In this document: piece by piece, positions 1-64,000 of the stretch
Layout: each line of letters begins with the position of its first letter
How positions within the stretch are numbered: position 1 is the stretch's first letter
Source of the DNA: Planctomycetota bacterium
GTDB lineage: Bacteria > Planctomycetota > Phycisphaerae > Phycisphaerales > SM1A02
Direction: 5' to 3'
Length of the DNA: 64,000 bases
Assembly (NCBI GenBank): GCA_027618565.1
Contig: JAQCEQ010000009.1
Span: 1-64,000, forward strand
Program-made: the position numbers and the translations under genes
Notes under the pieces: generated by a model
The model's input: only the letters and a program-made list of their open reading frames with translations
What the model was told of the DNA's origin: nothing
Database searches by the model: none

Positions 1-335
1 AACAGCAGCGTGACCCTGACCAATCGACCATTGCGATCCGCGGCCTTGGCGCTGACCTGAGCGCTCCCCGCCGTGCCAAGGACCTCACTGGCAGCGAGCT
101 GGCCAGCGGTGACCGTGGTCGGCGTGTCCACCAAGAACTCGTACGAGGTGGTGGCCGGCCTCAGCGAGAGGTATGCCAGACCCACCAGCGTCCCGGACCG
201 TGCTCCAGCGACGAGCAGGCGACGGAATCGCCAGATGATGGAACCAAGGGGGAGCGAGTCGGGGTCGTGCGAGTCACTCCGGTCACGCGCGTCGAACTGG
301 TCGTCGGGGTCTGGGGGATCAGGGTTTGCGACCAA
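1..335 (-). CDS. Wzz-like polysaccharide chain-length determinant, N-terminal part (runs off the left edge)
   Basis: An open minus-strand frame continues off the window edge without a stop. From a possible TTG start at 335, preceded by AGGA, it reads an acidic Asp/Pro-rich cytoplasmic stretch, a basic WRFRR patch, one membrane segment (roughly residues 40-58), then LRPATTSYEF. That is the usual layout of Wzz/BY-kinase N termini, where a membrane helix precedes a proline-bearing periplasmic entry. It lies divergent to a glycosyltransferase and close to an O-antigen ligase-like gene, which fits polymer length control. Family assignment rests on topology and context; no catalytic motif is visible in the fragment. 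The start codon is uncertain because no ATG is available. Confidence 0.45.
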   Translation of the reverse strand, partial: MVANPDPPDPDDQFDARDRSDSHDPDSLPLGSIIWRFRRLLVAGARSGTLVGLAYLSLRPATTSYEFLVDTPTTVTAGQLAASEVLGTAGSAQVSAKAADRNGRLVRVTLL

Positions 336-437
336 CCAGTTCCTGTGTCGGGGGAGGAGGCGCTGTCTGGGTCTTGACCGGAGCACCTCGAGCGACTGGA
401 CGGCCGAACCGCCTTTGCTTGGTCGTCGAATTGATGT

Positions 438-1478
438 GTGCTTCACGAACTGCGGCGCCCATCAAGTTCCCGCGTCAATTCCCACCCCGCGGGCAGCGTG
501 TTCATTTCCGATAGATATCATTTCGCCGTGGCTCTTGCGCCAGTGCTCCTTCTTGCGTTCAACCGCCCCGATGCGATCCGCCAAGTCATCGCTGCGCTCA
601 CTCCCCTCGCGCCCCCTCGGGTTTACGCCGTAGTGGATGGGCCTCGCCCGACGGGATCCCATCCGGAGGATGCAGCCCGATGTGCAGAAGTACGGCGAAT
701 GCTCCAGTCGCTCCCTTGGGATTGTCAGCTCTCGACTCGGTTTCTTGACCACAACGCCGGCTGTGGTCGAGCGGTTTCGACTGCCATCACTTGGTTCTTT
801 GAGCATGAAGAGTCTGGCATCATTCTGGAGGATGATTGTGTGCCGGCCCCAGACTTCCTACCCTTCTGCTCTGAATTACTGGCTCGGTATGCGTCTGCGC
901 CTCAAGTGATGAGCATCCGGGGATCCCGGTTCTCCTTGCCGGTTTCGGTTGATGGATCGTCCTATCAATTCAGCCGATTCTTCGACTGCCATGGATGGGC
1001 GGCCTGGCGGCGCTCGTGGCGCCACTACCGGTTTAAGTTGCGCGGCTGGCGCGAGCGATTCACGTCTCATCACCCCCCCCTCCATGGCCTTGCGCCGGCG
1101 AGCGCTCGGTGTTGGGCGAAGAGGTTTGACCAGGCTGCGCTCTCAGAGAGTCCGCGAAACTGGGCGCATCAGTGGAGCCTCGAGCACTTCATCAGGGATG
1201 GACTCAGCATCGTTCCGAAGCACAACTTGATCAGCAACATCGGCGCCGGCGTCGATGCGACAAATTGCAAGCGCGGATTTCTCTGGGAGAACGTGCCCTT
1301 AGGCTCCGTTTCGTGGCCACTCACGGGTCCCCCATGCATCGCCCCGGATGAACGGCTTGATCGTGCGCACGAACACTGGCGCAACAACCACCGCCCATGG
1401 CCACTGCGCAAGGCGTGGCAGTTCATCAACCGATGGCAGCTAGGCTCGGCCCGGTTCCGGCGCGGCGGCATTGACTGA
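438..1478 (+). CDS. Glycosyltransferase family 2-like protein
   Basis: Predicted nucleotide-sugar glycosyltransferase of the surface-polysaccharide cluster. The conserved start VLLLAFNRPD lies near residue 35 and is typical of the first beta strand of a GT-A fold. IILEDDCVPAPDF near residue 140 carries the acidic metal-binding patch, where EDD stands in for DxD. A tryptophan-rich block, HGWAAWRRSW, follows. The first 30 residues are not conserved-looking, and GTG at 528 (giving a start VALAPVLLLAF) is a better start. The 3' end overlaps the tail of the convergent polymerase gene by 39 bases. Acceptor and sugar cannot be told from the sequence. Confidence 0.75.
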   Translation: MLHELRRPSSSRVNSHPAGSVFISDRYHFAVALAPVLLLAFNRPDAIRQVIAALTPLAPPRVYAVVDGPRPTGSHPEDAARCAEVRRMLQSLPWDCQLSTRFLDHNAGCGRAVSTAITWFFEHEESGIILEDDCVPAPDFLPFCSELLARYASAPQVMSIRGSRFSLPVSVDGSSYQFSRFFDCHGWAAWRRSWRHYRFKLRGWRERFTSHHPPLHGLAPASARCWAKRFDQAALSESPRNWAHQWSLEHFIRDGLSIVPKHNLISNIGAGVDATNCKRGFLWENVPLGSVSWPLTGPPCIAPDERLDRAHEHWRNNHRPWPLRKAWQFINRWQLGSARFRRGGID

Positions 1479-2681
1479 CATCAACGCCACCAGGCACGCA
1501 AGGAGCCCAGCCGATGCCCTGGATAGGAGGACGCCTCCCGCAGGGCACTGTGTCGTGAAAGCGACGAGGAGGACGAGCCCTGTCAGCCCCGCCTCCCCGC
1601 CTCGTGCACGCCACGCCCACACGAGGTAGCTGGCCAGGAATCCAAGGAACAGCGTGACGCCGACTGCTCCTTGCTCAAACCAGAGCTGCAGGGGGAGTGA
1701 GTGGGCATTGTGCACATGGGTGTAGTTGCGGGGGATGGCCGTTCCCCAACTGGTTGTGGCGTTCCCTGCCCCAATCGAAGCATCAAAGGCCACGGGCCAG
1801 CTTCCCGCACCGGAGCCGATCAAGGGGTGTTCGATATGGTGAACCGTCCAATCCCAAAGCGTCAAGCGGCGGCTGAGGAACGCATCAATGGACTGGACAC
1901 CATCCGCGCTCAGTGCGCCCGACAGATCGCTGGGGAGCAGACTCGAATACGACTGGATCTTGGCCGCGAGGGGAGTGTTGCTCATGGCGACCCATGCCGC
2001 ACCAATCGTCAGGACGAGCATGAGGCTCGTGATGACCGCCCCCTTGACCGTCCGGCGGCTCGCCATCGCACACACACACACGGCAATGAGTATCGCCCCA
2101 ACCCTTGCTCGGGACGCGGCAAGCGCTGAACCCACAAACCAGGCCGCCAGCAGTGCAGCGCTGGCGCACAGACGCCTCCATCCCTCCCATCGGATCACTC
2201 CAGCGCCCGCAAACGCGCCGAGGAGCATGAGCGCGGCAAGTGTCTTCGAGACGTGATTCGGTACGAGCGCCTCGGGGATCGGCACGCCGAAGTGAAGTGC
2301 CAGGAGAACCGCTGTCCACGCCACGCCAGCCACGCACGCCACCCAGCGGAGGGTCCGCATCGAGAGCGGAGCATGGACGATCAGGAGTGGGGCCAGCATG
2401 AGTCGAAGGTAGAGGCTCGCGGTCACTCCCTCCGGCCGCCAGAGAGATGAAGCGCAGGCCCACCCGACGGTCGCGAGATAGAAGAGGACTGCAGTTCTGA
2501 GTGCCGGACGCTCCCGCAGCCTGGCAACGAAGGTTGGCCACCGAAGCAGTGCTGACACCGCAAGGGCTGCAAAAGCTGCGGCCTCGATCGGCGGGGAGGT
2601 GGTGACGCCCACCACCCACATGAGCGACGCCACGGAATGAACAGTCTCAACAAATGGTCGGCCACCTCGGTGGTTCATCAT
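1440..2681 (-). CDS. O-antigen ligase / Wzy-type polymerase family membrane protein
   Basis: Polytopic inner-membrane protein with about ten hydrophobic segments. It carries the large periplasmic loop typical of the Wzy_C/O-antigen ligase family, seen as RRLTLWDW, HPLIGSGAGSWP and then HVHNAHSLPLQLWFEQG, whose His-Asn pair and aromatic run match the family signature. It probably joins or polymerises polysaccharide repeat units at the periplasmic face. The frame is open up to 2771, but that would overlap the divergent gene at 2737. ATG at 2681 (or 2678) leaves a clean divergent promoter region and is preferred. Ligase cannot be separated from polymerase by sequence alone. Confidence 0.75.
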   Translation of the reverse strand: MMNHRGGRPFVETVHSVASLMWVVGVTTSPPIEAAAFAALAVSALLRWPTFVARLRERPALRTAVLFYLATVGWACASSLWRPEGVTASLYLRLMLAPLLIVHAPLSMRTLRWVACVAGVAWTAVLLALHFGVPIPEALVPNHVSKTLAALMLLGAFAGAGVIRWEGWRRLCASAALLAAWFVGSALAASRARVGAILIAVCVCAMASRRTVKGAVITSLMLVLTIGAAWVAMSNTPLAAKIQSYSSLLPSDLSGALSADGVQSIDAFLSRRLTLWDWTVHHIEHPLIGSGAGSWPVAFDASIGAGNATTSWGTAIPRNYTHVHNAHSLPLQLWFEQGAVGVTLFLGFLASYLVWAWRARGGEAGLTGLVLLVAFTTQCPAGGVLLSRASAGLLACLVALMSVNAAAPEPGRA

Positions 2682-2736
2682 TGCGTAGAGAGTAATCCCT
2701 CGAAGCCATGCTACTGGCCACCAATGTCTTGGGCAC

Positions 2737-3735
2737 ATGCTGCCGGTTTCTCGTGGGAACTCGCCACCCACACCAGTGACCTACTCTCCCACCGTGTTCG
2801 CCGCGTCGATCAACAGTTGGCTCCTTGCGCTGGCTGGCATCGCGCTCGCCGCGGCTCTCTACTGGCTCTCCCGCCGCGGCCCGATCAAGCGGTGGCGACG
2901 AAGGCTGCGGACGCGGCGGGCGGAGCGAGTCTGGTCGCGCGAGGCCGTCGCCGTCCCGCGCGCCGTCTCCTCACGCGTGATCGTTACCCTCACCGCCTCG
3001 CCTGGCCGCATGGTCGCGCTCGAGCAGACGGTCCGGACGCTCCTGAACCAGACCTGTCCGCCCGATGAGATCCATCTCAACATCCCAGAGGTCTTCAGGC
3101 GCACGGGCGAGCGGTATGAGATCCCGGGGTGGTGCTCCCAGGTCGACCCTCGGGTGCGGCTGTTCCGTGTCGAGGACATCGGCCCGGCGACGAAGATGGT
3201 GACGACGGTGGAACGGGTAGGGCCGGCGGAGGACATCCTTCTAGTGATCGCTGACGACGACACGCTGTACCCGCAGGAGACGATTCAAGCGCTGCTCGAG
3301 GCGCATCGCGACGCCCCCTCTACCGTGCACGCCGTATCGGGATACGACCTGGGCCCGCAGTGGGAGTCGGTGTTGGCGAAGGAGGCTCGGCCGGTCGCGG
3401 TCGTCGAAGGTTGGGCCACATTCGTGGCCCACCGACGACACTTCGGTGCGGGCTTTGCCGAGCATGTTCATCGGGTCTCCTCCTGCCGTGCATGCTTTGC
3501 CCATGATGACATCGTGGTCAGCAACTGGTTTGCGCTTCAGGGAGTTGATCGCAGGCAGATACACCACCCGATGGTGAGTCGGCGGCGGTTTCGCCAACTG
3601 GGCGCACAGCAGGACTATGGCTACCTGCCGGGGGCGCTGCACCAGGAGTCGCTGCCATCGGAACGCGCGCGTCAGTGCGCATCCCACCTGGCGTCCCTTG
3701 GATTGTGGCGATTGCCATCCCCGCCCGTCGGCTAG
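2737..3735 (+). CDS. Membrane-anchored glycosyltransferase-like protein
   Basis: An N-terminal membrane helix (about residues 24-45) is followed by a basic stretch and a GT-A-like domain. VIVTLTASPGR begins the nucleotide-binding fold, VRTLLNQT matches the family 2 helix, and VIADDDTLYP near residue 170 gives the DDD metal site. A later FAHDDIVVSNWF block resembles the acceptor-side acidic motif. It is 332 residues long; an in-frame GTG at 2794 would start right before the membrane helix and is an alternative. The neighbours are polysaccharide genes. The sugar donor is unknown. Confidence 0.7.
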   Translation: MLPVSRGNSPPTPVTYSPTVFAASINSWLLALAGIALAAALYWLSRRGPIKRWRRRLRTRRAERVWSREAVAVPRAVSSRVIVTLTASPGRMVALEQTVRTLLNQTCPPDEIHLNIPEVFRRTGERYEIPGWCSQVDPRVRLFRVEDIGPATKMVTTVERVGPAEDILLVIADDDTLYPQETIQALLEAHRDAPSTVHAVSGYDLGPQWESVLAKEARPVAVVEGWATFVAHRRHFGAGFAEHVHRVSSCRACFAHDDIVVSNWFALQGVDRRQIHHPMVSRRRFRQLGAQQDYGYLPGALHQESLPSERARQCASHLASLGLWRLPSPPVG

Positions 3736-4931
3736 TCGCCCGTCGCGCGGCGCACGAGGTCGACGGTGGCGGGCACGCTGACGGCGATATCGCGCGCGGC
3801 CGCATTTCCGGACGACGCCTTCACCCCCTTGACCTCGATGCACCCATACCGCATCCTGCATGCGCCCGCCAGCAGAAAGAAGGTCATCTTCGGGTACTCC
3901 GGCGTGAGGAACTCAATCAGGCTGGCCCCAGGCGCCGCGTGGATGATGTGCGCCAGGCCGGCACCGTGCGTGGCGACGATGCAACTGGCCCCTGCCACAG
4001 CATCGATCTGCTGCTGCAGCGTCAATCCCTCGAAGTACACCGTCTCGAATCCCAGTGGCGAGAGTGCGGCGATCAACTCCGATTCGTTCACCAACCGACG
4101 ACGGCCGCGCCGCCCGATGTAGATGCGGCGCGTGCTTGGGGGACTGGTACCGCCCGCAGTCGCTCCCGGCACAATGCTGGCACTCGGCCTGAGCACGCTC
4201 CGGAGGTACTCCACGCTCCGCGGCGTCGGATGGCTGCGGAATCCCGCTGGGCTCGTCGCCACCAGTGTCTCGCACTCCACATGTCCCCAGTACCCCAACC
4301 GTTCCTGGGACTCCGCCGGCACGCCACAGCGCGCGAGCAGTTCCCCCGCCACGGGGAAGTTCGACTGGGGCAGGATCCATCGATCGATCTCGCCAAAGCC
4401 AGCCGCCCGCACCAATTCGATGCGGGGCAAGATGTCAAACATCCACAGGTAGATGTTCTTGTGACCCACATCGCCCGCCAGGCCGATGCGACCCCCAAGC
4501 CGGCGCGGCGGCTGCGCGAACAGTCGCGTGCTCACTGCCCGGTGCGGCCGACCGTCGCGCATGATGTCGGGGCTGATGTCTTCAAGCACGCACCCGCCCG
4601 GAGCGATCGCGGTGCAGGTCTGGCCCAGGACGCGTGCCCTGGGGACTTCCACGGCGAAGAGGCGGGCGCCGGGCGCGGGGTGGCGGACACCTCTCTCAAG
4701 CGCCGCGAGGATTTCCGGAGAACTCCCCTCCATGACCTCCGGCAACCTGATCTCGTGAGGACCCAAGTCGGTCGATCGCCAGCCCTCCGCCGCGGCGAGT
4801 GATCGTGCATCCGGGCAAAGGGTGTCCGGCAAATGGAAGATCGCATCCGACACGCGCTGCGGCAGAAGGCCACGCACTTTGGTCACGCCATGGAGCACCC
4901 TCCGCCGCGCGTCTCGAATGACGCGGCTCAT
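3732..4931 (-). CDS. Glycosyltransferase family 61 (DUF563) protein
   Basis: The C-terminal half matches the DUF563/GT61 family. RRIYIGRRGRRRLVNE is followed by GFETVYFEGLTLQQQI and then IVATHGAGLAHIIHAAPGA, where the His-Gly-Ala-Gly-Leu block is the family hallmark. The frame is open to 5159, but ATG at 4931 overlaps the stop of the upstream glycosyltransferase in an ATGA arrangement and gives a conserved-looking N terminus (MSRVIRD). The protein is 399 residues. The tight coupling suggests both enzymes act on the same glycan. Its last bases overlap the end of the convergent gene that stops at 3735. Confidence 0.8.
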   Translation of the reverse strand: MSRVIRDARRRVLHGVTKVRGLLPQRVSDAIFHLPDTLCPDARSLAAAEGWRSTDLGPHEIRLPEVMEGSSPEILAALERGVRHPAPGARLFAVEVPRARVLGQTCTAIAPGGCVLEDISPDIMRDGRPHRAVSTRLFAQPPRRLGGRIGLAGDVGHKNIYLWMFDILPRIELVRAAGFGEIDRWILPQSNFPVAGELLARCGVPAESQERLGYWGHVECETLVATSPAGFRSHPTPRSVEYLRSVLRPSASIVPGATAGGTSPPSTRRIYIGRRGRRRLVNESELIAALSPLGFETVYFEGLTLQQQIDAVAGASCIVATHGAGLAHIIHAAPGASLIEFLTPEYPKMTFFLLAGACRMRYGCIEVKGVKASSGNAAARDIAVSVPATVDLVRRATGD

Positions 4932-5680
4932 GAGTTGGCTCCCGAGTCGGTCCCGCTGCCGGCTCCCAGCCAATGCTCCCCGACCCAGCGGGTGGGATGA
5001 ACATGGCGCGTGATCTTGGTGGTCACGCCGTCCATCGCCTCGCGCGGCGTGGGGTGACCGTGGAAGACGACGATTCTTGCGCCATCCGGAATCCGCGGCG
5101 GCACCACATAGTTGAGCGGGAACCTGGCCATGCAGGCGTACTTGAACGACACGCACCACCCGCGCGGCCAGTAGCCGAGTTGCCCGGCGCTATGGAACTC
5201 GCGCGAGATGTACTCCTGTTCATTGCGGACTTCGCTTCGCACCTGCGCCGCGTGCGCCATGAAGTGCTCAAGGATCTCGGGATGCGCGCCGGCCTCAAAT
5301 CGATAGACCGATGAGTTGCCCGTCGGCCGCCACGGGCGCGCCCAGTCCTTGATGATCAGGAACTCACCTGGCTGCTCGAAGAAGCCATCCAGAGAGCCGA
5401 CGATCACGATGTCCAGGTCCAGAAAAAGCGTTGGGCCCGTGAGGTCGAAGAGTGGACTGCGGAAGGTGGAGATCTTCCGCCACCCGCGCTCGGGGCCACC
5501 GGGATCGTCAAAGTCAGGCAGCGGGCGCGCGTCGATCCCCTGCGCGAGCCCCGTCGGATCGTCCGTCATGCACACAAAGTGGTGCGGCCGGGCGAGGTGT
5601 CGCTCGACCATCGCGTGGAGTCGATTGACATACTCCGGGCCGAACTTGGTCCCCCACCGCATGCAGATGATGTTGGCCAT
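4928..5680 (-). CDS. Glycosyltransferase with DLD motif (GT8-like)
   Basis: A 250-residue protein. It opens with a beta strand (IICMRWGTKFG), then a CMTDDP segment, and TLFLDLDIVIVGSLD at residues 84-98 gives a D88xD90 metal-binding motif as in sugar-transferring GT-A enzymes. A later block reads SVYRFEAG. Its stop overlaps the ATG of the GT61 gene by four bases, so the two are probably translated together. It lies 48 bases downstream of a GT4-like gene on the same strand. No membrane segment is evident, so it probably acts at the cytoplasmic face. Confidence 0.72.
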   Translation of the reverse strand: MANIICMRWGTKFGPEYVNRLHAMVERHLARPHHFVCMTDDPTGLAQGIDARPLPDFDDPGGPERGWRKISTFRSPLFDLTGPTLFLDLDIVIVGSLDGFFEQPGEFLIIKDWARPWRPTGNSSVYRFEAGAHPEILEHFMAHAAQVRSEVRNEQEYISREFHSAGQLGYWPRGWCVSFKYACMARFPLNYVVPPRIPDGARIVVFHGHPTPREAMDGVTTKITRHVHPTRWVGEHWLGAGSGTDSGANS

Positions 5681-5728
5681 CGAACCGTGGAGGTTACTGG
5701 CGGGTTGGTGCGGGGAGACTGTGCATGC

Positions 5729-6820
5729 TCACGACACAGGCGAGGTGAGCACCTCCCACAGCCGCCGTGGGTCATGCTCGTCGGCCAGGATCCGCGAGGC
5801 TTCTACAGCTCGGCGCGACATCGTGGGCCATGTGCGCTCAGCCTGGGCCACCGCGTCCACCAACGCGCTGGCCGACCACTCCGCCATCACGACCCCCGAC
5901 CCAAATCGTTCCACCACATCCGCAGCCCAGGTGCCGGCGGTCGCGACGACCGGCGCCCCGTGCAGCAGCGCATCCAGCGCGATACCACTGACATTGTCCT
6001 TGAAGACCCTTGGGTCGTACGGTGCAAGCACGATCGCGCCGTGGAATCGAGATACATATGCGTCGCGATCCGGCGCAGTGGGGTCCAAGGTCAGCCACGG
6101 CTGCTTCAGCGCCGCGAGCTGGTCCAGGAGTTGGGCCTCCTCCGCGCCGTGCGTCCCGGCGCGCTTGCCGGTGGACTGCACGAGGAGAGTCGCGGCGGGC
6201 GGGCATGATCCTGATGCCCAAGAACGGCACGCATCCACCAGCAGTGCCAGCCCCTTGTTGAGTCGCGCCGCGCCGGCCATGAGGAGGTGTCGAGGCGCCG
6301 CAGGGTGATCCAAGACGACGCCCTCCGCGACCGCCGGATATGGCACTTCCTCCACACGGCGCCAGCCTGTGGCTCGCAGGAACTCCGCGATTCCGGGTGT
6401 CGGTGCGATCGCCAGCGCCTCGGCTCGCACGGATGGCGACGCCACGACGGCCAGTCGCTTCATCCAGCCACGCTCGCACCAGTGAACGTAGAGCCGCGCG
6501 TGGGACAACCCCGGGGCACGCCGTGCGCGCTGCAGCATCCACGCATGCTTGGCCTTGGCGGTGAGGATGAGGAACGGCGTGGAAGCGTCGCGCGCACTCT
6601 CGCGCACCACTGACCACTCAGACCGCCCCGCCATCGAGCGCCTGGTGACATGGCTCATCGACAGCTCCGGCAGTTGCTCGATGCCGGCCCCGCCATCCAC
6701 CTCAATCCTTCCCTCACCGGGCGTCACGCGCGAGGCGAGTGCGCGCACGAATTCCCCGTAGTGCCCCGCGTGCCCCGTGAGGTTGGGCTCGATGATGCGG
6801 AGCATGGGGACGGGGGGCAT
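5729..6820 (-). CDS. Glycosyltransferase family 4-like protein
   Basis: GT-B style glycosyltransferase. The N terminus (LRIIEPNLTGHAGHYGEFVRAL) has the His-Gly-containing donor-domain start of family 4 proteins. The C-terminal half has a second Rossmann unit (HLLMAGAARLNKGLALLV), the loop IVLAPYDPRVFKDNVSGIALDALLHGAPVVATAGT with the family's acidic/Gly pattern, and a trailing helix DEHDPRRLWEVL. It has 363 residues. An ATG at 6805 would begin directly at MLRIIEPN and is equally plausible. It sits between the methyltransferase and the GT8-like gene, all on the minus strand. Confidence 0.75.
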   Translation of the reverse strand: MPPVPMLRIIEPNLTGHAGHYGEFVRALASRVTPGEGRIEVDGGAGIEQLPELSMSHVTRRSMAGRSEWSVVRESARDASTPFLILTAKAKHAWMLQRARRAPGLSHARLYVHWCERGWMKRLAVVASPSVRAEALAIAPTPGIAEFLRATGWRRVEEVPYPAVAEGVVLDHPAAPRHLLMAGAARLNKGLALLVDACRSWASGSCPPAATLLVQSTGKRAGTHGAEEAQLLDQLAALKQPWLTLDPTAPDRDAYVSRFHGAIVLAPYDPRVFKDNVSGIALDALLHGAPVVATAGTWAADVVERFGSGVVMAEWSASALVDAVAQAERTWPTMSRRAVEASRILADEHDPRRLWEVLTSPVS

Positions 6821-6830
6821 TGGCTGGTGG

Positions 6831-6880
6831 TGCGTTCTTGCGCGTTCTTGCGCGGTCTTGCGCGGTCTTGTGCGGTCTTG
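6831..6880. repeat. Tandem 10-bp repeat, five copies
   Basis: Five head-to-tail decamers of the form (t/c)gcg(g/t)tcttg occupy 6831-6880. Two of them (6851-6860 and 6861-6870) are identical and the others differ at one or two positions. They lie just upstream of the GT4-like gene start, between it and the end of the methyltransferase gene, so they could affect expression or be prone to slippage. Confidence 0.85.
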
Positions 6881-6913
6881 CGCGGCGACGGTCGCCGCGA
6901 CTGCGGCTCTTGG

Positions 6914-7738
6914 CTAGCGTGGCTCCAGCACGGCGTACATGTTGTCGCTGGTGGGGAGGCGGTCTGAGAGTCTCTGCCGGGCGACGCAGTAGCCGGCCTC
7001 GCTTGCCAGCCGCGCCAGTGTCGAGGGCGTGAAGTAGTTCACATGGTCCGGGTAGCGAAAGCCGCACCACTTGCCGCCGCGAATGCGGCGATTGAGGCAG
7101 TCAAAGTTGGGAACCTTCAGGATCACCGCGCCGTCGGGGCGCAGCGCCAGCCGCAGCGCACGGAGGAGTTCCAGGAACGACGACATGAGCACCAGGTGGA
7201 TCGACCCTGCAGGCAGCCCCGAAACACCGCTGATCGCGCTGTCGCAGATCACGCGACCGCCCAGCGCGCGCATTCTCTGGTCGCCGTCGCGTGCCAGTTG
7301 GCGCGAGACTTCAATGCCGATGGGGACGCAGGACCGGCCCGCGTCCCCACATCGTGCGTGCGTGCTGGCCAGCAGCTTGCATTCCGCGCAGCCGAGATCG
7401 ACCACCTGCAGCGCCTCGGTGGCGGGCCAGCGGCGACGACTCGCCGCCGACAGCGCCAAGTCCGCCATCTTGTTCCTGGATCTGAAAATCGACAGCCGCA
7501 CTCGCTTGTAGGCACTCGAGAGGCGGGCCAACACTGGCTCGTCACGAATCCGGCGCCGGCGCTCGGCGACGCTGGTCTGCTCCCACGCGAACTGCTCTTC
7601 CAGTTGCTCGTACGCCGGCGGATCGGGCAGGAACACCAGCCCAGTCTCGGTGCACCGCACCAGCGACCACTCCCCTCGCGAATAGGGAGTGGGAGCCGTT
7701 TGCGTGTGACGGCCGAGAATGGGGCAGTGGTGCTCCAA
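6914..7738 (-). CDS. Class I SAM-dependent methyltransferase
   Basis: The central region has the SAM-binding motif I (VVDLGCAECKLL, residues about 112-123) followed by an acidic-strand end at GIEVSRQLA. Then come SIHLVLMSSFLELL, LRLALRPDGAVILKVPNF and a GFRYPDHVNYFTP block. This is the order of Methyltransf_23-like sugar and lipid methyltransferases found in polysaccharide clusters, where the DHVNYF segment is common. The N terminus has CPILGRH but lacks the usual CxxC zinc site. It has 274 residues. The substrate is probably a sugar or lipid-linked glycan, inferred from context only. Confidence 0.75.
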   Translation of the reverse strand: MEHHCPILGRHTQTAPTPYSRGEWSLVRCTETGLVFLPDPPAYEQLEEQFAWEQTSVAERRRRIRDEPVLARLSSAYKRVRLSIFRSRNKMADLALSAASRRRWPATEALQVVDLGCAECKLLASTHARCGDAGRSCVPIGIEVSRQLARDGDQRMRALGGRVICDSAISGVSGLPAGSIHLVLMSSFLELLRALRLALRPDGAVILKVPNFDCLNRRIRGGKWCGFRYPDHVNYFTPSTLARLASEAGYCVARQRLSDRLPTSDNMYAVLEPR

Positions 7739-7781
7739 GGCGGGTGATGATAAGTGGGGCTTATGAACCTACGATGGCGCG

Positions 7782-10055
7782 ATGAGCACGCGAGCCGTCT
7801 CGTTCCTGCTGGCATCAAGCCTCCTTGGCGTGCCCATGGCCGCGGAAGCCGTCGCGTCAGTCGATGCTTCGGTGGTGGCCCCCGTGGTCGCTTCCCCTGT
7901 CGCCTGCCTCGCCCCTACCGACGACTTCCCCGCCACCGCGAAGCGGCTTCGCTACCGCTGGGGTGACGCGATGGAGAGGGCGTACCTGGACGAGGCTCGC
8001 GCCCGGACGCTGGAAGAACTCAAGCGCCTCAAGATCTCGTTGCCGCGAGACTTCCTCTCTTGGATCGACGGCGACGACACGGTCCGCACGACGGTCTACG
8101 GATGCCGCAACAATCCGGTCCCCGTGATCCTGGCGTTGCGATCCTTGGAGATCGACCTGGGCGAGTCGGTGGTCCGAAAGGACTACACGCAGCTGGCCCT
8201 GGCGTTTGCCATCCAGGATTCCTGCGCGCCGCGCTCCCGCAATGCGATGGGATGGAACGATGGTGATCCGCAGGCGAAGGGCGACGAGGCGTCCGCGCTT
8301 CCCGATGTATCGCCGAGGCCACCGCTCACGCTCACGATTCCTGGCGACCCACGCACGCCCATCGACACGAAGGACCCGGCCCGCCCGCGCACGCTCAACG
8401 ATCACATCATCAACTTCTTCGAAGATCACGCGCCGGTGCAGGCCGAGGTGATGACCAAGGAGTTGCCGCCGCTGGAGTACGACGACAAGGGGATCGCCAA
8501 GCCGCGAGGCAAGGCGACGGCTGTCAAGAAGACCGTGGAGCGCCCGCTCGTCGCTGCCGATGTGATTGCGTCCTCCGCGCTTCAGGTCGAGTTCAACCAG
8601 TACATGCGCTCCAGCGGGCACCCAGAAGTGCAGCTCAACTGCGGCGACAAGGTGGTGAGCTGGTTCTCCAACGAGGGGGTGAGTGACAAGGCGATGCAGG
8701 AAGGCATCACCAAGGCCTACAACCTCTTCCACGACGCGTATCGCGCCACGGGTCGCATGCCCGCGGAGCGCGACGGCGCACCATCGGCGTCGGAATCGAT
8801 GGCGTGGTTCATCCGCAACGACAAGCAGCCACGAACTCCCGCGGAGCGCGCCGTGCGGGGCGAGGATCGATTCCCGCTCAACGCCCCGTGGCCTGTCCTC
8901 ATGATGCTGGCGGCAGACGACCAGCCGCTGCGTGAGCGCGAAGAGATCTGGCTCACCTTCACCAATGACGCCGAGATGCGCACCTACGGCGAGTACACCG
9001 GCGGCATCGCCCAGCAGAGCACGATGCAAGCGGCGCGGCGCCTCAGCCCCTTCTCCTTCAGCAACGGTTCGATCCAGATGATGTGGAAGGATGGCGGCGT
9101 GTGCGGCACGATGGGAAACATCGGCGCTCGCACCTATCGCACCTGTGGCGTCCCAAGTTCCACGGCGGGGCAGCCGGGTCACTGTGCGCTGGTGCGAATG
9201 GCGGTGGACGCCAAGACGGGCGACTTCCAGTGCGTGGGGGGCCAGTACGCCACTGGCGGCGACGAGGTCACGCATGTCCACGCGGGCTGGAACTACGACG
9301 ATCGTGGCGAGCGGCGCCACATGGTCTTCCACCAAAGCGTGGCCTGGGGGGTGAACCAGGATCTTGAGTCCTACCTAGACGCGATGGTCTTGGCTCGAGC
9401 CATCAGCGTGCTGTCGCCGGCGGAGCAAGCTGGGGAGGCCAAGTCGTTTGCCGCCGCGGCGATCGCCGAGAATCCGTTTGCCGTGCCCGCTTTTGAGACC
9501 GCGGTACGAGCGTCGTCAGATCCCAAGGAGCTCATCGCCATCGTGGATGACTTCAGCGCTTCGTTCCCCAAGGCCGTTGGCGCCGAGCGCGCCACCACGG
9601 AGTTTGCGCTCTACGGCAGCACCATGCGAGACTTGGTCCACGCACGCATTGCAGCACTTCCCTTGCCCACGGGGCCGGCCGGTGCCGACACGGCCAGCGA
9701 GCTGCTCGATGAACTGGAGCGGCAGGGCTGCACCAACGCCAACTTGCTCGCCGCATGCTGGCGCGCGATCGACGGCGAGGGTGGTTTTTCGGCGGGCTGC
9801 TGCGCCAAGGCGAAGGCCTACCTAGAGAGCCCGGACCGCACCAAGAGCAAGGCCGCCTCGACCGCGTTTGTCAAGCAAGTGAACACCTGGGCCAAGGGAC
9901 TCAAGGGCAAGGCGGCCAAACGCAAGTGGGCCGAAGAGATGCTGGCCGTCTTCAAGGGGAACGAATCGCTCACCATCAAGAAGAAGACCGCTGTGGATCC
10001 GGTCGTGGCGGTGCTGTGCAAGATGGCCGGGGTCGACCTGCCAAAGGCTGGCTGA
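7782..10055 (+). CDS. Secreted protein with transglutaminase-like core, function unknown
   Basis: A 757-residue exported protein with a signal peptide (hydrophobic segment residues 7-24, cleavage near AEA). I do not recognise a named family for the whole. Residues about 436-470 read GGVCGTMGNIGARTYRTCGVP and end in GQPGHC. A cysteine (C441), a helix, a CGVP turn and a downstream histidine (H467) are the pattern of transglutaminase-fold Cys-His enzymes, and HVHAGWNYDDR supplies acidic candidates for a third residue. A Lys-rich segment near residues 685-735 ends the protein. It stands alone, divergent from the polysaccharide genes. A transglutaminase/protease-like role is inference. Confidence 0.7.
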   Translation: MSTRAVSFLLASSLLGVPMAAEAVASVDASVVAPVVASPVACLAPTDDFPATAKRLRYRWGDAMERAYLDEARARTLEELKRLKISLPRDFLSWIDGDDTVRTTVYGCRNNPVPVILALRSLEIDLGESVVRKDYTQLALAFAIQDSCAPRSRNAMGWNDGDPQAKGDEASALPDVSPRPPLTLTIPGDPRTPIDTKDPARPRTLNDHIINFFEDHAPVQAEVMTKELPPLEYDDKGIAKPRGKATAVKKTVERPLVAADVIASSALQVEFNQYMRSSGHPEVQLNCGDKVVSWFSNEGVSDKAMQEGITKAYNLFHDAYRATGRMPAERDGAPSASESMAWFIRNDKQPRTPAERAVRGEDRFPLNAPWPVLMMLAADDQPLREREEIWLTFTNDAEMRTYGEYTGGIAQQSTMQAARRLSPFSFSNGSIQMMWKDGGVCGTMGNIGARTYRTCGVPSSTAGQPGHCALVRMAVDAKTGDFQCVGGQYATGGDEVTHVHAGWNYDDRGERRHMVFHQSVAWGVNQDLESYLDAMVLARAISVLSPAEQAGEAKSFAAAAIAENPFAVPAFETAVRASSDPKELIAIVDDFSASFPKAVGAERATTEFALYGSTMRDLVHARIAALPLPTGPAGADTASELLDELERQGCTNANLLAACWRAIDGEGGFSAGCCAKAKAYLESPDRTKSKAASTAFVKQVNTWAKGLKGKAAKRKWAEEMLAVFKGNESLTIKKKTAVDPVVAVLCKMAGVDLPKAG

Positions 10056-10246
10056 GGCACTGCGACGCTTACTGCCCCGCCAGCACCCGCACCCTCGACA
10101 ACACCACGCTGGTGACGCTCACGCTCACGCGGCAACTCCTGGAATTTGATTCGCTGGGCAACCAGATGTCCGCGCGAACGCTGACGGGGCACATCGCCCG
10201 AGTCCCGCGCTACCGGCTGGTCAATGGGGAGTGGGTGGGGAGGTAG
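10056..10246 (+). pseudogene. Possible small coding remnant after the secreted protein gene
   Basis: In a different frame from the preceding gene, about 50 codons up to the stop at 10246 read a sensible peptide. It includes VTLTLTRQLLEFDSLG, ending RVPRYRLVNGEWVGR. No ATG precedes it; a GTG near 10111 is the only plausible start. It may be the tail of a decayed gene or a frameshifted extension. Evidence is composition only. Confidence 0.25.
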
Positions 10247-10314
10247 GGCTGGGAGAGTCGCAGAACCTCAAGCGACCATCCCGTAGATTCCACCCCCCCG
10301 CCCACAAGTGATGG

Positions 10315-11427
10315 GTGGACTCCCCCAACACCGCCATGACACGCGCTACATCGAATCGATCGACTCCCATTCGCTCCAACGGACTCCCCATGCTGGAGTT
10401 CGTCGCGCGCAACTACCGAAACTTCAACGCGCGGGCGACCCGCGATGCGCTGTTCTCGTATTGGGACCACATCGAGTCGGGCGGCAAGATGTACTGGGCC
10501 GTGGCCGGTGCGATGAGCTCAGCACAACTGGGCATCACCCTGGCGCCAGCGATTCGCGCGGGGTTGATCCACGGACTCTCGGTGACTGGCGCGAACCTGG
10601 AAGAGTCGCTCTTTCGCCTCGTGGCGCATGACGCCTACAAGGACTTCCCCGACTATCGCTACTTCACCAAGGGCGACGACACGAGGATCCTCAAGGATCG
10701 CATGCGTCGAGTCACCGACACCAGCATTCCGGAGGACGAAGCGTTTCGTGCAGTGGAGACGTACTTGGTCCCGATGTGGAAGCGCGCGTCGGAGTGCGGC
10801 GACCGCCGATTCTGGCATGAGTACTTTTATGAGCTGGTGCAGGCGCTCCCCAAGCGCACGCTTGAAGGGAATCCAGCCGAGTGCTGGCTGCTGGCCGCGG
10901 CCGAGGCCAATCTCCCCATCGTGGTGCCGGGCCATGAAGACTCCACCTTTGGCAACATCTTTGCGTCGCATGTGAAGTTTGGCGACTGCGGCGCATCCAT
11001 CGTCAAGAGCGGCATCGAGTACATGGTGAAGCTCTACGACGACTACCGTGCGCTCTCGACCGGCAAGGGCATCGGCTTCTTCCAGATTGGCGGCGGCATC
11101 GCTGGGGATTTCCCGATCTGCGTGGTGCCCAGCATCAAGTACGACCTGGAGCAGAGGGTCAAGCCTTGGGCCTACTTCTGCCAGATCTCGGATTCCACCA
11201 CCAGCTACGGTTCGTACTCAGGAGCCACGCCCAACGAAAAGATCACCTGGGACAAGCTCACCGAGAAGACGCCGATGTTCGTGATTGAGTCCGACGCGAC
11301 GATCGTGGCACCAATGATCCTCACGGCACTGCTTGAGGCGAAGGCCAACCCGAAGGCAGCCACCGCGATCATCGCGAAGAGCCGTGCGGAGAGCAAGCGA
11401 TCGATGGCCACTGTCCGGGGGCGGTAG
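10315..11427 (+). CDS. Deoxyhypusine synthase-like (DHS family) protein, possible homospermidine synthase
   Basis: Member of the deoxyhypusine synthase family, which uses NAD and transfers the aminobutyl group of spermidine through a lysine imine. Visible blocks are MYWAVAGAMSSAQLG (residues 59-73), VTGANLEESLFRL (90-102), FFQIGGGIAGDFPICVVP (255-272) and YSGATPNEKITWDKL (301-315). K314 aligns with the catalytic lysine of the eukaryotic enzyme's SWGKI motif. It has 370 residues, the normal size. Bacteria lack the usual eIF5A target, and some bacterial homologues make polyamines such as homospermidine. Putrescine would come from the AguA/AguB pair at 35728-37604. The GTG start at 10315 is uncertain; ATG at 10336 or 10390 is possible. 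Confidence 0.85.
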   Translation: MDSPNTAMTRATSNRSTPIRSNGLPMLEFVARNYRNFNARATRDALFSYWDHIESGGKMYWAVAGAMSSAQLGITLAPAIRAGLIHGLSVTGANLEESLFRLVAHDAYKDFPDYRYFTKGDDTRILKDRMRRVTDTSIPEDEAFRAVETYLVPMWKRASECGDRRFWHEYFYELVQALPKRTLEGNPAECWLLAAAEANLPIVVPGHEDSTFGNIFASHVKFGDCGASIVKSGIEYMVKLYDDYRALSTGKGIGFFQIGGGIAGDFPICVVPSIKYDLEQRVKPWAYFCQISDSTTSYGSYSGATPNEKITWDKLTEKTPMFVIESDATIVAPMILTALLEAKANPKAATAIIAKSRAESKRSMATVRGR

Positions 11428-11476
11428 TGTTGGGCGTGCGCGGCACAGCGGTGCGGTGCGTGTGCGCCCGCGATCG

Positions 11477-12031
11477 CTAGCGACTGGTTGCCGGTCGGAT
11501 CACGAATGGCAGCCCCATCGCACGGCGTAGGTCCGTGAGTTGCCCCGCGTGCAGGCCGTTGTGGAAGGCGAGTCGGGCGACGAGGGCATCGACCCGCTGC
11601 ATGCCGTCGTGCCACGGCACTTCCTCGCTGAATCGAGTGTCCGGTTGCGTGCGGAGCATGGCGGCCATGCGGTCGCATGCGGTCGAGAAAATGTCCTGGG
11701 CTCGGGCGAGTGTCGGAAAGTGCGCCGGGTCGGCGCTGGGGGTGCTGTCCTTGCTCACGGACTCGGTGTCAAATCGGTCGGCATCGCCCTGTCGGCCGTC
11801 ACCCTCGACAAAATCAGAGTCCGGCAGCGGTCCCGCGTCGAAGCGCATGGAGAACCGCTGCATGGTGAGCGCCAGGTGCCCCAGGATCCAGACGGGGTGA
11901 TTGGGGAGATCCGCGCGCTGAAGTGTGCGATTGGACTCGTTGAACCCCGCGAGGTACCGCAGGGTCAGTGGCTTGGTCGAGAGGATCATCACGGCAAGTA
12001 TCTCGCCGTGCGTGTTCGGTGCGGTGGTCAT
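11477..12031 (-). CDS. DinB-like metal-binding four-helix protein
   Basis: A 184-residue protein with the DinB/YfiT pattern. It has an N-terminal helix (MILSTKPLTLRYLAGF), HPVWILGHLALTMQRFS with the first conserved histidines near residues 45-52, and FHNGLHAGQLTDLRRAMG near the C terminus with two more. Together these are the three-His metal site of the superfamily. The frame extends to 12244, but ATG at 12031 removes the overlap with the upstream DNA-glycosylase gene and starts at a good methionine. Family members include thiol-dependent transferases, and the precise activity is not evident. It is probably co-transcribed with the YcaQ-like gene 46 bases upstream. Confidence 0.75.
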   Translation of the reverse strand: MTTAPNTHGEILAVMILSTKPLTLRYLAGFNESNRTLQRADLPNHPVWILGHLALTMQRFSMRFDAGPLPDSDFVEGDGRQGDADRFDTESVSKDSTPSADPAHFPTLARAQDIFSTACDRMAAMLRTQPDTRFSEEVPWHDGMQRVDALVARLAFHNGLHAGQLTDLRRAMGLPFVIRPATSR

Positions 12032-12077
12032 GCGGAGAGCGTAGGTCCGCTCGCGGTTTTCGGTGCACACCCACCGT

Positions 12078-13340
12078 TCAGCGGGAGACGTCCACCGATA
12101 ACCGAGTGGGACGCTGGACCTCCGACGCCCCGATCTGCACAGCCAATCGTGCGAGCGCATGATCGAGCGCCGCCGAGGCCGCGCGCGGCGGCGTGGCGCA
12201 GCGGCTGGACCGACTCGGGGGTTTCGGCTCCCACCAGCAGCCACGGACGGTCAGCGTGCCAGACTCGCGATCGTGCTTGAGGTCGACGCGCCCGACGAGG
12301 CGCTCGCCTTGAAGCATCGGCAACACGTAGTACCCGTACTGGCGCTTGGCAGCGGGAACGAAAGCCTCAAATCGATAGTCAAAGCCGAACAGGCGCTCCA
12401 CGCGCGCGCGTTCTCGTATGACGGGATCGAAGGGCGCCAAGAGTCGAATCTCCTCGGGGACGATCTCGCCGGCAAGCGTGCGCCAATTCGGGAGCGCAAC
12501 CGCGGCAACAGACCTGTCCGATGGACGCGCCGGCGTGACGGTGACCTGCACAAGCGTGCCGGCGCGTGTCTCTCGCTCGACCCAGGCGCGTGCGTCGGCG
12601 ATCGGGATCGCATTGAAAAAGTGCGCGATCTCTGTCGCGGTCGCGATGCCAATCCGAGAGATCGCCTCGCGGCACGCCCACTCGACCAGTTCCCCATGCG
12701 ACGGGCGAGGTGCCGCGTGGTGGACTGGGTGGACCCGCTCGGCGAGGTCGTACACCTTTTCAAACCGCTCGCGGCGCGTAATCGCCAGATCGCCACGGCG
12801 CCAGAGGTGCTCCAGCGCAGCCTTCTCGGGATGCCACTCCCACCAGCCACCCTTTTCACGCGGCTGCGCAGGCTCAAAGTCGCGCGCGCGGAGCGGACCC
12901 TCGCGGGCGACCCTCGCGAGCACGCGACGAAGCGTCAGCTCAGGCTTGCCGGCGAATCGACCCTGCCACCACGCATTCCGCTTCACGCGATCATCGAAGC
13001 GGGCGAATCGATGCTTCCAATGCGAGTACCAGCGCGTCGGAATGGCGCAGGCGTCGTGCGTCCAGTGCTCGAACAGCGTGCGCGACTTCTCCAGTCCATG
13101 AGCGAGGTGCCGATGCTGGTAGCCGTCCAGGCGCGCGCCGAGGATCAAGTGGTGCGCCCGCTCCAGCACATTGATCGAATCGATCTGCACATAGCCGAGG
13201 CGGTTAACCAGGCCAGCGACGGCGCGCGCGGAACTTGGTTGGGGCGCCTCTGCCAGCCCCTGCAACCGGAGCAGCACGCGGCGAGCCTGCGGCGCGGTGA
13301 CAACCTCGGTTGCTCCTGCGGTGGGTGTGCGCTTGGCCAA
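12078..13340 (-). CDS. YcaQ/AlkX-type winged-helix DNA glycosylase
   Basis: A 420-residue protein matching the YcaQ (HTH_42) family, whose E. coli member unhooks interstrand DNA cross-links and excises bulky alkylpurines. The catalytic QxD motif is present as VQIDSINV (Q52, D54). It is followed by ERAHHLILGAR, LFEHWTHDACAIP, a LLAPFDPVI block and the highly typical FEAFVPAAKRQYGYYVLPML. Three winged-helix repeats are expected from length and spacing. It is cytoplasmic. The short gap to the DinB-like gene suggests a joint role in handling reactive electrophiles, which is inference. Confidence 0.88.
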   Translation of the reverse strand: MAKRTPTAGATEVVTAPQARRVLLRLQGLAEAPQPSSARAVAGLVNRLGYVQIDSINVLERAHHLILGARLDGYQHRHLAHGLEKSRTLFEHWTHDACAIPTRWYSHWKHRFARFDDRVKRNAWWQGRFAGKPELTLRRVLARVAREGPLRARDFEPAQPREKGGWWEWHPEKAALEHLWRRGDLAITRRERFEKVYDLAERVHPVHHAAPRPSHGELVEWACREAISRIGIATATEIAHFFNAIPIADARAWVERETRAGTLVQVTVTPARPSDRSVAAVALPNWRTLAGEIVPEEIRLLAPFDPVIRERARVERLFGFDYRFEAFVPAAKRQYGYYVLPMLQGERLVGRVDLKHDRESGTLTVRGCWWEPKPPSRSSRCATPPRAASAALDHALARLAVQIGASEVQRPTRLSVDVSR

Positions 13341-13618
13341 TGGGTCGGAAGCCTAGGGGCACACGCAACCCACGCTCAAACATGTTGCAACAAGGAGGCG
13401 CAGGTCTCGTTCTGATGTTTGCAGTAGCGCAGAATTCTGGGACAAAGATGACCACAATCGAGTTATTGGACTCATCCGCCATCGGCAGGTTGGGGGAGCC
13501 AGTCGGCAAATCTCGCATCGGCCATCAAGGATGCACCGACGATGATGCGACGGACATCGAACGCATGACGGAGGCTTCCGCCTTCGGATTCCAGAGCTTC
13601 ATGCCATTTGGAAGCGAG
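13341..13618. other. Intergenic region without a recognised gene
   Basis: About 280 bases between the DNA-glycosylase start and the carbonic anhydrase stop. It is less GC-rich than its surroundings near 13380-13470 and contains the small palindrome aacatgtt. No conserved-looking ORF, RNA gene or terminator was seen. The promoter of the glycosylase gene should lie in its left part. Confidence 0.5.
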
Positions 13619-14242
13619 TCACCGCAGCCCGACGGATGGTCCCACCGCGCGCAGCGATTCAGCGCTGGGAGTGAGGTCAGCCAAGAGGCCATCCGCGAGG
13701 TCGTAAATCCAGCCATGCACGCGGGTTTCTGCGGCGGCGTCGCTGGCCAGCACAGGTGACTCTCGCACATGTACGACCTGGACGGCGACATTGAGCTCGC
13801 ACAGCCGGCGTTCGCGGGCCTGAGGGGACGGCTGCGATTCAAGATCATCGCGATAGAACTTCGCGATGTCCCGAACATGCCGCACCCAGTGGTCGACGAT
13901 CCGGCCATGCGACGGCGCGAGCGCTGCCTTCACTCCGCCGCACCCGTAGTGGCCGCACACGATGATGTCACGAACGCCCAAGATGTTGACGGCGAAGTCC
14001 AGGACGCTCATGCAGTTGAGGTCGCTATGCACCACCAGATTGGCGACATTTCGATGCACGAACACTTCGCCGGGAGGGAGACCGACGATCTGGTTGGCGG
14101 GGACGCGACTGTCCGAGCACCCGATCCACAGGTACTTGGGACGCTGCTGATCAACCAGCCTCGAGAAGAAGCCGGGCTGCTCACGCTCCATGCGCGCAGC
14201 CCAGGCCCGGTTGTGGTCAAGGAGGTGCGTGAGGTCCGTCAT
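13619..14242 (-). CDS. can: Beta-class carbonic anhydrase
   Basis: Interconverts CO2 and bicarbonate in the cytoplasm. The zinc ligands and catalytic dyad of the beta class are all visible: C42 and D44-R46 in GCSDSRVP, and H98 and C101 in CGHYGCGG. The flanking text FVHRNVANLVVHSDLNCMSVL is close to E. coli Can. It has 207 residues, the normal length. It is a single gene; an inverted-repeat-rich stretch lies just upstream at 14280-14336. Confidence 0.95.
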   Translation of the reverse strand: MTDLTHLLDHNRAWAARMEREQPGFFSRLVDQQRPKYLWIGCSDSRVPANQIVGLPPGEVFVHRNVANLVVHSDLNCMSVLDFAVNILGVRDIIVCGHYGCGGVKAALAPSHGRIVDHWVRHVRDIAKFYRDDLESQPSPQARERRLCELNVAVQVVHVRESPVLASDAAAETRVHGWIYDLADGLLADLTPSAESLRAVGPSVGLR

Positions 14243-14279
14243 CGGGCGGATGCTAGGAACAAGTTCCGCTCGTAGTTAC

Positions 14280-14336
14280 CGGTGGGATACCACCGTTGGA
14301 AGGCGGGGTTCCCACCGATACCTAAGGTCGGACCTT
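14280..14336. promoter_or_regulatory. Cluster of inverted repeats between carbonic anhydrase and a small membrane protein
   Basis: CGGTGGGA (14280-14287) is mirrored by TCCCACCG (14310-14317). Next to it AAGGTC-G-GACCTT (14324-14336) forms a compact perfect palindrome. On the minus strand this follows the small membrane protein gene and precedes carbonic anhydrase, so it may be a terminator-like hairpin plus an operator-like site. Function is unproven. Confidence 0.4.
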
Positions 14337-14340
14337 TGCG

Positions 14341-14502
14341 TCAGCCTCCTGCGCGCTGCTCAGCGATCGTCTGAATGTGATGCTCGATCTGCCACAGGCT
14401 CGTAGCCATGCACGTCAGCAGTCCGGTGATGACGATCACAAGGATTATTCGACAAAGTCGGCAGCATGCGCCGCTAGCACCGCAGGATTCGGATTCACTC
14501 AT
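14341..14502 (-). CDS. Small cysteine-rich single-pass membrane protein (53 aa)
   Basis: A start at ATG 14502 is supported by AAGGA nine bases upstream; an ATG three codons earlier would sit on top of that site. The product is MSESESCGASGACCRLC followed by a hydrophobic helix (residues about 19-37), then a polar tail with HH and a coiled-coil-like end. The cysteines at positions 7, 13, 14 and 17 precede the helix, with another at 31. No family is recognised. It could bind metal or form disulfides at the membrane, which is inference. It lies upstream of carbonic anhydrase on the same strand. Confidence 0.55.
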   Translation of the reverse strand: MSESESCGASGACCRLCRIILVIVITGLLTCMATSLWQIEHHIQTIAEQRAGG

Positions 14503-14645
14503 GGGTGTCATTCCTTCTTTTGGATCGGACCTCAGCCCGATCGTGCCACTCTCTGCCGCCACATCGATGGTCAGCCGTCGGTCAGCCTAGCACCAGACGC
14601 CTCGTTGCGCCATGCCGGAATGCTCGCCAAGCCGCGGACGCCAGC

Positions 14646-14879
14646 ATGACTCCATGCATGGGTGATATCACGATGAACGGGATCGTCGATGCCGCCGACC
14701 TCACTGGCTTGCTCTCATTGGGGGGCGGCCCAAGTGTGGCAGACCTCAACGATGAAGTTGGTAGTGATATGCATGGCGTGATCCTCGGGTGGCTCCGATC
14801 ACTCAGAACAGCACTTCGATCCGCAGCGTGCCGATCAGCGCATCCTCGGTCGTCGCAGGGCTCCCGCCACCCGGATTGA
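14646..14879 (+). pseudogene. Relic of a dockerin-like (EF-hand) secreted protein
   Basis: From ATG 14646 the frame reads GDITMNGIVDAADLTGLLSL, a poly-Gly turn and then VADLNDEVGSDMHGVILGWL. This is one good calcium-loop helix unit followed by a second in which the DxNxDG loop has decayed. The pattern matches the C-terminal dockerin-like pairs at 23103-23268 and 34402-34545. It has no signal peptide or upstream domain, and the frame runs into the tail of the convergent porin gene. It is probably the stump of a deleted gene rather than a functional protein. Confidence 0.5.
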
Positions 14880-16113
14880 AGATGTACTGGATGTCCGGTT
14901 GCAGCGCGACGCCGTGGCCGAGGTCGATTCGATAGAACGCCTCAAGCAATGTCTCCTGCCCGCCGGAATCGCCGCTCGGCGCGACGTACACGTTGGGATT
15001 GTCGCTCATCGAGAGCGACGACACCATGAAGCCCGCGCTGTCTGAGTCGCGCCCCGGCAACGGCGCGTGGCACACCGTTCCCACGCTCACGCTGAATGCC
15101 GCCGGCGACTGGTTGGGGTTGGAGAACCCAAGCTGGCACCACATGTCAAAGCGAGTGCCCTGCTCTTCCGGTGAGTGCAGGTCCTGCGTGATCGTGAGGT
15201 AGCCGCCCGCGGCGTTGTGGACGATGCTGCTTCCTGCGCTTGTGGCCGTCAGGGTCTCCCCCGACTGCAGCCATCCACCTCCCTTGAGGCTCCCGCTCCA
15301 GCCGTTGAGTCGATAGGTCGGGCCACCCTCCGCGATGCAGTACGGACCCCAATCCCCATCGAAGAGTGACCCAAGGCCACGGTTTCCCGTGCGCGGACCG
15401 TTCGAGCCTGTCGCGGGATTGAACGCCATGTTCGTGCCGTCAAAGATGCCGACTTGAGCGGACCAGCCGCCCTCCACCGAAGCCGCGAAGTCCTCCACCG
15501 ATTGCCACGACACCATGACCCCCATCGCCGGATTGGGGTACGTGGGCATGTAGCCAAACATCGTTGGGGGCATCGCATCGGCAAGCGTGAGGAACGGGCC
15601 GGCAACCGGTACCGTCGCGAAGAATCGATTCGCGTCGATCTTGCCCGCTCGCGCCGTCCATCCCGAGCCAAGCGCCTGCTCCCACCACAACTCGGAGAGC
15701 TGGAACAGTTCCTCGCCGAGCACCGGATTGATGACATCCCACACGCCGTAGTCGCCCACGCCTGAGGGGTCGTCGCCAAACCAGTTGTAGTACTGAAGAT
15801 CAGCAAAGACAATGCCACCTTGCAGCAGATCCAGCGCCCCCAGGTCCGCCGTGACGGTGAGGTCCAGCAAGTACGCGCCGGAGTTGGGGCTGGAGACGCC
15901 GCCCGATGACGCGCTCAGGTCAAGCGTGGCGAGCAGGTCCACGTCGATCGCACCAACTTCATGCGTGTCGAAGAAGGTGGTCTCCACCTCTCCGTCCGCA
16001 GTCTCCACTCCGGGGCGCACCGAAGGCTGGGCCGGATTCGTGCTGTCCGATGGCGGCGCCGGCTCCGCCTGAGCGAGCAGAATCAGGCACAACGCTGCGG
16101 CTGGATCGATCAT
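14803..16113 (-). CDS. OprB-type carbohydrate-selective porin
   Basis: A 436-residue outer-membrane beta-barrel. It has a short signal peptide (ALCLILLAQA), a Pro/Ser linker, then alternating strands with the OprB landmarks: LWWEQALGSGWTARAGKIDANRFFA, AMGVMVSW, VQVG/AQVGIFDG-type strands, and a C-terminal aromatic, IEVLF, as the barrel-assembly signal. It starts nine bases downstream of the thioredoxin-fold gene, so they are likely co-transcribed. A second OprB porin lies at 37633-39051. The substrate is presumably small sugars but this is not determined. Confidence 0.8.
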   Translation of the reverse strand: MIDPAAALCLILLAQAEPAPPSDSTNPAQPSVRPGVETADGEVETTFFDTHEVGAIDVDLLATLDLSASSGGVSSPNSGAYLLDLTVTADLGALDLLQGGIVFADLQYYNWFGDDPSGVGDYGVWDVINPVLGEELFQLSELWWEQALGSGWTARAGKIDANRFFATVPVAGPFLTLADAMPPTMFGYMPTYPNPAMGVMVSWQSVEDFAASVEGGWSAQVGIFDGTNMAFNPATGSNGPRTGNRGLGSLFDGDWGPYCIAEGGPTYRLNGWSGSLKGGGWLQSGETLTATSAGSSIVHNAAGGYLTITQDLHSPEEQGTRFDMWCQLGFSNPNQSPAAFSVSVGTVCHAPLPGRDSDSAGFMVSSLSMSDNPNVYVAPSGDSGGQETLLEAFYRIDLGHGVALQPDIQYIFNPGGGSPATTEDALIGTLRIEVLF

Positions 16114-16122
16114 GCCGTCAAT

Positions 16123-17382
16123 CTAGTTAGCGCTTGATAGGAACACCGCCGCGACGGCCTCGTCGATGGCCTTGCGCAACGCTTCGGCACCACCGAAGCC
16201 CACCTCGGTCTTGGCGATCTTCCCGTCCTTGCCGATCACGACCAGCGTGGGAATGCTCGTGATGCCATACTGCTTGGCCAAATCATCGCCGGAGAGGAGC
16301 GTGGGATAAGTGAACCCCTTTGACTCGATGTACTTCTTGGCGGCGTCCTCCTTCTTCTCCCAGACATTGATGCCGTACACGACGACGCCCTTGTCCTTGT
16401 AGTCATCGGCGATCTTCTGCATTTCGGGCATCGCTGCCTTGCAGGGGCCGCACCAGGTGGCCCAGAAGTCGAGGAGGACGACCTTGCCCTTGAGTGACGC
16501 GAGAGATACTTCCTCGCCGGCGATCGTCTTGAGGGTGAACTCAGGCGCAGCGTCGCCAACCTTGAACTTCAGCTCGGGTTGGCTCATCTCGGCGCCGGCC
16601 TCAGGTTCTGCTGCCTTCGTGAATCCCTCGGGAGCAGTCGTGCTGAACATCGACGACTCAAGCGCTGGGTTGGCCTTCACGCCGGTAAAGGTGCTGACCA
16701 TCGCCATGCCGCCGGTCGGGTCGCCGGAGACGGTCGTCACCAGCTCTACGCGCCGGGGCAGCGAGTCGCCGGTCCCAAATGCAATCGTCTCCGTGATGGT
16801 CAACTTCTCGGCTTCGTCTTCCTCGCCATAGCTGACGGCGCGCTCGATCTTCACCACCTGGCACTCCACTCCATCAAGGGTCTCCGTACCGACGTTGGAC
16901 GCCGAAGTGAGCGTCGGTGCGCCCTCTTGTGCGGGATCCATCATCCGGGTTTCAAAGATCCACTGCGGAATGCTGCTCATGTGCTGGCCCAGGACGAAGA
17001 CCCACATGTCCCCGCTCGAGGTCTTGTACTCCTTCGCCGCGGTCTCGACCAGGATGGCTTCCTTGCCATCGAAGGCGCACCGCCAGGCCGGGTCTGCCCC
17101 GGTCGGTGCCAGGAAGAGCCGACCGATGGGGATCTGACCGCCATCCGTGAACTCGCAGGCAAAGACGGTAGGCGCGCCGAAATCGGCAGGGACCATTCCC
17201 GCTTCGATCCCCTTCACGGTCATGGCGGTGGTCATCTCGACGGACTTGAGAGCGCGAACGGCAGCGATCCCCGTCTCGTAGGTCGCCTTCGCGGCCTCGT
17301 CGATCTGCTGCGCCCAAGTCGCTGACGCGACCAAAAGTGCGGTTGTCGTGGCAAGTGCTGAAATGATGGCTGTGTTGCGCAT
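16123..17382 (-). CDS. Exported two-domain protein: LolA-like lipid-binding half plus TlpA-type thioredoxin
   Basis: A signal peptide (residues 1-24, cleavage after TWA) is followed by a roughly 230-residue beta-rich domain resembling the DUF2092/LolA family (ETLDGVECQVVKIE, LPRRVELV, FTGVKANPALESSMFSTTAPEGF). From about residue 275 there is a thioredoxin fold with the redox motif CGPC at C311 and C314, an APEFTL entry and the cis-proline in TSIPTLVVI. It should act in the periplasm in disulfide reduction or exchange coupled to binding of a lipid or polymer. The domain pairing recurs in planctomycetes, though its substrate is unknown. Confidence 0.8.
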   Translation of the reverse strand: MRNTAIISALATTTALLVASATWAQQIDEAAKATYETGIAAVRALKSVEMTTAMTVKGIEAGMVPADFGAPTVFACEFTDGGQIPIGRLFLAPTGADPAWRCAFDGKEAILVETAAKEYKTSSGDMWVFVLGQHMSSIPQWIFETRMMDPAQEGAPTLTSASNVGTETLDGVECQVVKIERAVSYGEEDEAEKLTITETIAFGTGDSLPRRVELVTTVSGDPTGGMAMVSTFTGVKANPALESSMFSTTAPEGFTKAAEPEAGAEMSQPELKFKVGDAAPEFTLKTIAGEEVSLASLKGKVVLLDFWATWCGPCKAAMPEMQKIADDYKDKGVVVYGINVWEKKEDAAKKYIESKGFTYPTLLSGDDLAKQYGITSIPTLVVIGKDGKIAKTEVGFGGAEALRKAIDEAVAAVFLSSAN

Positions 17383-17431
17383 TAGGAGGAGATTCTACAC
17401 GCGGGTCCGGTGGCCCCAAACATGAACACGT

Positions 17432-17456
17432 GGGCTGCACGCGTGGGGTGCAGCCC
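17432..17456 (-). terminator. Hairpin after the OsmC gene
   Basis: A perfect 9-bp stem, GGGCTGCAC (17432-17440) against GTGCAGCCC (17448-17456), with a 7-base loop. It lies 28 bases beyond the OsmC stop on the minus strand. It lacks a clear T tract, so it may act as a Rho-dependent or processing hairpin rather than a classic intrinsic terminator. Confidence 0.45.
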
Positions 17457-17484
17457 GATCAGCGACCCGCCGCGGCGGTCTCCG

Positions 17485-17895
17485 TCAGCCGAGAAAGCGG
17501 AACTCAATCGGCGCGTCCACCTCCGCTGCAAGACTCTTGTGCACAGGGCAGCTCCGCGCGGAGTTTTCAAGCAGTTCTCGGTTGGGATGGTCCGGCGGGA
17601 GAGGGATGGTCAGCACCGTGCGGAGCGAGACAATCCTTCGAGTGCCCGAGGTCGCCATCTCCTTGTTCGTCACAGCCGTTGCGCCCTCGAGTGCGATGCC
17701 GTGGCGCGACGCGGCGATGCCCATGATCGTGAGCATGCACGAGCCCAGCGCCGCGGCCACCAAATCAGTAGGCGAAAACGCTTCGCCTTTGCCGTGGTTG
17801 TCCACGGGCGCATCCGTGATGATCGATTGCCCGCTTGGACCGTGCGTGGCACGGCATCGGAGCGATCCTTCGTAGACGGTGGTGACTTCGACCAT
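17485..17895 (-). CDS. OsmC family peroxiredoxin-like protein
   Basis: A 136-residue protein of the OsmC/Ohr family, which reduces organic hydroperoxides with a cysteine pair. AFSPTDLVAAALGSCMLTIMG carries the first cysteine (in GSC) and the later NSARSCPVHKSL carries the second (SCPVH), both in their usual places. The frame is open further upstream, but ATG at 17895 lies four bases after the sulfatase stop and starts at the normal MVEVTTVYEGSL. It is cytoplasmic. Co-transcription with the sulfatase is likely. Confidence 0.88.
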   Translation of the reverse strand: MVEVTTVYEGSLRCRATHGPSGQSIITDAPVDNHGKGEAFSPTDLVAAALGSCMLTIMGIAASRHGIALEGATAVTNKEMATSGTRRIVSLRTVLTIPLPPDHPNRELLENSARSCPVHKSLAAEVDAPIEFRFLG

Positions 17896-17899
17896 GTGG

Positions 17900-19543
17900 T
17901 CAGCGTACGGTGGGATCGGGTGAAGGCACAGGCGCGGATGAACGCGCAGGTGCGGATGCGGGTGAGTGCGCCGCAACTGGAACGATTGGCAGCCCCGTCG
18001 CCTTGTCGATCGACCACTGGCCCCCGAGCTCCTCCATGCGAGTTCGCAGGAGCGCCAGCATCTCGTTCGCGCGCGCCGGTTCCTGTTGGCCAAGGTCGGT
18101 GGTCTCGCTCAGGTCCAGCCGCAGGTTGTACAGCTCCACGCGAGGTCCATCGTGGTACCAGATCAGCTTCCAGTCCCCATCGCGGATGGAGGTGAATGGC
18201 TCGATGTCCCGCTCCTTGGATCCCCACTGGTGCGGTTGGTGGATGATGATTGCTGCGGGGCGGGTGAGCCTGGTTGACGCACCCGTCAAGAGCGGCAATA
18301 CATTGACACCGTCGCATGGCACCTCAACCGGCGCGGGCACTCCCGCCATCGCGAGGATCGTGGGGTAGAGGTCCGTGCCAGTGATCGTGGCCTCAAGTGG
18401 CTGCGTGGCAGGAGCGATGCCCGGCCCCACCGCGATGAACGGCACGCGAGTACCGCCCTCGCTGGCCGACCCCTTGCCGTTGCGCAGCGGTGCATTGTGC
18501 GTGTGGGCACGCTGGCCATCCGGCGCGCGACCCCTGGCGTGCGCGCTCAGCCCACCGTTGTCGGAGGTGAAGATGATGTAGGTGTTGTCCAGTACGCCCA
18601 GGTCTTCGCAGCATCGGACAATCGTGCCCAACGCCTCATCCACTGCGGCGACCATTGAGATGTACTTGCGCTCGGGCGGGTCCAAGTCCTTGCCCTCTGA
18701 GAGAGCCGCAAATCGCTCGTCCATCATGATGGGTGCATGCACGCCGTAGGGGCAGAAGTTGAGCGCGAAGGGCTGCCCCACCGCGACCGCGTCGTTGATG
18801 GCCGCACACGCCTCGCGTGCGAGCGCATCGTCAAGCCAGACATCCTGGCCGTGGTACGCCTCAAGACCCGGCACATCCCAGACACTGGTGCCGATGCGCG
18901 CGGCATCGAGCGGCTCATTGTTCTGCGCGGCGTGCTTGCCTGACTCGCTGAAGCCGTGGGTGCCCAGGTACGACGAAGGCGCTCCCGCGGCATGGCCCGC
19001 AATGTTGATATCGAATCCCATGTTGAGCGGGTCGGCTCCCGGCGTCTTCCGTGCGCCGAAGTGAGCCTTGCCGGCGTGGATGGTTCGATACCCGGCGGCG
19101 TGCAGGAGCGCGGGCCACATCGTGGCTGACGGCTGCGCACCCCACCCATTCCAGGCCGGCGCCGAGACTCGGTCATGCTTGCCCGTCGGCGGGTTGTCCT
19201 TCTCCAAGGTCCAAAAGGTGATGTGGGTCCTCGCTGGGCACTGCCCCGTGAGAATCGCCGTGCGGCTGGGCGTGCACACCGGCCCGGCGCTGTGCGCGTC
19301 GCTCGCCTTTACGCCCCGCGCGGCAAGCGCCTCGACGTTGGGCGTGGTGAATCGTTGGTTGACGGGCGTGCGGGTGTCCACGGAGAGCATCGGCTCGCTC
19401 ACATCTTGCTGGCCCATGTCGTCCACCAGGAAGAGGATGATGTTGGGACGGGCACTCTGGCCGACGACCGGGCGTGCTGGCGGATGTGCGCACGACGCCA
19501 ACCCCATCAGCGCCACCGCAGCGATCCAGCGTGCGACCTGCAT
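17900..19543 (-). CDS. Lipoprotein sulfatase (type I, arylsulfatase family)
   Basis: A formylglycine-dependent sulfatase that hydrolyses sulfate esters. A lipobox LASC puts the lipidated cysteine at residue 18. NIILFLVDDMG (residues 34-44) supplies the metal-binding aspartates. C90 in CTPSRTAILTG is the Cys-x-Pro-x-Arg site that must be oxidised to formylglycine. Further blocks read TIHAGKAHFG, FTSDNGG, and an APLRNGKG variant. It has 547 residues. A formylglycine-generating enzyme gene starts 35 bases away in the opposite direction, giving an evident enzyme-activator pair. The target is probably a sulfated polysaccharide. Confidence 0.92.
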   Translation of the reverse strand: MQVARWIAAVALMGLASCAHPPARPVVGQSARPNIILFLVDDMGQQDVSEPMLSVDTRTPVNQRFTTPNVEALAARGVKASDAHSAGPVCTPSRTAILTGQCPARTHITFWTLEKDNPPTGKHDRVSAPAWNGWGAQPSATMWPALLHAAGYRTIHAGKAHFGARKTPGADPLNMGFDINIAGHAAGAPSSYLGTHGFSESGKHAAQNNEPLDAARIGTSVWDVPGLEAYHGQDVWLDDALAREACAAINDAVAVGQPFALNFCPYGVHAPIMMDERFAALSEGKDLDPPERKYISMVAAVDEALGTIVRCCEDLGVLDNTYIIFTSDNGGLSAHARGRAPDGQRAHTHNAPLRNGKGSASEGGTRVPFIAVGPGIAPATQPLEATITGTDLYPTILAMAGVPAPVEVPCDGVNVLPLLTGASTRLTRPAAIIIHQPHQWGSKERDIEPFTSIRDGDWKLIWYHDGPRVELYNLRLDLSETTDLGQQEPARANEMLALLRTRMEELGGQWSIDKATGLPIVPVAAHSPASAPARSSAPVPSPDPTVR

Positions 19544-19578
19544 GCCGCGAGTCTAAGCCTCGCTCCTACACTTGCCGC

Positions 19579-20604
19579 GTGCCTGTCGTCGCGCTCGCTC
19601 TCGTGCTGGTCGTCGCCCAAGCGGCGGATCCGCCACCTGGCATGGTCCACATCCCAGGCGGCGAGTTTCTCATGGGGAGCACGGACCCGCTCGCTCGCGA
19701 AGATGAGCAGCCCGTGCACCGCGTGCGAGTCAATGGATTCTGGATGGATGCGACTGAGGTGACCAACGCGCAGTTCCGTGCCTTTGTCGCGTCGACTGGC
19801 CACAAGACTGTCGCGGAGCGCCCGGTGAACTGGGCTGAACTCAGTACGCAGTGCCCGCCGGGGACGCCAAAGCCTCCTGACGAGATGCTGGTTCCTGGCT
19901 CGCTGGTCTTCACGCCAACGGGAGGACCCGTGAACCTCCGCGACTACTCGCAGTGGTGGCGATGGACGCCAGGCGCGTGCTGGGATCATCCGCAGGGACC
20001 GGAGTCATCGATCGAGGGGAAGGGCCAATTCCCTGTCGCGCACATTGCCTACGAGGACGCGGCGGCGTACGCGGCGTGGGCTGGCAAGCGCCTGCCGACC
20101 GAGGCCGAATGGGAGTTTGCAGCGCGCGGCGGACTCGCCGGTGCCTGCACTGTGTGGGGCAACGAGCCGGTGGACGCCACTCGTGCCAACACTTGGCAAG
20201 GCGATTTCCCCTTCCGGAACACCGAGGAGGATCGATTCTCTCGCGCGGCACCAGTCATGTCGTACCCCCCCAATGGCTACAGCCTCTACGACATGGCCGG
20301 CAATGTCTGGGAGTGGACCAGCGACCTCTATCGACCCGACACCTATGCGGAGCGTGCGCGCGGGCTTGGTCCAGACGGCGTGGCATTGAATCCGCGCGGA
20401 CCGTCGACCGCGCACGACCCAAACACGCCGCTCGCCACGGATGTGCGGACGCATCGCGGCGGGTCGTTCCTGTGCAACGACTCGTACTGTGCCAGCTACC
20501 GGCCGAGCGCGCGGATGGCGGTGCCCACCGACACCGCGCTTGAACACCTCGGCTTCCGGTGCGTGAAGGATGATGCCCCCGCCCCTGCAGCAAGCACGCC
20601 ATGA
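19579..20604 (+). CDS. Formylglycine-generating enzyme (SUMF1/FGE type), predicted exported
   Basis: Oxidises the sulfatase motif cysteine to formylglycine. FGE-sulfatase domain blocks are in order: MVHIPGGEFLMGS (22-34), VNGFWMDATEVTNAQF (51-66), KRLPTEAEWEFAARGG (170-185) and NVWEWTSDLY (242-251). Near the C terminus HRGGSFLCNDSYC places cysteines at 299 and 304, equivalent to the copper-binding catalytic pair of human FGE, before LGFRC. GTG at 19579 is preferred because it starts a signal-peptide-like hydrophobic segment (VALALVLVVAQA); the frame is open earlier but would overlap the divergent sulfatase. It has 341 residues. Confidence 0.9.
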   Translation: MPVVALALVLVVAQAADPPPGMVHIPGGEFLMGSTDPLAREDEQPVHRVRVNGFWMDATEVTNAQFRAFVASTGHKTVAERPVNWAELSTQCPPGTPKPPDEMLVPGSLVFTPTGGPVNLRDYSQWWRWTPGACWDHPQGPESSIEGKGQFPVAHIAYEDAAAYAAWAGKRLPTEAEWEFAARGGLAGACTVWGNEPVDATRANTWQGDFPFRNTEEDRFSRAAPVMSYPPNGYSLYDMAGNVWEWTSDLYRPDTYAERARGLGPDGVALNPRGPSTAHDPNTPLATDVRTHRGGSFLCNDSYCASYRPSARMAVPTDTALEHLGFRCVKDDAPAPAASTP

Positions 20605-20769
20605 GGCGACCCCAACGCCGCGACCGAACGCCGCCAGGACCGATAACACGCCGGCAGGTAATTCCACCGGTATCCAGTTGCAATCGCGCTGCAGCGCATT
20701 ACCTTTACGCCACGCCCCCCTCGTTCTGGGTCGTCTCGGTGAGTTGTTGGCCTCTGACGTAAGGAAGTT

Positions 20770-23268
20770 ATGGTGAGTGTGTTGTCACGACATTCGTGTG
20801 TCGCTGGAGCTATCACGCTCTCGCTGTGGGCGCAGCCATGCCTCGCGCAGAGCGACGACTGCAACGGAGATGGCATCTCCGACTCCACCCAGTTTGGCCA
20901 GAACTACGCCGTGTGGGCGCCGTCCACGGGTGATGGAAGCGGGCTGCTCACCGCCCCCGACAATTGGTGTCCCGCTGTGTTCAACAATTCGACTCGGCTG
21001 ATTTTTGATCACGACCCCCAACAGGGCGTTGGCATCGTCGACTACAGCTCGTTCTGGGGCGCGGACTCCATCTGGTTCTATGGCGGCAACTGGAAACTGC
21101 AGGCGCCTAGCTCCGTCTACTTCGATCTCTACGCCAATATCGATCCCACCGAGGGGTTGCGCATTGTCGACTCGTTGACATGGGACTGCTGGGGCAACAT
21201 CGGAGGACCCGCATTCATCGGTCGATCAGGCCTCCCGGGCACGCTGCTGTTGGTTGGTGGCTCCTTCTACTGCTATTTTGCTATCAACATCGGGACGGAG
21301 GCGGTCGCCACGGCCACGATCTCCGGTGGCACGATGAGCGGCCAGGTCATCCGGATTGGCGCGCCCGATACCAGTACCTCCACTCACGGGTCGATGAGGG
21401 TGCACACGGGAGGGGTGCTGATCCCCTTCGATCGCGTGGACCTCGCTGACTTCATGCTCGTCAATGGCCTGGTGAGCGGCACCGTCCGGGGTGCGGCGCT
21501 CTCGCCACAGGGCGGTGCGACTCTCACCGGAAGCGGAAAGGTCGAGCGGCTGGAGACGAACCTCATGCGCGTGGTGCCAAGCCCGGGACTTGGTGCCGAT
21601 GGAAAGTTCGACTCGACGCTCACGGTCGGCGATGCGTTCGTGATGACTGACCTGATGAGCGGACAGTCGGGCACGCTTGAGATTCGGCCTTTCTCGGGGA
21701 GTGATGGCACAATGCAGGTCCCCCGCATCGAGGCCACGTCTGCCACGCTGGGTGGTCTGTTGCGAGTGGTCTTTGGCGCGGGTGAGTCGAACGCTGTGTC
21801 AGACGCCCCCATCGTGAAAGCGAGCCAGTCGCTCGTCGGAAGTTTTTCCTGCGTGCAACCGGTCGGACTCCCAGACGGCCGCACGATCCGGCTAACCCCT
21901 TCTGTTGATGGTGCGGGCATCCTGATGTCGGTCATCAACACGATGCCGCCGCCTGCCGTGGGGATCGGGCAGCCCGTGTCGCTGCAGCGCGTGGCGACCG
22001 ATGGGGGGGCCGCTGACTTGGATGGAGACGGCGACCTGGATGTCTTCGTCGCGCTCGAGCAGGACTCCCAGGGGATGTCAGGAATCCGGCTCCTCAAGAC
22101 CGATACAAGCGGGCAGAGTGTCGTCGGAACGGTTTCGTTCCCCGGGCAGATCCGCATGGTGACTCCGTTCAAGTTTGTTGGCGACACGCTCCCCAGTCTC
22201 GCGGCGACTCTTGGGGACGCAGATCAGATTGCCCTCCTGCGCAATCTGGGCGATTGGTCGTTTGCGGTCACGATGGTCTCGTTGCTCCCGGGCGACAACC
22301 CAAGCGGCATTGCTTCGGGCGCATTCGTGGAGGCCGCCACTGGCCTGCAGTCCGAACTGGCCGTCGGTTGTCCCGGCTCGGCACGCGTTTACATTTTGGG
22401 GGCTGGAACACAGGGTGCATACACCGTCCTTCGGACGTTCGAGGGTCTCGGTGGCGACATCGTGCGCGCGGCGGAACTTGACGGCACGGGCATGCAGGAC
22501 TTGGTGGTGACGGATCGTCTCGGCAACAAGGTGTGCGCCGTCAGTGGCCTGGCCGACCTGCAACAGGGTCCCACCGTGCAGTTGATGCCACTGCCATCCG
22601 CCCCGGTGGCTCTGTCGATCGCCAACTTTGGCGATTCCAGCACTGCGCGGAGCTCGGCCGTAGTCGCCCTTGAGGGCACAAACTCAACCCCAGATGACAG
22701 CGATCCGCTCCTGAATATCGCGATCTTGAGGCCAGGCATTGATGCTTTCCGCGTGCCGGCGTTGCTAGCCGCCGGCAGTGACGCCCAATCGGTGTCGGCT
22801 GGTGACATCGATGGTGATGGCCTGATCGACCTCGCCGTCGCCGCCACCTTTGACGGCACCGAGGAAGTTCGATTCTTGATGAACACGTCCAACCGCGACG
22901 ATCCAGCGGGGCCCTTGGTCTTTAGTTGCGATATAGTCTCAGGCGAAGCCATGACCGGGGTCACCAGGCCGCGATCGGTCTGGATGGCCGATGTGTTCAA
23001 CGATGGCACCTCGGAAGTCATCACGCTCAGCGCCGGGAATCCACAGGGATCATCGCTCGGTCCCGTCTGGGAAGAAGGCATGGGCTCGATGGGTGGCGGC
23101 GGCAGTTGCACCGCCGGCGACTTTGACTGCGACGGGGATGTGGATGGTGGCGACCTCGCCACACTCCTCGGGTCGTGGGGCGCGTGCAGCGGATGTGTTG
23201 CCGATATCGATGAAAACGGTGCCGTCGACGGCGGAGACCTGGCGACCGTTCTCGGCAACTGGGGTTGA
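20770..23268 (+). CDS. Large secreted FG-GAP/VCBS-type protein with C-terminal dockerin-like repeats
   Basis: An AAGGA ribosome site stands upstream of ATG 20770. A signal peptide (cleavage near CLAQ) precedes DDCNGDGISD, a calcium-loop motif. The middle of the 832 residues is beta-rich. Two FG-GAP-like calcium repeats, AADLDGDGDLDVFVAL and SAGDIDGDGLIDLAVAAT, suggest a propeller or integrin-like fold. The C terminus has GDFDCDGDVDGGDLATLLGSWG and a second copy ending GGDLATVLGNWG at the very end. Such paired EF-hand units are common at the C terminus of planctomycete secreted proteins, where they may serve as sorting or anchoring tags. The ligand is unknown. Confidence 0.8.
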   Translation: MVSVLSRHSCVAGAITLSLWAQPCLAQSDDCNGDGISDSTQFGQNYAVWAPSTGDGSGLLTAPDNWCPAVFNNSTRLIFDHDPQQGVGIVDYSSFWGADSIWFYGGNWKLQAPSSVYFDLYANIDPTEGLRIVDSLTWDCWGNIGGPAFIGRSGLPGTLLLVGGSFYCYFAINIGTEAVATATISGGTMSGQVIRIGAPDTSTSTHGSMRVHTGGVLIPFDRVDLADFMLVNGLVSGTVRGAALSPQGGATLTGSGKVERLETNLMRVVPSPGLGADGKFDSTLTVGDAFVMTDLMSGQSGTLEIRPFSGSDGTMQVPRIEATSATLGGLLRVVFGAGESNAVSDAPIVKASQSLVGSFSCVQPVGLPDGRTIRLTPSVDGAGILMSVINTMPPPAVGIGQPVSLQRVATDGGAADLDGDGDLDVFVALEQDSQGMSGIRLLKTDTSGQSVVGTVSFPGQIRMVTPFKFVGDTLPSLAATLGDADQIALLRNLGDWSFAVTMVSLLPGDNPSGIASGAFVEAATGLQSELAVGCPGSARVYILGAGTQGAYTVLRTFEGLGGDIVRAAELDGTGMQDLVVTDRLGNKVCAVSGLADLQQGPTVQLMPLPSAPVALSIANFGDSSTARSSAVVALEGTNSTPDDSDPLLNIAILRPGIDAFRVPALLAAGSDAQSVSAGDIDGDGLIDLAVAATFDGTEEVRFLMNTSNRDDPAGPLVFSCDIVSGEAMTGVTRPRSVWMADVFNDGTSEVITLSAGNPQGSSLGPVWEEGMGSMGGGGSCTAGDFDCDGDVDGGDLATLLGSWGACSGCVADIDENGAVDGGDLATVLGNWG

Positions 23269-23333
23269 CCGCGATGCGTCAGGGGCAGCTGCCCCACGCG
23301 CCTCGCCGCGTCCGGGTACTCTGGCTCCCCCCA

Positions 23334-24686
23334 ATGAACGAGACCGCGTCCGGACTGCTTTCACGCATCGAGTCAAAATCGGCCATCATCGGCATCGTCG
23401 GGCTCGGCTACGTCGGCTTGCCGCTGACGCGAGCGATCCTGGATGCCGGGTTCAAGGCCATCGGCTACGACATCGACCAGTCCAAGATCGACGCGATTCG
23501 TGCGGGCAAGCCCTACATTCACCACCTCGGGCAGGAGTTCTTCGACCGACTGAAGTCAGAAGGCTCCTTTGAGGGAACCACCGATCCCGCGGCGCTTGCC
23601 CGGGCCGACGCGATCCTCTTGTGCGTTCCCACGCCGCTTGGCACGCACAAGGAGCCCGACCTCTCGTATGTGCTGGGCTCCACCCGGCTCGTGGCGAAGA
23701 CATTGCGCAAGGGACAGCTCATCGTCTTGGAGAGCACGACCTATCCCGGCACCACCCGCGACGAGATGGGGCCGATCCTGGACGCGACGGGGCTCAAGCG
23801 AAACAAGGACTACTTCCTGGCCTACAGCCCGGAGCGAGAGGATCCCGGGAGTGCGGGCCGCAGCGCCGCGGTGATCCCCAAGTTGGTCGGCGGCACCGAT
23901 GAAGTGAGTGGGCGGATCGCGCATGCGCTCTACTCGCGGATCGTCGCGTCGGCACACCTTGTCTCCACGGCGGAAGTCGCCGAGTCCGCCAAGCTCCTCG
24001 AGAACATCTTTCGCTGCGTGAACATCGCGATGGTGAATGAACTCAAGATGGTCTTTGACCGGATGGACATCGATATCTGGGAGGTCATCGCCGCCGCCAG
24101 CACCAAGCCATTCGGGTTCATGCCGTTTTACCCAGGTCCGGGCCTCGGTGGACACTGCATCCCGATCGATCCCTTCTACCTCACTTGGAAAGCCAAGGAG
24201 GTCGGGCTGCCGACGAGGTTCATTGAACTTGCCGGCGAGATCAACGCCAACATGCCGCACTGGGTGGTGGACAAGGTGCAGGCCGCGCTCAATGACCACG
24301 GCAAGGCGATGAAGGGCGCTGACATCCTGGTGCTTGGCGTGGCCTACAAGAAGAACATCGACGACGGCCGTGAGACCCCCGCCGCAGAGATCATCGAGTT
24401 CCTGATCGAGCGGGGCGCCCGCGTCGCCTACCACGACCCACACATCCCGCGGTTCCCGCGCATGCGCAACCACGACATCGTGCTCCAGAGCGAGCCACTC
24501 ACGCACGAGCGACTGGCGGCCGCCGATGCGGTGGTCATCGTGACCGACCACGACGCTGTGGACTATGCGGCCGTCGTGAGGCACGCGAGGCTTGTGGTCG
24601 ATACAAGGAATGCGGTGCGGGCGGCTGGCGTTGGCGTCCCGGCACCCCACCCAGCGGGCGCCGGTCCAAGGGTTGTGGGAGCCTAG
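23334..24686 (+). CDS. UDP-N-acetyl sugar/UDP-glucose 6-dehydrogenase (WbpA-like)
   Basis: A nucleotide-sugar dehydrogenase that oxidises C6 of a UDP-hexose to the uronic acid using two NAD. The N-terminal Rossmann motif GIVGLGYVGLPL (from about residue 20) and the substrate-domain LLENIFRCVNIAMVNEL are visible. The catalytic cysteine is C275 in GPGLGGHCIPIDPFYL, whose wording is that of the WbpA/UDP-GlcNAc subgroup. A C-terminal NAD-binding block, ILVLGVAYKKNIDD, closes the fold. The frame is open from 23265, but ATG 23334 begins the conserved part, giving 450 residues. It probably supplies a uronic acid for surface polysaccharide. Confidence 0.9.
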   Translation: MNETASGLLSRIESKSAIIGIVGLGYVGLPLTRAILDAGFKAIGYDIDQSKIDAIRAGKPYIHHLGQEFFDRLKSEGSFEGTTDPAALARADAILLCVPTPLGTHKEPDLSYVLGSTRLVAKTLRKGQLIVLESTTYPGTTRDEMGPILDATGLKRNKDYFLAYSPEREDPGSAGRSAAVIPKLVGGTDEVSGRIAHALYSRIVASAHLVSTAEVAESAKLLENIFRCVNIAMVNELKMVFDRMDIDIWEVIAAASTKPFGFMPFYPGPGLGGHCIPIDPFYLTWKAKEVGLPTRFIELAGEINANMPHWVVDKVQAALNDHGKAMKGADILVLGVAYKKNIDDGRETPAAEIIEFLIERGARVAYHDPHIPRFPRMRNHDIVLQSEPLTHERLAAADAVVIVTDHDAVDYAAVVRHARLVVDTRNAVRAAGVGVPAPHPAGAGPRVVGA

Positions 24687-24868
24687 GAACGGATCGCCGC
24701 CGTGGCGGGGCCGATGGCCATCATGGCCCGTCTCCAGGTCCAGGTCCGCAGGACTAGGTCCCGGACAGAACCTTCTTCTGCCTCGGCCAGTACGCGGGAG
24801 TTGGACTCGTCAGGCCGGGGCGCAACCCACCTGAACCCGATTGCTACACTCCCCTACTCGGAGCCGCT

Positions 24869-25390
24869 ATGCGATTCACCATCTCTATCGCTTTCCTGTC
24901 CGTCACGCTCGCCGCCCTCGGGTGCCAGTACCAGCCAAGCGCCGGCCTCGCCAGCGGTGAGTCGCAACTTCCCAAAGACTGGTTCTCGCTCCCGAACAAG
25001 GATGCGCTCCAAGCACTGTCCCCTTCGATTCGCGCCAGACTGGATGCCGTGGCCCAGCTCGTCGAGGAAGAACGCAAGAACCAGTTGGGGCTTGTCGATG
25101 CGGAAGGCCGTGTGATCTACACCTATTCCCCGGCCCTTCTCGCCATGATGGCCGAAGTGAACGCTGACTGCAGCAGGAACTTCATGGCCTCGTGGACCGT
25201 GGTTTCAGGGTACATCTCGCCCGAAATGGATGGCCTGGCTCAAACCTGGAACGGCTACGCGAAGAACGATGTCAACATCGACAATCTCAACCGACGCGGG
25301 CTTCGCGACGACTGGGCGCGGATCTGGCTCATGGACACCCCAAGTTCGCTCACGGCGACTCCGATGGGGAATCTGACCGGAAATCCCTGA
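24869..25390 (+). CDS. Putative lipoprotein, function unknown
   Basis: A 173-residue protein with a type II signal peptide: a hydrophobic stretch, then LAALGC with the lipidated cysteine at residue 19. The mature part begins with a flexible Ser/Gly segment, has a charged helix (LDAVAQLVEEERKNQLG) and an aromatic-rich C-terminal half. It has no recognisable domain. The gene stands alone between the sugar dehydrogenase and the symporter. Confidence 0.65.
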   Translation: MRFTISIAFLSVTLAALGCQYQPSAGLASGESQLPKDWFSLPNKDALQALSPSIRARLDAVAQLVEEERKNQLGLVDAEGRVIYTYSPALLAMMAEVNADCSRNFMASWTVVSGYISPEMDGLAQTWNGYAKNDVNIDNLNRRGLRDDWARIWLMDTPSSLTATPMGNLTGNP

Positions 25391-25783
25391 CCGCGCAGGG
25401 GTGAGGGGTCGGCGCTAGGAAATCGTTGATTGGACCAATCTGGGCAAGGCCGGTGCTTCGCTGAGCGGTTGGACCGGACGGCACGTTTGTCCCGATCCCA
25501 GCCCATGGCGCCATGGCGCTCCTGGGCCTGACCGGACTGGCGTCGCGGCGTTCCCGTCGTTGAACCCGCACAGATATCCGCGCTCCGTCGCGTAACTCCA
25601 TTGAACGGTGGAGATTGGTGGTCGATAGCCACCGATCTCCGCATTTCAGTTTGATGGGACAGCTCGGCGGTTTGGAGGGCGGGGAACGACGCCGCGTCCA
25701 TCGGTCTATATTGCCTCGGCCCCTCGGTCGACCGGCATCGATGCCGGGACTGTCGGGCGGACCCCGCTGGAGGCAAGCGACCG
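25391..25783 (+). other. Long leader region before the symporter, with palindrome and stem-loop
   Basis: About 390 bases without a credible gene. It holds the 14-base perfect palindrome CCATGGCGCCATGG (25503-25516) and a strong hairpin at 25610-25640. The region probably carries the promoter and 5' untranslated leader of the symporter gene. The ribosome site is TGGAGG, about ten bases before ATG 25784. The known glycine riboswitch core was looked for and not found. Confidence 0.5.
25610..25640 (+). promoter_or_regulatory. Strong stem-loop in the symporter leader
   Basis: GGAGAT-T-GGTGG (25610-25621) pairs with CCACC-G-ATCTCC (25629-25640), eleven Watson-Crick pairs plus one T-G wobble, around a 7-base loop. 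No T tract follows, so it is more likely a leader RNA structure or binding site than a terminator. Confidence 0.5.
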
Positions 25784-27577
25784 ATGGAATCGTTCATGAA
25801 GGCGCTCGACGCAATCAACGGCGTGCTCTGGCACGATCTCGTGCTGTACGTGGTGCTGGGAGTGGGCGTGCTGTTCACCTTGTGGTCGGGATTCAGCCAG
25901 TACCGGGCACTGACACACGGGGTGAATGTCATCCGCGGCAGGTACGACCGCAAGGATGATCCCGGCGCGATCAACCACTTCCAGGCGCTCTCTACGGCGC
26001 TCTCGGGAACGGTCGGTCTGGGAAACATTGCTGGCGTGAGCGTGGCGGTGTCTTTGGGCGGCCCCGGGGCGATCTTCTGGCTGTGGGTGGTGGGCTTTGT
26101 GGGCATGGCGCTCAAGCTGACTGAAGTGACGCAATCGATGATGTTCCGCGATGTCTCGGATCCCGATAATCCGCAGGGTGGGCCGATGTGGGTTTGCAAG
26201 AACGGACTGGCCAAGATCTCGCCGGCACTGGCGCCGCTGGGCTGGCTCCTCGGCGCGATCTTCTGCGTGGCGGTCATCATCGGCGCCTTCACTGGCGGCA
26301 ACATGTTCCAGGCATGGAACGTGGCGAAGATCACGGCGACCTATGTCCCGTCGATATCGTCCCTCGTGGTCGGCATCTTTCTCACGGTGCTGACTGCGGC
26401 CGTCATCATCGGCGGCATCAAGCGCATCGGCTCCGTGACGGGACGCCTAGTGCCCCTCATGTGCGGGCTCTATTTCATCGCCGCGATCGTCATCTTGGTG
26501 TTGAATGTGGGAGCAATCCCGGCCGTGCTCAAGATCATCGTGCTCAGTGGGCTCCCACCCGCGCTGGGGGGCGAATCGGCCAATCCCGAGGGTGCGTTCT
26601 TGGGCGGCACTTTTGGGTACGCCTTCCTGTGGGGGATGAAGCGCGCGTTGTTCTCCAACGAAGCGGGCCAGGGCTCGGCCCCTATCGCGCACTCGGCCGC
26701 GAAGACCGACGAACCCGTCCGCGAGGGTCTGGTGGCTGGACTGGAGCCCTTTATCGACACGCTCGTTGTGTGCACGGTGACGGCAATGGTGGTGATGGTG
26801 TCGGGCGCGTGGAATCGACCCGCGGCGGCAACGTTTGCGTCGATGCCGACGATGGTGCAAGTCGGGACGGCGGACGACGGCGAAGGTGGAGTGGTCCCGC
26901 TCTGGGCACCAGACACGACGGAACTGCCAGCCAAGCCCGCTGCCGAAGCCAAGATCTCCAATGTCTGGCGTGACAACGACGAACTCTTCGTGCTGGTGCA
27001 GGGCGATGTGGATCCCAATACCGGTCGTGACCTGCACCGCGTGATGGGCGAGGTCGAGGTCCACGGCGAAGGGGACACGCTGGTGATCAAGTGGGAGCCG
27101 TACAAGGCAGTGACGGCGCCCACACTCGCGGGTCCGGAGGTCCACCTTTCGCTCCCTGGCTCAAGCCTGACCGGCTACGCCTTTGACCGCGTGATTCCCG
27201 GCATGGGCATGTGGATCGTGACGCTGGCGTCGTGGCTCTTCGCGCTATCCACGATCATCTCGTGGAGCTACTACGGCGAGCAGGCGACCATATTCCTTGC
27301 TGGCAAGCGATGGGTCTTCCCCTACAAGTTTGTCTACTGCACTGCCGTCTTGGTGGCCTGCATCCCAGGCTTTATCAAGACGGATGCTGAGTTGGACTCA
27401 CTGACGGCGCTGGGCACCGGTGCCATGCTCTGGGCCAACATCCCGATCATGCTCCTCTTCGGTCCCATCGCGATGCGCGCCTACAAGGACTACATCCGCC
27501 GACTGGATGCCGGCGAGATGAAGGGCCACTCCTACCCGAGCATCACCGATGTCATGGAAGGGAAGGATGTGAGGTAG
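25784..27577 (+). CDS. Sodium:alanine/glycine symporter (AGCS family) with a large soluble insertion
   Basis: An inner-membrane amino-acid carrier. The AGCS signature lies at residues 70-102: STALSGTVGLGNIAGVSVAV, then GGPGAIFWLWV. Further landmarks are GGPMW (132-136), KRALFSNEAGQGSAPIAH (286-303) and, late, ALSTIISWSYYGEQ (487-500). Between the helix ending near 342 and the one starting near 470 there are about 115 hydrophilic residues (345-460) that typical family members lack. The segment is Asp/Glu rich with beta-like text such as ELFVLVQGDVD and DTLVIKWEPY. A TGGAGG ribosome site supports the start. Substrate is by family. Confidence 0.88.
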   Translation: MESFMKALDAINGVLWHDLVLYVVLGVGVLFTLWSGFSQYRALTHGVNVIRGRYDRKDDPGAINHFQALSTALSGTVGLGNIAGVSVAVSLGGPGAIFWLWVVGFVGMALKLTEVTQSMMFRDVSDPDNPQGGPMWVCKNGLAKISPALAPLGWLLGAIFCVAVIIGAFTGGNMFQAWNVAKITATYVPSISSLVVGIFLTVLTAAVIIGGIKRIGSVTGRLVPLMCGLYFIAAIVILVLNVGAIPAVLKIIVLSGLPPALGGESANPEGAFLGGTFGYAFLWGMKRALFSNEAGQGSAPIAHSAAKTDEPVREGLVAGLEPFIDTLVVCTVTAMVVMVSGAWNRPAAATFASMPTMVQVGTADDGEGGVVPLWAPDTTELPAKPAAEAKISNVWRDNDELFVLVQGDVDPNTGRDLHRVMGEVEVHGEGDTLVIKWEPYKAVTAPTLAGPEVHLSLPGSSLTGYAFDRVIPGMGMWIVTLASWLFALSTIISWSYYGEQATIFLAGKRWVFPYKFVYCTAVLVACIPGFIKTDAELDSLTALGTGAMLWANIPIMLLFGPIAMRAYKDYIRRLDAGEMKGHSYPSITDVMEGKDVR

Positions 27578-27613
27578 CGGATTCCCGCTGGCCCCATCGG
27601 CTGGAGTTCGATC

Positions 27614-27650
27614 AAGGCGTGGGCTGGGACTTCGATCCCGCTCACGCCTT
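27614..27650 (+). terminator. Rho-independent terminator after the symporter
   Basis: AAGGCGTG (27614-27621) pairs with CACGCCTT (27643-27650), extended inside by a GGGA/TCCC pairing, and TTCC follows. It sits 36 bases past the symporter stop and before the end of the convergent efflux operon. The minus strand lacks a following T run, so it mainly serves the plus strand. Confidence 0.7.
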
Positions 27651-27674
27651 TTCCTTGCCGCACCCGACTCGTTG

Positions 27675-30600
27675 TCACACCTTCTTCTTGCCGAAGAACT
27701 CGCGGATGTTCTCAATCACCACGAAGAGCACCGGGACGACCAACTGGTCGACCAGCGTGGAGCCGAGCATGCCGCCCAGCACCACGGTGCCGATCGACTG
27801 GCGGCTGTTGGCACCGGCGCCCGTGGCAATCGCCAGCGGCAAGATGCCGAAGATGAACGCGAAGCTCGTCATCAGGATCGGGCGCAACCGGATGTGGCTG
27901 GCGTTGACGGCGGCGTCCAGGATCGACTCGCCGGATTCGCGCCTTGACTTGGCAAACTCTGTGATGAGGATGGCGTTCTTCGCCGCCAGTCCCACCAACA
28001 TCACCAGGCCGATCTGGGCATAGGTGTCCAACGCACGATTGCGCAGGTACAGCGCGATGAGCGCGCCCAGCACGGCGAAAGCCACCGCGAGCAAGACATT
28101 GAACGGAAGCGCCCAGCTCTCGTATTGCGCCGCAAGCAACAAGAAGACGGCGACCAAGGCGAGGGTGAAGATGATCGGCGCGTAGCCGGCGGACTCGATC
28201 TCCTGCAGCGTGGTGCCGGTCCACTCATAGCCGATGCCGTCGGGGAGCGTAGACGCCGCGACCTCTTCCACCGCGCGGATCGCGTCGCCGGAGGAATAGC
28301 CTGGCGCGGGTGATCCGTTCACCTGCACCGTGTTGTACGCGTTGTAGTGCATCGCGTTGTTGGTGCCGGCTCCTAGTTCCGCGGTGCAGAACGACGCCAG
28401 CGGGACCATCTGGCCCTGGTTGTTTCGGACATACAGCATCAAGGCATCACGCATGGTGAGCCGCTGGTCGGCATCGGCCTGCACCATCACGTTGTAGACC
28501 TGGCCGAACTCGTTGAAGTTGTTGATGAAGGACTGGCCAAGCGTGTCGCCAAGCAGGGAGAACACGTCGGAGATCCCCACCCCGAGGAGCTCGGCCTTGG
28601 TGCGGTCGATTGTCAGGCTCACCACCGGGGCGTCGTTGGCGAACGGCGTCATGAGCCGGCTGACCTCCGGCCGCTTGCCCAGTTCGCCGATGAAGTCGCC
28701 CGCCGCATCGGAGAGGACCCCAAAGCCCTGCCCGTTGATGTCCTCCAGTTGGACCTGGAAACCGGCGACCGTCCCCAGGCCCGGAATCGGCGGCGGCGCG
28801 AAGGGGAACACTTCCGCCTCTGGGATCATCATGAGCTTGGGATAGACACGCTCGATGATCGCGCGGGTGTTCTCTGTCCTGGCGTTCCGTTCCCCCCAGG
28901 GCTTGAGCACCACGATGATGAAGGCGGCGTCGGTCTGCGTGACTGACGTCAGCATGTTGAAGCCGTTGATCTGGATGACGTTCTCGACGGCCGGGTCTTC
29001 CTGGACCAGGGCCATCGCCTGCGCCGACACGGCCTTCGTGCGGTCCAGCGACGAACCGAGCGGGAGCTGCGTCCCCACCATGAACCAGCCCTGGTCCTCG
29101 TTGGGGACGAACGCGGTGGGCGTCCGGGAGAGCAGCACCACGATCGCCACCAGGGCGGCTGCGAATCCACCCACGACGTAGTACCAGCGGTGGCCAAACC
29201 ACCGGACGAGACCCGCATACCAGTGACCGAATCGGTCGAATTGCTCGTTGAAAACAACGAATGGGCGCCAGGTCGCGTGGTGCGGTTTCTTGAGGAAGAT
29301 GCCGCAGAGCGCGGGTGAGAGCGTGAGTGAATTGATCGAGCTCAGCGTGATCGAAAACGCAATCGTGAGCGCAAACTGGTTGTAGAGCTGCCCCGTGATG
29401 CCAGGCATCATGGCGGCGGGAATGAACACCGCCAGGAGGACCAGGCTGGTGGCCACGATGGGCCCGGCCACTTCCTTCATGGCTCGCTCGGCCGCTGTCT
29501 TGGCGTCAGGCGCCCCCAATTGCATCTGGCGATAGACATTCTCGACGACGATGATGGAGTCATCCACCACCAGGCCGATCGCCAACACCAGTCCCAGCAG
29601 CGTCAGCGTGTTGATCGAGAAGCCGAACGCCTCCATGAAGGCAAAGGTGCCGATGATGGAGACAGGGATCGCAATCATCGGAATCAGCGTGGCACGCCAA
29701 TCCTGGAGGAAGATGAAGATGACGAAGAGGACCAGCAGGCCCGCCTCGACCAGCGTCTTCACTAGCTCCTCCAGCGACGCCGAGACGAACTTGGTGGAGT
29801 CGTAGATGACCTTGTACTCCACACCGTCCGGGAAGTACTGGCTCAGCCGCTCCATCTCGGCGCGGACGGACTTGGCCAGCTTGAGCGCGTTCGCGTCCGG
29901 CAGCTGGTAGATGCCGATCGTCGCGGTGGGGCCGCCGTTGAGGTTGGATTCATTGAAGTACTGGTAGGAGCCCATCTCCACGCGCGCCACGTCCTTGAGC
30001 CGCACGATCGCGCCGTCGCTTCCGGCCCGGACCACGATGTCGCCAAACTCCTCCACGGTGGTCAGTCGACCCTGGGTGACCAGGCTGAGCGTGAAGACGG
30101 GGTCGCTGGACATCGGCATCGCACCCACCTGCCCCACGGCCGCTTGGGTGTTCTGGCTGCGGACCGCATTGGTCACATCATCCGTGGAGAGTTGCATCGA
30201 CGCCAGCTTGGCGGGATCCAGCCAGACTCGCATCGAGTACTGCAGCAGGCCGAACACGGTGACCTGCCCCACCCCATCCAGCCGCGTGAGCGGGTTCTCC
30301 ACGACGATGTTGGCGTAGTTGGTGAGGAAGCTGCTGTCGTACTCGCCGTTGCGCGAGACCAGGTTCACCACCAGCACCATGTTGGTGGATTGCTTCGTCA
30401 CCGTCAGGCCCACTCGCTGCACCGCCTCCGGGAGCTGCGGGATGGCCTGCTGCACGCGGTTCATCACATCGACCGCGGCCATGTCCTCGTCGGTGCCAAC
30501 CTCGAAGGTGACCATGATCTGGCTCAGCCCGTTCCCGGTGCTGGAGGACGCCATGTACAGCATGTTCCCCGCGCCGTTGATCTGGAGTTCCAGTGGCAGC

Positions 30601-30785
30601 GTGACTGTCTCAGCGACGGTCTCGGCGTCGGCGCCGTTGTAGGTGGAACTCACCTGCACGGTGGGCGGGACGATCTGCGGAAACTGTGCCACCGGCAAGA
30701 CCATAATCGCGATCACGCCGGCGAGGACCGTGATGATCGCGATGACCGACGAAAAGATCGGCCGGTGGATGAAGAACTTCAGCAT
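27675..30785 (-). CDS. RND efflux pump inner-membrane transporter (HAE1, AcrB/MexB-like)
   Basis: A proton-driven tripartite multidrug pump subunit of 1036 residues, standard for HAE1. It opens with the first transmembrane helix, FIHRPIFSSVIAIITVL. GLVVDDSIIVVENVYR in TM4 has the Asp pair of the proton relay and AAKNAILITEF in TM10 has the matching lysine. A WRATLIPMIAIPVSI segment and a porter domain with PEAVQRVGLTV are also clear. It lies three bases downstream of the adaptor gene; the pump operon runs outer-membrane factor, adaptor, transporter. The substrate range is not predictable from sequence. Confidence 0.93.
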   Translation of the reverse strand: MLKFFIHRPIFSSVIAIITVLAGVIAIMVLPVAQFPQIVPPTVQVSSTYNGADAETVAETVTLPLELQINGAGNMLYMASSSTGNGLSQIMVTFEVGTDEDMAAVDVMNRVQQAIPQLPEAVQRVGLTVTKQSTNMVLVVNLVSRNGEYDSSFLTNYANIVVENPLTRLDGVGQVTVFGLLQYSMRVWLDPAKLASMQLSTDDVTNAVRSQNTQAAVGQVGAMPMSSDPVFTLSLVTQGRLTTVEEFGDIVVRAGSDGAIVRLKDVARVEMGSYQYFNESNLNGGPTATIGIYQLPDANALKLAKSVRAEMERLSQYFPDGVEYKVIYDSTKFVSASLEELVKTLVEAGLLVLFVIFIFLQDWRATLIPMIAIPVSIIGTFAFMEAFGFSINTLTLLGLVLAIGLVVDDSIIVVENVYRQMQLGAPDAKTAAERAMKEVAGPIVATSLVLLAVFIPAAMMPGITGQLYNQFALTIAFSITLSSINSLTLSPALCGIFLKKPHHATWRPFVVFNEQFDRFGHWYAGLVRWFGHRWYYVVGGFAAALVAIVVLLSRTPTAFVPNEDQGWFMVGTQLPLGSSLDRTKAVSAQAMALVQEDPAVENVIQINGFNMLTSVTQTDAAFIIVVLKPWGERNARTENTRAIIERVYPKLMMIPEAEVFPFAPPPIPGLGTVAGFQVQLEDINGQGFGVLSDAAGDFIGELGKRPEVSRLMTPFANDAPVVSLTIDRTKAELLGVGISDVFSLLGDTLGQSFINNFNEFGQVYNVMVQADADQRLTMRDALMLYVRNNQGQMVPLASFCTAELGAGTNNAMHYNAYNTVQVNGSPAPGYSSGDAIRAVEEVAASTLPDGIGYEWTGTTLQEIESAGYAPIIFTLALVAVFLLLAAQYESWALPFNVLLAVAFAVLGALIALYLRNRALDTYAQIGLVMLVGLAAKNAILITEFAKSRRESGESILDAAVNASHIRLRPILMTSFAFIFGILPLAIATGAGANSRQSIGTVVLGGMLGSTLVDQLVVPVLFVVIENIREFFGKKKV

Positions 30786-30788
30786 CGG

Positions 30789-32018
30789 TCAGTTTCCCGC
30801 CTTGCCCTGCGAGGTGGACCGCGAATCCGAGGCCGTGGCTGCGGTGCTGGAGTGGGGGTCGGGTCGTGGCGATGCGGCGGTTCCCGGCTTGTCCGTGGCA
30901 CCGGCAGAAGCCTCTACGACCTTGCTCCCCTCTCGCAGTTTCTGCATGCCCGCGGTGACAACCTTGTCGCCCGCACCCACGCCTGACGCGATCACGGCTT
31001 CGCTGGCCGTCCGCTGCGATACAGCCACCTTGACAGCACTCACCGTGTTGTCGGCTGCGACCTTCCACACGAAGAGTTGTGTCTCTCGAGCCCACAACGC
31101 GGAGACGGGAATGAGGACGGCGGAATCCATGACGCTCAACTGCACGCTGACCTCGCCCAGCGCGCCCTGGACGAACACTCCCTCTGGGTTAGGGAACTCC
31201 ACGCGCATCAGCATGCTGGAGGTGGTCTGTCCCACCTCGTTGTTGGTGAACACGACGGACCCCTGCGCGGACGGCCCCGCCATCCCGTACTGGACCGTCG
31301 CCGGCAACGCGCCGGATGCCAGCAACGATTCGTAGTACGGCCACTCGGTGGAACTGGGGCTGAACTGCGCCCACATCGGCGTGATCTGGACGACGAGGTT
31401 GAGGTCGGTGTTGTAACCCGGTCCGACCATCGACCCCTCATACTCCAGGCTCTTGCCCAGCTTGCCGTCCATCGGTGACGAGATCGTGCAGTACGACACA
31501 TTGAGCGCCTGCAGCTCCACCTGCGCCGCCGCGCTCACCACCTGCGCCGCCGCTTCCTTGGCCTTGGTAACCAGATTGTCGAAGTCCTGCTTGCTCATCG
31601 CGCCAACCTCGACGAGCGGCGTGTTGCGACGCACCTCGCTGTCAGCAAACTGACTCGCGGCGATGGCCGAGGTAAGGCTGGCTTCGGCCGATGCGAGCTG
31701 GGCCTTGTATTGGGCGGGGTCGATTCGATAGACCAGATCCCCAGTCTTCACCATCGATCCATCCGGGATTTCCTGCGGCATGAGGTAGCCCGCAACGCGC
31801 GCGGTGAGCTGCACTGGCCGCGGAGACTGGAAGACTGCCGGGTACGTGTGCACTACGGGGACGTCCTTCGCGACGGCGACAGCCGTGCGGATGGGGACTT
31901 CGGCCAGCACCGGAGGCTTGTACGGCTCGGGGCCGCACGAGGCCAGTGAAAGCATGAGCGTCAGTGAGATCGGGATCGTGAGCGAGAGGCCCATCGTGGT
32001 CGGCGAAAGCGGCTTCAT
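30789..32018 (-). CDS. RND efflux periplasmic adaptor (membrane fusion protein), lipoprotein
   Basis: AcrA/MexA-type adaptor linking pump and outer-membrane channel. It has a signal peptide with lipobox LASC (cysteine near residue 28). Then come the barrel-sandwich start VPVVHTYPAVFQSPRPVQLTARVAGYL, GSMVKTGDLVYRIDP in the lipoyl region, an alpha-helical hairpin with AAQVVSAAAQVELQAL, TISSPMDGKLGKSL returning through the lipoyl half, and beta-barrel text ILIPVSALW. It has 409 residues. Its start overlaps the outer-membrane factor's stop by four bases (ATGA). Confidence 0.92.
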   Translation of the reverse strand: MKPLSPTTMGLSLTIPISLTLMLSLASCGPEPYKPPVLAEVPIRTAVAVAKDVPVVHTYPAVFQSPRPVQLTARVAGYLMPQEIPDGSMVKTGDLVYRIDPAQYKAQLASAEASLTSAIAASQFADSEVRRNTPLVEVGAMSKQDFDNLVTKAKEAAAQVVSAAAQVELQALNVSYCTISSPMDGKLGKSLEYEGSMVGPGYNTDLNLVVQITPMWAQFSPSSTEWPYYESLLASGALPATVQYGMAGPSAQGSVVFTNNEVGQTTSSMLMRVEFPNPEGVFVQGALGEVSVQLSVMDSAVLIPVSALWARETQLFVWKVAADNTVSAVKVAVSQRTASEAVIASGVGAGDKVVTAGMQKLREGSKVVEASAGATDKPGTAASPRPDPHSSTAATASDSRSTSQGKAGN

Positions 32019-33604
32019 GAGTGTCCCTTGGTGGTCGACGGTTCTGCGGCCGGGATCGGCGTGGGAATGGCAGCGGGCGAAGCAGCTGGCGGCCGCCAGC
32101 CCTCCTCAACTCGATCCGGCTTTCCCTGCAGGATGGCGGCAGCATCCTCGGCGAGGGTCGCTGTCTCCCATCCACCGCCGAGGGACTTGTAGAGCGTCAC
32201 GATGTCCTGCGCCGCAAGTCCCTGCGTCTGGATAATGGCATTCTCCACATCGGCCAGGATGTTGGCAATGGACAGCAGTGTTGTCAGGTCGATGAGCCCC
32301 TGCTCAAACTGAAGCGCGGCCAGGGCGAAGGCCGCCGCCGCCGAAGTACGTGCGCGTTCCTGCAGCGCAAGTGCTTCCTGGGACTGTGCCACCGAGGACG
32401 CTGACGACTCCACATCAGCCAGTGCCGTGAGCACGGCGCCTCGATAGTTGGCCAGCGCCTCTTCCGCCCGCGCCTTGGACTGCGCCACCTGCGAGTTCAC
32501 GCGGCCTCCCTGGAACACCAGCCAGTTGATCGATGGACCAAACGCATAGGCCTGGTTGGAGATGTTGCCCAGCCCGTTGACCGTGTTGGACGAGATGTAA
32601 AAATCTCCGTTGAGCGTAAGCGTGGGCAGGTGCAACGCCTCGGTCGCGGCCACGGTGGCAATCGAGGCGTGATACTCGCGCTCGCGGGCCTGGACATCGG
32701 CACGACGCGCCAGGAGCGAGGCTGGGATGCCGATGTTGAGCACGTCCGGGCCGTCCGGGATCGCTCCCGGATTCGCGGCGAGACGCTCCAGCATCGGCGC
32801 GGTGGTCGTTCCGCAGAGGACCGCAAGCGTGGACACCGTCGAGTCGTAGGCGGCACGCAGCTGCGGCAGCTCCGACGCACTCATGTCCATTTCGGCACTG
32901 GCTTGGTCAAGGCTCATCTGGTCGGCCGTGCCGTACTGGACCTTGAGAGCCACCAGGTCAACGGTCTGCTGGAGGTTGTCCACCACCGACTCGGCCACCT
33001 CGATCCGAGCCTGAAGCGTTCGCGCCTGGATGTAGGTGGCGGCGATCTGCGCCCGGATCGAAACTAACAGGCCGCGGAACGTGTCAAGCGTTGCGTTGGC
33101 GCTTTCGGACGCGGCCGTCACCTGGTTCTTGATGCGTCCCCAGATGTCCAGCTCCCAGGCCGACATCCCCACGCCATACGCGTAGACATTGAATGGCTCC
33201 AGCTCTACCCCTTGCGAAGCCACCTGGGTGATGTTCACCTGCTGTCGTTCATACTTCCCGCCCAACCCAACACTTGGCCAGAATTGGCTCTCGGTGATGC
33301 CGACGCCCGCCCACGCAGACTTCACGTTGGCCAGTGCGGCGGCAAGTGTCTGGTTGGCCCGATCGCCCTCGGCGATGAGCTCGGTCAAGGTGGGATCATC
33401 AAACCTCGTCCACCATTCACGCAACTCAGGGTCGGCAGGCGGCGTCGCGGGCGCGGTTCCGGCGACGAATGCACCGGGAAGGATCTCGCTGGGCGCGACG
33501 TACTTCGGTCCGACATCGCACGCGACGAGCAGGACGCCGGTGATCAGCGTGGCGATCGCACACCCCACCGACCTCTCGGAGAGCGTGGCGATCAGGCCGA
33601 TCAT
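32015..33604 (-). CDS. RND efflux outer-membrane lipoprotein (NodT/OprM/TolC family)
   Basis: An outer-membrane channel component. Lipobox LVAC lies near residue 29 of the ATG 33604 form, which is preferred over 33625 because it removes a stretch of extra charged residues. Two TolC-type repeats are visible: the first around WWTRFDDPTLTELIAEGDRANQTLAAALANVKSAWAGV and the second around QGGRVNSQVAQSKARAEEALANYRGAVLTALADVE. It has about 529 residues. A Pro-rich tail is unusual. It is the first gene of the pump operon and overlaps the adaptor start. Confidence 0.92.
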   Translation of the reverse strand: MIGLIATLSERSVGCAIATLITGVLLVACDVGPKYVAPSEILPGAFVAGTAPATPPADPELREWWTRFDDPTLTELIAEGDRANQTLAAALANVKSAWAGVGITESQFWPSVGLGGKYERQQVNITQVASQGVELEPFNVYAYGVGMSAWELDIWGRIKNQVTAASESANATLDTFRGLLVSIRAQIAATYIQARTLQARIEVAESVVDNLQQTVDLVALKVQYGTADQMSLDQASAEMDMSASELPQLRAAYDSTVSTLAVLCGTTTAPMLERLAANPGAIPDGPDVLNIGIPASLLARRADVQAREREYHASIATVAATEALHLPTLTLNGDFYISSNTVNGLGNISNQAYAFGPSINWLVFQGGRVNSQVAQSKARAEEALANYRGAVLTALADVESSASSVAQSQEALALQERARTSAAAAFALAALQFEQGLIDLTTLLSIANILADVENAIIQTQGLAAQDIVTLYKSLGGGWETATLAEDAAAILQGKPDRVEEGWRPPAASPAAIPTPIPAAEPSTTKGHS

Positions 33605-33741
33605 GGAATCGGGGCGGCGAGCCAAGGGAGAAGACTACCGGGATTGAGTTGCCACCCCTGCGTGAGGCGCGGCCCCAACCACCACGCGCACCTCGACCTA
33701 GCCGTCAGCGCTGCCGAACTCGATGGTCACGCGTCGAACGA

Positions 33742-34344
33742 CTACTTGGCACCGCCATTGTCGGACCCGGCGCTTCCCGCGTCGGAGTCGGATGGCTTCG
33801 CCTTGGCCTTCGACTTCTTGGCCTTCTCCGCGACCTTTTCCACGGCCTGGTCGAAGGACTTGTCGCTTGGGTGTCCTATAAACGAGATCTTCCCCTTGGC
33901 GTCAACGACAAAGGCACACGGAATCCCGCGCTGCTTGGCGGGCTCCATCCAGGCCTTGCTCATGGATCGGTCGGCGTCGAGGGCGACCCGGTAGGTCATC
34001 TGGTCCTTGCGCGCATCGATGAAGGTCTTGACCGCCGCGACCTGAGCTTCGGGTGTTTTCTCCCGCTGCGAGCCCGCGACACCAATGAACACGACTTCGG
34101 GGTGTTCCGTCTGGAGCTTGTTGAGGTGAGGGACCGCGGTGACGCACGGCGGACACCATGTCGCCCAGAACTCCACCACATACGGCGTGCCAGCCTCGAA
34201 TTCCTTCACTTCCTCGCCCTGCACGAATGACTCGAGGCTGAGCGCTGGAGCCTTGCTCCCCACCTTGAGGACTTCCTCAGGGGCGGCGGCGAGCGCGATG
34301 GCAAGGAGCGAACCGGACACGACGAGGGCGGCGGAAGTCTTCAT
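33742..34344 (-). CDS. TlpA-like periplasmic thioredoxin-fold protein
   Basis: A 200-residue exported protein with a signal peptide (residues 1-20, ALAA). YVVEFWATWCPPCVTAVPHLNKL places the redox motif CPPC at C64 and C67. The cis-proline appears in RGIPCAFVVDAKG with an extra cysteine just before A. The C terminus is a Lys/Ala/Ser/Asp-rich low-complexity tail. It is probably a thiol-disulfide reductase or a peroxiredoxin-like protein of the periplasm. It stands between the pump operon and the cupredoxin gene. Confidence 0.82.
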   Translation of the reverse strand: MKTSAALVVSGSLLAIALAAAPEEVLKVGSKAPALSLESFVQGEEVKEFEAGTPYVVEFWATWCPPCVTAVPHLNKLQTEHPEVVFIGVAGSQREKTPEAQVAAVKTFIDARKDQMTYRVALDADRSMSKAWMEPAKQRGIPCAFVVDAKGKISFIGHPSDKSFDQAVEKVAEKAKKSKAKAKPSDSDAGSAGSDNGGAK

Positions 34345-34401
34345 GGGGCGGATGCTAGATCGGAGGCGTGGCGTGGGGAAAGCGGCGGTCGGCTGTGGGG
34401 G

Positions 34402-35526
34402 TCAGATCGTCCAGTTCCCCAGCACGATCGTGAGGTCAGCGCCGTCGGTGGCTCCGTCGCCGTTGACATCGCCGCCAGCGGTGCCCCATGCGCTGAGCAT
34501 GGCTGCCAAGTCGGCTCCGTTCACGAGACCGTCGCCGTTGAGGTCGCCAGGCACCGCGACGACACACGACGGGTTGTCCGCGCCAGGGGTGTCATTGGTC
34601 GCCAGCGTGAATCCGCCGATCTCGTAGTGGCCATCCTCGCAGAGGTACACATGCCCGGGGACGAAGGTTGCGTCCGGGCCAACGCCGACCTCGCCGTAGT
34701 AGCAGTCCTGGGTGCTGGCGGCATCGGGCATCGCGTTGATACGCAGGAAGCAGGACGACACGATCGTGTCCCATGGATTCACCTCGGTCATGCAGGTGGC
34801 TCGATCCTGATCCGTGTCCAGGAGCTGGCCGTTGGTCCCGGTGAAGCCTGACACGATCATGTGCGTGACATTGTCGCCGTTCTCGAAGTTGAGTGGATTT
34901 GATCCAGCGAGGACAAGATCCACATTGGCGAGCCCCATCGTGAAAGTCCCCTCCGAGACCGTGAAGTGGCCGTCGGGGGGTATGGTCTGCCCGAGGAGCG
35001 GCACTTGGCACTCGATCACGCCAAATCCGCCCGTCCCGTCGCCGATCACCAGGTAGGTGAGGCCGTCGAGGGAGAGGCCGGGTTCGCCTTGCAACTCGAA
35101 GTATTCGTCATTGTCGGTGCTGGGTTGGTCGATGCGGATCTCGCTGATCACGACATCGCCCTCTGACCAGCCGCCGCCGGAAGGGACGATATTGATCGTG
35201 CCAACCATGCCGAACTTACAATGGCTGGCGACGGGGCAGTTGAACGGGATGGAACCCGGAGTGGCATCAACCGGGATCATGTACTCGAACAATGGATTCG
35301 CGGCGGTCAGGTCGCCGTAGAAGAGCCCGGCCGTGGACAGGCAGTCCCCGTCCTGGACGGCGTGGGAACCCCCGGTCCATTCAAAGCGAATCGTGTCGCC
35401 TGGCGACGCGGTGACGACCTCTGGCACGAACGCCAGGTTGACTTGGGTGACGACGTGGGTGGCTCCTCCGGCGAAGGCAACGGCGGTCGTACACATCGTT
35501 AGAAGGCCAGCAATCATTTCTTTCAT
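34402..35526 (-). CDS. Secreted blue-copper (cupredoxin) protein with lamin-tail-like domain and dockerin-like repeats
   Basis: Three parts in 374 residues. After a signal peptide (cleavage near AFA), residues 22-115 form a cupredoxin domain: GDTIRFEWTGGSHAVQDGD gives H55, and FNCPVASHCKFGMVGTI gives C97, H102 and M107, the type 1 copper set. Residues about 123-260 start VVISEIRIDQPSTDNDEYFEL, the pattern of a lamin-tail domain. The C terminus has GDLNGDGLVNGADLAAMLSAWG and a second unit ending LTIVLGNW. It may carry electrons or bind copper outside the cell, tethered through the dockerin-like part. No operon partner is evident. Confidence 0.82.
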   Translation of the reverse strand: MKEMIAGLLTMCTTAVAFAGGATHVVTQVNLAFVPEVVTASPGDTIRFEWTGGSHAVQDGDCLSTAGLFYGDLTAANPLFEYMIPVDATPGSIPFNCPVASHCKFGMVGTINIVPSGGGWSEGDVVISEIRIDQPSTDNDEYFELQGEPGLSLDGLTYLVIGDGTGGFGVIECQVPLLGQTIPPDGHFTVSEGTFTMGLANVDLVLAGSNPLNFENGDNVTHMIVSGFTGTNGQLLDTDQDRATCMTEVNPWDTIVSSCFLRINAMPDAASTQDCYYGEVGVGPDATFVPGHVYLCEDGHYEIGGFTLATNDTPGADNPSCVVAVPGDLNGDGLVNGADLAAMLSAWGTAGGDVNGDGATDGADLTIVLGNWTI

Positions 35527-35661
35527 AAGTCGTCAGTCTCCATTCGGCGAGGCGGGCGCAGATGCGCTCCAAGGGTGAACAGCAGCAAAGAACCCGGCTC
35601 CATGAGGGCCGGAGCCACTCGTGAACGTAGCACCACACTCGCTCATTGAAACCGAATCCCC

Positions 35662-35690
35662 AAGATCCCACTTAAAACAAGTGGGATCTT
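35662..35690. terminator. Perfect 12-bp stem-loop after aguA
   Basis: AAGATCCCACTT (35662-35673) and AAGTGGGATCTT (35679-35690) with a 5-base loop. It is 37 bases past the aguA stop on the minus strand, where it should end the operon. A TTTGTT tail exists only on the plus strand side, so activity in the aguA direction is less certain. Confidence 0.6.
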
Positions 35691-35727
35691 TGTTATAGGA
35701 CTGTCAGGCACCCTTCCCCGGCGGCGC

Positions 35728-36720
35728 CTAGCGCGGCTCGTGGCAGCTGAGGCAGTGAAGGCTCCCGAGGCCCACCACGAGGTGGCACGCGCGGATCGGC
35801 ACCGCTCGCAATCCAGCCATCGCCGCCTCGATCGTGCGGCATGCGATCTCATCGCTCTCGCCACCGAAGCATGGCACGAAAACCGAGCCGTTGGCGACGA
35901 GGAAGTTGGCGTGGCTGGCTGGAACCACGTTCCGCCCACCGGGGCCGAATCGATCCGGCGGGAAGTCGTAATAGATCGGCTCTGGCACCGGGAGCTCCAG
36001 CAGCTGGAACGACTCCCCTCGTTCGTCACGCGCGCCCTCGAGAGCGCGCCAATTCTCTTCAAGCACTTCGTGGTCGGGGTGCCCCGCAGGCGCGCGCAGC
36101 GCCGCGATCGTGTCTCGCGCCACGAACCGGGCGATGTCATCGATGTGGCCATCGGTGTCGTCGCCGCGGATCCCGCCGGGAAGCCACACGATGTTGGTGA
36201 CACCCAGTGCATCCCGGAGCGCCTGCTCCACCTCGCCCGGGGACCGTTCACCCCGATTGGCATTCTCCAGGCACTGCCGGGTGGTCAGCACCGTGCCCGT
36301 GCCGTTGACATCGATGGAGCCGCCCTCCAAGACCAACTCGTGCTGCCACATGTCGATCCCCCACCGCTCGCGGATACGCGTAGGGACTTCGTTGTCCAGG
36401 CTCCGAACCTCGTACTTGTCGCCCCACCCATTGAACTGAAAATCGTGACCGGCAACTCGCCCGTCAGGGTGGCGCACGAAGATCGGGCCGAAGTCGCGAA
36501 TCCAAGAGTCGTTGGTGGTGATTCCCTGTTCGCCGAGCTCCACCACCTCGACGACCTGCGCCAGCTCGCGGCGCCAGTCTTCCCACTCGCCTTGCGCGGC
36601 CGCGAGGCAACCCGGCCAGGTCTCCTCGTTGTGCGGACGCACCAGCCAGACCCGGCGCTGCGGCGCCCACTCGGCGGGCATGGAGAATCCGGCGCTCGCC
36701 GCGTCACCCGATTGGATCAC
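35728..36720 (-). CDS. aguA: Agmatine deiminase
   Basis: Hydrolyses agmatine to N-carbamoylputrescine. Family landmarks: MPAEWAPQRRVWLVRPHNEETWPG, TTNDSWIRDFGPIFV, DFQFNGWGDKY, ELVLEGGSIDVNG, the substrate-binding DDTDGHIDD and GLGSLHC near the end with catalytic C323. It has 330 residues from the GTG at 36720, chosen because it overlaps the aguB stop as GTGA; ATG at 36681 is the next option. Oddly, the catalytic cysteine sits in CLSCH where most relatives have a different tail, and the protein ends a few residues later. With AguB it forms a two-step route to putrescine. Confidence 0.9.
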   Translation of the reverse strand: MIQSGDAASAGFSMPAEWAPQRRVWLVRPHNEETWPGCLAAAQGEWEDWRRELAQVVEVVELGEQGITTNDSWIRDFGPIFVRHPDGRVAGHDFQFNGWGDKYEVRSLDNEVPTRIRERWGIDMWQHELVLEGGSIDVNGTGTVLTTRQCLENANRGERSPGEVEQALRDALGVTNIVWLPGGIRGDDTDGHIDDIARFVARDTIAALRAPAGHPDHEVLEENWRALEGARDERGESFQLLELPVPEPIYYDFPPDRFGPGGRNVVPASHANFLVANGSVFVPCFGGESDEIACRTIEAAMAGLRAVPIRACHLVVGLGSLHCLSCHEPR

Positions 36721-37604
36721 GCCGAGGTCCCGTCCAGCATTCTCGAAGTGATGCCGCCGTACGCGTCCACGCGGCGATCTCGAAGGAACGGCCATCCGCG
36801 ACGGATGTCCTCGATGCGCGCTCGGTCGCACCGATGCACCAGCACGGCGGGCTGGTCCTGAGATGCCTCGGCAACGATGACACCGCCTGGGTCGATCACC
36901 ATGCTGCTACCCCAGAAGGTGAGGTCAGCTTCCATTCCAATACGGTTGGCAGCCGCCACCCAGCATCCATTCGCAATCGCGTGCGCGCGGTGCATGGTGA
37001 TCCAGGCATCACGCTGCTGTGCGCAATCGTCGGGCGTCTCTCCGTGGTACCAACCGATGGCTGTCGGGTACACGATCAATTCCGCCCCCTGCAGCGCCGT
37101 AAGTCGCGCCGCCTCCGGGTACCACTGGTCCCAGCAGACGAGCATGCCGGTCTTGGCGACGCCATCCACGACCTGCCACCCTCGGTCGCCGGGAGCAAAA
37201 TAGAACTTCTCGAAGAAGCGAGGATCGTCGGGGATGTGCATCTTGCGGTACGAGCCGAGGATGGACCCATCGCGACCCAGATACACGCTGGTGTTGTGGC
37301 ACAGCCCGGGTGCCCGCTTCTCGAAGAGGCTCACCGTGATCTCCACGCCCAGTTCCCGAGCGAGCGACGCGGCGAACTGCGTGGTGGGCCCGGGAATCGG
37401 CTCGGCCAAGTCCAGCAGGGCCGCATCTTCCTGCTGGCAAAAATAGTAGCCCCCGAAGAGTTCCTGGCTCACGATGAGTTCCGCGCCGCGGCCGGCCGCC
37501 TCGCGCGCCATCGCCGCGAAGGTCACATGGATCTCCTCACGCGTCGCCCCGATCGGGCTGGCGTGCTGGAGGAGGCCGATGGTGAAGTGGTCTGCCCTCG
37601 ACAT
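36717..37604 (-). CDS. aguB: N-carbamoylputrescine amidase (nitrilase superfamily)
   Basis: Hydrolyses N-carbamoylputrescine to putrescine, CO2 and ammonia. The Glu-Lys-Cys triad is visible: E48 in IVSQELFGGYYF, K121 in SYRKMHIPDDPRFFEKFYF, and C157 in GMLVCWDQWYPEAARL. The FFEKFYF and CQQED text is typical of AguB. It has 295 residues, the normal size. It overlaps aguA by four bases and starts 28 bases after an OprB porin, so it could belong to a longer minus-strand transcript beginning near 41355. Confidence 0.92.
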   Translation of the reverse strand: MSRADHFTIGLLQHASPIGATREEIHVTFAAMAREAAGRGAELIVSQELFGGYYFCQQEDAALLDLAEPIPGPTTQFAASLARELGVEITVSLFEKRAPGLCHNTSVYLGRDGSILGSYRKMHIPDDPRFFEKFYFAPGDRGWQVVDGVAKTGMLVCWDQWYPEAARLTALQGAELIVYPTAIGWYHGETPDDCAQQRDAWITMHRAHAIANGCWVAAANRIGMEADLTFWGSSMVIDPGGVIVAEASQDQPAVLVHRCDRARIEDIRRGWPFLRDRRVDAYGGITSRMLDGTSA

Positions 37605-37632
37605 GGGGGGAGGATGCTACGCGGATGTGCGT

Positions 37633-39051
37633 TCAGAACGTCAGCGTCTGGCGGATCGCGAAGAGGAACACGTCGTCCTGCTGGGGCGCATCGACCGTCT
37701 GCGGGATGTACTGGAAGTCGATGGAGAACTGAACGCTGGGCGCGACCTGGGTGCGGAAGAAGAGTTCTACGATCTCTTGGCTGCCGCCGCCCGACATGAC
37801 TGATGTGCCGCCACCAAGCCCCATCGTCAGGCCTCCCTTCGTGCCCAGGATGTCCGTCCACAGCAGCCCGCCCATCAATTCCATCTGGATCGAGTCGACC
37901 TCCGGATCGCTCCACGACCATTGCACGAATGTCCCCAAGTCTGGATGCAACTCGGCGTGCAGGATCGACCACGCACTCGCGTAGTTGCCGTCGAGCACGT
38001 TGAAGTTCATGTCCGTGTTGGTGAGGCTGGCACCGGCCAGCCAGCGGCTCGGTCCGCCGCCAGGCAGATCAAAGACATATCCTCCTTCCACAGCCAGCCA
38101 GTATCCACCGTCCCCGATCTCTGACACGCCCGTCCCGGTGCTCGCACCGGCGCCGGGCGAGGTAAGCGCGCTGTTGATGTAGGTCTGCGCCGATGGCTGC
38201 CACTGGAGCACGGCGCCAAGCGTGTAGTTGTTGAACCCGGAAGGCAACGCGTCAGTCCCGTCCAGGGGAGCCGCGATGAACTGCGAGGTCTCGTCGCCGG
38301 CGTACGGGTTGGTGAAGATGTAGTCGTTGGGATTGACCTTGCCAACGGTCAGCAGAAGTGTGTCCGAACCCAGCTGCTGTGTCACGAAGAGGCGCAGCAA
38401 GCTCAACTGCGTGAGTGAGAAGTCAGCGTCCACGGAGTACGGCGATCCGATCTGGGACGCGAGTGGCGGCATGCCACCGATCGCGCTGCTGTATCGACCC
38501 TGGGCGACCACGATGGTCTTGCCCCAATCGAAGAAGTCCCCAAGGTTGGCGGTGGCGCCGAGCTGGAAGCGATTGATGCCGGCGTGCCCGGGCGTGCCGG
38601 GCTGTGACCTGCTGGCCCATTGGTAGATCGTCGTGTCGTAGGCAGCCCACTGGATTCCACGACCGGCGCTCCACTCCATCAGGTTGCGAGCCGGGGCAAG
38701 GAGCTGTTCTCCTGGCATCGGGTCGATGAACGCGGTGTCCGGTTCCGAGCCGAGCGATCCGGGCTGATACGTAAGGAGATCGAGTGTGTCCGCAGTCTCG
38801 GCAAGCCGCACCGACATGGCGGGGCCATCCACGGTGCGAAACCCGGCGAACGAACGAGTGGCCTCGGACAGAAGCGCCAACGCATCCAATGCTTGGGGTG
38901 GAGGTGGCGCCTGCGCCGCGGCGACCGATGTGTCATCCGGGTGAGCATCCTGCGCGGTGGCGGCCAGCGGGGCATGTGCCACGAACCACGCGACGCCGCC
39001 CGCGGTCACGCCCGCGAGTCGTCGCGGCCACCTCGTCCGCTCACTCGGCAT
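37633..39051 (-). CDS. OprB-type carbohydrate porin
   Basis: An outer-membrane barrel of about 472 residues. It has an Arg-rich start and signal peptide (RRLAGVTAGGVAWFVAHAPLAATAQ), then NRFQLGATANLGDFFDWGKTIVVAQGRYSS, a LLLTVGKVNPNDYIFTNPYAGDE strand pair and the closing strand DVFLFAIRQTLTF with terminal Phe. It resembles the porin at 14803 in layout but is clearly a different sequence. ATG 39051 is chosen over 39075 to reduce overlap with the DUF1573 gene stop (11 bases remain). The substrate is unknown. Confidence 0.78.
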   Translation of the reverse strand: MPSERTRWPRRLAGVTAGGVAWFVAHAPLAATAQDAHPDDTSVAAAQAPPPPQALDALALLSEATRSFAGFRTVDGPAMSVRLAETADTLDLLTYQPGSLGSEPDTAFIDPMPGEQLLAPARNLMEWSAGRGIQWAAYDTTIYQWASRSQPGTPGHAGINRFQLGATANLGDFFDWGKTIVVAQGRYSSAIGGMPPLASQIGSPYSVDADFSLTQLSLLRLFVTQQLGSDTLLLTVGKVNPNDYIFTNPYAGDETSQFIAAPLDGTDALPSGFNNYTLGAVLQWQPSAQTYINSALTSPGAGASTGTGVSEIGDGGYWLAVEGGYVFDLPGGGPSRWLAGASLTNTDMNFNVLDGNYASAWSILHAELHPDLGTFVQWSWSDPEVDSIQMELMGGLLWTDILGTKGGLTMGLGGGTSVMSGGGSQEIVELFFRTQVAPSVQFSIDFQYIPQTVDAPQQDDVFLFAIRQTLTF

Positions 39052-39907
39052 CGTTCTCCAGTTCCGCGCCCACATTGATGATGGTCACGTAGATGGACCC
39101 GCAGTCCGCGCGATCCGTGTGGACTGCCAGCGAGGCACGAGTCCACACGCCGCTTTCGGCATAGATGACTCGTCCGTCTCTGGAGAGTGGTTCGCGCCCT
39201 GCCCCGGCCCAGGCGTCAATGTCCTTCCAAGCCCAACGAAGCGTCCACTGCGGCGGCGGACCAGACTCCGAGCACTCCACACAGGGCGGGTCGGCGCTGC
39301 GCACGCTGAACGGCGCCCCGTCCTCGGAGACGATCAGCATCTCGCCATGGTCATGGTCAAATCCCTCCATCGATCCCGCCAGAAATCGTCGCACCACGCC
39401 GGGGACGGGGTGGAGGGAACCGCCCACTTCCATCGTCACGGTGATGCGGGGTCCCGGCCGCACCGACTCGCCCGGTGCCTCCACGATCGTCTGGATGGTC
39501 TGCGCCTTGCTTCCCCACACGCCCCACGGCTCGACACTCAGCGAGAATTCCAGGGTCCCGCCGGGCTCCAAGGTGAACTGCTCCGGGAGGTCGCTGCTCG
39601 TGCACCCGCACGAGGCGCTCCAGTGCACCACGGAGATCGGGACCGTCCCGTCGTTGATCACGCGCGCGGCCTGCGAGAGCACCTTGGGCGGCTGGCAGAC
39701 CGACTGAAAGCCAAGGTCTACCTCCTCCGGCTCGAAACGGATCGGCAACGGCTTCGGAAGCTCCGGGATGCGCGGCTGCGGAGCTCCGGTGAAGAGCGAT
39801 GCGATGCCGTCGGAGAGAGTCAGGAACACGAGGGCGACCACGAAGGCAAGCGACGACCACAGCACCAGACGCTGTCGAGGTCCCAAGCTGATGCCGCTCG
39901 ATGCCAT
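39041..39907 (-). CDS. DUF1573-type membrane-anchored protein
   Basis: A 288-residue protein. An N-terminal signal anchor (LVLWSSLAFVVALVFLTLSDGI) is followed by an Ig-like domain typical of DUF1573: a VDLGFQSVCQPPKVLSQAARVINDGTVPISVV strand run, then HWSASCGCTSS with the CGC motif, and LEPGGTLEFSLSVEP. The rest is unfamiliar beta-rich sequence with a DHDHGE patch. ATG 39907 is used rather than the open frame to 40180, which would overlap the upstream gene. The function of the family is not established; an extracytoplasmic role is inferred. Confidence 0.72.
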   Translation of the reverse strand: MASSGISLGPRQRLVLWSSLAFVVALVFLTLSDGIASLFTGAPQPRIPELPKPLPIRFEPEEVDLGFQSVCQPPKVLSQAARVINDGTVPISVVHWSASCGCTSSDLPEQFTLEPGGTLEFSLSVEPWGVWGSKAQTIQTIVEAPGESVRPGPRITVTMEVGGSLHPVPGVVRRFLAGSMEGFDHDHGEMLIVSEDGAPFSVRSADPPCVECSESGPPPQWTLRWAWKDIDAWAGAGREPLSRDGRVIYAESGVWTRASLAVHTDRADCGSIYVTIINVGAELENDAE

Positions 39908-39963
39908 GCCGCCGATTTTATCCGGATAAACGCTCGGCGCGGGAGAGTCGGATCGCTTCCAGG

Positions 39964-41355
39964 TCAGCCCAGCCCAGCCACGCTCCAACCGCTGCGATAG
40001 GTGGACTTCACCAACTGCTGCGCCTGGGCGTTGTCGAAGGTCATTGACTTGGAGTCCCAGCGAATCGTGGTGTCGGGGACGACACCGCCCACGACGCCAC
40101 AGAGCACGATCTCGGTCATCGGGCCGGAGAAGTCGAACCCGGCCCGCGTCCTGCCGTTGCCCATACAGGCCTCGACCCACTCGTGCCAGTGGTTGATCTC
40201 GGGCAAGTCGGGCGCCTTGAAGTCGGGCGTCGGGCCGCCGGTGAAGACATGGACATCGCCGGGATGGCAGATGACCAGAGTCCCGCCTTCGCAGACGAAG
40301 ATGGTCGCGCCGTCGCTAGAGCGCTTGGGCATGTCAAAGTCGGCCGGCACGTGCGGGAGCGCCTCCGATGGAGGCAGCCGGCCGCCGTCGTACCACCAGA
40401 GGTCGAAGGGCTTGCCGCCGCTGGAGGCGTGACCATCGAACGACAACTGCACCGTTTCGCTCAGCGCGTATTGGTCCGTCGTGAGGTCCGTGACGCTTCC
40501 GCGAATCGAGACCGGCGCGGTGAGCCCCAAGGCCTTCGTCGGCGCATCAAAGAAGTGACACGCCATGTCTCCCAGCGCCCCGGTCCCAAAGTCCCGAACG
40601 CCACGCCAACGGAACGGTGCGTAGGTGTCCTTGAGGTACGAGCGCATCGGCGCCACATTGATCCACGATTCCCAGTCCAGGTCGGCGGGGACCGGATCCG
40701 AGCCCGGCTTGAGTGGACCGCCCTGCGGCCACCATCCGGCGGGCCGGTTGGTCCAGATGTGGACCGCCTTCACCGGCCCGAGAATCCCTGACTCGATCCA
40801 CGCCATGCCCAGGCGCCGCCCCTTGTTGGCGTGGTTCTGGATGCCCATCTGCGTCGCGACCTTCATCTGCGCCGCCGTCTCCCTCATCGTGCGCGCCTCG
40901 TGCAGATTGTGCGTGAGCGGCTTCTGGCAGTAGACGCCCTTGCCCGCGCGCATCGCCTGCACGGCGACGGGTGCGTGCGCATGGTCCGGCGTGGAGACGA
41001 TCACGGCGTCCACGCTGCTGCCCATCGCCGCGAGGAACGCTCGATAGTCCGTGAAGCACATGGACTCCGCCACACCGTACGCCTCTCGAGACTTCTTGAG
41101 CGTGTCGCGATTGATGTCGCACAGCGCCGCGACCTTGACCTTGGGATGCGATGCGACGCTGTGCAGGTCCGACCCTCCCATGCCGCCGCAGCCGACGCAG
41201 CCGACCTGGAGCTTGTCGGCCGACCCGGCGTACGCACGACGCAAGAGAGGTGTTGAGGCGAGCGATCCGAGCGCACCCGCCGCGCCGATCGCGCCAATGG
41301 AGAGGATGAACGAGCGTCGGTTCGGGAGGGGGAGCGGTTCGTGTCGATTGGTCAT
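39964..41355 (-). CDS. Tat-exported Gfo/Idh/MocA family oxidoreductase
   Basis: An NAD(P)-dependent sugar-type oxidoreductase of 463 residues. The twin-arginine signal NRRSFILSIGAIGAAGAL begins it. The Rossmann motif VGCVGCGGMGGSDLH is followed by AALCDINRDTL. The catalytic lysine block reads YCQKPLTHN (QKP in place of the classic EKP) and the C-terminal domain has a FGTGALGDMACHFFDAP metal/active-site histidine. This exported subgroup is abundant in planctomycetes and thought to act on glycans. It probably starts the minus-strand gene run that ends with aguA. Confidence 0.88.
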   Translation of the reverse strand: MTNRHEPLPLPNRRSFILSIGAIGAAGALGSLASTPLLRRAYAGSADKLQVGCVGCGGMGGSDLHSVASHPKVKVAALCDINRDTLKKSREAYGVAESMCFTDYRAFLAAMGSSVDAVIVSTPDHAHAPVAVQAMRAGKGVYCQKPLTHNLHEARTMRETAAQMKVATQMGIQNHANKGRRLGMAWIESGILGPVKAVHIWTNRPAGWWPQGGPLKPGSDPVPADLDWESWINVAPMRSYLKDTYAPFRWRGVRDFGTGALGDMACHFFDAPTKALGLTAPVSIRGSVTDLTTDQYALSETVQLSFDGHASSGGKPFDLWWYDGGRLPPSEALPHVPADFDMPKRSSDGATIFVCEGGTLVICHPGDVHVFTGGPTPDFKAPDLPEINHWHEWVEACMGNGRTRAGFDFSGPMTEIVLCGVVGGVVPDTTIRWDSKSMTFDNAQAQQLVKSTYRSGWSVAGLG

Positions 41356-41457
41356 GGGTGTGGCCGTCAGTCTGGTCTCGATCGTGCCCTGTATCGACGT
41401 TCGCGCGCGCCGTACGCTGCAGAAACCACTCTAGCGCCTGCCGGGACGGTGTGCTCC

Positions 41458-41463
41458 TATAAT
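41458..41463 (+). promoter_or_regulatory. Candidate -10 box TATAAT before kup
   Basis: A perfect TATAAT stands out in GC-rich sequence, with its end 15 bases before the preferred kup ATG at 41479. No good -35 box is seen at 17 bases. If used, transcription would begin around 41470 and the mRNA would have almost no leader. Confidence 0.35.
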
Positions 41464-41478
41464 GATCGCTCGCGCTCC

Positions 41479-43446
41479 ATGGCCAAGAACCAAGACGATG
41501 CGACTGTGCCGGGGACAAGGACTCCCGAGGGCGAGGGACCCACCGTTCCCGTTGGCACATCCCCCTCTGGCGCCGGACACACTGGCGCCGGGACGGTGGT
41601 GCGCCCGGCGCTGGTGCTGGCCGCACTGGGCATCGTGTTTGGAGACATCGGCACAAGCCCCCTCTACGCCCTCGAGGAGTGTTTTGATTCCGTCCATGGC
41701 GTGGAGGCAACCCCCGCCAATGTCCTCGGTGTCCTGAGCCTGGTCTTCTGGTCGTTGGTGATGGTGATCGGACTGAAGTACTGCAACTTCCTGTTGAAGG
41801 CGAACAACAAGGGGGAGGGTGGCATCTTCGCTCTCTTGGGCCTGCTCACGCCGAGGGATGGGGGCATCGCAAAGACCAGCCGCGTCGTGCTCCTCGCGGC
41901 CATCGTCGGGAGCGCCCTCCTCTACGCCGATGGTGTCATCACGCCGGCCATCAGCGTGCTCTCGGCGGTCGAGGGACTGGAACGAATCTCGCCGCAGCTG
42001 GAGCGATGGGTCGTCCCGATCACCGTGGCCATCCTGGCCGGGCTCTTCTCCATTCAGCGAATGGGGACCAGCAGGCTCGGCGGGTTCTTCGGGCCGGTGA
42101 TGCTCTGCTGGTTTGGGTCGCTGGCGTTCTTTGGGATCCTGGCCATCCTCGATGCGCCGTTGATCCTTGGTGCGGCCAACCCAGCCCATGCGGTGGCGAT
42201 GGCAGCCGCCAACCCGTGGGGGACCTTCGCGATCCTCGGAAGCGTCATGCTCTGCATCACGGGGGGCGAGGCGCTCTACGCGGACTTGGGGCACTTCGGC
42301 CGAAAGCCCATGGTGTGGTCCTGGTACGGGCTCGTCATGCCGGCGCTCTTGATCAATTACTTTGGCCAGGGCGCGGCGATCCTCAACAACCCGCACGTAG
42401 TTGAGCACCCATTCTTCGCGATCATCCCGGACAGCCTGGTGCTCCCGATGGTCGTTCTTGCCGCGGCGGCGACGGTGATCGCATCACAGGCGATCATCTC
42501 GGGGGTGTTCTCGCTCACGCAGCAGGCGGTGGCCTTGGGCATCCTGCCGCGCATCCACGTCCAGCACACCGGTGAGCGTGGCGGGCAGGTGTTCGTGCCG
42601 GCCGCGAACACGCTGTGCGGCATCGCCTGCATCACGCTGGTCCTCATGTTCAGGTCCTCGGAAAACCTGGCCGATGCCTACGGACTCGCGGTGGCAGCGG
42701 ACATGACGATCGTCACGATCCTGTTCAGCCTCTACAAGCGCCATACCAACTGGAGGACCTGGCAGGTCGGCCTGTTCCTGTCGATTTTCCTGACCATCGA
42801 CCTCGCCTTCCTGAGCGCGGGCGTGCTGAAGATCCCAACCGGCGGCTGGATCACGATTCTCATGGCCGTCAGTCTCTTCACGCTGATGCGCGTCTGGACG
42901 GCTGGACGGCAGATGCTCTCCGCCCGCTTCGCCAAGCAAACGCTGAGCCTGGACCAGCTGCTCAACAGCCTGGAGGCCCACCCCGTGCACCGTGTCGCCG
43001 GCACGGCAATCTTCCTGACCGCGAACACGGCTGGCGTGCCGCCCACACTCATGCACCACCTCAAGCACCTCAAGGTCTTGCATGAGCAAGTGGCAATCAT
43101 GAACATCATCACCTCCGAGGTGCCTCGCGTCGCCGACGCCGAGCGCCTGAAGGTGGACTTCATCCGCGACGGATTCTGGCGCATCGTGGCCTATCGGGGC
43201 TTTCTGGAGCGACTCGACGTGCCGCGCCTCGTCCGTCTGGCGGCCGACGCCGGCTTTAGCACCAGCGAAGGCAGCACGACCTATTTCCTCGGCCGCACCA
43301 TCGTGACCGCCAGGGGCAAGAGCCCCATGTCCACCATGTCCAAGCGGATCTTCTGCTGGCTGGACGGGGTCAGCGGCGCCAACCCGCTCTACTTTGCGAT
43401 TCCGCCAGGGCGCATGGTGGAGCTTGGCATCCAGATCGACCTCTAA
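41479..43446 (+). CDS. kup: Kup-family potassium uptake transporter
   Basis: A proton-coupled potassium importer of the K_trans family. It starts with a Gly/Pro-rich tail, then the signature LAALGIVFGDIGTSPLYALEECF. Further blocks are KANNKGEGGIFALLGLL, LLYADGVITPAISVLSAVEGLE, GGEALYADLGHFG and LLINYFGQGAAIL, with twelve hydrophobic segments and a C-terminal cytoplasmic domain. From ATG 41479 it has 655 residues, normal for Kup; the open frame extends to 41341 but would overlap the divergent oxidoreductase. Its stop overlaps the terC start by one base. Confidence 0.93.
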   Translation: MAKNQDDATVPGTRTPEGEGPTVPVGTSPSGAGHTGAGTVVRPALVLAALGIVFGDIGTSPLYALEECFDSVHGVEATPANVLGVLSLVFWSLVMVIGLKYCNFLLKANNKGEGGIFALLGLLTPRDGGIAKTSRVVLLAAIVGSALLYADGVITPAISVLSAVEGLERISPQLERWVVPITVAILAGLFSIQRMGTSRLGGFFGPVMLCWFGSLAFFGILAILDAPLILGAANPAHAVAMAAANPWGTFAILGSVMLCITGGEALYADLGHFGRKPMVWSWYGLVMPALLINYFGQGAAILNNPHVVEHPFFAIIPDSLVLPMVVLAAAATVIASQAIISGVFSLTQQAVALGILPRIHVQHTGERGGQVFVPAANTLCGIACITLVLMFRSSENLADAYGLAVAADMTIVTILFSLYKRHTNWRTWQVGLFLSIFLTIDLAFLSAGVLKIPTGGWITILMAVSLFTLMRVWTAGRQMLSARFAKQTLSLDQLLNSLEAHPVHRVAGTAIFLTANTAGVPPTLMHHLKHLKVLHEQVAIMNIITSEVPRVADAERLKVDFIRDGFWRIVAYRGFLERLDVPRLVRLAADAGFSTSEGSTTYFLGRTIVTARGKSPMSTMSKRIFCWLDGVSGANPLYFAIPPGRMVELGIQIDL

Positions 43447-44393
43447 TGAGTGACACAACGGTCATCGCGGAGACCCCCGCTTGGCTATGGGCAGGGTTTG
43501 TGGGGCTCACGCTTGCGCTCCTCGTGGCCGACATGCTGACCAGCCGGAGACTGCACCATGCCTCTATCCGGCTGGCGGCCCTGCATGTGGCGGGCTGGGT
43601 GAGCATCGCTGCCGGCGTCTGCCTCATGGTCTGGGATCTTCTCGGTCCCGGTGCTGCCGCGGAGTTCGCCATCGCGTATGCGTTGGAGCTCTCGCTCTCG
43701 GTCGACAATGTGTTCGTGTTTGCGGTCACGTTCGCGGTGTTTGCCGTCGATGAGCGCGCGCAGCGTCGCGCCCTGCTCTGGGGAGTCCTTGGCGCCGTTC
43801 TCATGCGGGCAGGGTGCATCCTCGGGGGTGTGGCATTGCTCGAGGCGTATCAGTGGACGATGTACCTGTTCGGGGGCGTGCTCGCCCTCACCGCCGTGCG
43901 CATGATCGCCGCTCCCGCCTCTGAACCAAATGTGGCCTCGCACTGGGCGGTCCGGTTCTTCCGGAAGATCCTTCCATTGACAGACCACTACGACGGCGAT
44001 CGATTCCTGACTCGGACGCCGGCGGGCTGGCGCGCCACGCCCCTCCTCCTGGTCGTCTGCGTCGTGGAACTCACGGACTTGCTCTTCGCCATCGACTCCA
44101 TCCCCGCCGTCCTTGGCGTGACGCGTGACCCGTTCATCGCATTCAGTTCCAACGTGATGGCCGTGCTGGGCCTCCGCGCCCTCTACTTCCTGGTGGCCGG
44201 ATTCCTCAAGTCAGCCCAGAGCCTCAAGTACGGGCTGGCGCTGGTCCTTTTCCTGATCGGGTGCAAGTTTGTTGCCGAACCGCTGGGCTGGCATGTGCCG
44301 CCGGCGATCGTGCTCTCCACGATTGCGCTTGTCCTCGGAGCCAATCTTGGGCTGGTCTTCCTCCTGCGCCGCCGCGGCCCTGCGCCGGGTTGA
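43446..44393 (+). CDS. TerC family membrane protein (Alx-like)
   Basis: An inner-membrane protein of 315 residues with about nine helices. The family's acidic helix motifs are ELSLSVDNVFVF (near residue 80) and ELTDLLFAIDSIPAV (near 205). A cytoplasmic FFRKILPLTDHYDGDRF loop lies between them. TerC/Alx proteins export manganese or load metals onto exported proteins. The start is in TAATG overlap with kup, giving likely translational coupling and hinting at linked cation homeostasis. Confidence 0.9.
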   Translation: MSDTTVIAETPAWLWAGFVGLTLALLVADMLTSRRLHHASIRLAALHVAGWVSIAAGVCLMVWDLLGPGAAAEFAIAYALELSLSVDNVFVFAVTFAVFAVDERAQRRALLWGVLGAVLMRAGCILGGVALLEAYQWTMYLFGGVLALTAVRMIAAPASEPNVASHWAVRFFRKILPLTDHYDGDRFLTRTPAGWRATPLLLVVCVVELTDLLFAIDSIPAVLGVTRDPFIAFSSNVMAVLGLRALYFLVAGFLKSAQSLKYGLALVLFLIGCKFVAEPLGWHVPPAIVLSTIALVLGANLGLVFLLRRRGPAPG

Positions 44394-46235
44394 ATGGGTC
44401 TGGGTCTTCTGCCTAGACTGGGACCCGTGCCAGAGTCTCGCGGATTGCCTGTTGCTCGAGTCGGCGACTGCCGCTGCGGCGAACTCGTTGCGGTCGCGAC
44501 CGCGTTGGCGACCTGTCTTAGCGTCGCGGTCCTGTGGGGGTGCGGCGGTGGCAACTCGCCGGAACCGACTCACGTCCAGGGGGAGAGCGCTTCACCAGTG
44601 GGCGCGACTGCCGACGACGGCCTCGGGGTGGACGCCTTGCTGGCCAAGCTCCGTGCGGGCGAGGACGTGAAGGTTCCCAAGGCGCGAGTGGTGACCATGC
44701 TCAGCCCACGAGCCCTCGCGGGTGACGAGCCTGCCGCCCTGGCCTTGGCCAGCATCGTGTTGGGCGAGACGGGAGTTCCAGAAGACACCAAACTTGGCGA
44801 GGCTGCACTTCGGGCCGCCGCTGAGCGTGGATCCTCCGAGGCGGCGTATCAACTCGCGCTCCACTTCGCCGGCGAGGGTGGCGCGGGGCTCCTCTCCGGC
44901 ACCGCATTGCCCTGGCTGCAGATGGCCGCCGACCGCGGACACGCTGCCGCACTTCGTCGCCTCGCGCTCCACCAGCTTTCCGTGCCCGGCGACGCGGCTG
45001 CCAGCCAGCACGCAACGGCATTGCTCCTGCGCGCCGCAGACGGCGGTGACTCGGTCGCTCAATTCCAGGCCGCGGCCCGTCTTCTTCGCGGCGAGGGTGT
45101 CGCGTCGGACATCCCTCGCGCGCTTGGATTCCTTCAACAAGCGGCTAAGGTCGACGTGCTGGAAGCGCAACTGCTCTTGGCGGTCACGCTGGACGAAGGC
45201 GTCTTCACGGACCGGGATGCGGCGACGGCGTTTGGCTGGTACCTCTTGGCGGCGTCGGGAGGCAACGCCCACGCGCAGCTTCGACTGGCGCAGATGTACA
45301 TGGACGGCGATGGAGCGATGCCGGACTCCGTGCAGGCGAGCATCTGGTTTGCCCGCGCAGCCGAACAAGGATCCAATGATGCCGACATGGCGCTTGGGAT
45401 GCTCTATTCCGACGGGCAGGGCGTGGCGCAGGATGGGGCCGCGGCCGAGCGGCACCTCAAGCGCGCTGCGGGTCGCGGAGACCTGGAGGCTCAAGTCCTG
45501 CTGGGGCGCCTGTACCAGATCGGCGACGTCTTCCCCGCCAACATGCGCGAGGCTGCGTTCTGGTTCGCGGAGGCATCCAAGCAGGGCGACCGCGATGCCC
45601 AGTACGAGTTGGGCCGTCACTACACGCACGGCATCGGGCTCCCGCGTGATCCTGTCGAGGGCGTCAAGTACTTTGAGGCGGCCGCAAAGCAATCGAACGC
45701 CGACGCGTGCACAGCGCTCGGATACATGTACGAGCTCGGGATCGTGGTGCCAAAGTCTGCGGCGGAAGCGAGGCGGCTGTACTTGATCGCTGCCGCGGAC
45801 TCGATCCCGGATGCGTCGTACGGGGTGGCACGACTCCTGATGGCGAACAACCAAAGCAGCGTGGTCATGGCGGAAGCCGCCGAACACCTCCGGTTCGCCG
45901 CACAACTTGGGTTGGACGGGGCACAACTGGAGATTGGCCGGCTGTTCGCGCAGGGGAACGGCGTGACGTTTGACCGCGCACAGGCCTATGCCTGGATGAA
46001 CATCGCGGCGGGCAACGGAAACGGGCAGGCGGCGCGCGAGCGTGACCAACTGCAACGCCTCCTGAGCCAGGCGGAACAGGAGCAGGCGGAGGAACTCTCG
46101 CTGACGCTGCAACTGGTGACCGCGGAGGAAGCCCAGGCGAATCGATTCCGCTACCGTCCTCCTGGGCAAGATCGCGCCGGCGGCGACAAGTCAATCGTCG
46201 CACCGCGCGACCGCGCCAAGGGTCGTCGCCGCTGA
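44394..46235 (+). CDS. Sel1-repeat (TPR-like) lipoprotein
   Basis: A 613-residue protein. After a basic N terminus and hydrophobic segment, a lipobox-like VLWGC gives the probable lipidation site near residue 50. From about residue 105 there are many 36-residue Sel1 repeats (such as AAYQLALHFAGEG, LAQMYMDGDGAMPDSVQASIWFARAAEQG, ALGMLYSDGQGVAQD, LGRHYTHGIGLPRDPVEGVKYFEAAA) forming an alpha solenoid. The C terminus is charged and Arg/Lys-rich. Such repeats bind proteins. It directly follows terC with no gap; the start could be a later codon. Confidence 0.82.
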   Translation: MGLGLLPRLGPVPESRGLPVARVGDCRCGELVAVATALATCLSVAVLWGCGGGNSPEPTHVQGESASPVGATADDGLGVDALLAKLRAGEDVKVPKARVVTMLSPRALAGDEPAALALASIVLGETGVPEDTKLGEAALRAAAERGSSEAAYQLALHFAGEGGAGLLSGTALPWLQMAADRGHAAALRRLALHQLSVPGDAAASQHATALLLRAADGGDSVAQFQAAARLLRGEGVASDIPRALGFLQQAAKVDVLEAQLLLAVTLDEGVFTDRDAATAFGWYLLAASGGNAHAQLRLAQMYMDGDGAMPDSVQASIWFARAAEQGSNDADMALGMLYSDGQGVAQDGAAAERHLKRAAGRGDLEAQVLLGRLYQIGDVFPANMREAAFWFAEASKQGDRDAQYELGRHYTHGIGLPRDPVEGVKYFEAAAKQSNADACTALGYMYELGIVVPKSAAEARRLYLIAAADSIPDASYGVARLLMANNQSSVVMAEAAEHLRFAAQLGLDGAQLEIGRLFAQGNGVTFDRAQAYAWMNIAAGNGNGQAARERDQLQRLLSQAEQEQAEELSLTLQLVTAEEAQANRFRYRPPGQDRAGGDKSIVAPRDRAKGRRR

Positions 46236-46263
46236 GGGTCGCGCGCGGCGCGTGCGGCTTCGC

Positions 46264-47304
46264 ATGGCTCTCCCTGCACACACCGATTCGCTCTTCCCGC
46301 CCGATCCGGATGGGATTGATGCAGAGTCGTCGGCGCCGCCATCGATGGCTGGCGGTTCACGCACGCCGCGTTCGCCCGTGGGGCTGGCTCCGATCGATCC
46401 ACGCCTCGCCGGCATGGCGGGCGACCTGCCCCGGAGGATTCGGCTGGGCACCAGCTCGTGGAGCTTCCCAGGCTGGCGAGGCCTGGTGTGGGACCGAGAG
46501 TCAACCGAGTCCACGCTCGCCCGTGAGGGACTGCGGGCCTACGCGTCACACCCGCTGTTGCGCTGCGTGGGAATCGACAAGACCTACTACCGCCCGCCCA
46601 GCGTGAAGGACCTGGCGGCGATGGCCGCGCAGGTGCCCGACGACTTTCGCTTCCTGATGAAGGCGCCAGAGTCGCTGGTCTCGCGACGGCCCATGCACGG
46701 CGAATCTCGATTCCTGGAGGTGGCGTTCGCCATCGACGCGGTAATCGCGCCATTTGCGGAGGGGCTGGGGTCCAAGGGCGGGCCGCTGCTGTTCCAATTC
46801 CCCCCGATCGGGCTGCGCCGGTCCGCGGCCGCCTCTGAATTCATTGCGGAAGTCGCCGCCTTCCTCACGCAGCTGCCGCGTGGGCCGCTCTACGCCATTG
46901 AGGTCCGGGACCGGCTGGTGCTGACACCCGCGTGGATCGAGGCCCTTCGCGCTGGCGGTGCGGTCCACTGCTACAGCGTCCATCCCTCCATGCCGTCGCC
47001 ACTCGAGCAGGCGCGCGCCTGTCCGCCGCAGCCGGGGGCGCCGCTCGTGTGTCGGTGGATGTTGCATGGGGGGCAAACCTACGACGACGCGGTTTCCCGC
47101 TACGAGCCCTTCGACCGGCTGGTCGATCCCGACCCGCGCTCGCGCGACGAGTTCGCCGCCATGCTGGAGCGTGCGGCGGGCCAAGAGCGAGACTGCTTCT
47201 TGATCGCCAACAACAAGGCCGAAGGGTCGTCCCCGATCACGCTCGCCCTGCTCGCGGAAGCCATCCTCGCTCGTGGCGACCATTCACGACCGACGCTCCG
47301 GTAG
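46264..47304 (+). CDS. DUF72 (YecE-like) protein
   Basis: TIM-barrel-like DUF72 family. IRLGTSSWSFPGWRGLVW starts the domain after a variable 60-residue tail. LRCVGIDKTYYRPPS, DDFRFLMKAPES, GPLLFQFPP and YAIEVRDRLVLTP follow in the usual order, and a FLIANNKAEGSSP block closes it with the conserved Asn-Asn-Lys. Biochemical function is unknown; metal binding has been suggested for the fold. ATG 46264 is used, with GTG at 46252 as an alternative. It lies in the plus-strand run with Sel1 and thioesterase genes. Confidence 0.85.
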   Translation: MALPAHTDSLFPPDPDGIDAESSAPPSMAGGSRTPRSPVGLAPIDPRLAGMAGDLPRRIRLGTSSWSFPGWRGLVWDRESTESTLAREGLRAYASHPLLRCVGIDKTYYRPPSVKDLAAMAAQVPDDFRFLMKAPESLVSRRPMHGESRFLEVAFAIDAVIAPFAEGLGSKGGPLLFQFPPIGLRRSAAASEFIAEVAAFLTQLPRGPLYAIEVRDRLVLTPAWIEALRAGGAVHCYSVHPSMPSPLEQARACPPQPGAPLVCRWMLHGGQTYDDAVSRYEPFDRLVDPDPRSRDEFAAMLERAAGQERDCFLIANNKAEGSSPITLALLAEAILARGDHSRPTLR

Positions 47305-47314
47305 CCTGCCGCGC

Positions 47315-47722
47315 ATGATCGGGCGCTCGCATGTCCACAACACCACCATCCGCTTCTCGCGCACCGATGCGGCGGGGGTGATCTACTTTGCTCAGGTCCT
47401 GGACCTGGCACACGAGGCGTATGAATCCATGATGGAGGAGGCTGGGTGCCCGCTTTCCACCTTCCTCAAGCCCAACTCGATCCACCTGCCGATCATCCGC
47501 AGCGAGGCTGACTTCCGGCTGCCGATGCGTTCCGGCGACCGCATTCGCGTGGAGCTGGCCGTCTCGCACATCGGGGCGCGGAGCTTTGCGACGACCAGTC
47601 GCGTCCTCCTGGAGCCCGATCGCACTGTCGCGGCACAGGTCACGCTCTACCACTGCTGCGTCTACCCCGATGGCAGCGGTGCCACCGACATTCCCGATTG
47701 GCTTCGCTCGGCGCTCGCCTGA
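47315..47722 (+). CDS. Hotdog-fold acyl-CoA thioesterase, likely DHNA-CoA thioesterase
   Basis: A 135-residue 4-hydroxybenzoyl-CoA thioesterase-type enzyme. IRFSRTDAAGVIYFAQVLDLAHEAYESMME holds the catalytic aspartate in the DAAGVIYF motif, followed by PIIRSEADFRLPMRSGDRI and a late VTLYHCCV. ATG 47315 begins the conserved part and lies ten bases after the DUF72 stop; an earlier in-frame ATG at 47273 would overlap it. It sits tail to tail with the menaquinone operon (26-base gap), so hydrolysis of 1,4-dihydroxy-2-naphthoyl-CoA is the likely job. The substrate is inference from context. Confidence 0.82.
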   Translation: MIGRSHVHNTTIRFSRTDAAGVIYFAQVLDLAHEAYESMMEEAGCPLSTFLKPNSIHLPIIRSEADFRLPMRSGDRIRVELAVSHIGARSFATTSRVLLEPDRTVAAQVTLYHCCVYPDGSGATDIPDWLRSALA

Positions 47723-47747
47723 GTGGGCAGCAGGGCGGACGCCCGCC

Positions 47748-48800
47748 TCAGGCGCCGCTCACCACGGCGTCCAGCGGCACCCATGCCAATTGTGGCGTCG
47801 GGAGGGCTTGATCCAAGAGCATCCGGCCACCCTCGATCATCGGGCGCGGGCAGCAGTCCGAGTCGAACAGGTCCGCAGTCGCCAAGCCGTGGTCTCGGTC
47901 GACCGAGCCAAGGACGGCCGCGACGCGCCCGAGCAGCGTCAGCGTGAACGACGACTCGAACAGGTTGGAGAACACCGTGTCGCAGCCGTTGATCGTGCCC
48001 CGCGTGATGATCGCCTCCAGTTCCTCCAGGCGGCCCATCAGGCTGGGCTTCACGACCTGCACCGTGACCCCTTCCGCGCCAAGCACATCGTCCACGATGT
48101 CCGCCTCCCGGAGCGTCTCGTCGATGGCCATCGGGATGCCGGTGCGTCGAGCCAGCTCGGGCAGGAGCTCAGGCCTTGCCAGCGGTTCCTCCACGAACTC
48201 GATCTTCTCCGGGCCAATGGTGCCGAGCAACTCCACGGCAGCGTCAAAGTCAAGCAGCCGATTGGCATCCAGGCGGATGCGCTGGGTGGACTTGAGCTTC
48301 GACCGGAGCACTTTCACCAGCGCAACGTCGCCTTCCAAGGAAACCCGGCCGATCTTGACCTTGATGGTTCTGTATCCCGTGAACCGCCCAGACTTGATGA
48401 CCGCCGCGGCTTCCTCAGCGGTGCCGTCAAAGAGCGCGTTCACGCGGACGAGGGGCTCTCGTGCCGGCGTGACCAGGTTGAATCGATCCGATAGCTCTGC
48501 ATCCACCATCGCTTCGGCGCAACTGAGCCCGAAGGCGGCGCTGGGAGCCACCGGGCAACCGCCGGCGCGAAGGGCCTCCACCAGCCCGCGCATTGCCTCG
48601 TCGAGTGATTCGGCATGGAATCCGGGGAGCGGCGAGACCTCTCCGTAGCCAGTGGCCCCATCCGACTCGAGTCGGATGAAGTAGCCGCGCCGGACTTCGA
48701 TGAGCCCGCGCCCCGACCGAAACGGCGTGCGGAGCCGGTGCTCAAACGGCGCGGCGGAGAATCCCTCCAGGGGGGCGTGACGCATCGTCTCCGTGCCCAT
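47748..48800 (-). CDS. menC: o-Succinylbenzoate synthase
   Basis: Dehydrates SHCHC to o-succinylbenzoate in menaquinone synthesis. Enolase-superfamily residues are all in place: the KxK pair K147/K149 in RTIKVKIG, metal ligands D178 (RIRLDANR), E204/E205 (FVEEPL) and D227 (AIDETL), and K251 in VVKPSLMG. GYGEVSPLPGF marks the N-terminal lid domain. It has 350 residues. The start overlaps the menA stop by one base (TGATG read on the minus strand). Confidence 0.92.
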   Translation of the reverse strand: MGTETMRHAPLEGFSAAPFEHRLRTPFRSGRGLIEVRRGYFIRLESDGATGYGEVSPLPGFHAESLDEAMRGLVEALRAGGCPVAPSAAFGLSCAEAMVDAELSDRFNLVTPAREPLVRVNALFDGTAEEAAAVIKSGRFTGYRTIKVKIGRVSLEGDVALVKVLRSKLKSTQRIRLDANRLLDFDAAVELLGTIGPEKIEFVEEPLARPELLPELARRTGIPMAIDETLREADIVDDVLGAEGVTVQVVKPSLMGRLEELEAIITRGTINGCDTVFSNLFESSFTLTLLGRVAAVLGSVDRDHGLATADLFDSDCCPRPMIEGGRMLLDQALPTPQLAWVPLDAVVSGA

Positions 48801-49753
48801 CAGGCGGCACCTCCGCCAAGCGCCACCGCAAGGGCCATCGCCACGCCGTACGCCAAGGCGACTCCCCCGACCATGTGCAACTCACGGTTGAGCGCAGTCC
48901 CGCTCGCGCCTCGCACGATTCGCCACGCGGATCCAACGAGCACCAGGACAACCAGCGATGAGAGTGCCGCGAACGGCATCCCGTTGAGGGTGGCGATGAT
49001 CGCGACGAGTGCGGCGATCGCGATCCCAAGGATCACCTCGGCCCTGGCGAATCCCTTCCCCAGCCGCACGGCCAGCGTGCGTTTGCCGGTCCGGGCATCG
49101 CCCTCCACATCGCGGAGGTTGTTGATCGCCAGCAACGACAGTGCCAGTCCGCCCGGACCCAGGCCCAGCCACCAGCCATCATTCTGGAAGGAGCCCGTCT
49201 GCGCCGCGACCGTGGCCGCGCATGCGACGGGACCGAAGAAGATGAGCGCGAATGGATCCGCAGCACCCGTGTGCGACAAGGGCGCGGGTCCCGCTGAGTA
49301 GGCCAGCGAGAGGGCGAGCGAGAGCAGCGCCAGCGGCGCAAACCACAGGCTCCGGTGATGGGCCAGGAAAAAGGCGCAGGCGAGCGCCACGACAGCCAGC
49401 CCGACGCAGGCGATGCCGATGGCGCGCGGGGTGAGCCAACCAGAGGCCACCGCCCGAGCGGGGCCCAGCCGATCCGGGCCATCGATCCCGCGCACGCCAT
49501 CAACGAGATCGTTCAGCAGGTTGGTGAGCAACTGGATCGACACCCCGCCAAGGACGGCCACCGCGAGACCGGTGCCATCAAACCGCCCCGTGCGCAGCGT
49601 GAGACCTGCGCCAATCGCACACGGCCCGATCACCGCGCCAAGCGTCTTGGGGCGTGCGGCAGCAAGCCAGGCGTGTGCCGCCGTCGGCCGTGCCGACGGG
49701 TTCGCGGCGGAGTCGGCGGAGTCCTCGGAGTCGGCTTGTTCGCGGTCGGTCAT
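48800..49753 (-). CDS. menA: 1,4-Dihydroxy-2-naphthoate polyprenyltransferase
   Basis: Attaches the isoprenoid tail to DHNA in the inner membrane. UbiA-family Asp motifs are visible: [22 protein letters not shown] with [11 protein letters not shown], and [23 protein letters not shown]. About eight transmembrane helices follow from the hydrophobic pattern. ATG 49753 overlaps the menB stop by four bases (ATGA) and gives 317 residues; the open frame extends to 49960 inside menB and is rejected. It opens with an acidic Asp/Ser/Glu tail. Confidence 0.93.
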
Positions 49754-50625
49754 GGTTGTCGCGGGAACCTGGAGAAGTCGGGAGGGCGCTTCTCCAAGTA
49801 GGCGTTGCGGCCTTCTTGGCCCTCGGCACTCATGTAGAAGAGCATCGTGGCGTTGCCGGCCAGCTCCTGCAGGCCGGCCTGGCCATCGCAGTCGGCGTTC
49901 AAGGCCGCCTTGAGGCATCGAATCGCGACAGGCGAGTTGCCGAGGATCTCGCGACACCACTGGACGGTGGTCGATTCCAGGTCTGCCAGCGGCACGACCA
50001 CGTTCACCAGCCCCATCTCAAGGGCCTGCCTGGCGTCGTAGGAGCGGCAGAGAAACCACATCTCGCGCGCCTTCTTCTGTCCGATGATGCGCGCCATGTA
50101 CGACGCGCCCCATCCGCCATCGAAGGAGCCGACGCGCGGGCCCACCTGACCAAAGCGAGCGTTGTCGGCGGCAATCGTGAGGTCGCAGATCATGTGGAGC
50201 ACATGGCCGCCGCCGATCGCCCATCCCGCGACCATCGCGATCACGGGCTTAGAGCATGTTCGGATCTCGCGCTGAAAGTCAAGCACATTGAGGTGCTGGG
50301 TGCCGTCGCCGTCGCGGTAGCCAGCCTCGCCCCGCACGCGCTGGTCACCGCCGGAGCAGAATGCCAGGTCGCCCGCGCCCGTGAGGATGATCACGCCAAT
50401 CGATGCATCCATCCGCGCGTCCTGCAGCGCCTCGCGCATCTGCGCCACCGTCTCGGGCCGGAAGGCATTCCGCACCTCGGGCCGGTTGATGGTGATCTTG
50501 GCGATGCCTTCGTCGCCCGCGCCCGACGACTTCTCATAGACGATGTCGGAAAACGACCCAGCGGGCGCCCACTGCGGGGTGGCGCGGGAGGGGTGCACAT
50601 TGGCTGGCGGGGTGGCGCTGGGCAT
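49750..50625 (-). CDS. menB: 1,4-Dihydroxy-2-naphthoyl-CoA synthase
   Basis: Crotonase-family ring-closing enzyme converting o-succinylbenzoyl-CoA to DHNA-CoA. Very characteristic MenB text: [90 protein letters not shown], and a C-terminal [24 protein letters not shown]. It has 291 residues, normal. It lies seven bases downstream of menH and overlaps menA. Confidence 0.97.
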
Positions 50626-50632
50626 GGTCCGT

Positions 50633-51424
50633 TCAAAGGCTGGCGAGTCGTTCGATCGCTGCGGCGCACGCCGCGGGAGCTTCCAGGTGCACCGCGTGGC
50701 CGACTGCAGGGACCACAGTGGCTGGCGTCACGCCAAGCTCCTCCATCCGGTCAGCATGGGCACGGTAGGCGCGATCCATCGAACCGACGATTGTACGAAT
50801 GCGAGGGGCACAGAGCCCAATGGTGTCCCAATCCGCCCGAGCACGCCCCGGGCTGCACGCACGCACGATCTTGGCGCACCACTGGGCTGACTCACCAGCC
50901 CGGCGGGACTGGATGGCTCCAAAGCCCGCCGACGCCCGCAGCGAATCAAAGAGTGGCTGCCTGTACCAGGCGTCCAGAAATGAACCAAGCCCGCCCTCCA
51001 CGATCTGCCGAGCGCGCTCGTCGTCCAGCGCACGCCGCGCAGCTCGGTCATTGTCGTCCTCAAGGCCTCCCGTCCCTGAAATGAGGATGCATCGGGACAT
51101 TGCGGGTGGCGTGCCAGTCACTGGAGTACTCGCGGCAGTGTCCTGCGCCAAGGCGCGAAGCGCCACGCGGGCACCAAGGGAGTAGCCAACCACGGTCGCA
51201 CCCACGAGTCCCTCCGACTCCAACCATGAGAGCAGCCCACGCGCGAGGGCATCGATGCCTTCTCGCTCGACCGACTCGCCTGTGGCGAGCGATGCCAGCG
51301 CGGGCGCGCGCACCACCGCGCTGGTTGATGTCCACTGGTACCCACGCTCGCGCCCCGCCCGAACCACTTCATCAAAGTCCTCCGGCGCACCCAGGAATCC
51401 GTGCAGCAGGATCGTCGTCGGCAT
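50633..51424 (-). CDS. menH: SHCHC synthase, alpha/beta hydrolase
   Basis: Eliminates pyruvate from the MenD product SEPHCHC. An alpha/beta hydrolase of 263 residues: oxyanion segment [15 protein letters not shown], nucleophile S82 in [13 protein letters not shown], and histidine in [13 protein letters not shown] near the end. The acidic residue is probably in [11 protein letters not shown]. The assignment to MenH rather than a general esterase rests on its place between menD and menB. The gap to menD is eight bases. Confidence 0.85.
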
Positions 51425-51432
51425 GGAGGACC

Positions 51433-53196
51433 TCAGCTGCCCGCCGAGAGTGCCTCGGCGACGCGCTCCAGGAGGGCGGTGCGCGCGGCGACGCTCCCCG
51501 CGCGATCAACCACCACCTCCACGATGGACGATCGCCTGAGCCGCGTGCTGGAGGCCCCTTCCCGAAGGGCCAGCCGCAGCTCGCCTGCCGTGGTCGCGCG
51601 TCGGTAGCCCAGCCCAAACGCCGCAGCCATCGACTTGAACCCCAGGCCATGCGGCGTGACGAAGGCGCGCTCAAAGACATCGGCGTGCTTCGAGATGGGA
51701 AGCGCCTGGAAGATGCCGCCGCCGTTGTTGTTCACGACGATGACCAGGACGGGCACCGCCGTGCGGCGCAGGAGTTCCAGCGACGAGAGGTCGTGCATCG
51801 CAGAGAGATCTCCCAGGATCGCGATGACGTGCGCGCCGGTGGACAGTGACGCGCCGCTTGCCGTCGCGATCAGGCCATCGATCCCGCTGGCGCCACGATT
51901 GGCGACGCATTGCAGCGATCGTGCCGACGCGCCTCCGAAGGCATCCATGTCCCGCACGGGCATGCTGGAGCCAAGCACGAGGATCGATCCCTCTCGTGCC
52001 GAGGCGAAGACCGCTGCGGCGATGTCGGGCTCGATGGCGGGAGCATCCTCCGCCAGCGTGCCGTCTCGGCGGAGGATGGCATCGGCGGACTGGTCGGCGC
52101 GCTCCCACTCGTTGGCCGACTCGCAGGGCTCGCAGTCCTTCCACGCCTCCAGCGCAGCCAACTCCGCGAGCGAGACCGCCGCATGCTCCGCGGCCGCGTG
52201 GTGCGGGTCCATGCGAGCGCCCACGCCCGCAACCACCAGGCACTGCGCTTGCGCGCACCATTCGTCCACATGCCTCCAGGCACACGCCCCACCGATCCGG
52301 AGCACGACATCAGGCCGTGGAAGGCGGATTGATGGTCGACCCGCCGCCGCGCGCAGGAGGAGCGTCCCGTGACGGAGCGTGCGCGGCAGCGACACCGGCG
52401 ACCTCAGCCCGCTGGCTACGTCGGCGATGATGGGCCACGGCGCACGCTGCGCAAGCGTTCGCGCGTGGTATGCATCCTCGGGGTGGTCGATCGAACCAGC
52501 GACGATCACGCCGTGGCGTGCCTTGCGGAGCGTTGCCTCCAGGGCGCCGGCGTCCCGCAGGCCAAGGTGCGGTGCGTGCCATCGTCTCCATGGTTCCGAG
52601 CCGGAGTGCCATCGCGACAGGTCGCACTCGGCCGCAAGGGAGCCGGGCGCCTTCACTGGATCCAGCGGCTCGGCAAAGGGGCAGTTGAGGTGCACCGGAC
52701 CGGGACGCGCACCGGTTGCGTGTCCCCAGGCCTGGTCCATCACCGAGAGCCACACTCGACCATCGACGCCGTCGGCGGGTACAGGAAGCGTGAAGTGCCA
52801 TCGAGCCTGCGATGCCAGCATCGACTCCTGCCGGATGGTCTGGTTGGCGCCACACTCCTGAAGTGCCGCGGGCCGATCCGCCGTGAGGACGAGGAGTGGG
52901 ACGCCGGACTGGTGCGCTTCCACGCAGGCGGGAAGACAGTTGGCCACGGCCGTCCCGCTGGTGGTGATCACGGCCGCGGGAACGCCGGTGGCACGCGATG
53001 CCCCCAGCGCCGCGAACGAGGCGGTCCGCTCGTCGATGCACATGTGCAGTGCGACGGCGCCGTGCCGCGCGGCCGCCACGACCAGCGGCGCGCTGCGGCT
53101 CCCTGGCGTGGCGAAGATGATTCGCCCCCCACACCGGGAGAACTCCTCGATGAGGAGTCCCGCACACGCCAGGTTGATGTTCGGGGCGTCGATCAC
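51433..53196 (-). CDS. menD: SEPHCHC synthase (thiamine diphosphate enzyme)
   Basis: Condenses isochorismate with 2-oxoglutarate, using ThDP. It starts NINLACAGLLIEEFSRCGGRIIFATPGSRSAPL, with the N-terminal glutamate site in CIDERTASFAALG and TTSGTAVANCLPACVEA. The C-terminal ThDP motif is ILGDLSAMHDLSSLELLRR with VIVVNNNGGGIFQALP. It has 587 residues. GTG is the start codon at 53196 and overlaps the menF stop as GTGA. The central domain is shorter on recognisable text but in frame. Confidence 0.94.
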   Translation of the reverse strand: MIDAPNINLACAGLLIEEFSRCGGRIIFATPGSRSAPLVVAAARHGAVALHMCIDERTASFAALGASRATGVPAAVITTSGTAVANCLPACVEAHQSGVPLLVLTADRPAALQECGANQTIRQESMLASQARWHFTLPVPADGVDGRVWLSVMDQAWGHATGARPGPVHLNCPFAEPLDPVKAPGSLAAECDLSRWHSGSEPWRRWHAPHLGLRDAGALEATLRKARHGVIVAGSIDHPEDAYHARTLAQRAPWPIIADVASGLRSPVSLPRTLRHGTLLLRAAAGRPSIRLPRPDVVLRIGGACAWRHVDEWCAQAQCLVVAGVGARMDPHHAAAEHAAVSLAELAALEAWKDCEPCESANEWERADQSADAILRRDGTLAEDAPAIEPDIAAAVFASAREGSILVLGSSMPVRDMDAFGGASARSLQCVANRGASGIDGLIATASGASLSTGAHVIAILGDLSAMHDLSSLELLRRTAVPVLVIVVNNNGGGIFQALPISKHADVFERAFVTPHGLGFKSMAAAFGLGYRRATTAGELRLALREGASSTRLRRSSIVEVVVDRAGSVAARTALLERVAEALSAGS

Positions 53197-54605
53197 CAGT
53201 CGGCCCGCGGACCACGCGTGAGCGAGTCAAAGGTTTCCAGCTTCCGTGCCGTCTCCAGCCACTCGGCGTCTGCGTCGGACCCATCGACGATGCCCGCGCC
53301 CGCGTACGCCGTCACGGTGTTCCCCACCACGAGTGCCGACCGAATCCCGACGGAGAACTCCGCGGCAGCGTCGCACGACACGCCGACGACGCCCGAGTAG
53401 AGGCCTCGCGGGGCGGACTCGTGCGCGTGGATGAACTCGCGCGCCAGCGTGGTGGGAACGCCACACACCGCCGGGGTCGGGTGAAGCGCGGCGAGGATCG
53501 CCTCGTCATCCACCCCCTCGCGCAAGGCGCCGCGCAACTCCGTCATGAGGTGCTGAACATGGGTGAGCCTCAGGATCCGTGGCTCACGTTGCCACGACCG
53601 TTCGGTCGTCAAGGGCTCGAGGACGGATTCGATGTACCGCAGCGTCAGGTCGTGTTCCCGCCGGTTCTTGTCGCTCCTGAGCAGGCGACCGGCCAGCTGC
53701 GCGTCCGACTCGGCATCCGGCCCCCGGCCACAGGTCCCGGCGACCGCGTGGCTCTCGATGATCCGGTCGCGCCGGCGATACAGTCGCTCCGGGCTGACCA
53801 TCACGAATGCGGGGCCCTCGGCGGGCTGCAAGACGGCCACCGCGCTGGCGGGCTCCTCCATCCCCAACCGCTCCGCCACGGCGAAGGGATCGATGGACAC
53901 ATCAGCGACGCCGGCGGAGTGCATGGCGCGAAGCGTTCGCGTCCGCGCGAGGACGACCTTTTCCAGTGTTCCACTTTCGATGCGCTGGAGCGCCAGTTCC
54001 ACCATGTCGGCCCAGTGGGCGGGGTTGTCGTCACCCACCATCTCCAACTGTCCAGACCACGATGACCCGCAGGGCGCGCCAAGGTCCTCGAGCAACTCCA
54101 CCGAGAGCGTCCGCTCGGCGTCGGTGCCGCCTGCGATCGAGAGCCCCATGCTGCAGCCATCCGCGTCCCGGCGCACATCCACCCGGGGAATGATGACCCG
54201 TGGCTCGGACAGGCCACCCCACGCCGCGGCGTCGGTGCGCGAGGCGAATGGCCGCCATGAGTAGGCGATCGGGCCCGTGCACCACGCGGTTCGGTCCGAC
54301 ATCACCAGGAACGGCTCCACCTTCGGGTCGTTGAGGTCGCACGCGGTGGCAGCCTCGCCCAAGCCACCGATCGCGAAGGGAACAGCGTCGGTGGAGCGAG
54401 TCTGATAGAGCCACCTCCCCGCCGAGGCATCCTGCGACTGAAGCCACTCCATCGGATCCACCGGCGGGAGGGGGACGCGAGCATGTGCTGCGCCGCCGGG
54501 GGGCAGCGTCCGAGCCCAGTCTGCCAAGCACTCCGCCGCGGACTGAATGTTGTGCTTCTGCGGGAGCCACACCACTCGGCGAGCCTGCACGTGGACCACT
54601 GACAT
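53193..54605 (-). CDS. menF: Isochorismate synthase
   Basis: Converts chorismate to isochorismate, the entry to menaquinone. The chorismate-binding domain shows TLEKVVLARTRTL, FVMVSPERLYRRRDRIIESHAVAGTCGRG, NRREHDLTLRYIESVLEPL, RLTHVQHLMTELRGAL, LHPTPAVCGVPTTLAREFI and RGLYSGVVGV. ATG 54605 is preferred (470 residues), as the open frame to 54653 would crowd the divergent gene. It is the first gene of the men operon, so the operon promoter should lie just to its right. Confidence 0.93.
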   Translation of the reverse strand: MSVVHVQARRVVWLPQKHNIQSAAECLADWARTLPPGGAAHARVPLPPVDPMEWLQSQDASAGRWLYQTRSTDAVPFAIGGLGEAATACDLNDPKVEPFLVMSDRTAWCTGPIAYSWRPFASRTDAAAWGGLSEPRVIIPRVDVRRDADGCSMGLSIAGGTDAERTLSVELLEDLGAPCGSSWSGQLEMVGDDNPAHWADMVELALQRIESGTLEKVVLARTRTLRAMHSAGVADVSIDPFAVAERLGMEEPASAVAVLQPAEGPAFVMVSPERLYRRRDRIIESHAVAGTCGRGPDAESDAQLAGRLLRSDKNRREHDLTLRYIESVLEPLTTERSWQREPRILRLTHVQHLMTELRGALREGVDDEAILAALHPTPAVCGVPTTLAREFIHAHESAPRGLYSGVVGVSCDAAAEFSVGIRSALVVGNTVTAYAGAGIVDGSDADAEWLETARKLETFDSLTRGPRADW

Positions 54606-54655
54606 GAGCGCCGAATGATATGGAGGCATCGATTGGGACCCGCTGCGCCACAAGA

Positions 54656-55984
54656 ATGCGGCTATTTTGTGTTATCGGACTTCCATCATGCGGTGAGTCC
54701 GCACCACCCACGCCCCTACCATCCCCGCCCTTGAATTACCGACGACGAAAGCGTGCTATTCACCATGCGGAAGCGCACGCCGACGAGACCCCACCTGCGC
54801 GGACGCTCCGTCGCGACGGCGTGCCGCAGGGACCTGCGGAGATCCTGCGTTCGGCCGGCGACCTGGATTCGTTCGCGAACCATGTGCGAGCGGCAGGTTC
54901 CTTTGCCTATGACACGGAGTTCATCGGGGAGGAGACTTTCTATCCACAGATCTGCCTGGTGCAGGTGGCCACCAGCGACCGGGTGGCGCTCATCGACCCC
55001 TTCGAGCTCAAGGATTTGGGGCCGATCTGGGAATTGGTTGTCTCGCCGGACATCGAGTGCATCGTGCACGCCGGCGGGCAGGACATCGTGACGGCCCAGC
55101 GCGTTTCGGGACGGACCGCCCAGAATGTGATCGACACCCAGATTGCCGCCGGGCTCCTCAACATGCCTTGGCCGACGTCGCTGGCCAATGCCATTCACGC
55201 CGTCACCGATCACCGCATCGCGAAGGGACACACCTTCACGGAATGGGACAAGCGCCCCCTCTCCCCCAACCAACTTGCCTACGCCGCCGATGATGTCCGC
55301 TACTTGCCGCTGGTGTGGTCGATCCTGAAGAGCAAGCTGGAGCATCGGGGGCGACTGCCGTGGGCGCTCCACGAGTGTGCCTCCGCCATCGTCTCCAACG
55401 ATGACTTCGACCCCGAGGGCCAGGTCCGCCGCGCGTGCCGCGGCCTGACGATGCGCCCCAGGACGATGACCATCCTCCGGGAACTGGTGGTCACGCGCCA
55501 CCAGCTGGCACGGCACGCGGACAAGCCGCCTCGGGCATTGATTCCCGACGCGGTCATGCTGGACCTGGCCCGCAGCAAGCCGACCGCCGCCGCCGCGCTC
55601 TTCGAGATTCGCGGGATGCCAAGACCGGTCGCGTCGGCCCACGCTGCCGACTTGCTCGCCGCGGTGAAGCGAGGGGTGGACGCTCCCAACGCCAAGGACG
55701 ATGTGTGGTCCGGCGCCAAGGAAGACGCCGGCGAACGCATGGCCATCGACGCGCTCTGGTCGATCGTCACGATGAAGTGCATCGCGGAGGGAATGGCACC
55801 GTCGATGATCATCTCGCGGTCAGACCTGTCGCGCTGGTACATGCAGCGCAGGAAGGGCAGCGAGGATCCCCTCTTCGCCGCCACCAACTGGCGTTCCACG
55901 GCGCTTGGCCAGTGGCTCACGAGCTTCCTGGACGGCAGCGCTCGATTTGAGATCGGCTGGAAGGGAGACGGCCCGGCGACCTAG
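54656..55984 (+). CDS. rnd: Ribonuclease D
   Basis: A 3'-5' exoribonuclease of the DEDDy class. Exo I is seen as SFAYDTEFIGEETFYPQICLVQV (Asp-Glu), Exo II as CIVHAGGQDIVTAQR with its aspartate, and Exo III as LAYAADDVRYLPLVW with Tyr and Asp. An HRDC-like helical C terminus (ILRELVVTRHQLARHADKPPRALIPDAVML) follows. The first 50-60 residues are not conserved-looking; GTG at 54821 would begin just before the domain and may be the true start. It is divergent from menF and 22 bases upstream of coaBC. Confidence 0.88.
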   Translation: MRLFCVIGLPSCGESAPPTPLPSPPLNYRRRKRAIHHAEAHADETPPARTLRRDGVPQGPAEILRSAGDLDSFANHVRAAGSFAYDTEFIGEETFYPQICLVQVATSDRVALIDPFELKDLGPIWELVVSPDIECIVHAGGQDIVTAQRVSGRTAQNVIDTQIAAGLLNMPWPTSLANAIHAVTDHRIAKGHTFTEWDKRPLSPNQLAYAADDVRYLPLVWSILKSKLEHRGRLPWALHECASAIVSNDDFDPEGQVRRACRGLTMRPRTMTILRELVVTRHQLARHADKPPRALIPDAVMLDLARSKPTAAAALFEIRGMPRPVASAHAADLLAAVKRGVDAPNAKDDVWSGAKEDAGERMAIDALWSIVTMKCIAEGMAPSMIISRSDLSRWYMQRRKGSEDPLFAATNWRSTALGQWLTSFLDGSARFEIGWKGDGPAT

Positions 55985-56006
55985 ATTGGTGTGCCGCGAC
56001 CCCGCC

Positions 56007-57323
56007 ATGCAGCACTGGGACTTCACGCCTCCGCCTCCGTCTGACCTCGGTGACCACGAGGTCAGGCTGGACGGCTTGCACCTTGAGGGAAAGCGCGTCG
56101 CGCTGATGGTGTGCGGAGGGATCGCGGCCATGAAGGCGCCGATGGTCGCTCGGGCGCTGCGCCGGCAGGGTGCGGAAGTGACGGCGTTCGTCTCGGGGGA
56201 AGGACTTCGATACGTGACGGCGGACACGATGAGCTGGTCGTGCGACCGCCCGGCGGTGACGCAACTGACTCCGCGCGCCGAACACCTCTCCGACGCCGAA
56301 CGGTTTGACCTCTACCTGGTCGCACCCGCCACCTACAACACCATCGGCAAGATGGCGCAGGGCGTCGCCGACGGCCTGCTCAGCGCCACCATGGCCAGCG
56401 CCATCGGACGTATGGAGCGCGGCGAGTGCCGAATCCTGGTCGCTCCAACGATGCATGGATCGATGCACAACTCGATCCTCACCGACAACATGCGCCGGCT
56501 CCAGTCGCTTGGCGTGGGATTCGTGGCACCTCGCATGGACGCCGGGAAACTGAACCTGCCCGACGAGGAGGTGCTGGTGGCCGCGTCGTGCCGTGCCCTG
56601 TCTACAAGCGCGCTGGTCGGGCGTCGCGTCCTGGTGACGGGTGGCCCGATTCCAGTGTCGCTGGACAGCGTCCGCACCATTTCCAACCGTTTCACCGGCG
56701 CGCTCTCCATCGAGATCGCCCGCGAACTGGAGCTGCGTGGCGCGGATGTGGACCTGGTGCTTGGTGCGGGAAGCGCCGCGGCGCCGGCGTGGATCGACAC
56801 GCACCATGCTCCTGACCTGGCGGGCTACCGCGCGAGCGTGATGGACTTGCTTGGGCGGCACCGGCACGCTGCGTGTGTCCTGAGCGCCGCGGCGGCGGAC
56901 TTTGAGCCGTCAGAGGTGCGAGAGGGAAAGACCAGCAGTCGCGACGGCTGGACGATCCAGCTGCAGCCCGCCGCGAAGGTCATCGACGAAGTGCGTGAGC
57001 GGCATCCGGGGACATTCCTGGTTGGCTTCAAGTACGAAGAGGGCATCACCACCGACGAGCTCCTTCGCATCGGGCGCAACCGCGCCGCGCGAGACGGTGC
57101 CTGCGTGGCCAATCGCGGAGACGACTTTGCACCGCGAATGGATGGTTCGCAGCCCGTGCAAGTCGCGTGGATCTGCTCGCGAGAGCCTGATCGCGAACCC
57201 CTGCGCGTAGAAGGAAAGCGAGCGATCGCCGCGTCGATCGCCAACCTTCTGGAGCGTGAGTTCACTCAGCGCGCGCGGGCGGATCGCTCGGCCCAAGCAG
57301 CCACAGCTGCGCCTGACCGCTGA
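56007..57323 (+). CDS. coaBC: CoaBC-type phosphopantothenoylcysteine synthetase/decarboxylase
   Basis: A bifunctional coenzyme A enzyme of 438 residues. The flavin-binding CoaC half shows VALMVCGGIAAMKAPMVARAL, the conserved H93 in AEHLSD, and DLYLVAPATYNTIGKMAQGVAD. The substrate motif, usually PAMN, is here PTMH at 147-150. The CoaB half starts GRRVLVTGGPIPVSLDSVRTISNRFTG and has VLSAAAADFEPSEVREGKTSS and LVGFKYEEG. ATG 56007 was chosen; earlier codons fall inside rnd. The 3' end overlaps the convergent PhoD-MltA gene by 62 bases. Confidence 0.82.
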   Translation: MQHWDFTPPPPSDLGDHEVRLDGLHLEGKRVALMVCGGIAAMKAPMVARALRRQGAEVTAFVSGEGLRYVTADTMSWSCDRPAVTQLTPRAEHLSDAERFDLYLVAPATYNTIGKMAQGVADGLLSATMASAIGRMERGECRILVAPTMHGSMHNSILTDNMRRLQSLGVGFVAPRMDAGKLNLPDEEVLVAASCRALSTSALVGRRVLVTGGPIPVSLDSVRTISNRFTGALSIEIARELELRGADVDLVLGAGSAAAPAWIDTHHAPDLAGYRASVMDLLGRHRHAACVLSAAAADFEPSEVREGKTSSRDGWTIQLQPAAKVIDEVRERHPGTFLVGFKYEEGITTDELLRIGRNRAARDGACVANRGDDFAPRMDGSQPVQVAWICSREPDREPLRVEGKRAIAASIANLLEREFTQRARADRSAQAATAAPDR

Positions 57324-59619
57324 TCTCGCCGGCCAGCTCCATCGCCTCGGCGCCAATCCCACAGTAGAGGTCGCACCGGGCTGGTCCCCTGATGGCACCG
57401 CCGCGATCCGTGCACACCACGAGGAAGGTCCGAGGTATCCCGCCAATCGTGGCCTGCAGAACGGCGGGCGCCCCTGGAGGTGCGATCGCCGGGTCGATCG
57501 CCACACTGTGAAACGGCACCAGCACCGGTCCGGTCGCCGACGGCGGAAAGGCGTCGCACGGCACGGCACGCCAGTACACATGGCGCGGATTGTCCAGCAT
57601 CAGACGACGAACCGCGTCCGGTTCGCGCTGCCACACGGCCCGCAACGACGCGAGCGTCGCGGCGTCGGGCGACAGGAGTCCTTCCCGGATCATCGCTCGG
57701 CCAAGGCTGGCGTAGGACAGTTCATTCGTTCCGTCGTTGACGAGGCAGATCGTGCCACCATCCGCGCACTGGACCTGCACGGAGCCGTTCACTTCGGCCA
57801 AGTAGCCATCCAGCTGGTCGCCCACCCAGGCCACCGGGATGCGCAACTGCCGCATGCCGTCCACACGTGGAGGCCCTGGTTCACCATGGGCGATTTCCTC
57901 GGGCCGGGCGACGAGTGGCCACCATGTGTTGGGTGATGGCGGTTCAACTGAACCCACGGCACCGGTCACGCGTGGTGTGGCGTAGCCAGTGAGGTGGATG
58001 GACTGGCCTCCATGGATGGGCCACATGGCCAGCGGTGGTGGTGGCAGCGACGGCGACTCGGCCGAGGGCTCGACAAGCCATGCCTCAAGCGCAGCGAGAT
58101 CGTTCCGCACAAGCACGGGGTCGCACCGTTCCTTCGTGCACTCTCGAACGCCCTTGGGCGATTCCAGCCACGCGCGCGATTCACTGATCGCGCGGAGCGT
58201 CTGGGCTCGTTCGGCGGGTGCCGTGACCCACTCAGCGGCCACCGCGTCCCACGGAATGGGAGTGGCTGAGGCGTGCGCCGGAACTGGTGGCGCGGCGGCG
58301 GCGGTCGGTCCCGCCCGATCCAGCACTTCGTCGTGAAACACCTCGCCGGTCACATCGACGAATCGAACGCGGAGTTCCGCACCATGCGCGTCCTCGCTTC
58401 CGGAAAGGAGCGCCATCATGTTGGGTCGGGGGTAACTGGCCGTGACCCAGGTGCTGGGCGACCAGGTCGCGGAGTCGTGGGCACGCTCGTGCATCGGGCT
58501 GGACACGATCTCCACGAGGTCGTAGCCGGCAACGCTTGCGCTGGGGTGGCGCAGCACGCGGCTGTTGTGCACATCGCCCGAGACCAGGACGACACCGGGA
58601 ACCGGCATCGATCCGATCGTCTCCAGGAGCCGACGGTACTCGGATGGGTACATCATCCAGAAGTCGGTCTTGAAGGGACGAACCGCGCTGTTGAAGACCA
58701 TGCTGGACGCCACCACCTTCCATCGGGCCGTGCTCGTGCGAAGCCCCGCCTCCAACCACTCCCACTGCCGGTCCCCAAGCAGCGTCCACTCCTGCGGCGA
58801 GCGGGATGAATGAGCGGTGCGGGCAAACCACCTCGTATCGAGCACGAAGACCTCCATCGGCCCCGCGCGAAAGGAGAAGTAGGCGCCCTGGTCGTCGTGG
58901 CCCGCCGAAGGATTGGCGTGCCACGCCAAGAAGCATTCGCGCGCAACCTCCTTTCCCTTCATGCGGCCGTCTGTGTCGTTGAGCCCAAAGTCGTGGTCGT
59001 CCCAGATGGCCAAGAGTGGCCTGTCACGGACCAGCGACTGCAGCGCCGGCATCGCCAGGAACTCCCCATGGCGGCGCATCTGCACCGCGGCATCGACCGA
59101 ATCGATGTACGGCGTGTCACCCAGCAAGAGAACCGCGTCGGGGTGCCAGCGCTCCACTTCCGCAAGAATTGCCTGCGTTCCTTCATCCTCGTCTGCACAA
59201 CTTCCGATGGCGATCGTTGCACCCCGTGCAGAGCCTGGCATCGCGGCCATGGGCATGTCGATGAAGCCGCCGCGATGACCCTCCACGCGCCCTCCCGCCG
59301 CGTCCACCACTTCGTACCGGTAGCGGACTCCTGGCGCGAGTCCATCGATCTTCCAATGCACGATCCCGCCGTCGCGTGGCGCCCGCTGCGCGGTCACGGT
59401 TGCCGAAGCAGCCAGCGTTCCGTCCGGCTCCCACACGCGAATCGTCGGCTGCTGCCCGGCATCGGCCACGCGAAGCCACACTCGTGCGTGGCCGTCTTGC
59501 ACATCGCCAAGGAACGGCCCATGCGTGACGGTGACATCGCCCACGGCCTGCGCCTCGAGCAGCGCCGGAAGCCCGCAACACATCGCACAGGCAAGCGCCG
59601 TGGCAAGCGCTCTACTCAC
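57262..59619 (-). CDS. PhoD-like phosphodiesterase/phosphatase fused to an MltA-type lytic transglycosylase
   Basis: One 785-residue frame with two enzymes. GTG 59619 overlaps the upstream stop as GTGA and begins a signal peptide (ALATALACAMCCGLPALLEAQA). Residues 25-430 are PhoD-type: an N-terminal fibronectin-like strand region (THGPFLGDVQDGHARVWLR), IGSCADEDEG, LLLGDTPYIDS (D168), AIWDDHDFGLNDTDGR (207-210) and VLVSGDVHNSRV (348-351), the metal-binding set. Residues about 456-777 match MltA: SIHLTGYATPRVTG, RIPVAWVGDQLDGYLAEVNGSVQV, ELSYASLGRAMIREGLL, then the 3D domain with aspartates D709 (SVAID), D738 (VVCTDRGGAIRG) and D750 (CDLYCG). It should act on periplasmic or envelope phosphoesters and peptidoglycan. 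Family identities are strong; the joint function is inference. Confidence 0.9.
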   Translation of the reverse strand: MSRALATALACAMCCGLPALLEAQAVGDVTVTHGPFLGDVQDGHARVWLRVADAGQQPTIRVWEPDGTLAASATVTAQRAPRDGGIVHWKIDGLAPGVRYRYEVVDAAGGRVEGHRGGFIDMPMAAMPGSARGATIAIGSCADEDEGTQAILAEVERWHPDAVLLLGDTPYIDSVDAAVQMRRHGEFLAMPALQSLVRDRPLLAIWDDHDFGLNDTDGRMKGKEVARECFLAWHANPSAGHDDQGAYFSFRAGPMEVFVLDTRWFARTAHSSRSPQEWTLLGDRQWEWLEAGLRTSTARWKVVASSMVFNSAVRPFKTDFWMMYPSEYRRLLETIGSMPVPGVVLVSGDVHNSRVLRHPSASVAGYDLVEIVSSPMHERAHDSATWSPSTWVTASYPRPNMMALLSGSEDAHGAELRVRFVDVTGEVFHDEVLDRAGPTAAAAPPVPAHASATPIPWDAVAAEWVTAPAERAQTLRAISESRAWLESPKGVRECTKERCDPVLVRNDLAALEAWLVEPSAESPSLPPPPLAMWPIHGGQSIHLTGYATPRVTGAVGSVEPPSPNTWWPLVARPEEIAHGEPGPPRVDGMRQLRIPVAWVGDQLDGYLAEVNGSVQVQCADGGTICLVNDGTNELSYASLGRAMIREGLLSPDAATLASLRAVWQREPDAVRRLMLDNPRHVYWRAVPCDAFPPSATGPVLVPFHSVAIDPAIAPPGAPAVLQATIGGIPRTFLVVCTDRGGAIRGPARCDLYCGIGAEAMELAGEISGQAQLWLLGPSDPPARAE

Positions 59620-61016
59620 GCGCGCCCCAGCACGGTGCACTCGCCGGTGGAATCGCCGAATCGATCGCAGGACACTCCGGCACGGCGCAGCAGGTTGACA
59701 TAGAGGTTGCACATCGGTTCGCCGCCCTGGATCGCCGCGATGCCAGAGTGCCGCAGGCCCGCTGCCTCGCCACCGGCCACCAACACTGGGAGGGAGTCAT
59801 GGTCGTGTCGATTGCCGTCGCTGATGGCGCCTGCGTAGACAATGATCGTGTGGTCCAGGAGCGAAGTGCTGCCCTCGCGTTCCTTCGACATCCGCGCGAG
59901 GACGGTGGCGAGGAACTCGCTCTGGTGGAGGTTGATGCGCCGCACGGAGTCGATCATCGTGGCGTCGCCCGAGTGGTGTGTCAGGTGGTGGTGCGCCTCG
60001 CTGATGCCCAACTCGGGGAAGGTGCGATTGGATCCCTCGTTCCCCAGCATGAAGGTGGCCACGCGCGTCTGATCGGTCTTGAACGCAAGCACCATGATCT
60101 CGGCGAGCATCTGCGCGTGTGTCGAGAAGTCCCGGGGCGCATCGCTGGGAATCGTTTCCACCGCTGGAAGGTCACGATTCTTGGGCGCTCTCTCTGCCGC
60201 CTCGATCCGGCGTTCCACGGCACGGATGCTCTCCAGGTACTGGTCCAGCCGCTCGCGATCATTCCCCGACACCGCCTTTCCCAGCCGCTTCACTTCGTCA
60301 CCGGCCAAGTCCAGGATGCTCTTGCGCAGCGCAAGCCTCCGCTGGCGCTCCTGCGGCGTCGCACCGCTCATCATGAAGAGCCGCTCAAACGCCGCGCGCG
60401 GTCGCACCAGCTTGGGAAGCGGCCGGTCTGGCGCGGCCCACGCGATGTTGCCGCTGTAGGCGCAGGAATACCCAGAGTCGCAGTTGCCGCTCCGGGGCGA
60501 TGCCTCCAACCCCAGCTCCAGGCTGGGCAGCGGTGTCTCCAATCCAAGCGTGCGTGCCGCCACCTGGTCCACGGACACTCCCGCGTGAATGTCAGATCCC
60601 GCCGTCTTGCGTGGGTGCGCTCCGGTGAGGAAGCACGCGGCACTTCGCGCGTGGTCTCCCGGACCATCGCCAAGCGCTTTGGCATTGTGGTGGTTGAGCC
60701 CGGCAATCACGGTGATGCGGCTGCGCATCGACTGCAGCGGCGCCAGCGTGGGGGAGATGGGCAGCGCCGCATCGGCAACCGCAGCCTGCCGAGGATGCCA
60801 GTCCTCGTAGTCCACGCCGTTGGGGAGAAAAAAGAACGCCATCCGAGTGGGGGGCGCTCCCGAAGCAGCCGCAGTCATGGCTCGAGCGGACGCTGGGCGG
60901 AGTGGTGTCCCCAGCGCAGCCGCCGCCCTGGTCACTGACTCCAGCCATGGCAAGGCGATGGCACCGGCCAGACCGTGGAGCATGAGGCGGCGGTGTGGCT
61001 GGTTCATGGGTGTCAT
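59616..61016 (-). CDS. DUF1552 protein, Tat-exported
   Basis: A 466-residue member of DUF1552, common in planctomycetes and myxobacteria and without assigned activity. A twin-arginine-like start (HRRLMLHGLAGAIALPWLESV) is followed by RMAFFFLPNGVDYEDWHP, ITVIAGLNHHNAKALGDGPGDHARSAACFLTGAHPRKT, SLELGLEASPRSGNCDSGYSCAYSGNIAWA, and the C-terminal HHHLTHHSGD and GAISDGNRHDHDSLPVLVAGG. The histidine-rich text and overall layout recall sulfatase/phosphatase-like (DUF1501-related) folds. ATG 61016 overlaps the upstream stop by four bases, and its own stop overlaps the next GTG, so it is tightly coupled on both sides. Confidence 0.88.
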   Translation of the reverse strand: MTPMNQPHRRLMLHGLAGAIALPWLESVTRAAAALGTPLRPASARAMTAAASGAPPTRMAFFFLPNGVDYEDWHPRQAAVADAALPISPTLAPLQSMRSRITVIAGLNHHNAKALGDGPGDHARSAACFLTGAHPRKTAGSDIHAGVSVDQVAARTLGLETPLPSLELGLEASPRSGNCDSGYSCAYSGNIAWAAPDRPLPKLVRPRAAFERLFMMSGATPQERQRRLALRKSILDLAGDEVKRLGKAVSGNDRERLDQYLESIRAVERRIEAAERAPKNRDLPAVETIPSDAPRDFSTHAQMLAEIMVLAFKTDQTRVATFMLGNEGSNRTFPELGISEAHHHLTHHSGDATMIDSVRRINLHQSEFLATVLARMSKEREGSTSLLDHTIIVYAGAISDGNRHDHDSLPVLVAGGEAAGLRHSGIAAIQGGEPMCNLYVNLLRRAGVSCDRFGDSTGECTVLGRA

Positions 61017-63313
61017 CGAGTCAGGGGTCCTGCGAAAGACTCGCTCAGCGCCAACTCCACCACGATAGATCGAAGCGATGGGTCCGTGATCCCGATGCGG
61101 TCGATCTCATCCAGTGTGGGAGAGTCCACCTCGGCGGTCCGGCGACCAAGCGCGAAGACCGCCATGTGCCGGATCAGGCTCCGCCGCAGCGCCGGATCAT
61201 CTGACAGGAACTGCTCCAGGCCCTCGATGCCATCCAGCGTGGCGCCCCCGGGCAGTCGCCCCCGGTCATCCACCTGTGCCACCCGCCACTCCACGATCTC
61301 CTGGTCGCCCTCGCGAGTGACATGCCGGATCCGGACTCGCCGCCCGATGGCGTCTCGAGACTGGAGCGCAAATCCAAGTTCGTCCATCGTGTGGTGGCAG
61401 GCCGCGCACGACGGGTCCGCGCGGTGGTGCTCCAGTTGTTCCCGCATCGACAGCGTGCGACCGTCCACGCGAGCCGACTCTTCCAGCTTGGGAATCTCCG
61501 GCGGCGGCGGCGCGGGCGGGCGGTCGAGGAGCGCCTCCAGGATGAACTTCCCGCGGATCACCGGCGAGGTCCGCGTCGGCAGGCTGGTCGCTGCCAGCAC
61601 GCTTCCGTGCCGGAGGAGTCCCTCACCGGTGTCACTCGCCACGATCTGGAGTTCATCGCCGGTGAGCGGCTCCTCGCCGTAGTACGCCGCCAAGGCTGCG
61701 TTGCGCACTCTCGTGCGAGATCGCACCAGTGCACTCACCGGCGCCCCGGAACGAAGGATCCAATCGAAGTACTCGATCGTTTCCTCACGAATCGCCGCGC
61801 GCATCGGACCGTCCAGCGCGCCAAACTTTTCCCCGTCAAAGGTCTGCGTCTCCAGCCGATCGATCTGCAGCCACTGCGTCGCGAACCGCTCAGCGAGCGA
61901 GCGTGAGCGATGGTCATCCAGCAGGCGGCGGACCTCCCGCGCGGCGCCTTCGCGAGAGGCCAGCGATCCATCCTCGGCGGCTTGGCGGAGCCGTTCGTCG
62001 GGGATCGACCCCCAGAGAAACGAGGCCAGTCGCGCCGCGTACTCCTGCGGCGAGCCGGGCTCTGTCTCGATCCGGTAGAGGAATCTGGGATGGCAGAGCA
62101 CCGCCACGATGGCCGCCCGCTGCGCATCGATCGCATCGTCGCTTCCGGCCGCTCGCTGCACGCGCCGCACCGCCGCGGCCACGCGAGCGCGCTCCTCGCG
62201 TGGTGCCTCGCCCCGCCACGCTCGTTCTGTCAGCCACCCCACCACCCTCTCGAGGGCGGGCGACTTCCTCCCGCCCTTCGACACGTTCTCCATCCCCTGC
62301 TGGAAGGCGCTTCCCTCCCCATCGGTGGTCTGCTGGCGGAGTTCAATCGCGACGACCTGGGCGTTGCGATCGCGCTGCGACGGGTCTGGGTGGTCGGGCC
62401 TGTAGAAGTCGTTGATGAATCTCACTCGCGCCTCGTGCTCACCGGGTGCCAGTTCGCACGCGATCCGGAACTCGCCCGGGTCCTCGGGCGTCTCGCGCAC
62501 TGAGAACGTGCCCAGCAGCCGGCGGTTGATCCCGGCGGAGAGCCGCACTGGTTCGTCGCCCGCCTGCTGCCCTGCTGCCCGGATCACCAACTCTCCGGAG
62601 AACGGTGACCGCAAGCGGAAGGTCGTGATCGCATCGCCAGCGGAGTGGAGCCGCACCACACCGCCGTCGACACGACCTCCGCCCTCCGCCGAGAGCGGTG
62701 TCCCTTGAATGAGCGTGCCCTGTGGCCCTGCCGTCGCGACGATCGCCGCCAGCTCTGCGGCGGCCAGGTATCGCTCCACATGGAGCGGTGAAATCGTGAG
62801 CGTGTCGGCGGTCGTCGTGAACCCCTCGCCAATCTCATCCTCGGGGAGCACCATCTCCACATCCACCTCCACGCCCAGGAGATCGTGCACCGACCGCGAC
62901 CACTCGTCTCTGGTCAGCCGGCGCGTCAGTGGAGTGCGCGGGGACCGCGTCCGCTCTGGCGCACCATCGCCCCAGGTTTCCTCCCAAGCGGCACGAGCCT
63001 CCGCGAGCAGCCTGCCGCGCTGCTCCTGGCTGGGTTGTTCTTCCTCAGTCATCGGCGGCATGTCGCCGCGACGAAGCCGCAGAAGGACCACTTCCCAGGA
63101 ATCTCGCGCGCCCGGCGCTGCACTCGCCGACGCCAGCAACTCCCCCAGGTCCAGCCCACCCTTCGCCTTGGCGCCCTCGTGGCAATCCAGGCAGTACGAG
63201 GCGAACCCGGAACCGCCTCCCGACGGTCCGGCTTGGCCGGCCGCCTCCGTGGTAGCCGCTGCGACGACCAACGCCGACAGGACCGAGATTCCAGGGAGCA
63301 TGCGACCCTTCAC
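61013..63313 (-). CDS. Planctomycete-type cytochrome c / DUF1587-DUF1592-DUF1588-DUF1585 protein
   Basis: A 766-residue exported protein. A signal peptide (ISVLSALVVAAATTEA) is followed by a c-type heme site YCLDCHEGA (C41, C44, H45) and MPPMTEEEQP, the planctomycete cytochrome-c pattern. DUF1587 text is LTRRLTRDEWSRSVHDLLGVEVDV. A carbohydrate-binding-like segment with RLHSAGDAITTFRLRSPFSGELVI is next. Then come RFLYRIETEPGSPQEYAARLASFLWGSIPDERLR (DUF1592) and CAACHHTMDELGFALQSRDAIGRRVRIRH (DUF1588, with a second CxxCH) ahead of DUF1585. GTG 63313 gives a basic N terminus; ATG 63301 is an alternative. Function is unknown; this family always pairs with DUF1552 or DUF1501 genes. Confidence 0.88.
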   Translation of the reverse strand: MKGRMLPGISVLSALVVAAATTEAAGQAGPSGGGSGFASYCLDCHEGAKAKGGLDLGELLASASAAPGARDSWEVVLLRLRRGDMPPMTEEEQPSQEQRGRLLAEARAAWEETWGDGAPERTRSPRTPLTRRLTRDEWSRSVHDLLGVEVDVEMVLPEDEIGEGFTTTADTLTISPLHVERYLAAAELAAIVATAGPQGTLIQGTPLSAEGGGRVDGGVVRLHSAGDAITTFRLRSPFSGELVIRAAGQQAGDEPVRLSAGINRRLLGTFSVRETPEDPGEFRIACELAPGEHEARVRFINDFYRPDHPDPSQRDRNAQVVAIELRQQTTDGEGSAFQQGMENVSKGGRKSPALERVVGWLTERAWRGEAPREERARVAAAVRRVQRAAGSDDAIDAQRAAIVAVLCHPRFLYRIETEPGSPQEYAARLASFLWGSIPDERLRQAAEDGSLASREGAAREVRRLLDDHRSRSLAERFATQWLQIDRLETQTFDGEKFGALDGPMRAAIREETIEYFDWILRSGAPVSALVRSRTRVRNAALAAYYGEEPLTGDELQIVASDTGEGLLRHGSVLAATSLPTRTSPVIRGKFILEALLDRPPAPPPPEIPKLEESARVDGRTLSMREQLEHHRADPSCAACHHTMDELGFALQSRDAIGRRVRIRHVTREGDQEIVEWRVAQVDDRGRLPGGATLDGIEGLEQFLSDDPALRRSLIRHMAVFALGRRTAEVDSPTLDEIDRIGITDPSLRSIVVELALSESFAGPLTR

Positions 63314-63369
63314 GGGACAGAGCCTAGGACCTTCACGGATCCCACCCATTGCGCCGATACGATTTCGTG

Positions 63370-64000
63370 ATGATCGACGAGGGAGACACCCTTGACAGCG
63401 CCAGTAGTTTCTCCAAACCCCCTCCCCGCGAGCCCGCGGAATCTCGCGGCCCCGCACGACCGCCCGCCAGCATCGACCCCGACGCGGCGACGATGCCCGT
63501 CCGTGAGTCGGACTCGGGCGTCCTGGGCGGAAACGGTGCCGCGACCTATCGGCTGATCAAAATCCTTGGTGAAGGTGGTTTTGGCTCCGTCTGGCAGGCC
63601 CGGCAGACGGCACCTCTGCAGCGCGATGTGGCTATCAAGGTCCTCAAGCGAGGGATGGATACCGATGCCATTGTCGCGCGCTTCAGCGCCGAGCGGCAGG
63701 CCCTGGCGGTACTGGACCACCCATCACTGGCCAAGGTGTACGACGCGGGGACCACGCCCGAGGGACTTCCGTTCTTCGCGATGGAGTTCGTGGCGGGCGA
63801 GCCGCTGGACAGTTACGCGGACAAGCACAAGCTTTCCGTGCGGCAGCGTGTGGAATTGCTCATCCAGGTGGCGGAGGCCGTGCAACACGCCCACAGCAAG
63901 GGCCTCATCCACCGCGACCTCAAGCCGCCCAACATTCTGGTCACCGCCGAGGGGACCGGACACCGCGCGAAGGTCATCGACTTCGGTATCGCCAAGGTGG
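63370..64000 (+). CDS. Hanks-type serine/threonine protein kinase (cut by the right edge)
   Basis: The first 210 residues are visible. After a Pro/Ser-rich 57-residue tail the kinase domain starts TYRLIKILGEGGFGSVWQA (glycine loop 67-72), DVAIKVLKRG with catalytic lysine K90, FFAMEFVAGEPLDSYA, and the loop LIHRDLKPPNILVT with D183 (the usual serine before Asn is a proline here). VIDFGIAKV holds the DFG at 204-206. The start is ATG 63370, directly after an in-frame GTG at 63367. In planctomycetes such kinases often carry C-terminal TPR or WD40 repeats, outside this window. It is divergent from the DUF1592 gene by 56 bases. Confidence 0.92.
   Translation, partial: MIDEGDTLDSASSFSKPPPREPAESRGPARPPASIDPDAATMPVRESDSGVLGGNGAATYRLIKILGEGGFGSVWQARQTAPLQRDVAIKVLKRGMDTDAIVARFSAERQALAVLDHPSLAKVYDAGTTPEGLPFFAMEFVAGEPLDSYADKHKLSVRQRVELLIQVAEAVQHAHSKGLIHRDLKPPNILVTAEGTGHRAKVIDFGIAKV

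Follow-up and report, generated by a model that had tools for sequence, protein, structure and literature searches.

The window, a 64,000-nucleotide stretch of planctomycete DNA, encodes a protein of the deoxyhypusine synthase (DS) fold which we take, at a probability of roughly 0.7, to be an NAD-dependent homospermidine synthase of a divergent, SpeY-like kind. The formation of homospermidine from putrescine is an already known bacterial reaction; the new element is an enzyme branch with a changed active site. As judged by sequence comparison, this divergent DS clade is widespread, has an altered active site and is covered by no curated family model. The gene is intact and retains Lys314, Glu308 and Trp312, and its genome holds putrescine pathway genes and lacks recognized spermidine and hypusine genes. 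The substrate, the product and the imine chemistry are inferred, carried over from human deoxyhypusine synthase (DHS) and from characterized bacterial SpeY. The features discussed below are collected in Table 1.

Table 1. Positions in the window of the DS gene, its active-site codons and the related genes.
Feature	Position	Strand	Remarks
ORF of 757 aa, just upstream of the DS gene	7782-10055	+	
DS-fold protein, D-type of the divergent clade	10315-11427	+	370 aa, one intact ORF
Start codon	GTG 10315 or ATG 10336	+	ATG option based on the start shared by relatives
N214 codon	10954-10956	+	human Asp243 position (F204 in Thermus CdmS); alignment
D265 codon	11107-11109	+	human His288 position, motif GGGIAGDFPICVVP; alignment
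Y301 codon	11215-11217	+	human Asp316 position (L286 in Thermus CdmS); alignment
K314 codon	11254-11256	+	catalytic lysine (human Lys329), in ITWDKL; alignment with solved DHS
C-terminal tail, residues 345-370	11347-11424	+	in D-type members, absent from G-type; predicted helix
aguA, agmatine deiminase	35728-36831	-	PF04371, 290 bits; true start probably downstream of the listed GTG
aguB, N-carbamoylputrescine amidase	36717-37604	-	TIGR03381, 251 bits, under the cut-off of 410; VCWDQWYPEAAR Cys motif
menC, menA, menH-like (classical-route menaquinone genes)	47748-51424	-	

Fold and family placement

The first-pass annotation had named a bacterial DHS-like enzyme, and this assignment is borne out by the PF01916 (Pfam DS) match in a profile search (111 bits against a cut-off of 27, E 7.7e-32), by the predicted DHS fold and by K314. 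The AlphaFold2 model, built from a 34-sequence alignment, has a pLDDT of 86 and a pTM of 0.85, with the active-site loop 294-306 poorly modelled. Compared with human, archaeal and other DHS structures, it gives Z values of about 27 over 293 residues and an rmsd of 2.7-2.8 Å. Since the model has the DHS fold and 588 confirmed relatives are present in other genomes, the ORF is no chance frame. It is the only DS copy in the window genome. The upstream ORF has no Pfam match, does not cluster with the neighbour proteins of the relatives and is not found near their DS genes. By tblastn, the DS gene had no match in either a plasmid or a phage collection.

Seven NCBIfam DHS models match the window protein, every one with a score far under its cut-off. 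The equivalog cut-offs are missed for SpeY (NF001980, 92 versus 450 bits), for deoxyhypusine synthase (TIGR00321, 67 versus 304 bits) and for CdmS (NF002699, 48 versus 500 bits). Within the class, DS is present in 146 of 198 genomes, most of which carry a high-scoring type; the three of these that were tested pass the CdmS model with 560-606 bits. The low-scoring type is found in the window's own order. In the alignment, its motifs are GGGIAGDFPIC...GSYSGAxPNEKITW, and those of the other type are GGGVPKNF...GALSS...EASSWGK; the GGGIAGDFPIC and ITWDKL motifs separate the window protein's clade from the SpeY/CdmS-like DS compared here. The other type is also separated from the divergent clade at a support of 100 in a quick maximum-likelihood tree, which carries SH-aLRT support only and places the long branches L078 and L080 uncertainly. 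The window protein does not group with known inactive proteins, an outcome that would have spoken against the first-pass reading; its clade includes the sole DS of Flavobacterium and of Empedobacter. The 588 relatives were found by scanning 84,980 species genomes; among the best 80 of them, the identity is about 80% in Planctomycetota, Myxococcota, Acidobacteriota, Kiritimatiellota and Paceibacterota and 54-58% in Bacteroidota. In three planctomycete genomes (G004, G006 and G053), the DS of the other type satisfies or resembles the NCBIfam model of caldomycin synthase. Since AguA and AguB are present there and a ureohydrolase is lacking, the curated name probably over-reaches for this type.

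Active-site residues

The mapping of residues to human DHS rests on alignment with solved DHS structures and on the published work. In the human enzyme, Lys329 is the catalytic lysine and carries the imine intermediate (PMC7226451). The first-pass annotation had proposed K314 as its counterpart, which is confirmed by the alignment with solved DHS and by the invariance of this residue across 34 relatives from several phyla. E308, W312, G260 and G261 are likewise invariant in this alignment. The residue preceding K314 is Asp313, a position occupied by Gly in most relatives. Compared with human DHS (1DHS and 6XXJ), the fold and the equivalents of E323, W327, K329 and D238 are kept, and the positions of D243, H288 and D316 read N, D and Y in the divergent clade. 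Thus, the description of the DHS motif as intact stands for E308, W312 and K314 and fails at N214, D265 and Y301. In CdmS, the aligned substrate-site residues differ from those of human DHS at two positions, Asp243 and Asp316, where F204 and L286 are found (PMC10981699); N/Y is therefore a third combination at these positions. The replacement of His288, which shuttles protons in human DHS, by Asp265 and the change of two ligand-site acids speak against the homospermidine reading, as do the missed model cut-offs, the rarity of polyamine genes near D-type loci and the co-existence of the D-type with another DS in Corallococcus and Sorangium.

Polyamine genes of the window genome

A polyamine-forming role, as first suggested, is the best-supported reading of this gene content. 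PF01287 (eIF5A) has no match in the window genome (G000), in keeping with the first-pass remark that bacteria have no hypusinated eIF5A, and the control search matched in three archaea. AdoMet decarboxylase (AdoMetDC) and spermidine synthase were not found by profile searches of the same genome, and no carboxyspermidine decarboxylase (CASDC) scores over its cut-off; the genome is 97% complete, and each of these absences could be an assembly gap. SpeA is present above its cut-off (734 bits). The best NCBIfam match of AguA is agmatine deiminase, with 207 bits under a cut-off of 382. Two ureohydrolases are also encoded: one is agmatinase-like, at 173.4 versus a cut-off of 174.3, and the other is closest to formimidoylglutamase. 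Because of the borderline agmatinase-like protein, AguA and AguB are not necessarily the sole route to putrescine. The first-pass annotation had noted aguA and aguB in the same window as the DS gene; both are present, but they are 24-25 kb away and unlinked, and operon linkage was rejected at this distance of about 24 kb. Putrescine supply is thus present through SpeA, AguA and AguB, with no other recognized triamine pathway found in the window genome. Given the absence of eIF5A, AdoMetDC, spermidine synthase and CASDC, the DS gene is the only candidate for a triamine-forming enzyme.

Bacterial HSS (Blastochloris viridis type) belongs to an unrelated protein family and has the same product as that proposed for the window protein. 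The PF03435 search for it gave a single 44-bit match in the window genome, in a protein of 378-388 aa that has no NCBIfam match and is presumably shorter than HSS. HSS is excluded only weakly on this basis. In the window genome (L154:757-2250 and 2198-3334, minus strand), a saccharopine-dehydrogenase-like protein, without an NCBIfam match, adjoins a group II PLP decarboxylase.

Proposed reaction

In the proposed pathway, arginine would be converted to putrescine by SpeA, followed by AguA and AguB and perhaps also by the agmatinase-like ureohydrolase. Putrescine would be oxidized with bound NAD, and the aminobutyl group would be held on K314 as an imine. Its transfer to another molecule of putrescine, followed by reduction, would yield sym-homospermidine and NH3. 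Putrescine was first assigned as the acceptor, a role it keeps here; it must also be the donor, because no recognized spermidine pathway was found. Like SpeY (Anabaena; NF001980/PRK00770), the window protein has the DS fold, the catalytic Lys and a supply of arginine-derived putrescine in a bacterial genome where neither eIF5A nor another triamine enzyme was found. Unlike SpeY, it falls far short of the SpeY model and has a C-terminal tail. Bacterial SpeY converts putrescine to homospermidine (PMC9992855), and the Anabaena enzyme is described as a bacterial DHS-like homospermidine synthase by Burnat et al. (2018), as cited in PMC10407285 and PMC9992855. In the planctomycete Gimesia maris, speY is present and aguA/aguB lie at another place in the genome (PMC10407285); the main polyamine of this species is homospermidine (PMC4334474).

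Co-occurrence with polyamine genes

We compared 40 genomes of the class, chosen around the window genome and 93-100% complete. In this set, DS goes together with arginine decarboxylase and does not occur with the carboxyspermidine route. CASDC scores over its cut-off in 0 of 33 genomes with DS versus 4 of 7 without it (Fisher p 4e-4), and SpeA or an AdoMetDC-fold homologue is present in 32 of 33 versus 2 of 7 (p 2e-4), both tests ignoring shared ancestry. In the window's family, all six D-type genomes have SpeA, and two members without DS also lack SpeA. Four genomes (G060, G072, G078 and G189) combine this DS clade with AguA and AguB and have no ureohydrolase, and the only ureohydrolase match in two D-type genomes, G161 and G193, is weak (146-152 bits). 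DS relatives lie beside speA and/or agmatinase at eight places (G125, L049, L101, L118, L122, L123, L125 and L126). In G072, G078, G189 and G096, SpeA is lacking and AdoMetDC homologues are present, which are candidates for AdoMetDC-derived arginine decarboxylases (SpeDA); spermidine-synthase-like domains occur there only in long proteins or not at all. In G137, G177 and G063, no DS, SpeA, AdoMetDC or carboxyspermidine decarboxylase was found, and triamine synthesis may have been lost there.

In chemotaxonomy, homospermidine has long served as a marker for Flavobacteriaceae and for many planctomycetes. Genomes of Flavobacterium, Empedobacter, Chitinophaga, Mucilaginibacter and Parapedobacter have exactly one DS each, of the divergent clade; in the first two genera, it immediately follows an arginine decarboxylase-like gene. 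These Bacteroidota DS are of the G-type and share the GGGIAGDFPICVVP and PNEKI motifs with the window protein; they differ in the Gly before the catalytic Lys and in the lack of a C-terminal tail, and sometimes adjoin an arginine decarboxylase gene. The major polyamine of all Flavobacteriaceae is homospermidine (PMC3072086), at 20-27 µmol per g in two Flavobacterium species (PMC8570120). In the literature searched, we found no polyamine report for Chitinophaga or Mucilaginibacter, no measured polyamines from any cultured bacterium of the window's class and no measured activity for any member of the divergent clade.

D-type and G-type subclades

Among 100 loci, the motif at the catalytic Lys is ITWGKL in 68 (one of them ISWGKL), ITWDKL in 30 and ITWEKL in 2; the window protein belongs to the ITWDKL (D-type) subclade. 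The tail is present in most D-type proteins and is shorter in some Paceibacterota; G-type proteins lack it and are about 324 residues long. The D-type forms one side of a branch with a support of 80, or 100 with L078 included, in the quick tree. It is common to the five phyla with about 80% identity named above. DS genes are also found in the tiny Patescibacteria/Paceibacterota genomes with few biosynthetic genes (L071, L072, L073, L074, L075, L064 and L068). In the window's family, two genomes have the G-type (G125 and G167), which in G125 directly follows speA and agmatinase; six have a solitary D-type (G000, G084, G102, G155, G161 and G193), which falls together with sequences from myxobacteria and others. 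From this distribution, the D-type has probably spread by horizontal transfer, and the simplest reading for the window's family would be the replacement of an older G-type copy by this means. No conserved neighbour of D-type genes was found in the neighbourhoods of the relatives, and only 1 of 30 D-type loci is near polyamine genes, with agmatinase about 1.4 kb from the gene at L064. Corallococcus and Sorangium carry two DS, one of the D-type and one of a different type. For the other DS of Corallococcus, which lies near a SpeA gene, the SpeY model is the best fit, with 282 bits versus a cut-off of 450 (L155:5777-7090 and 8199-10256). Since a second DS is present in these genera, the role of the D-type there may be separate.

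Alternative functions

There is a small chance that the D-type is not a plain homospermidine synthase and catalyzes a new DS-fold reaction, in which the aminobutyl group comes from a new donor or goes to a new acceptor, or a protein lysine is modified. A specialized aminobutyl transferase, mainly of the D-type, which has the same chemistry and uses another acceptor (another diamine, the head group of a lipid, N-carbamoylputrescine or a lysine in a protein such as EF-P), is rather improbable. The D-type is marked by Asp313 next to the catalytic Lys and mostly also by the C-terminal tail, its genes are usually solitary, and it is the second DS in the two myxobacterial genera; moreover, Myxococcus makes homospermidine lipids (PMC9548883). 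However, the D-type is the only DS in the D-type genomes of the window's family and travels with SpeA, and in the sister genera G125 and G167 its place is taken by G-type copies, which suggests that the two are interchanged. No specific acceptor is supported by the evidence found.

The second alternative is an agmatine-homocoupling route of the CdmS type, in which caldomycin is trimmed by a ureohydrolase. Like the window protein, CdmS, the caldomycin synthase of Thermus (NF002699), has the DS fold and the catalytic Lys and leads to homospermidine, and it uses agmatine only (PMC10981699). SpeA and the near-threshold agmatinase-like ureohydrolase of the window genome fit this route, as does the position of G-type relatives next to speA and sometimes agmatinase. 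Nevertheless, we consider it unlikely: the CdmS model scores less than a tenth of its cut-off, and the F/L signature is replaced by N214/Y301. In the four clade-bearing genomes with AguA, AguB and no ureohydrolase, caldomycin could not be trimmed in this way, and G161 and G193 have only the weak ureohydrolase.

A catalytically dead or repurposed protein, like the regulatory DHS paralogue of trypanosomes, would account for the changes at His288 and the two substrate-site acids, and such a regulatory subunit exists (6dft). This reading is very unlikely, as all 34 sequences compared, from several phyla, keep K314, E308 and W312, the single-copy gene has no active partner paralogue in the genome, and the clade is tied to polyamine genes and homospermidine-rich taxa. 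Lastly, a true deoxyhypusine synthase acting on an eIF5A-like protein shares the fold and the catalytic lysine and was rejected as hardly credible, since the genome has neither an eIF5A domain as substrate nor a recognized spermidine supply, the TIGR00321 score is far too low, and His288, Asp243 and Asp316 are replaced.

Implications

If the divergent clade does make homospermidine, it would be the missing enzyme of Flavobacteriaceae-type Bacteroidota and of this planctomycete order. The DHS fold would then work without the human catalytic histidine and with different ligand-site residues. The movement of a D-type copy among distant phyla, displacing an operon-borne copy, would, if true, be a clear case of the exchange of a pathway part.
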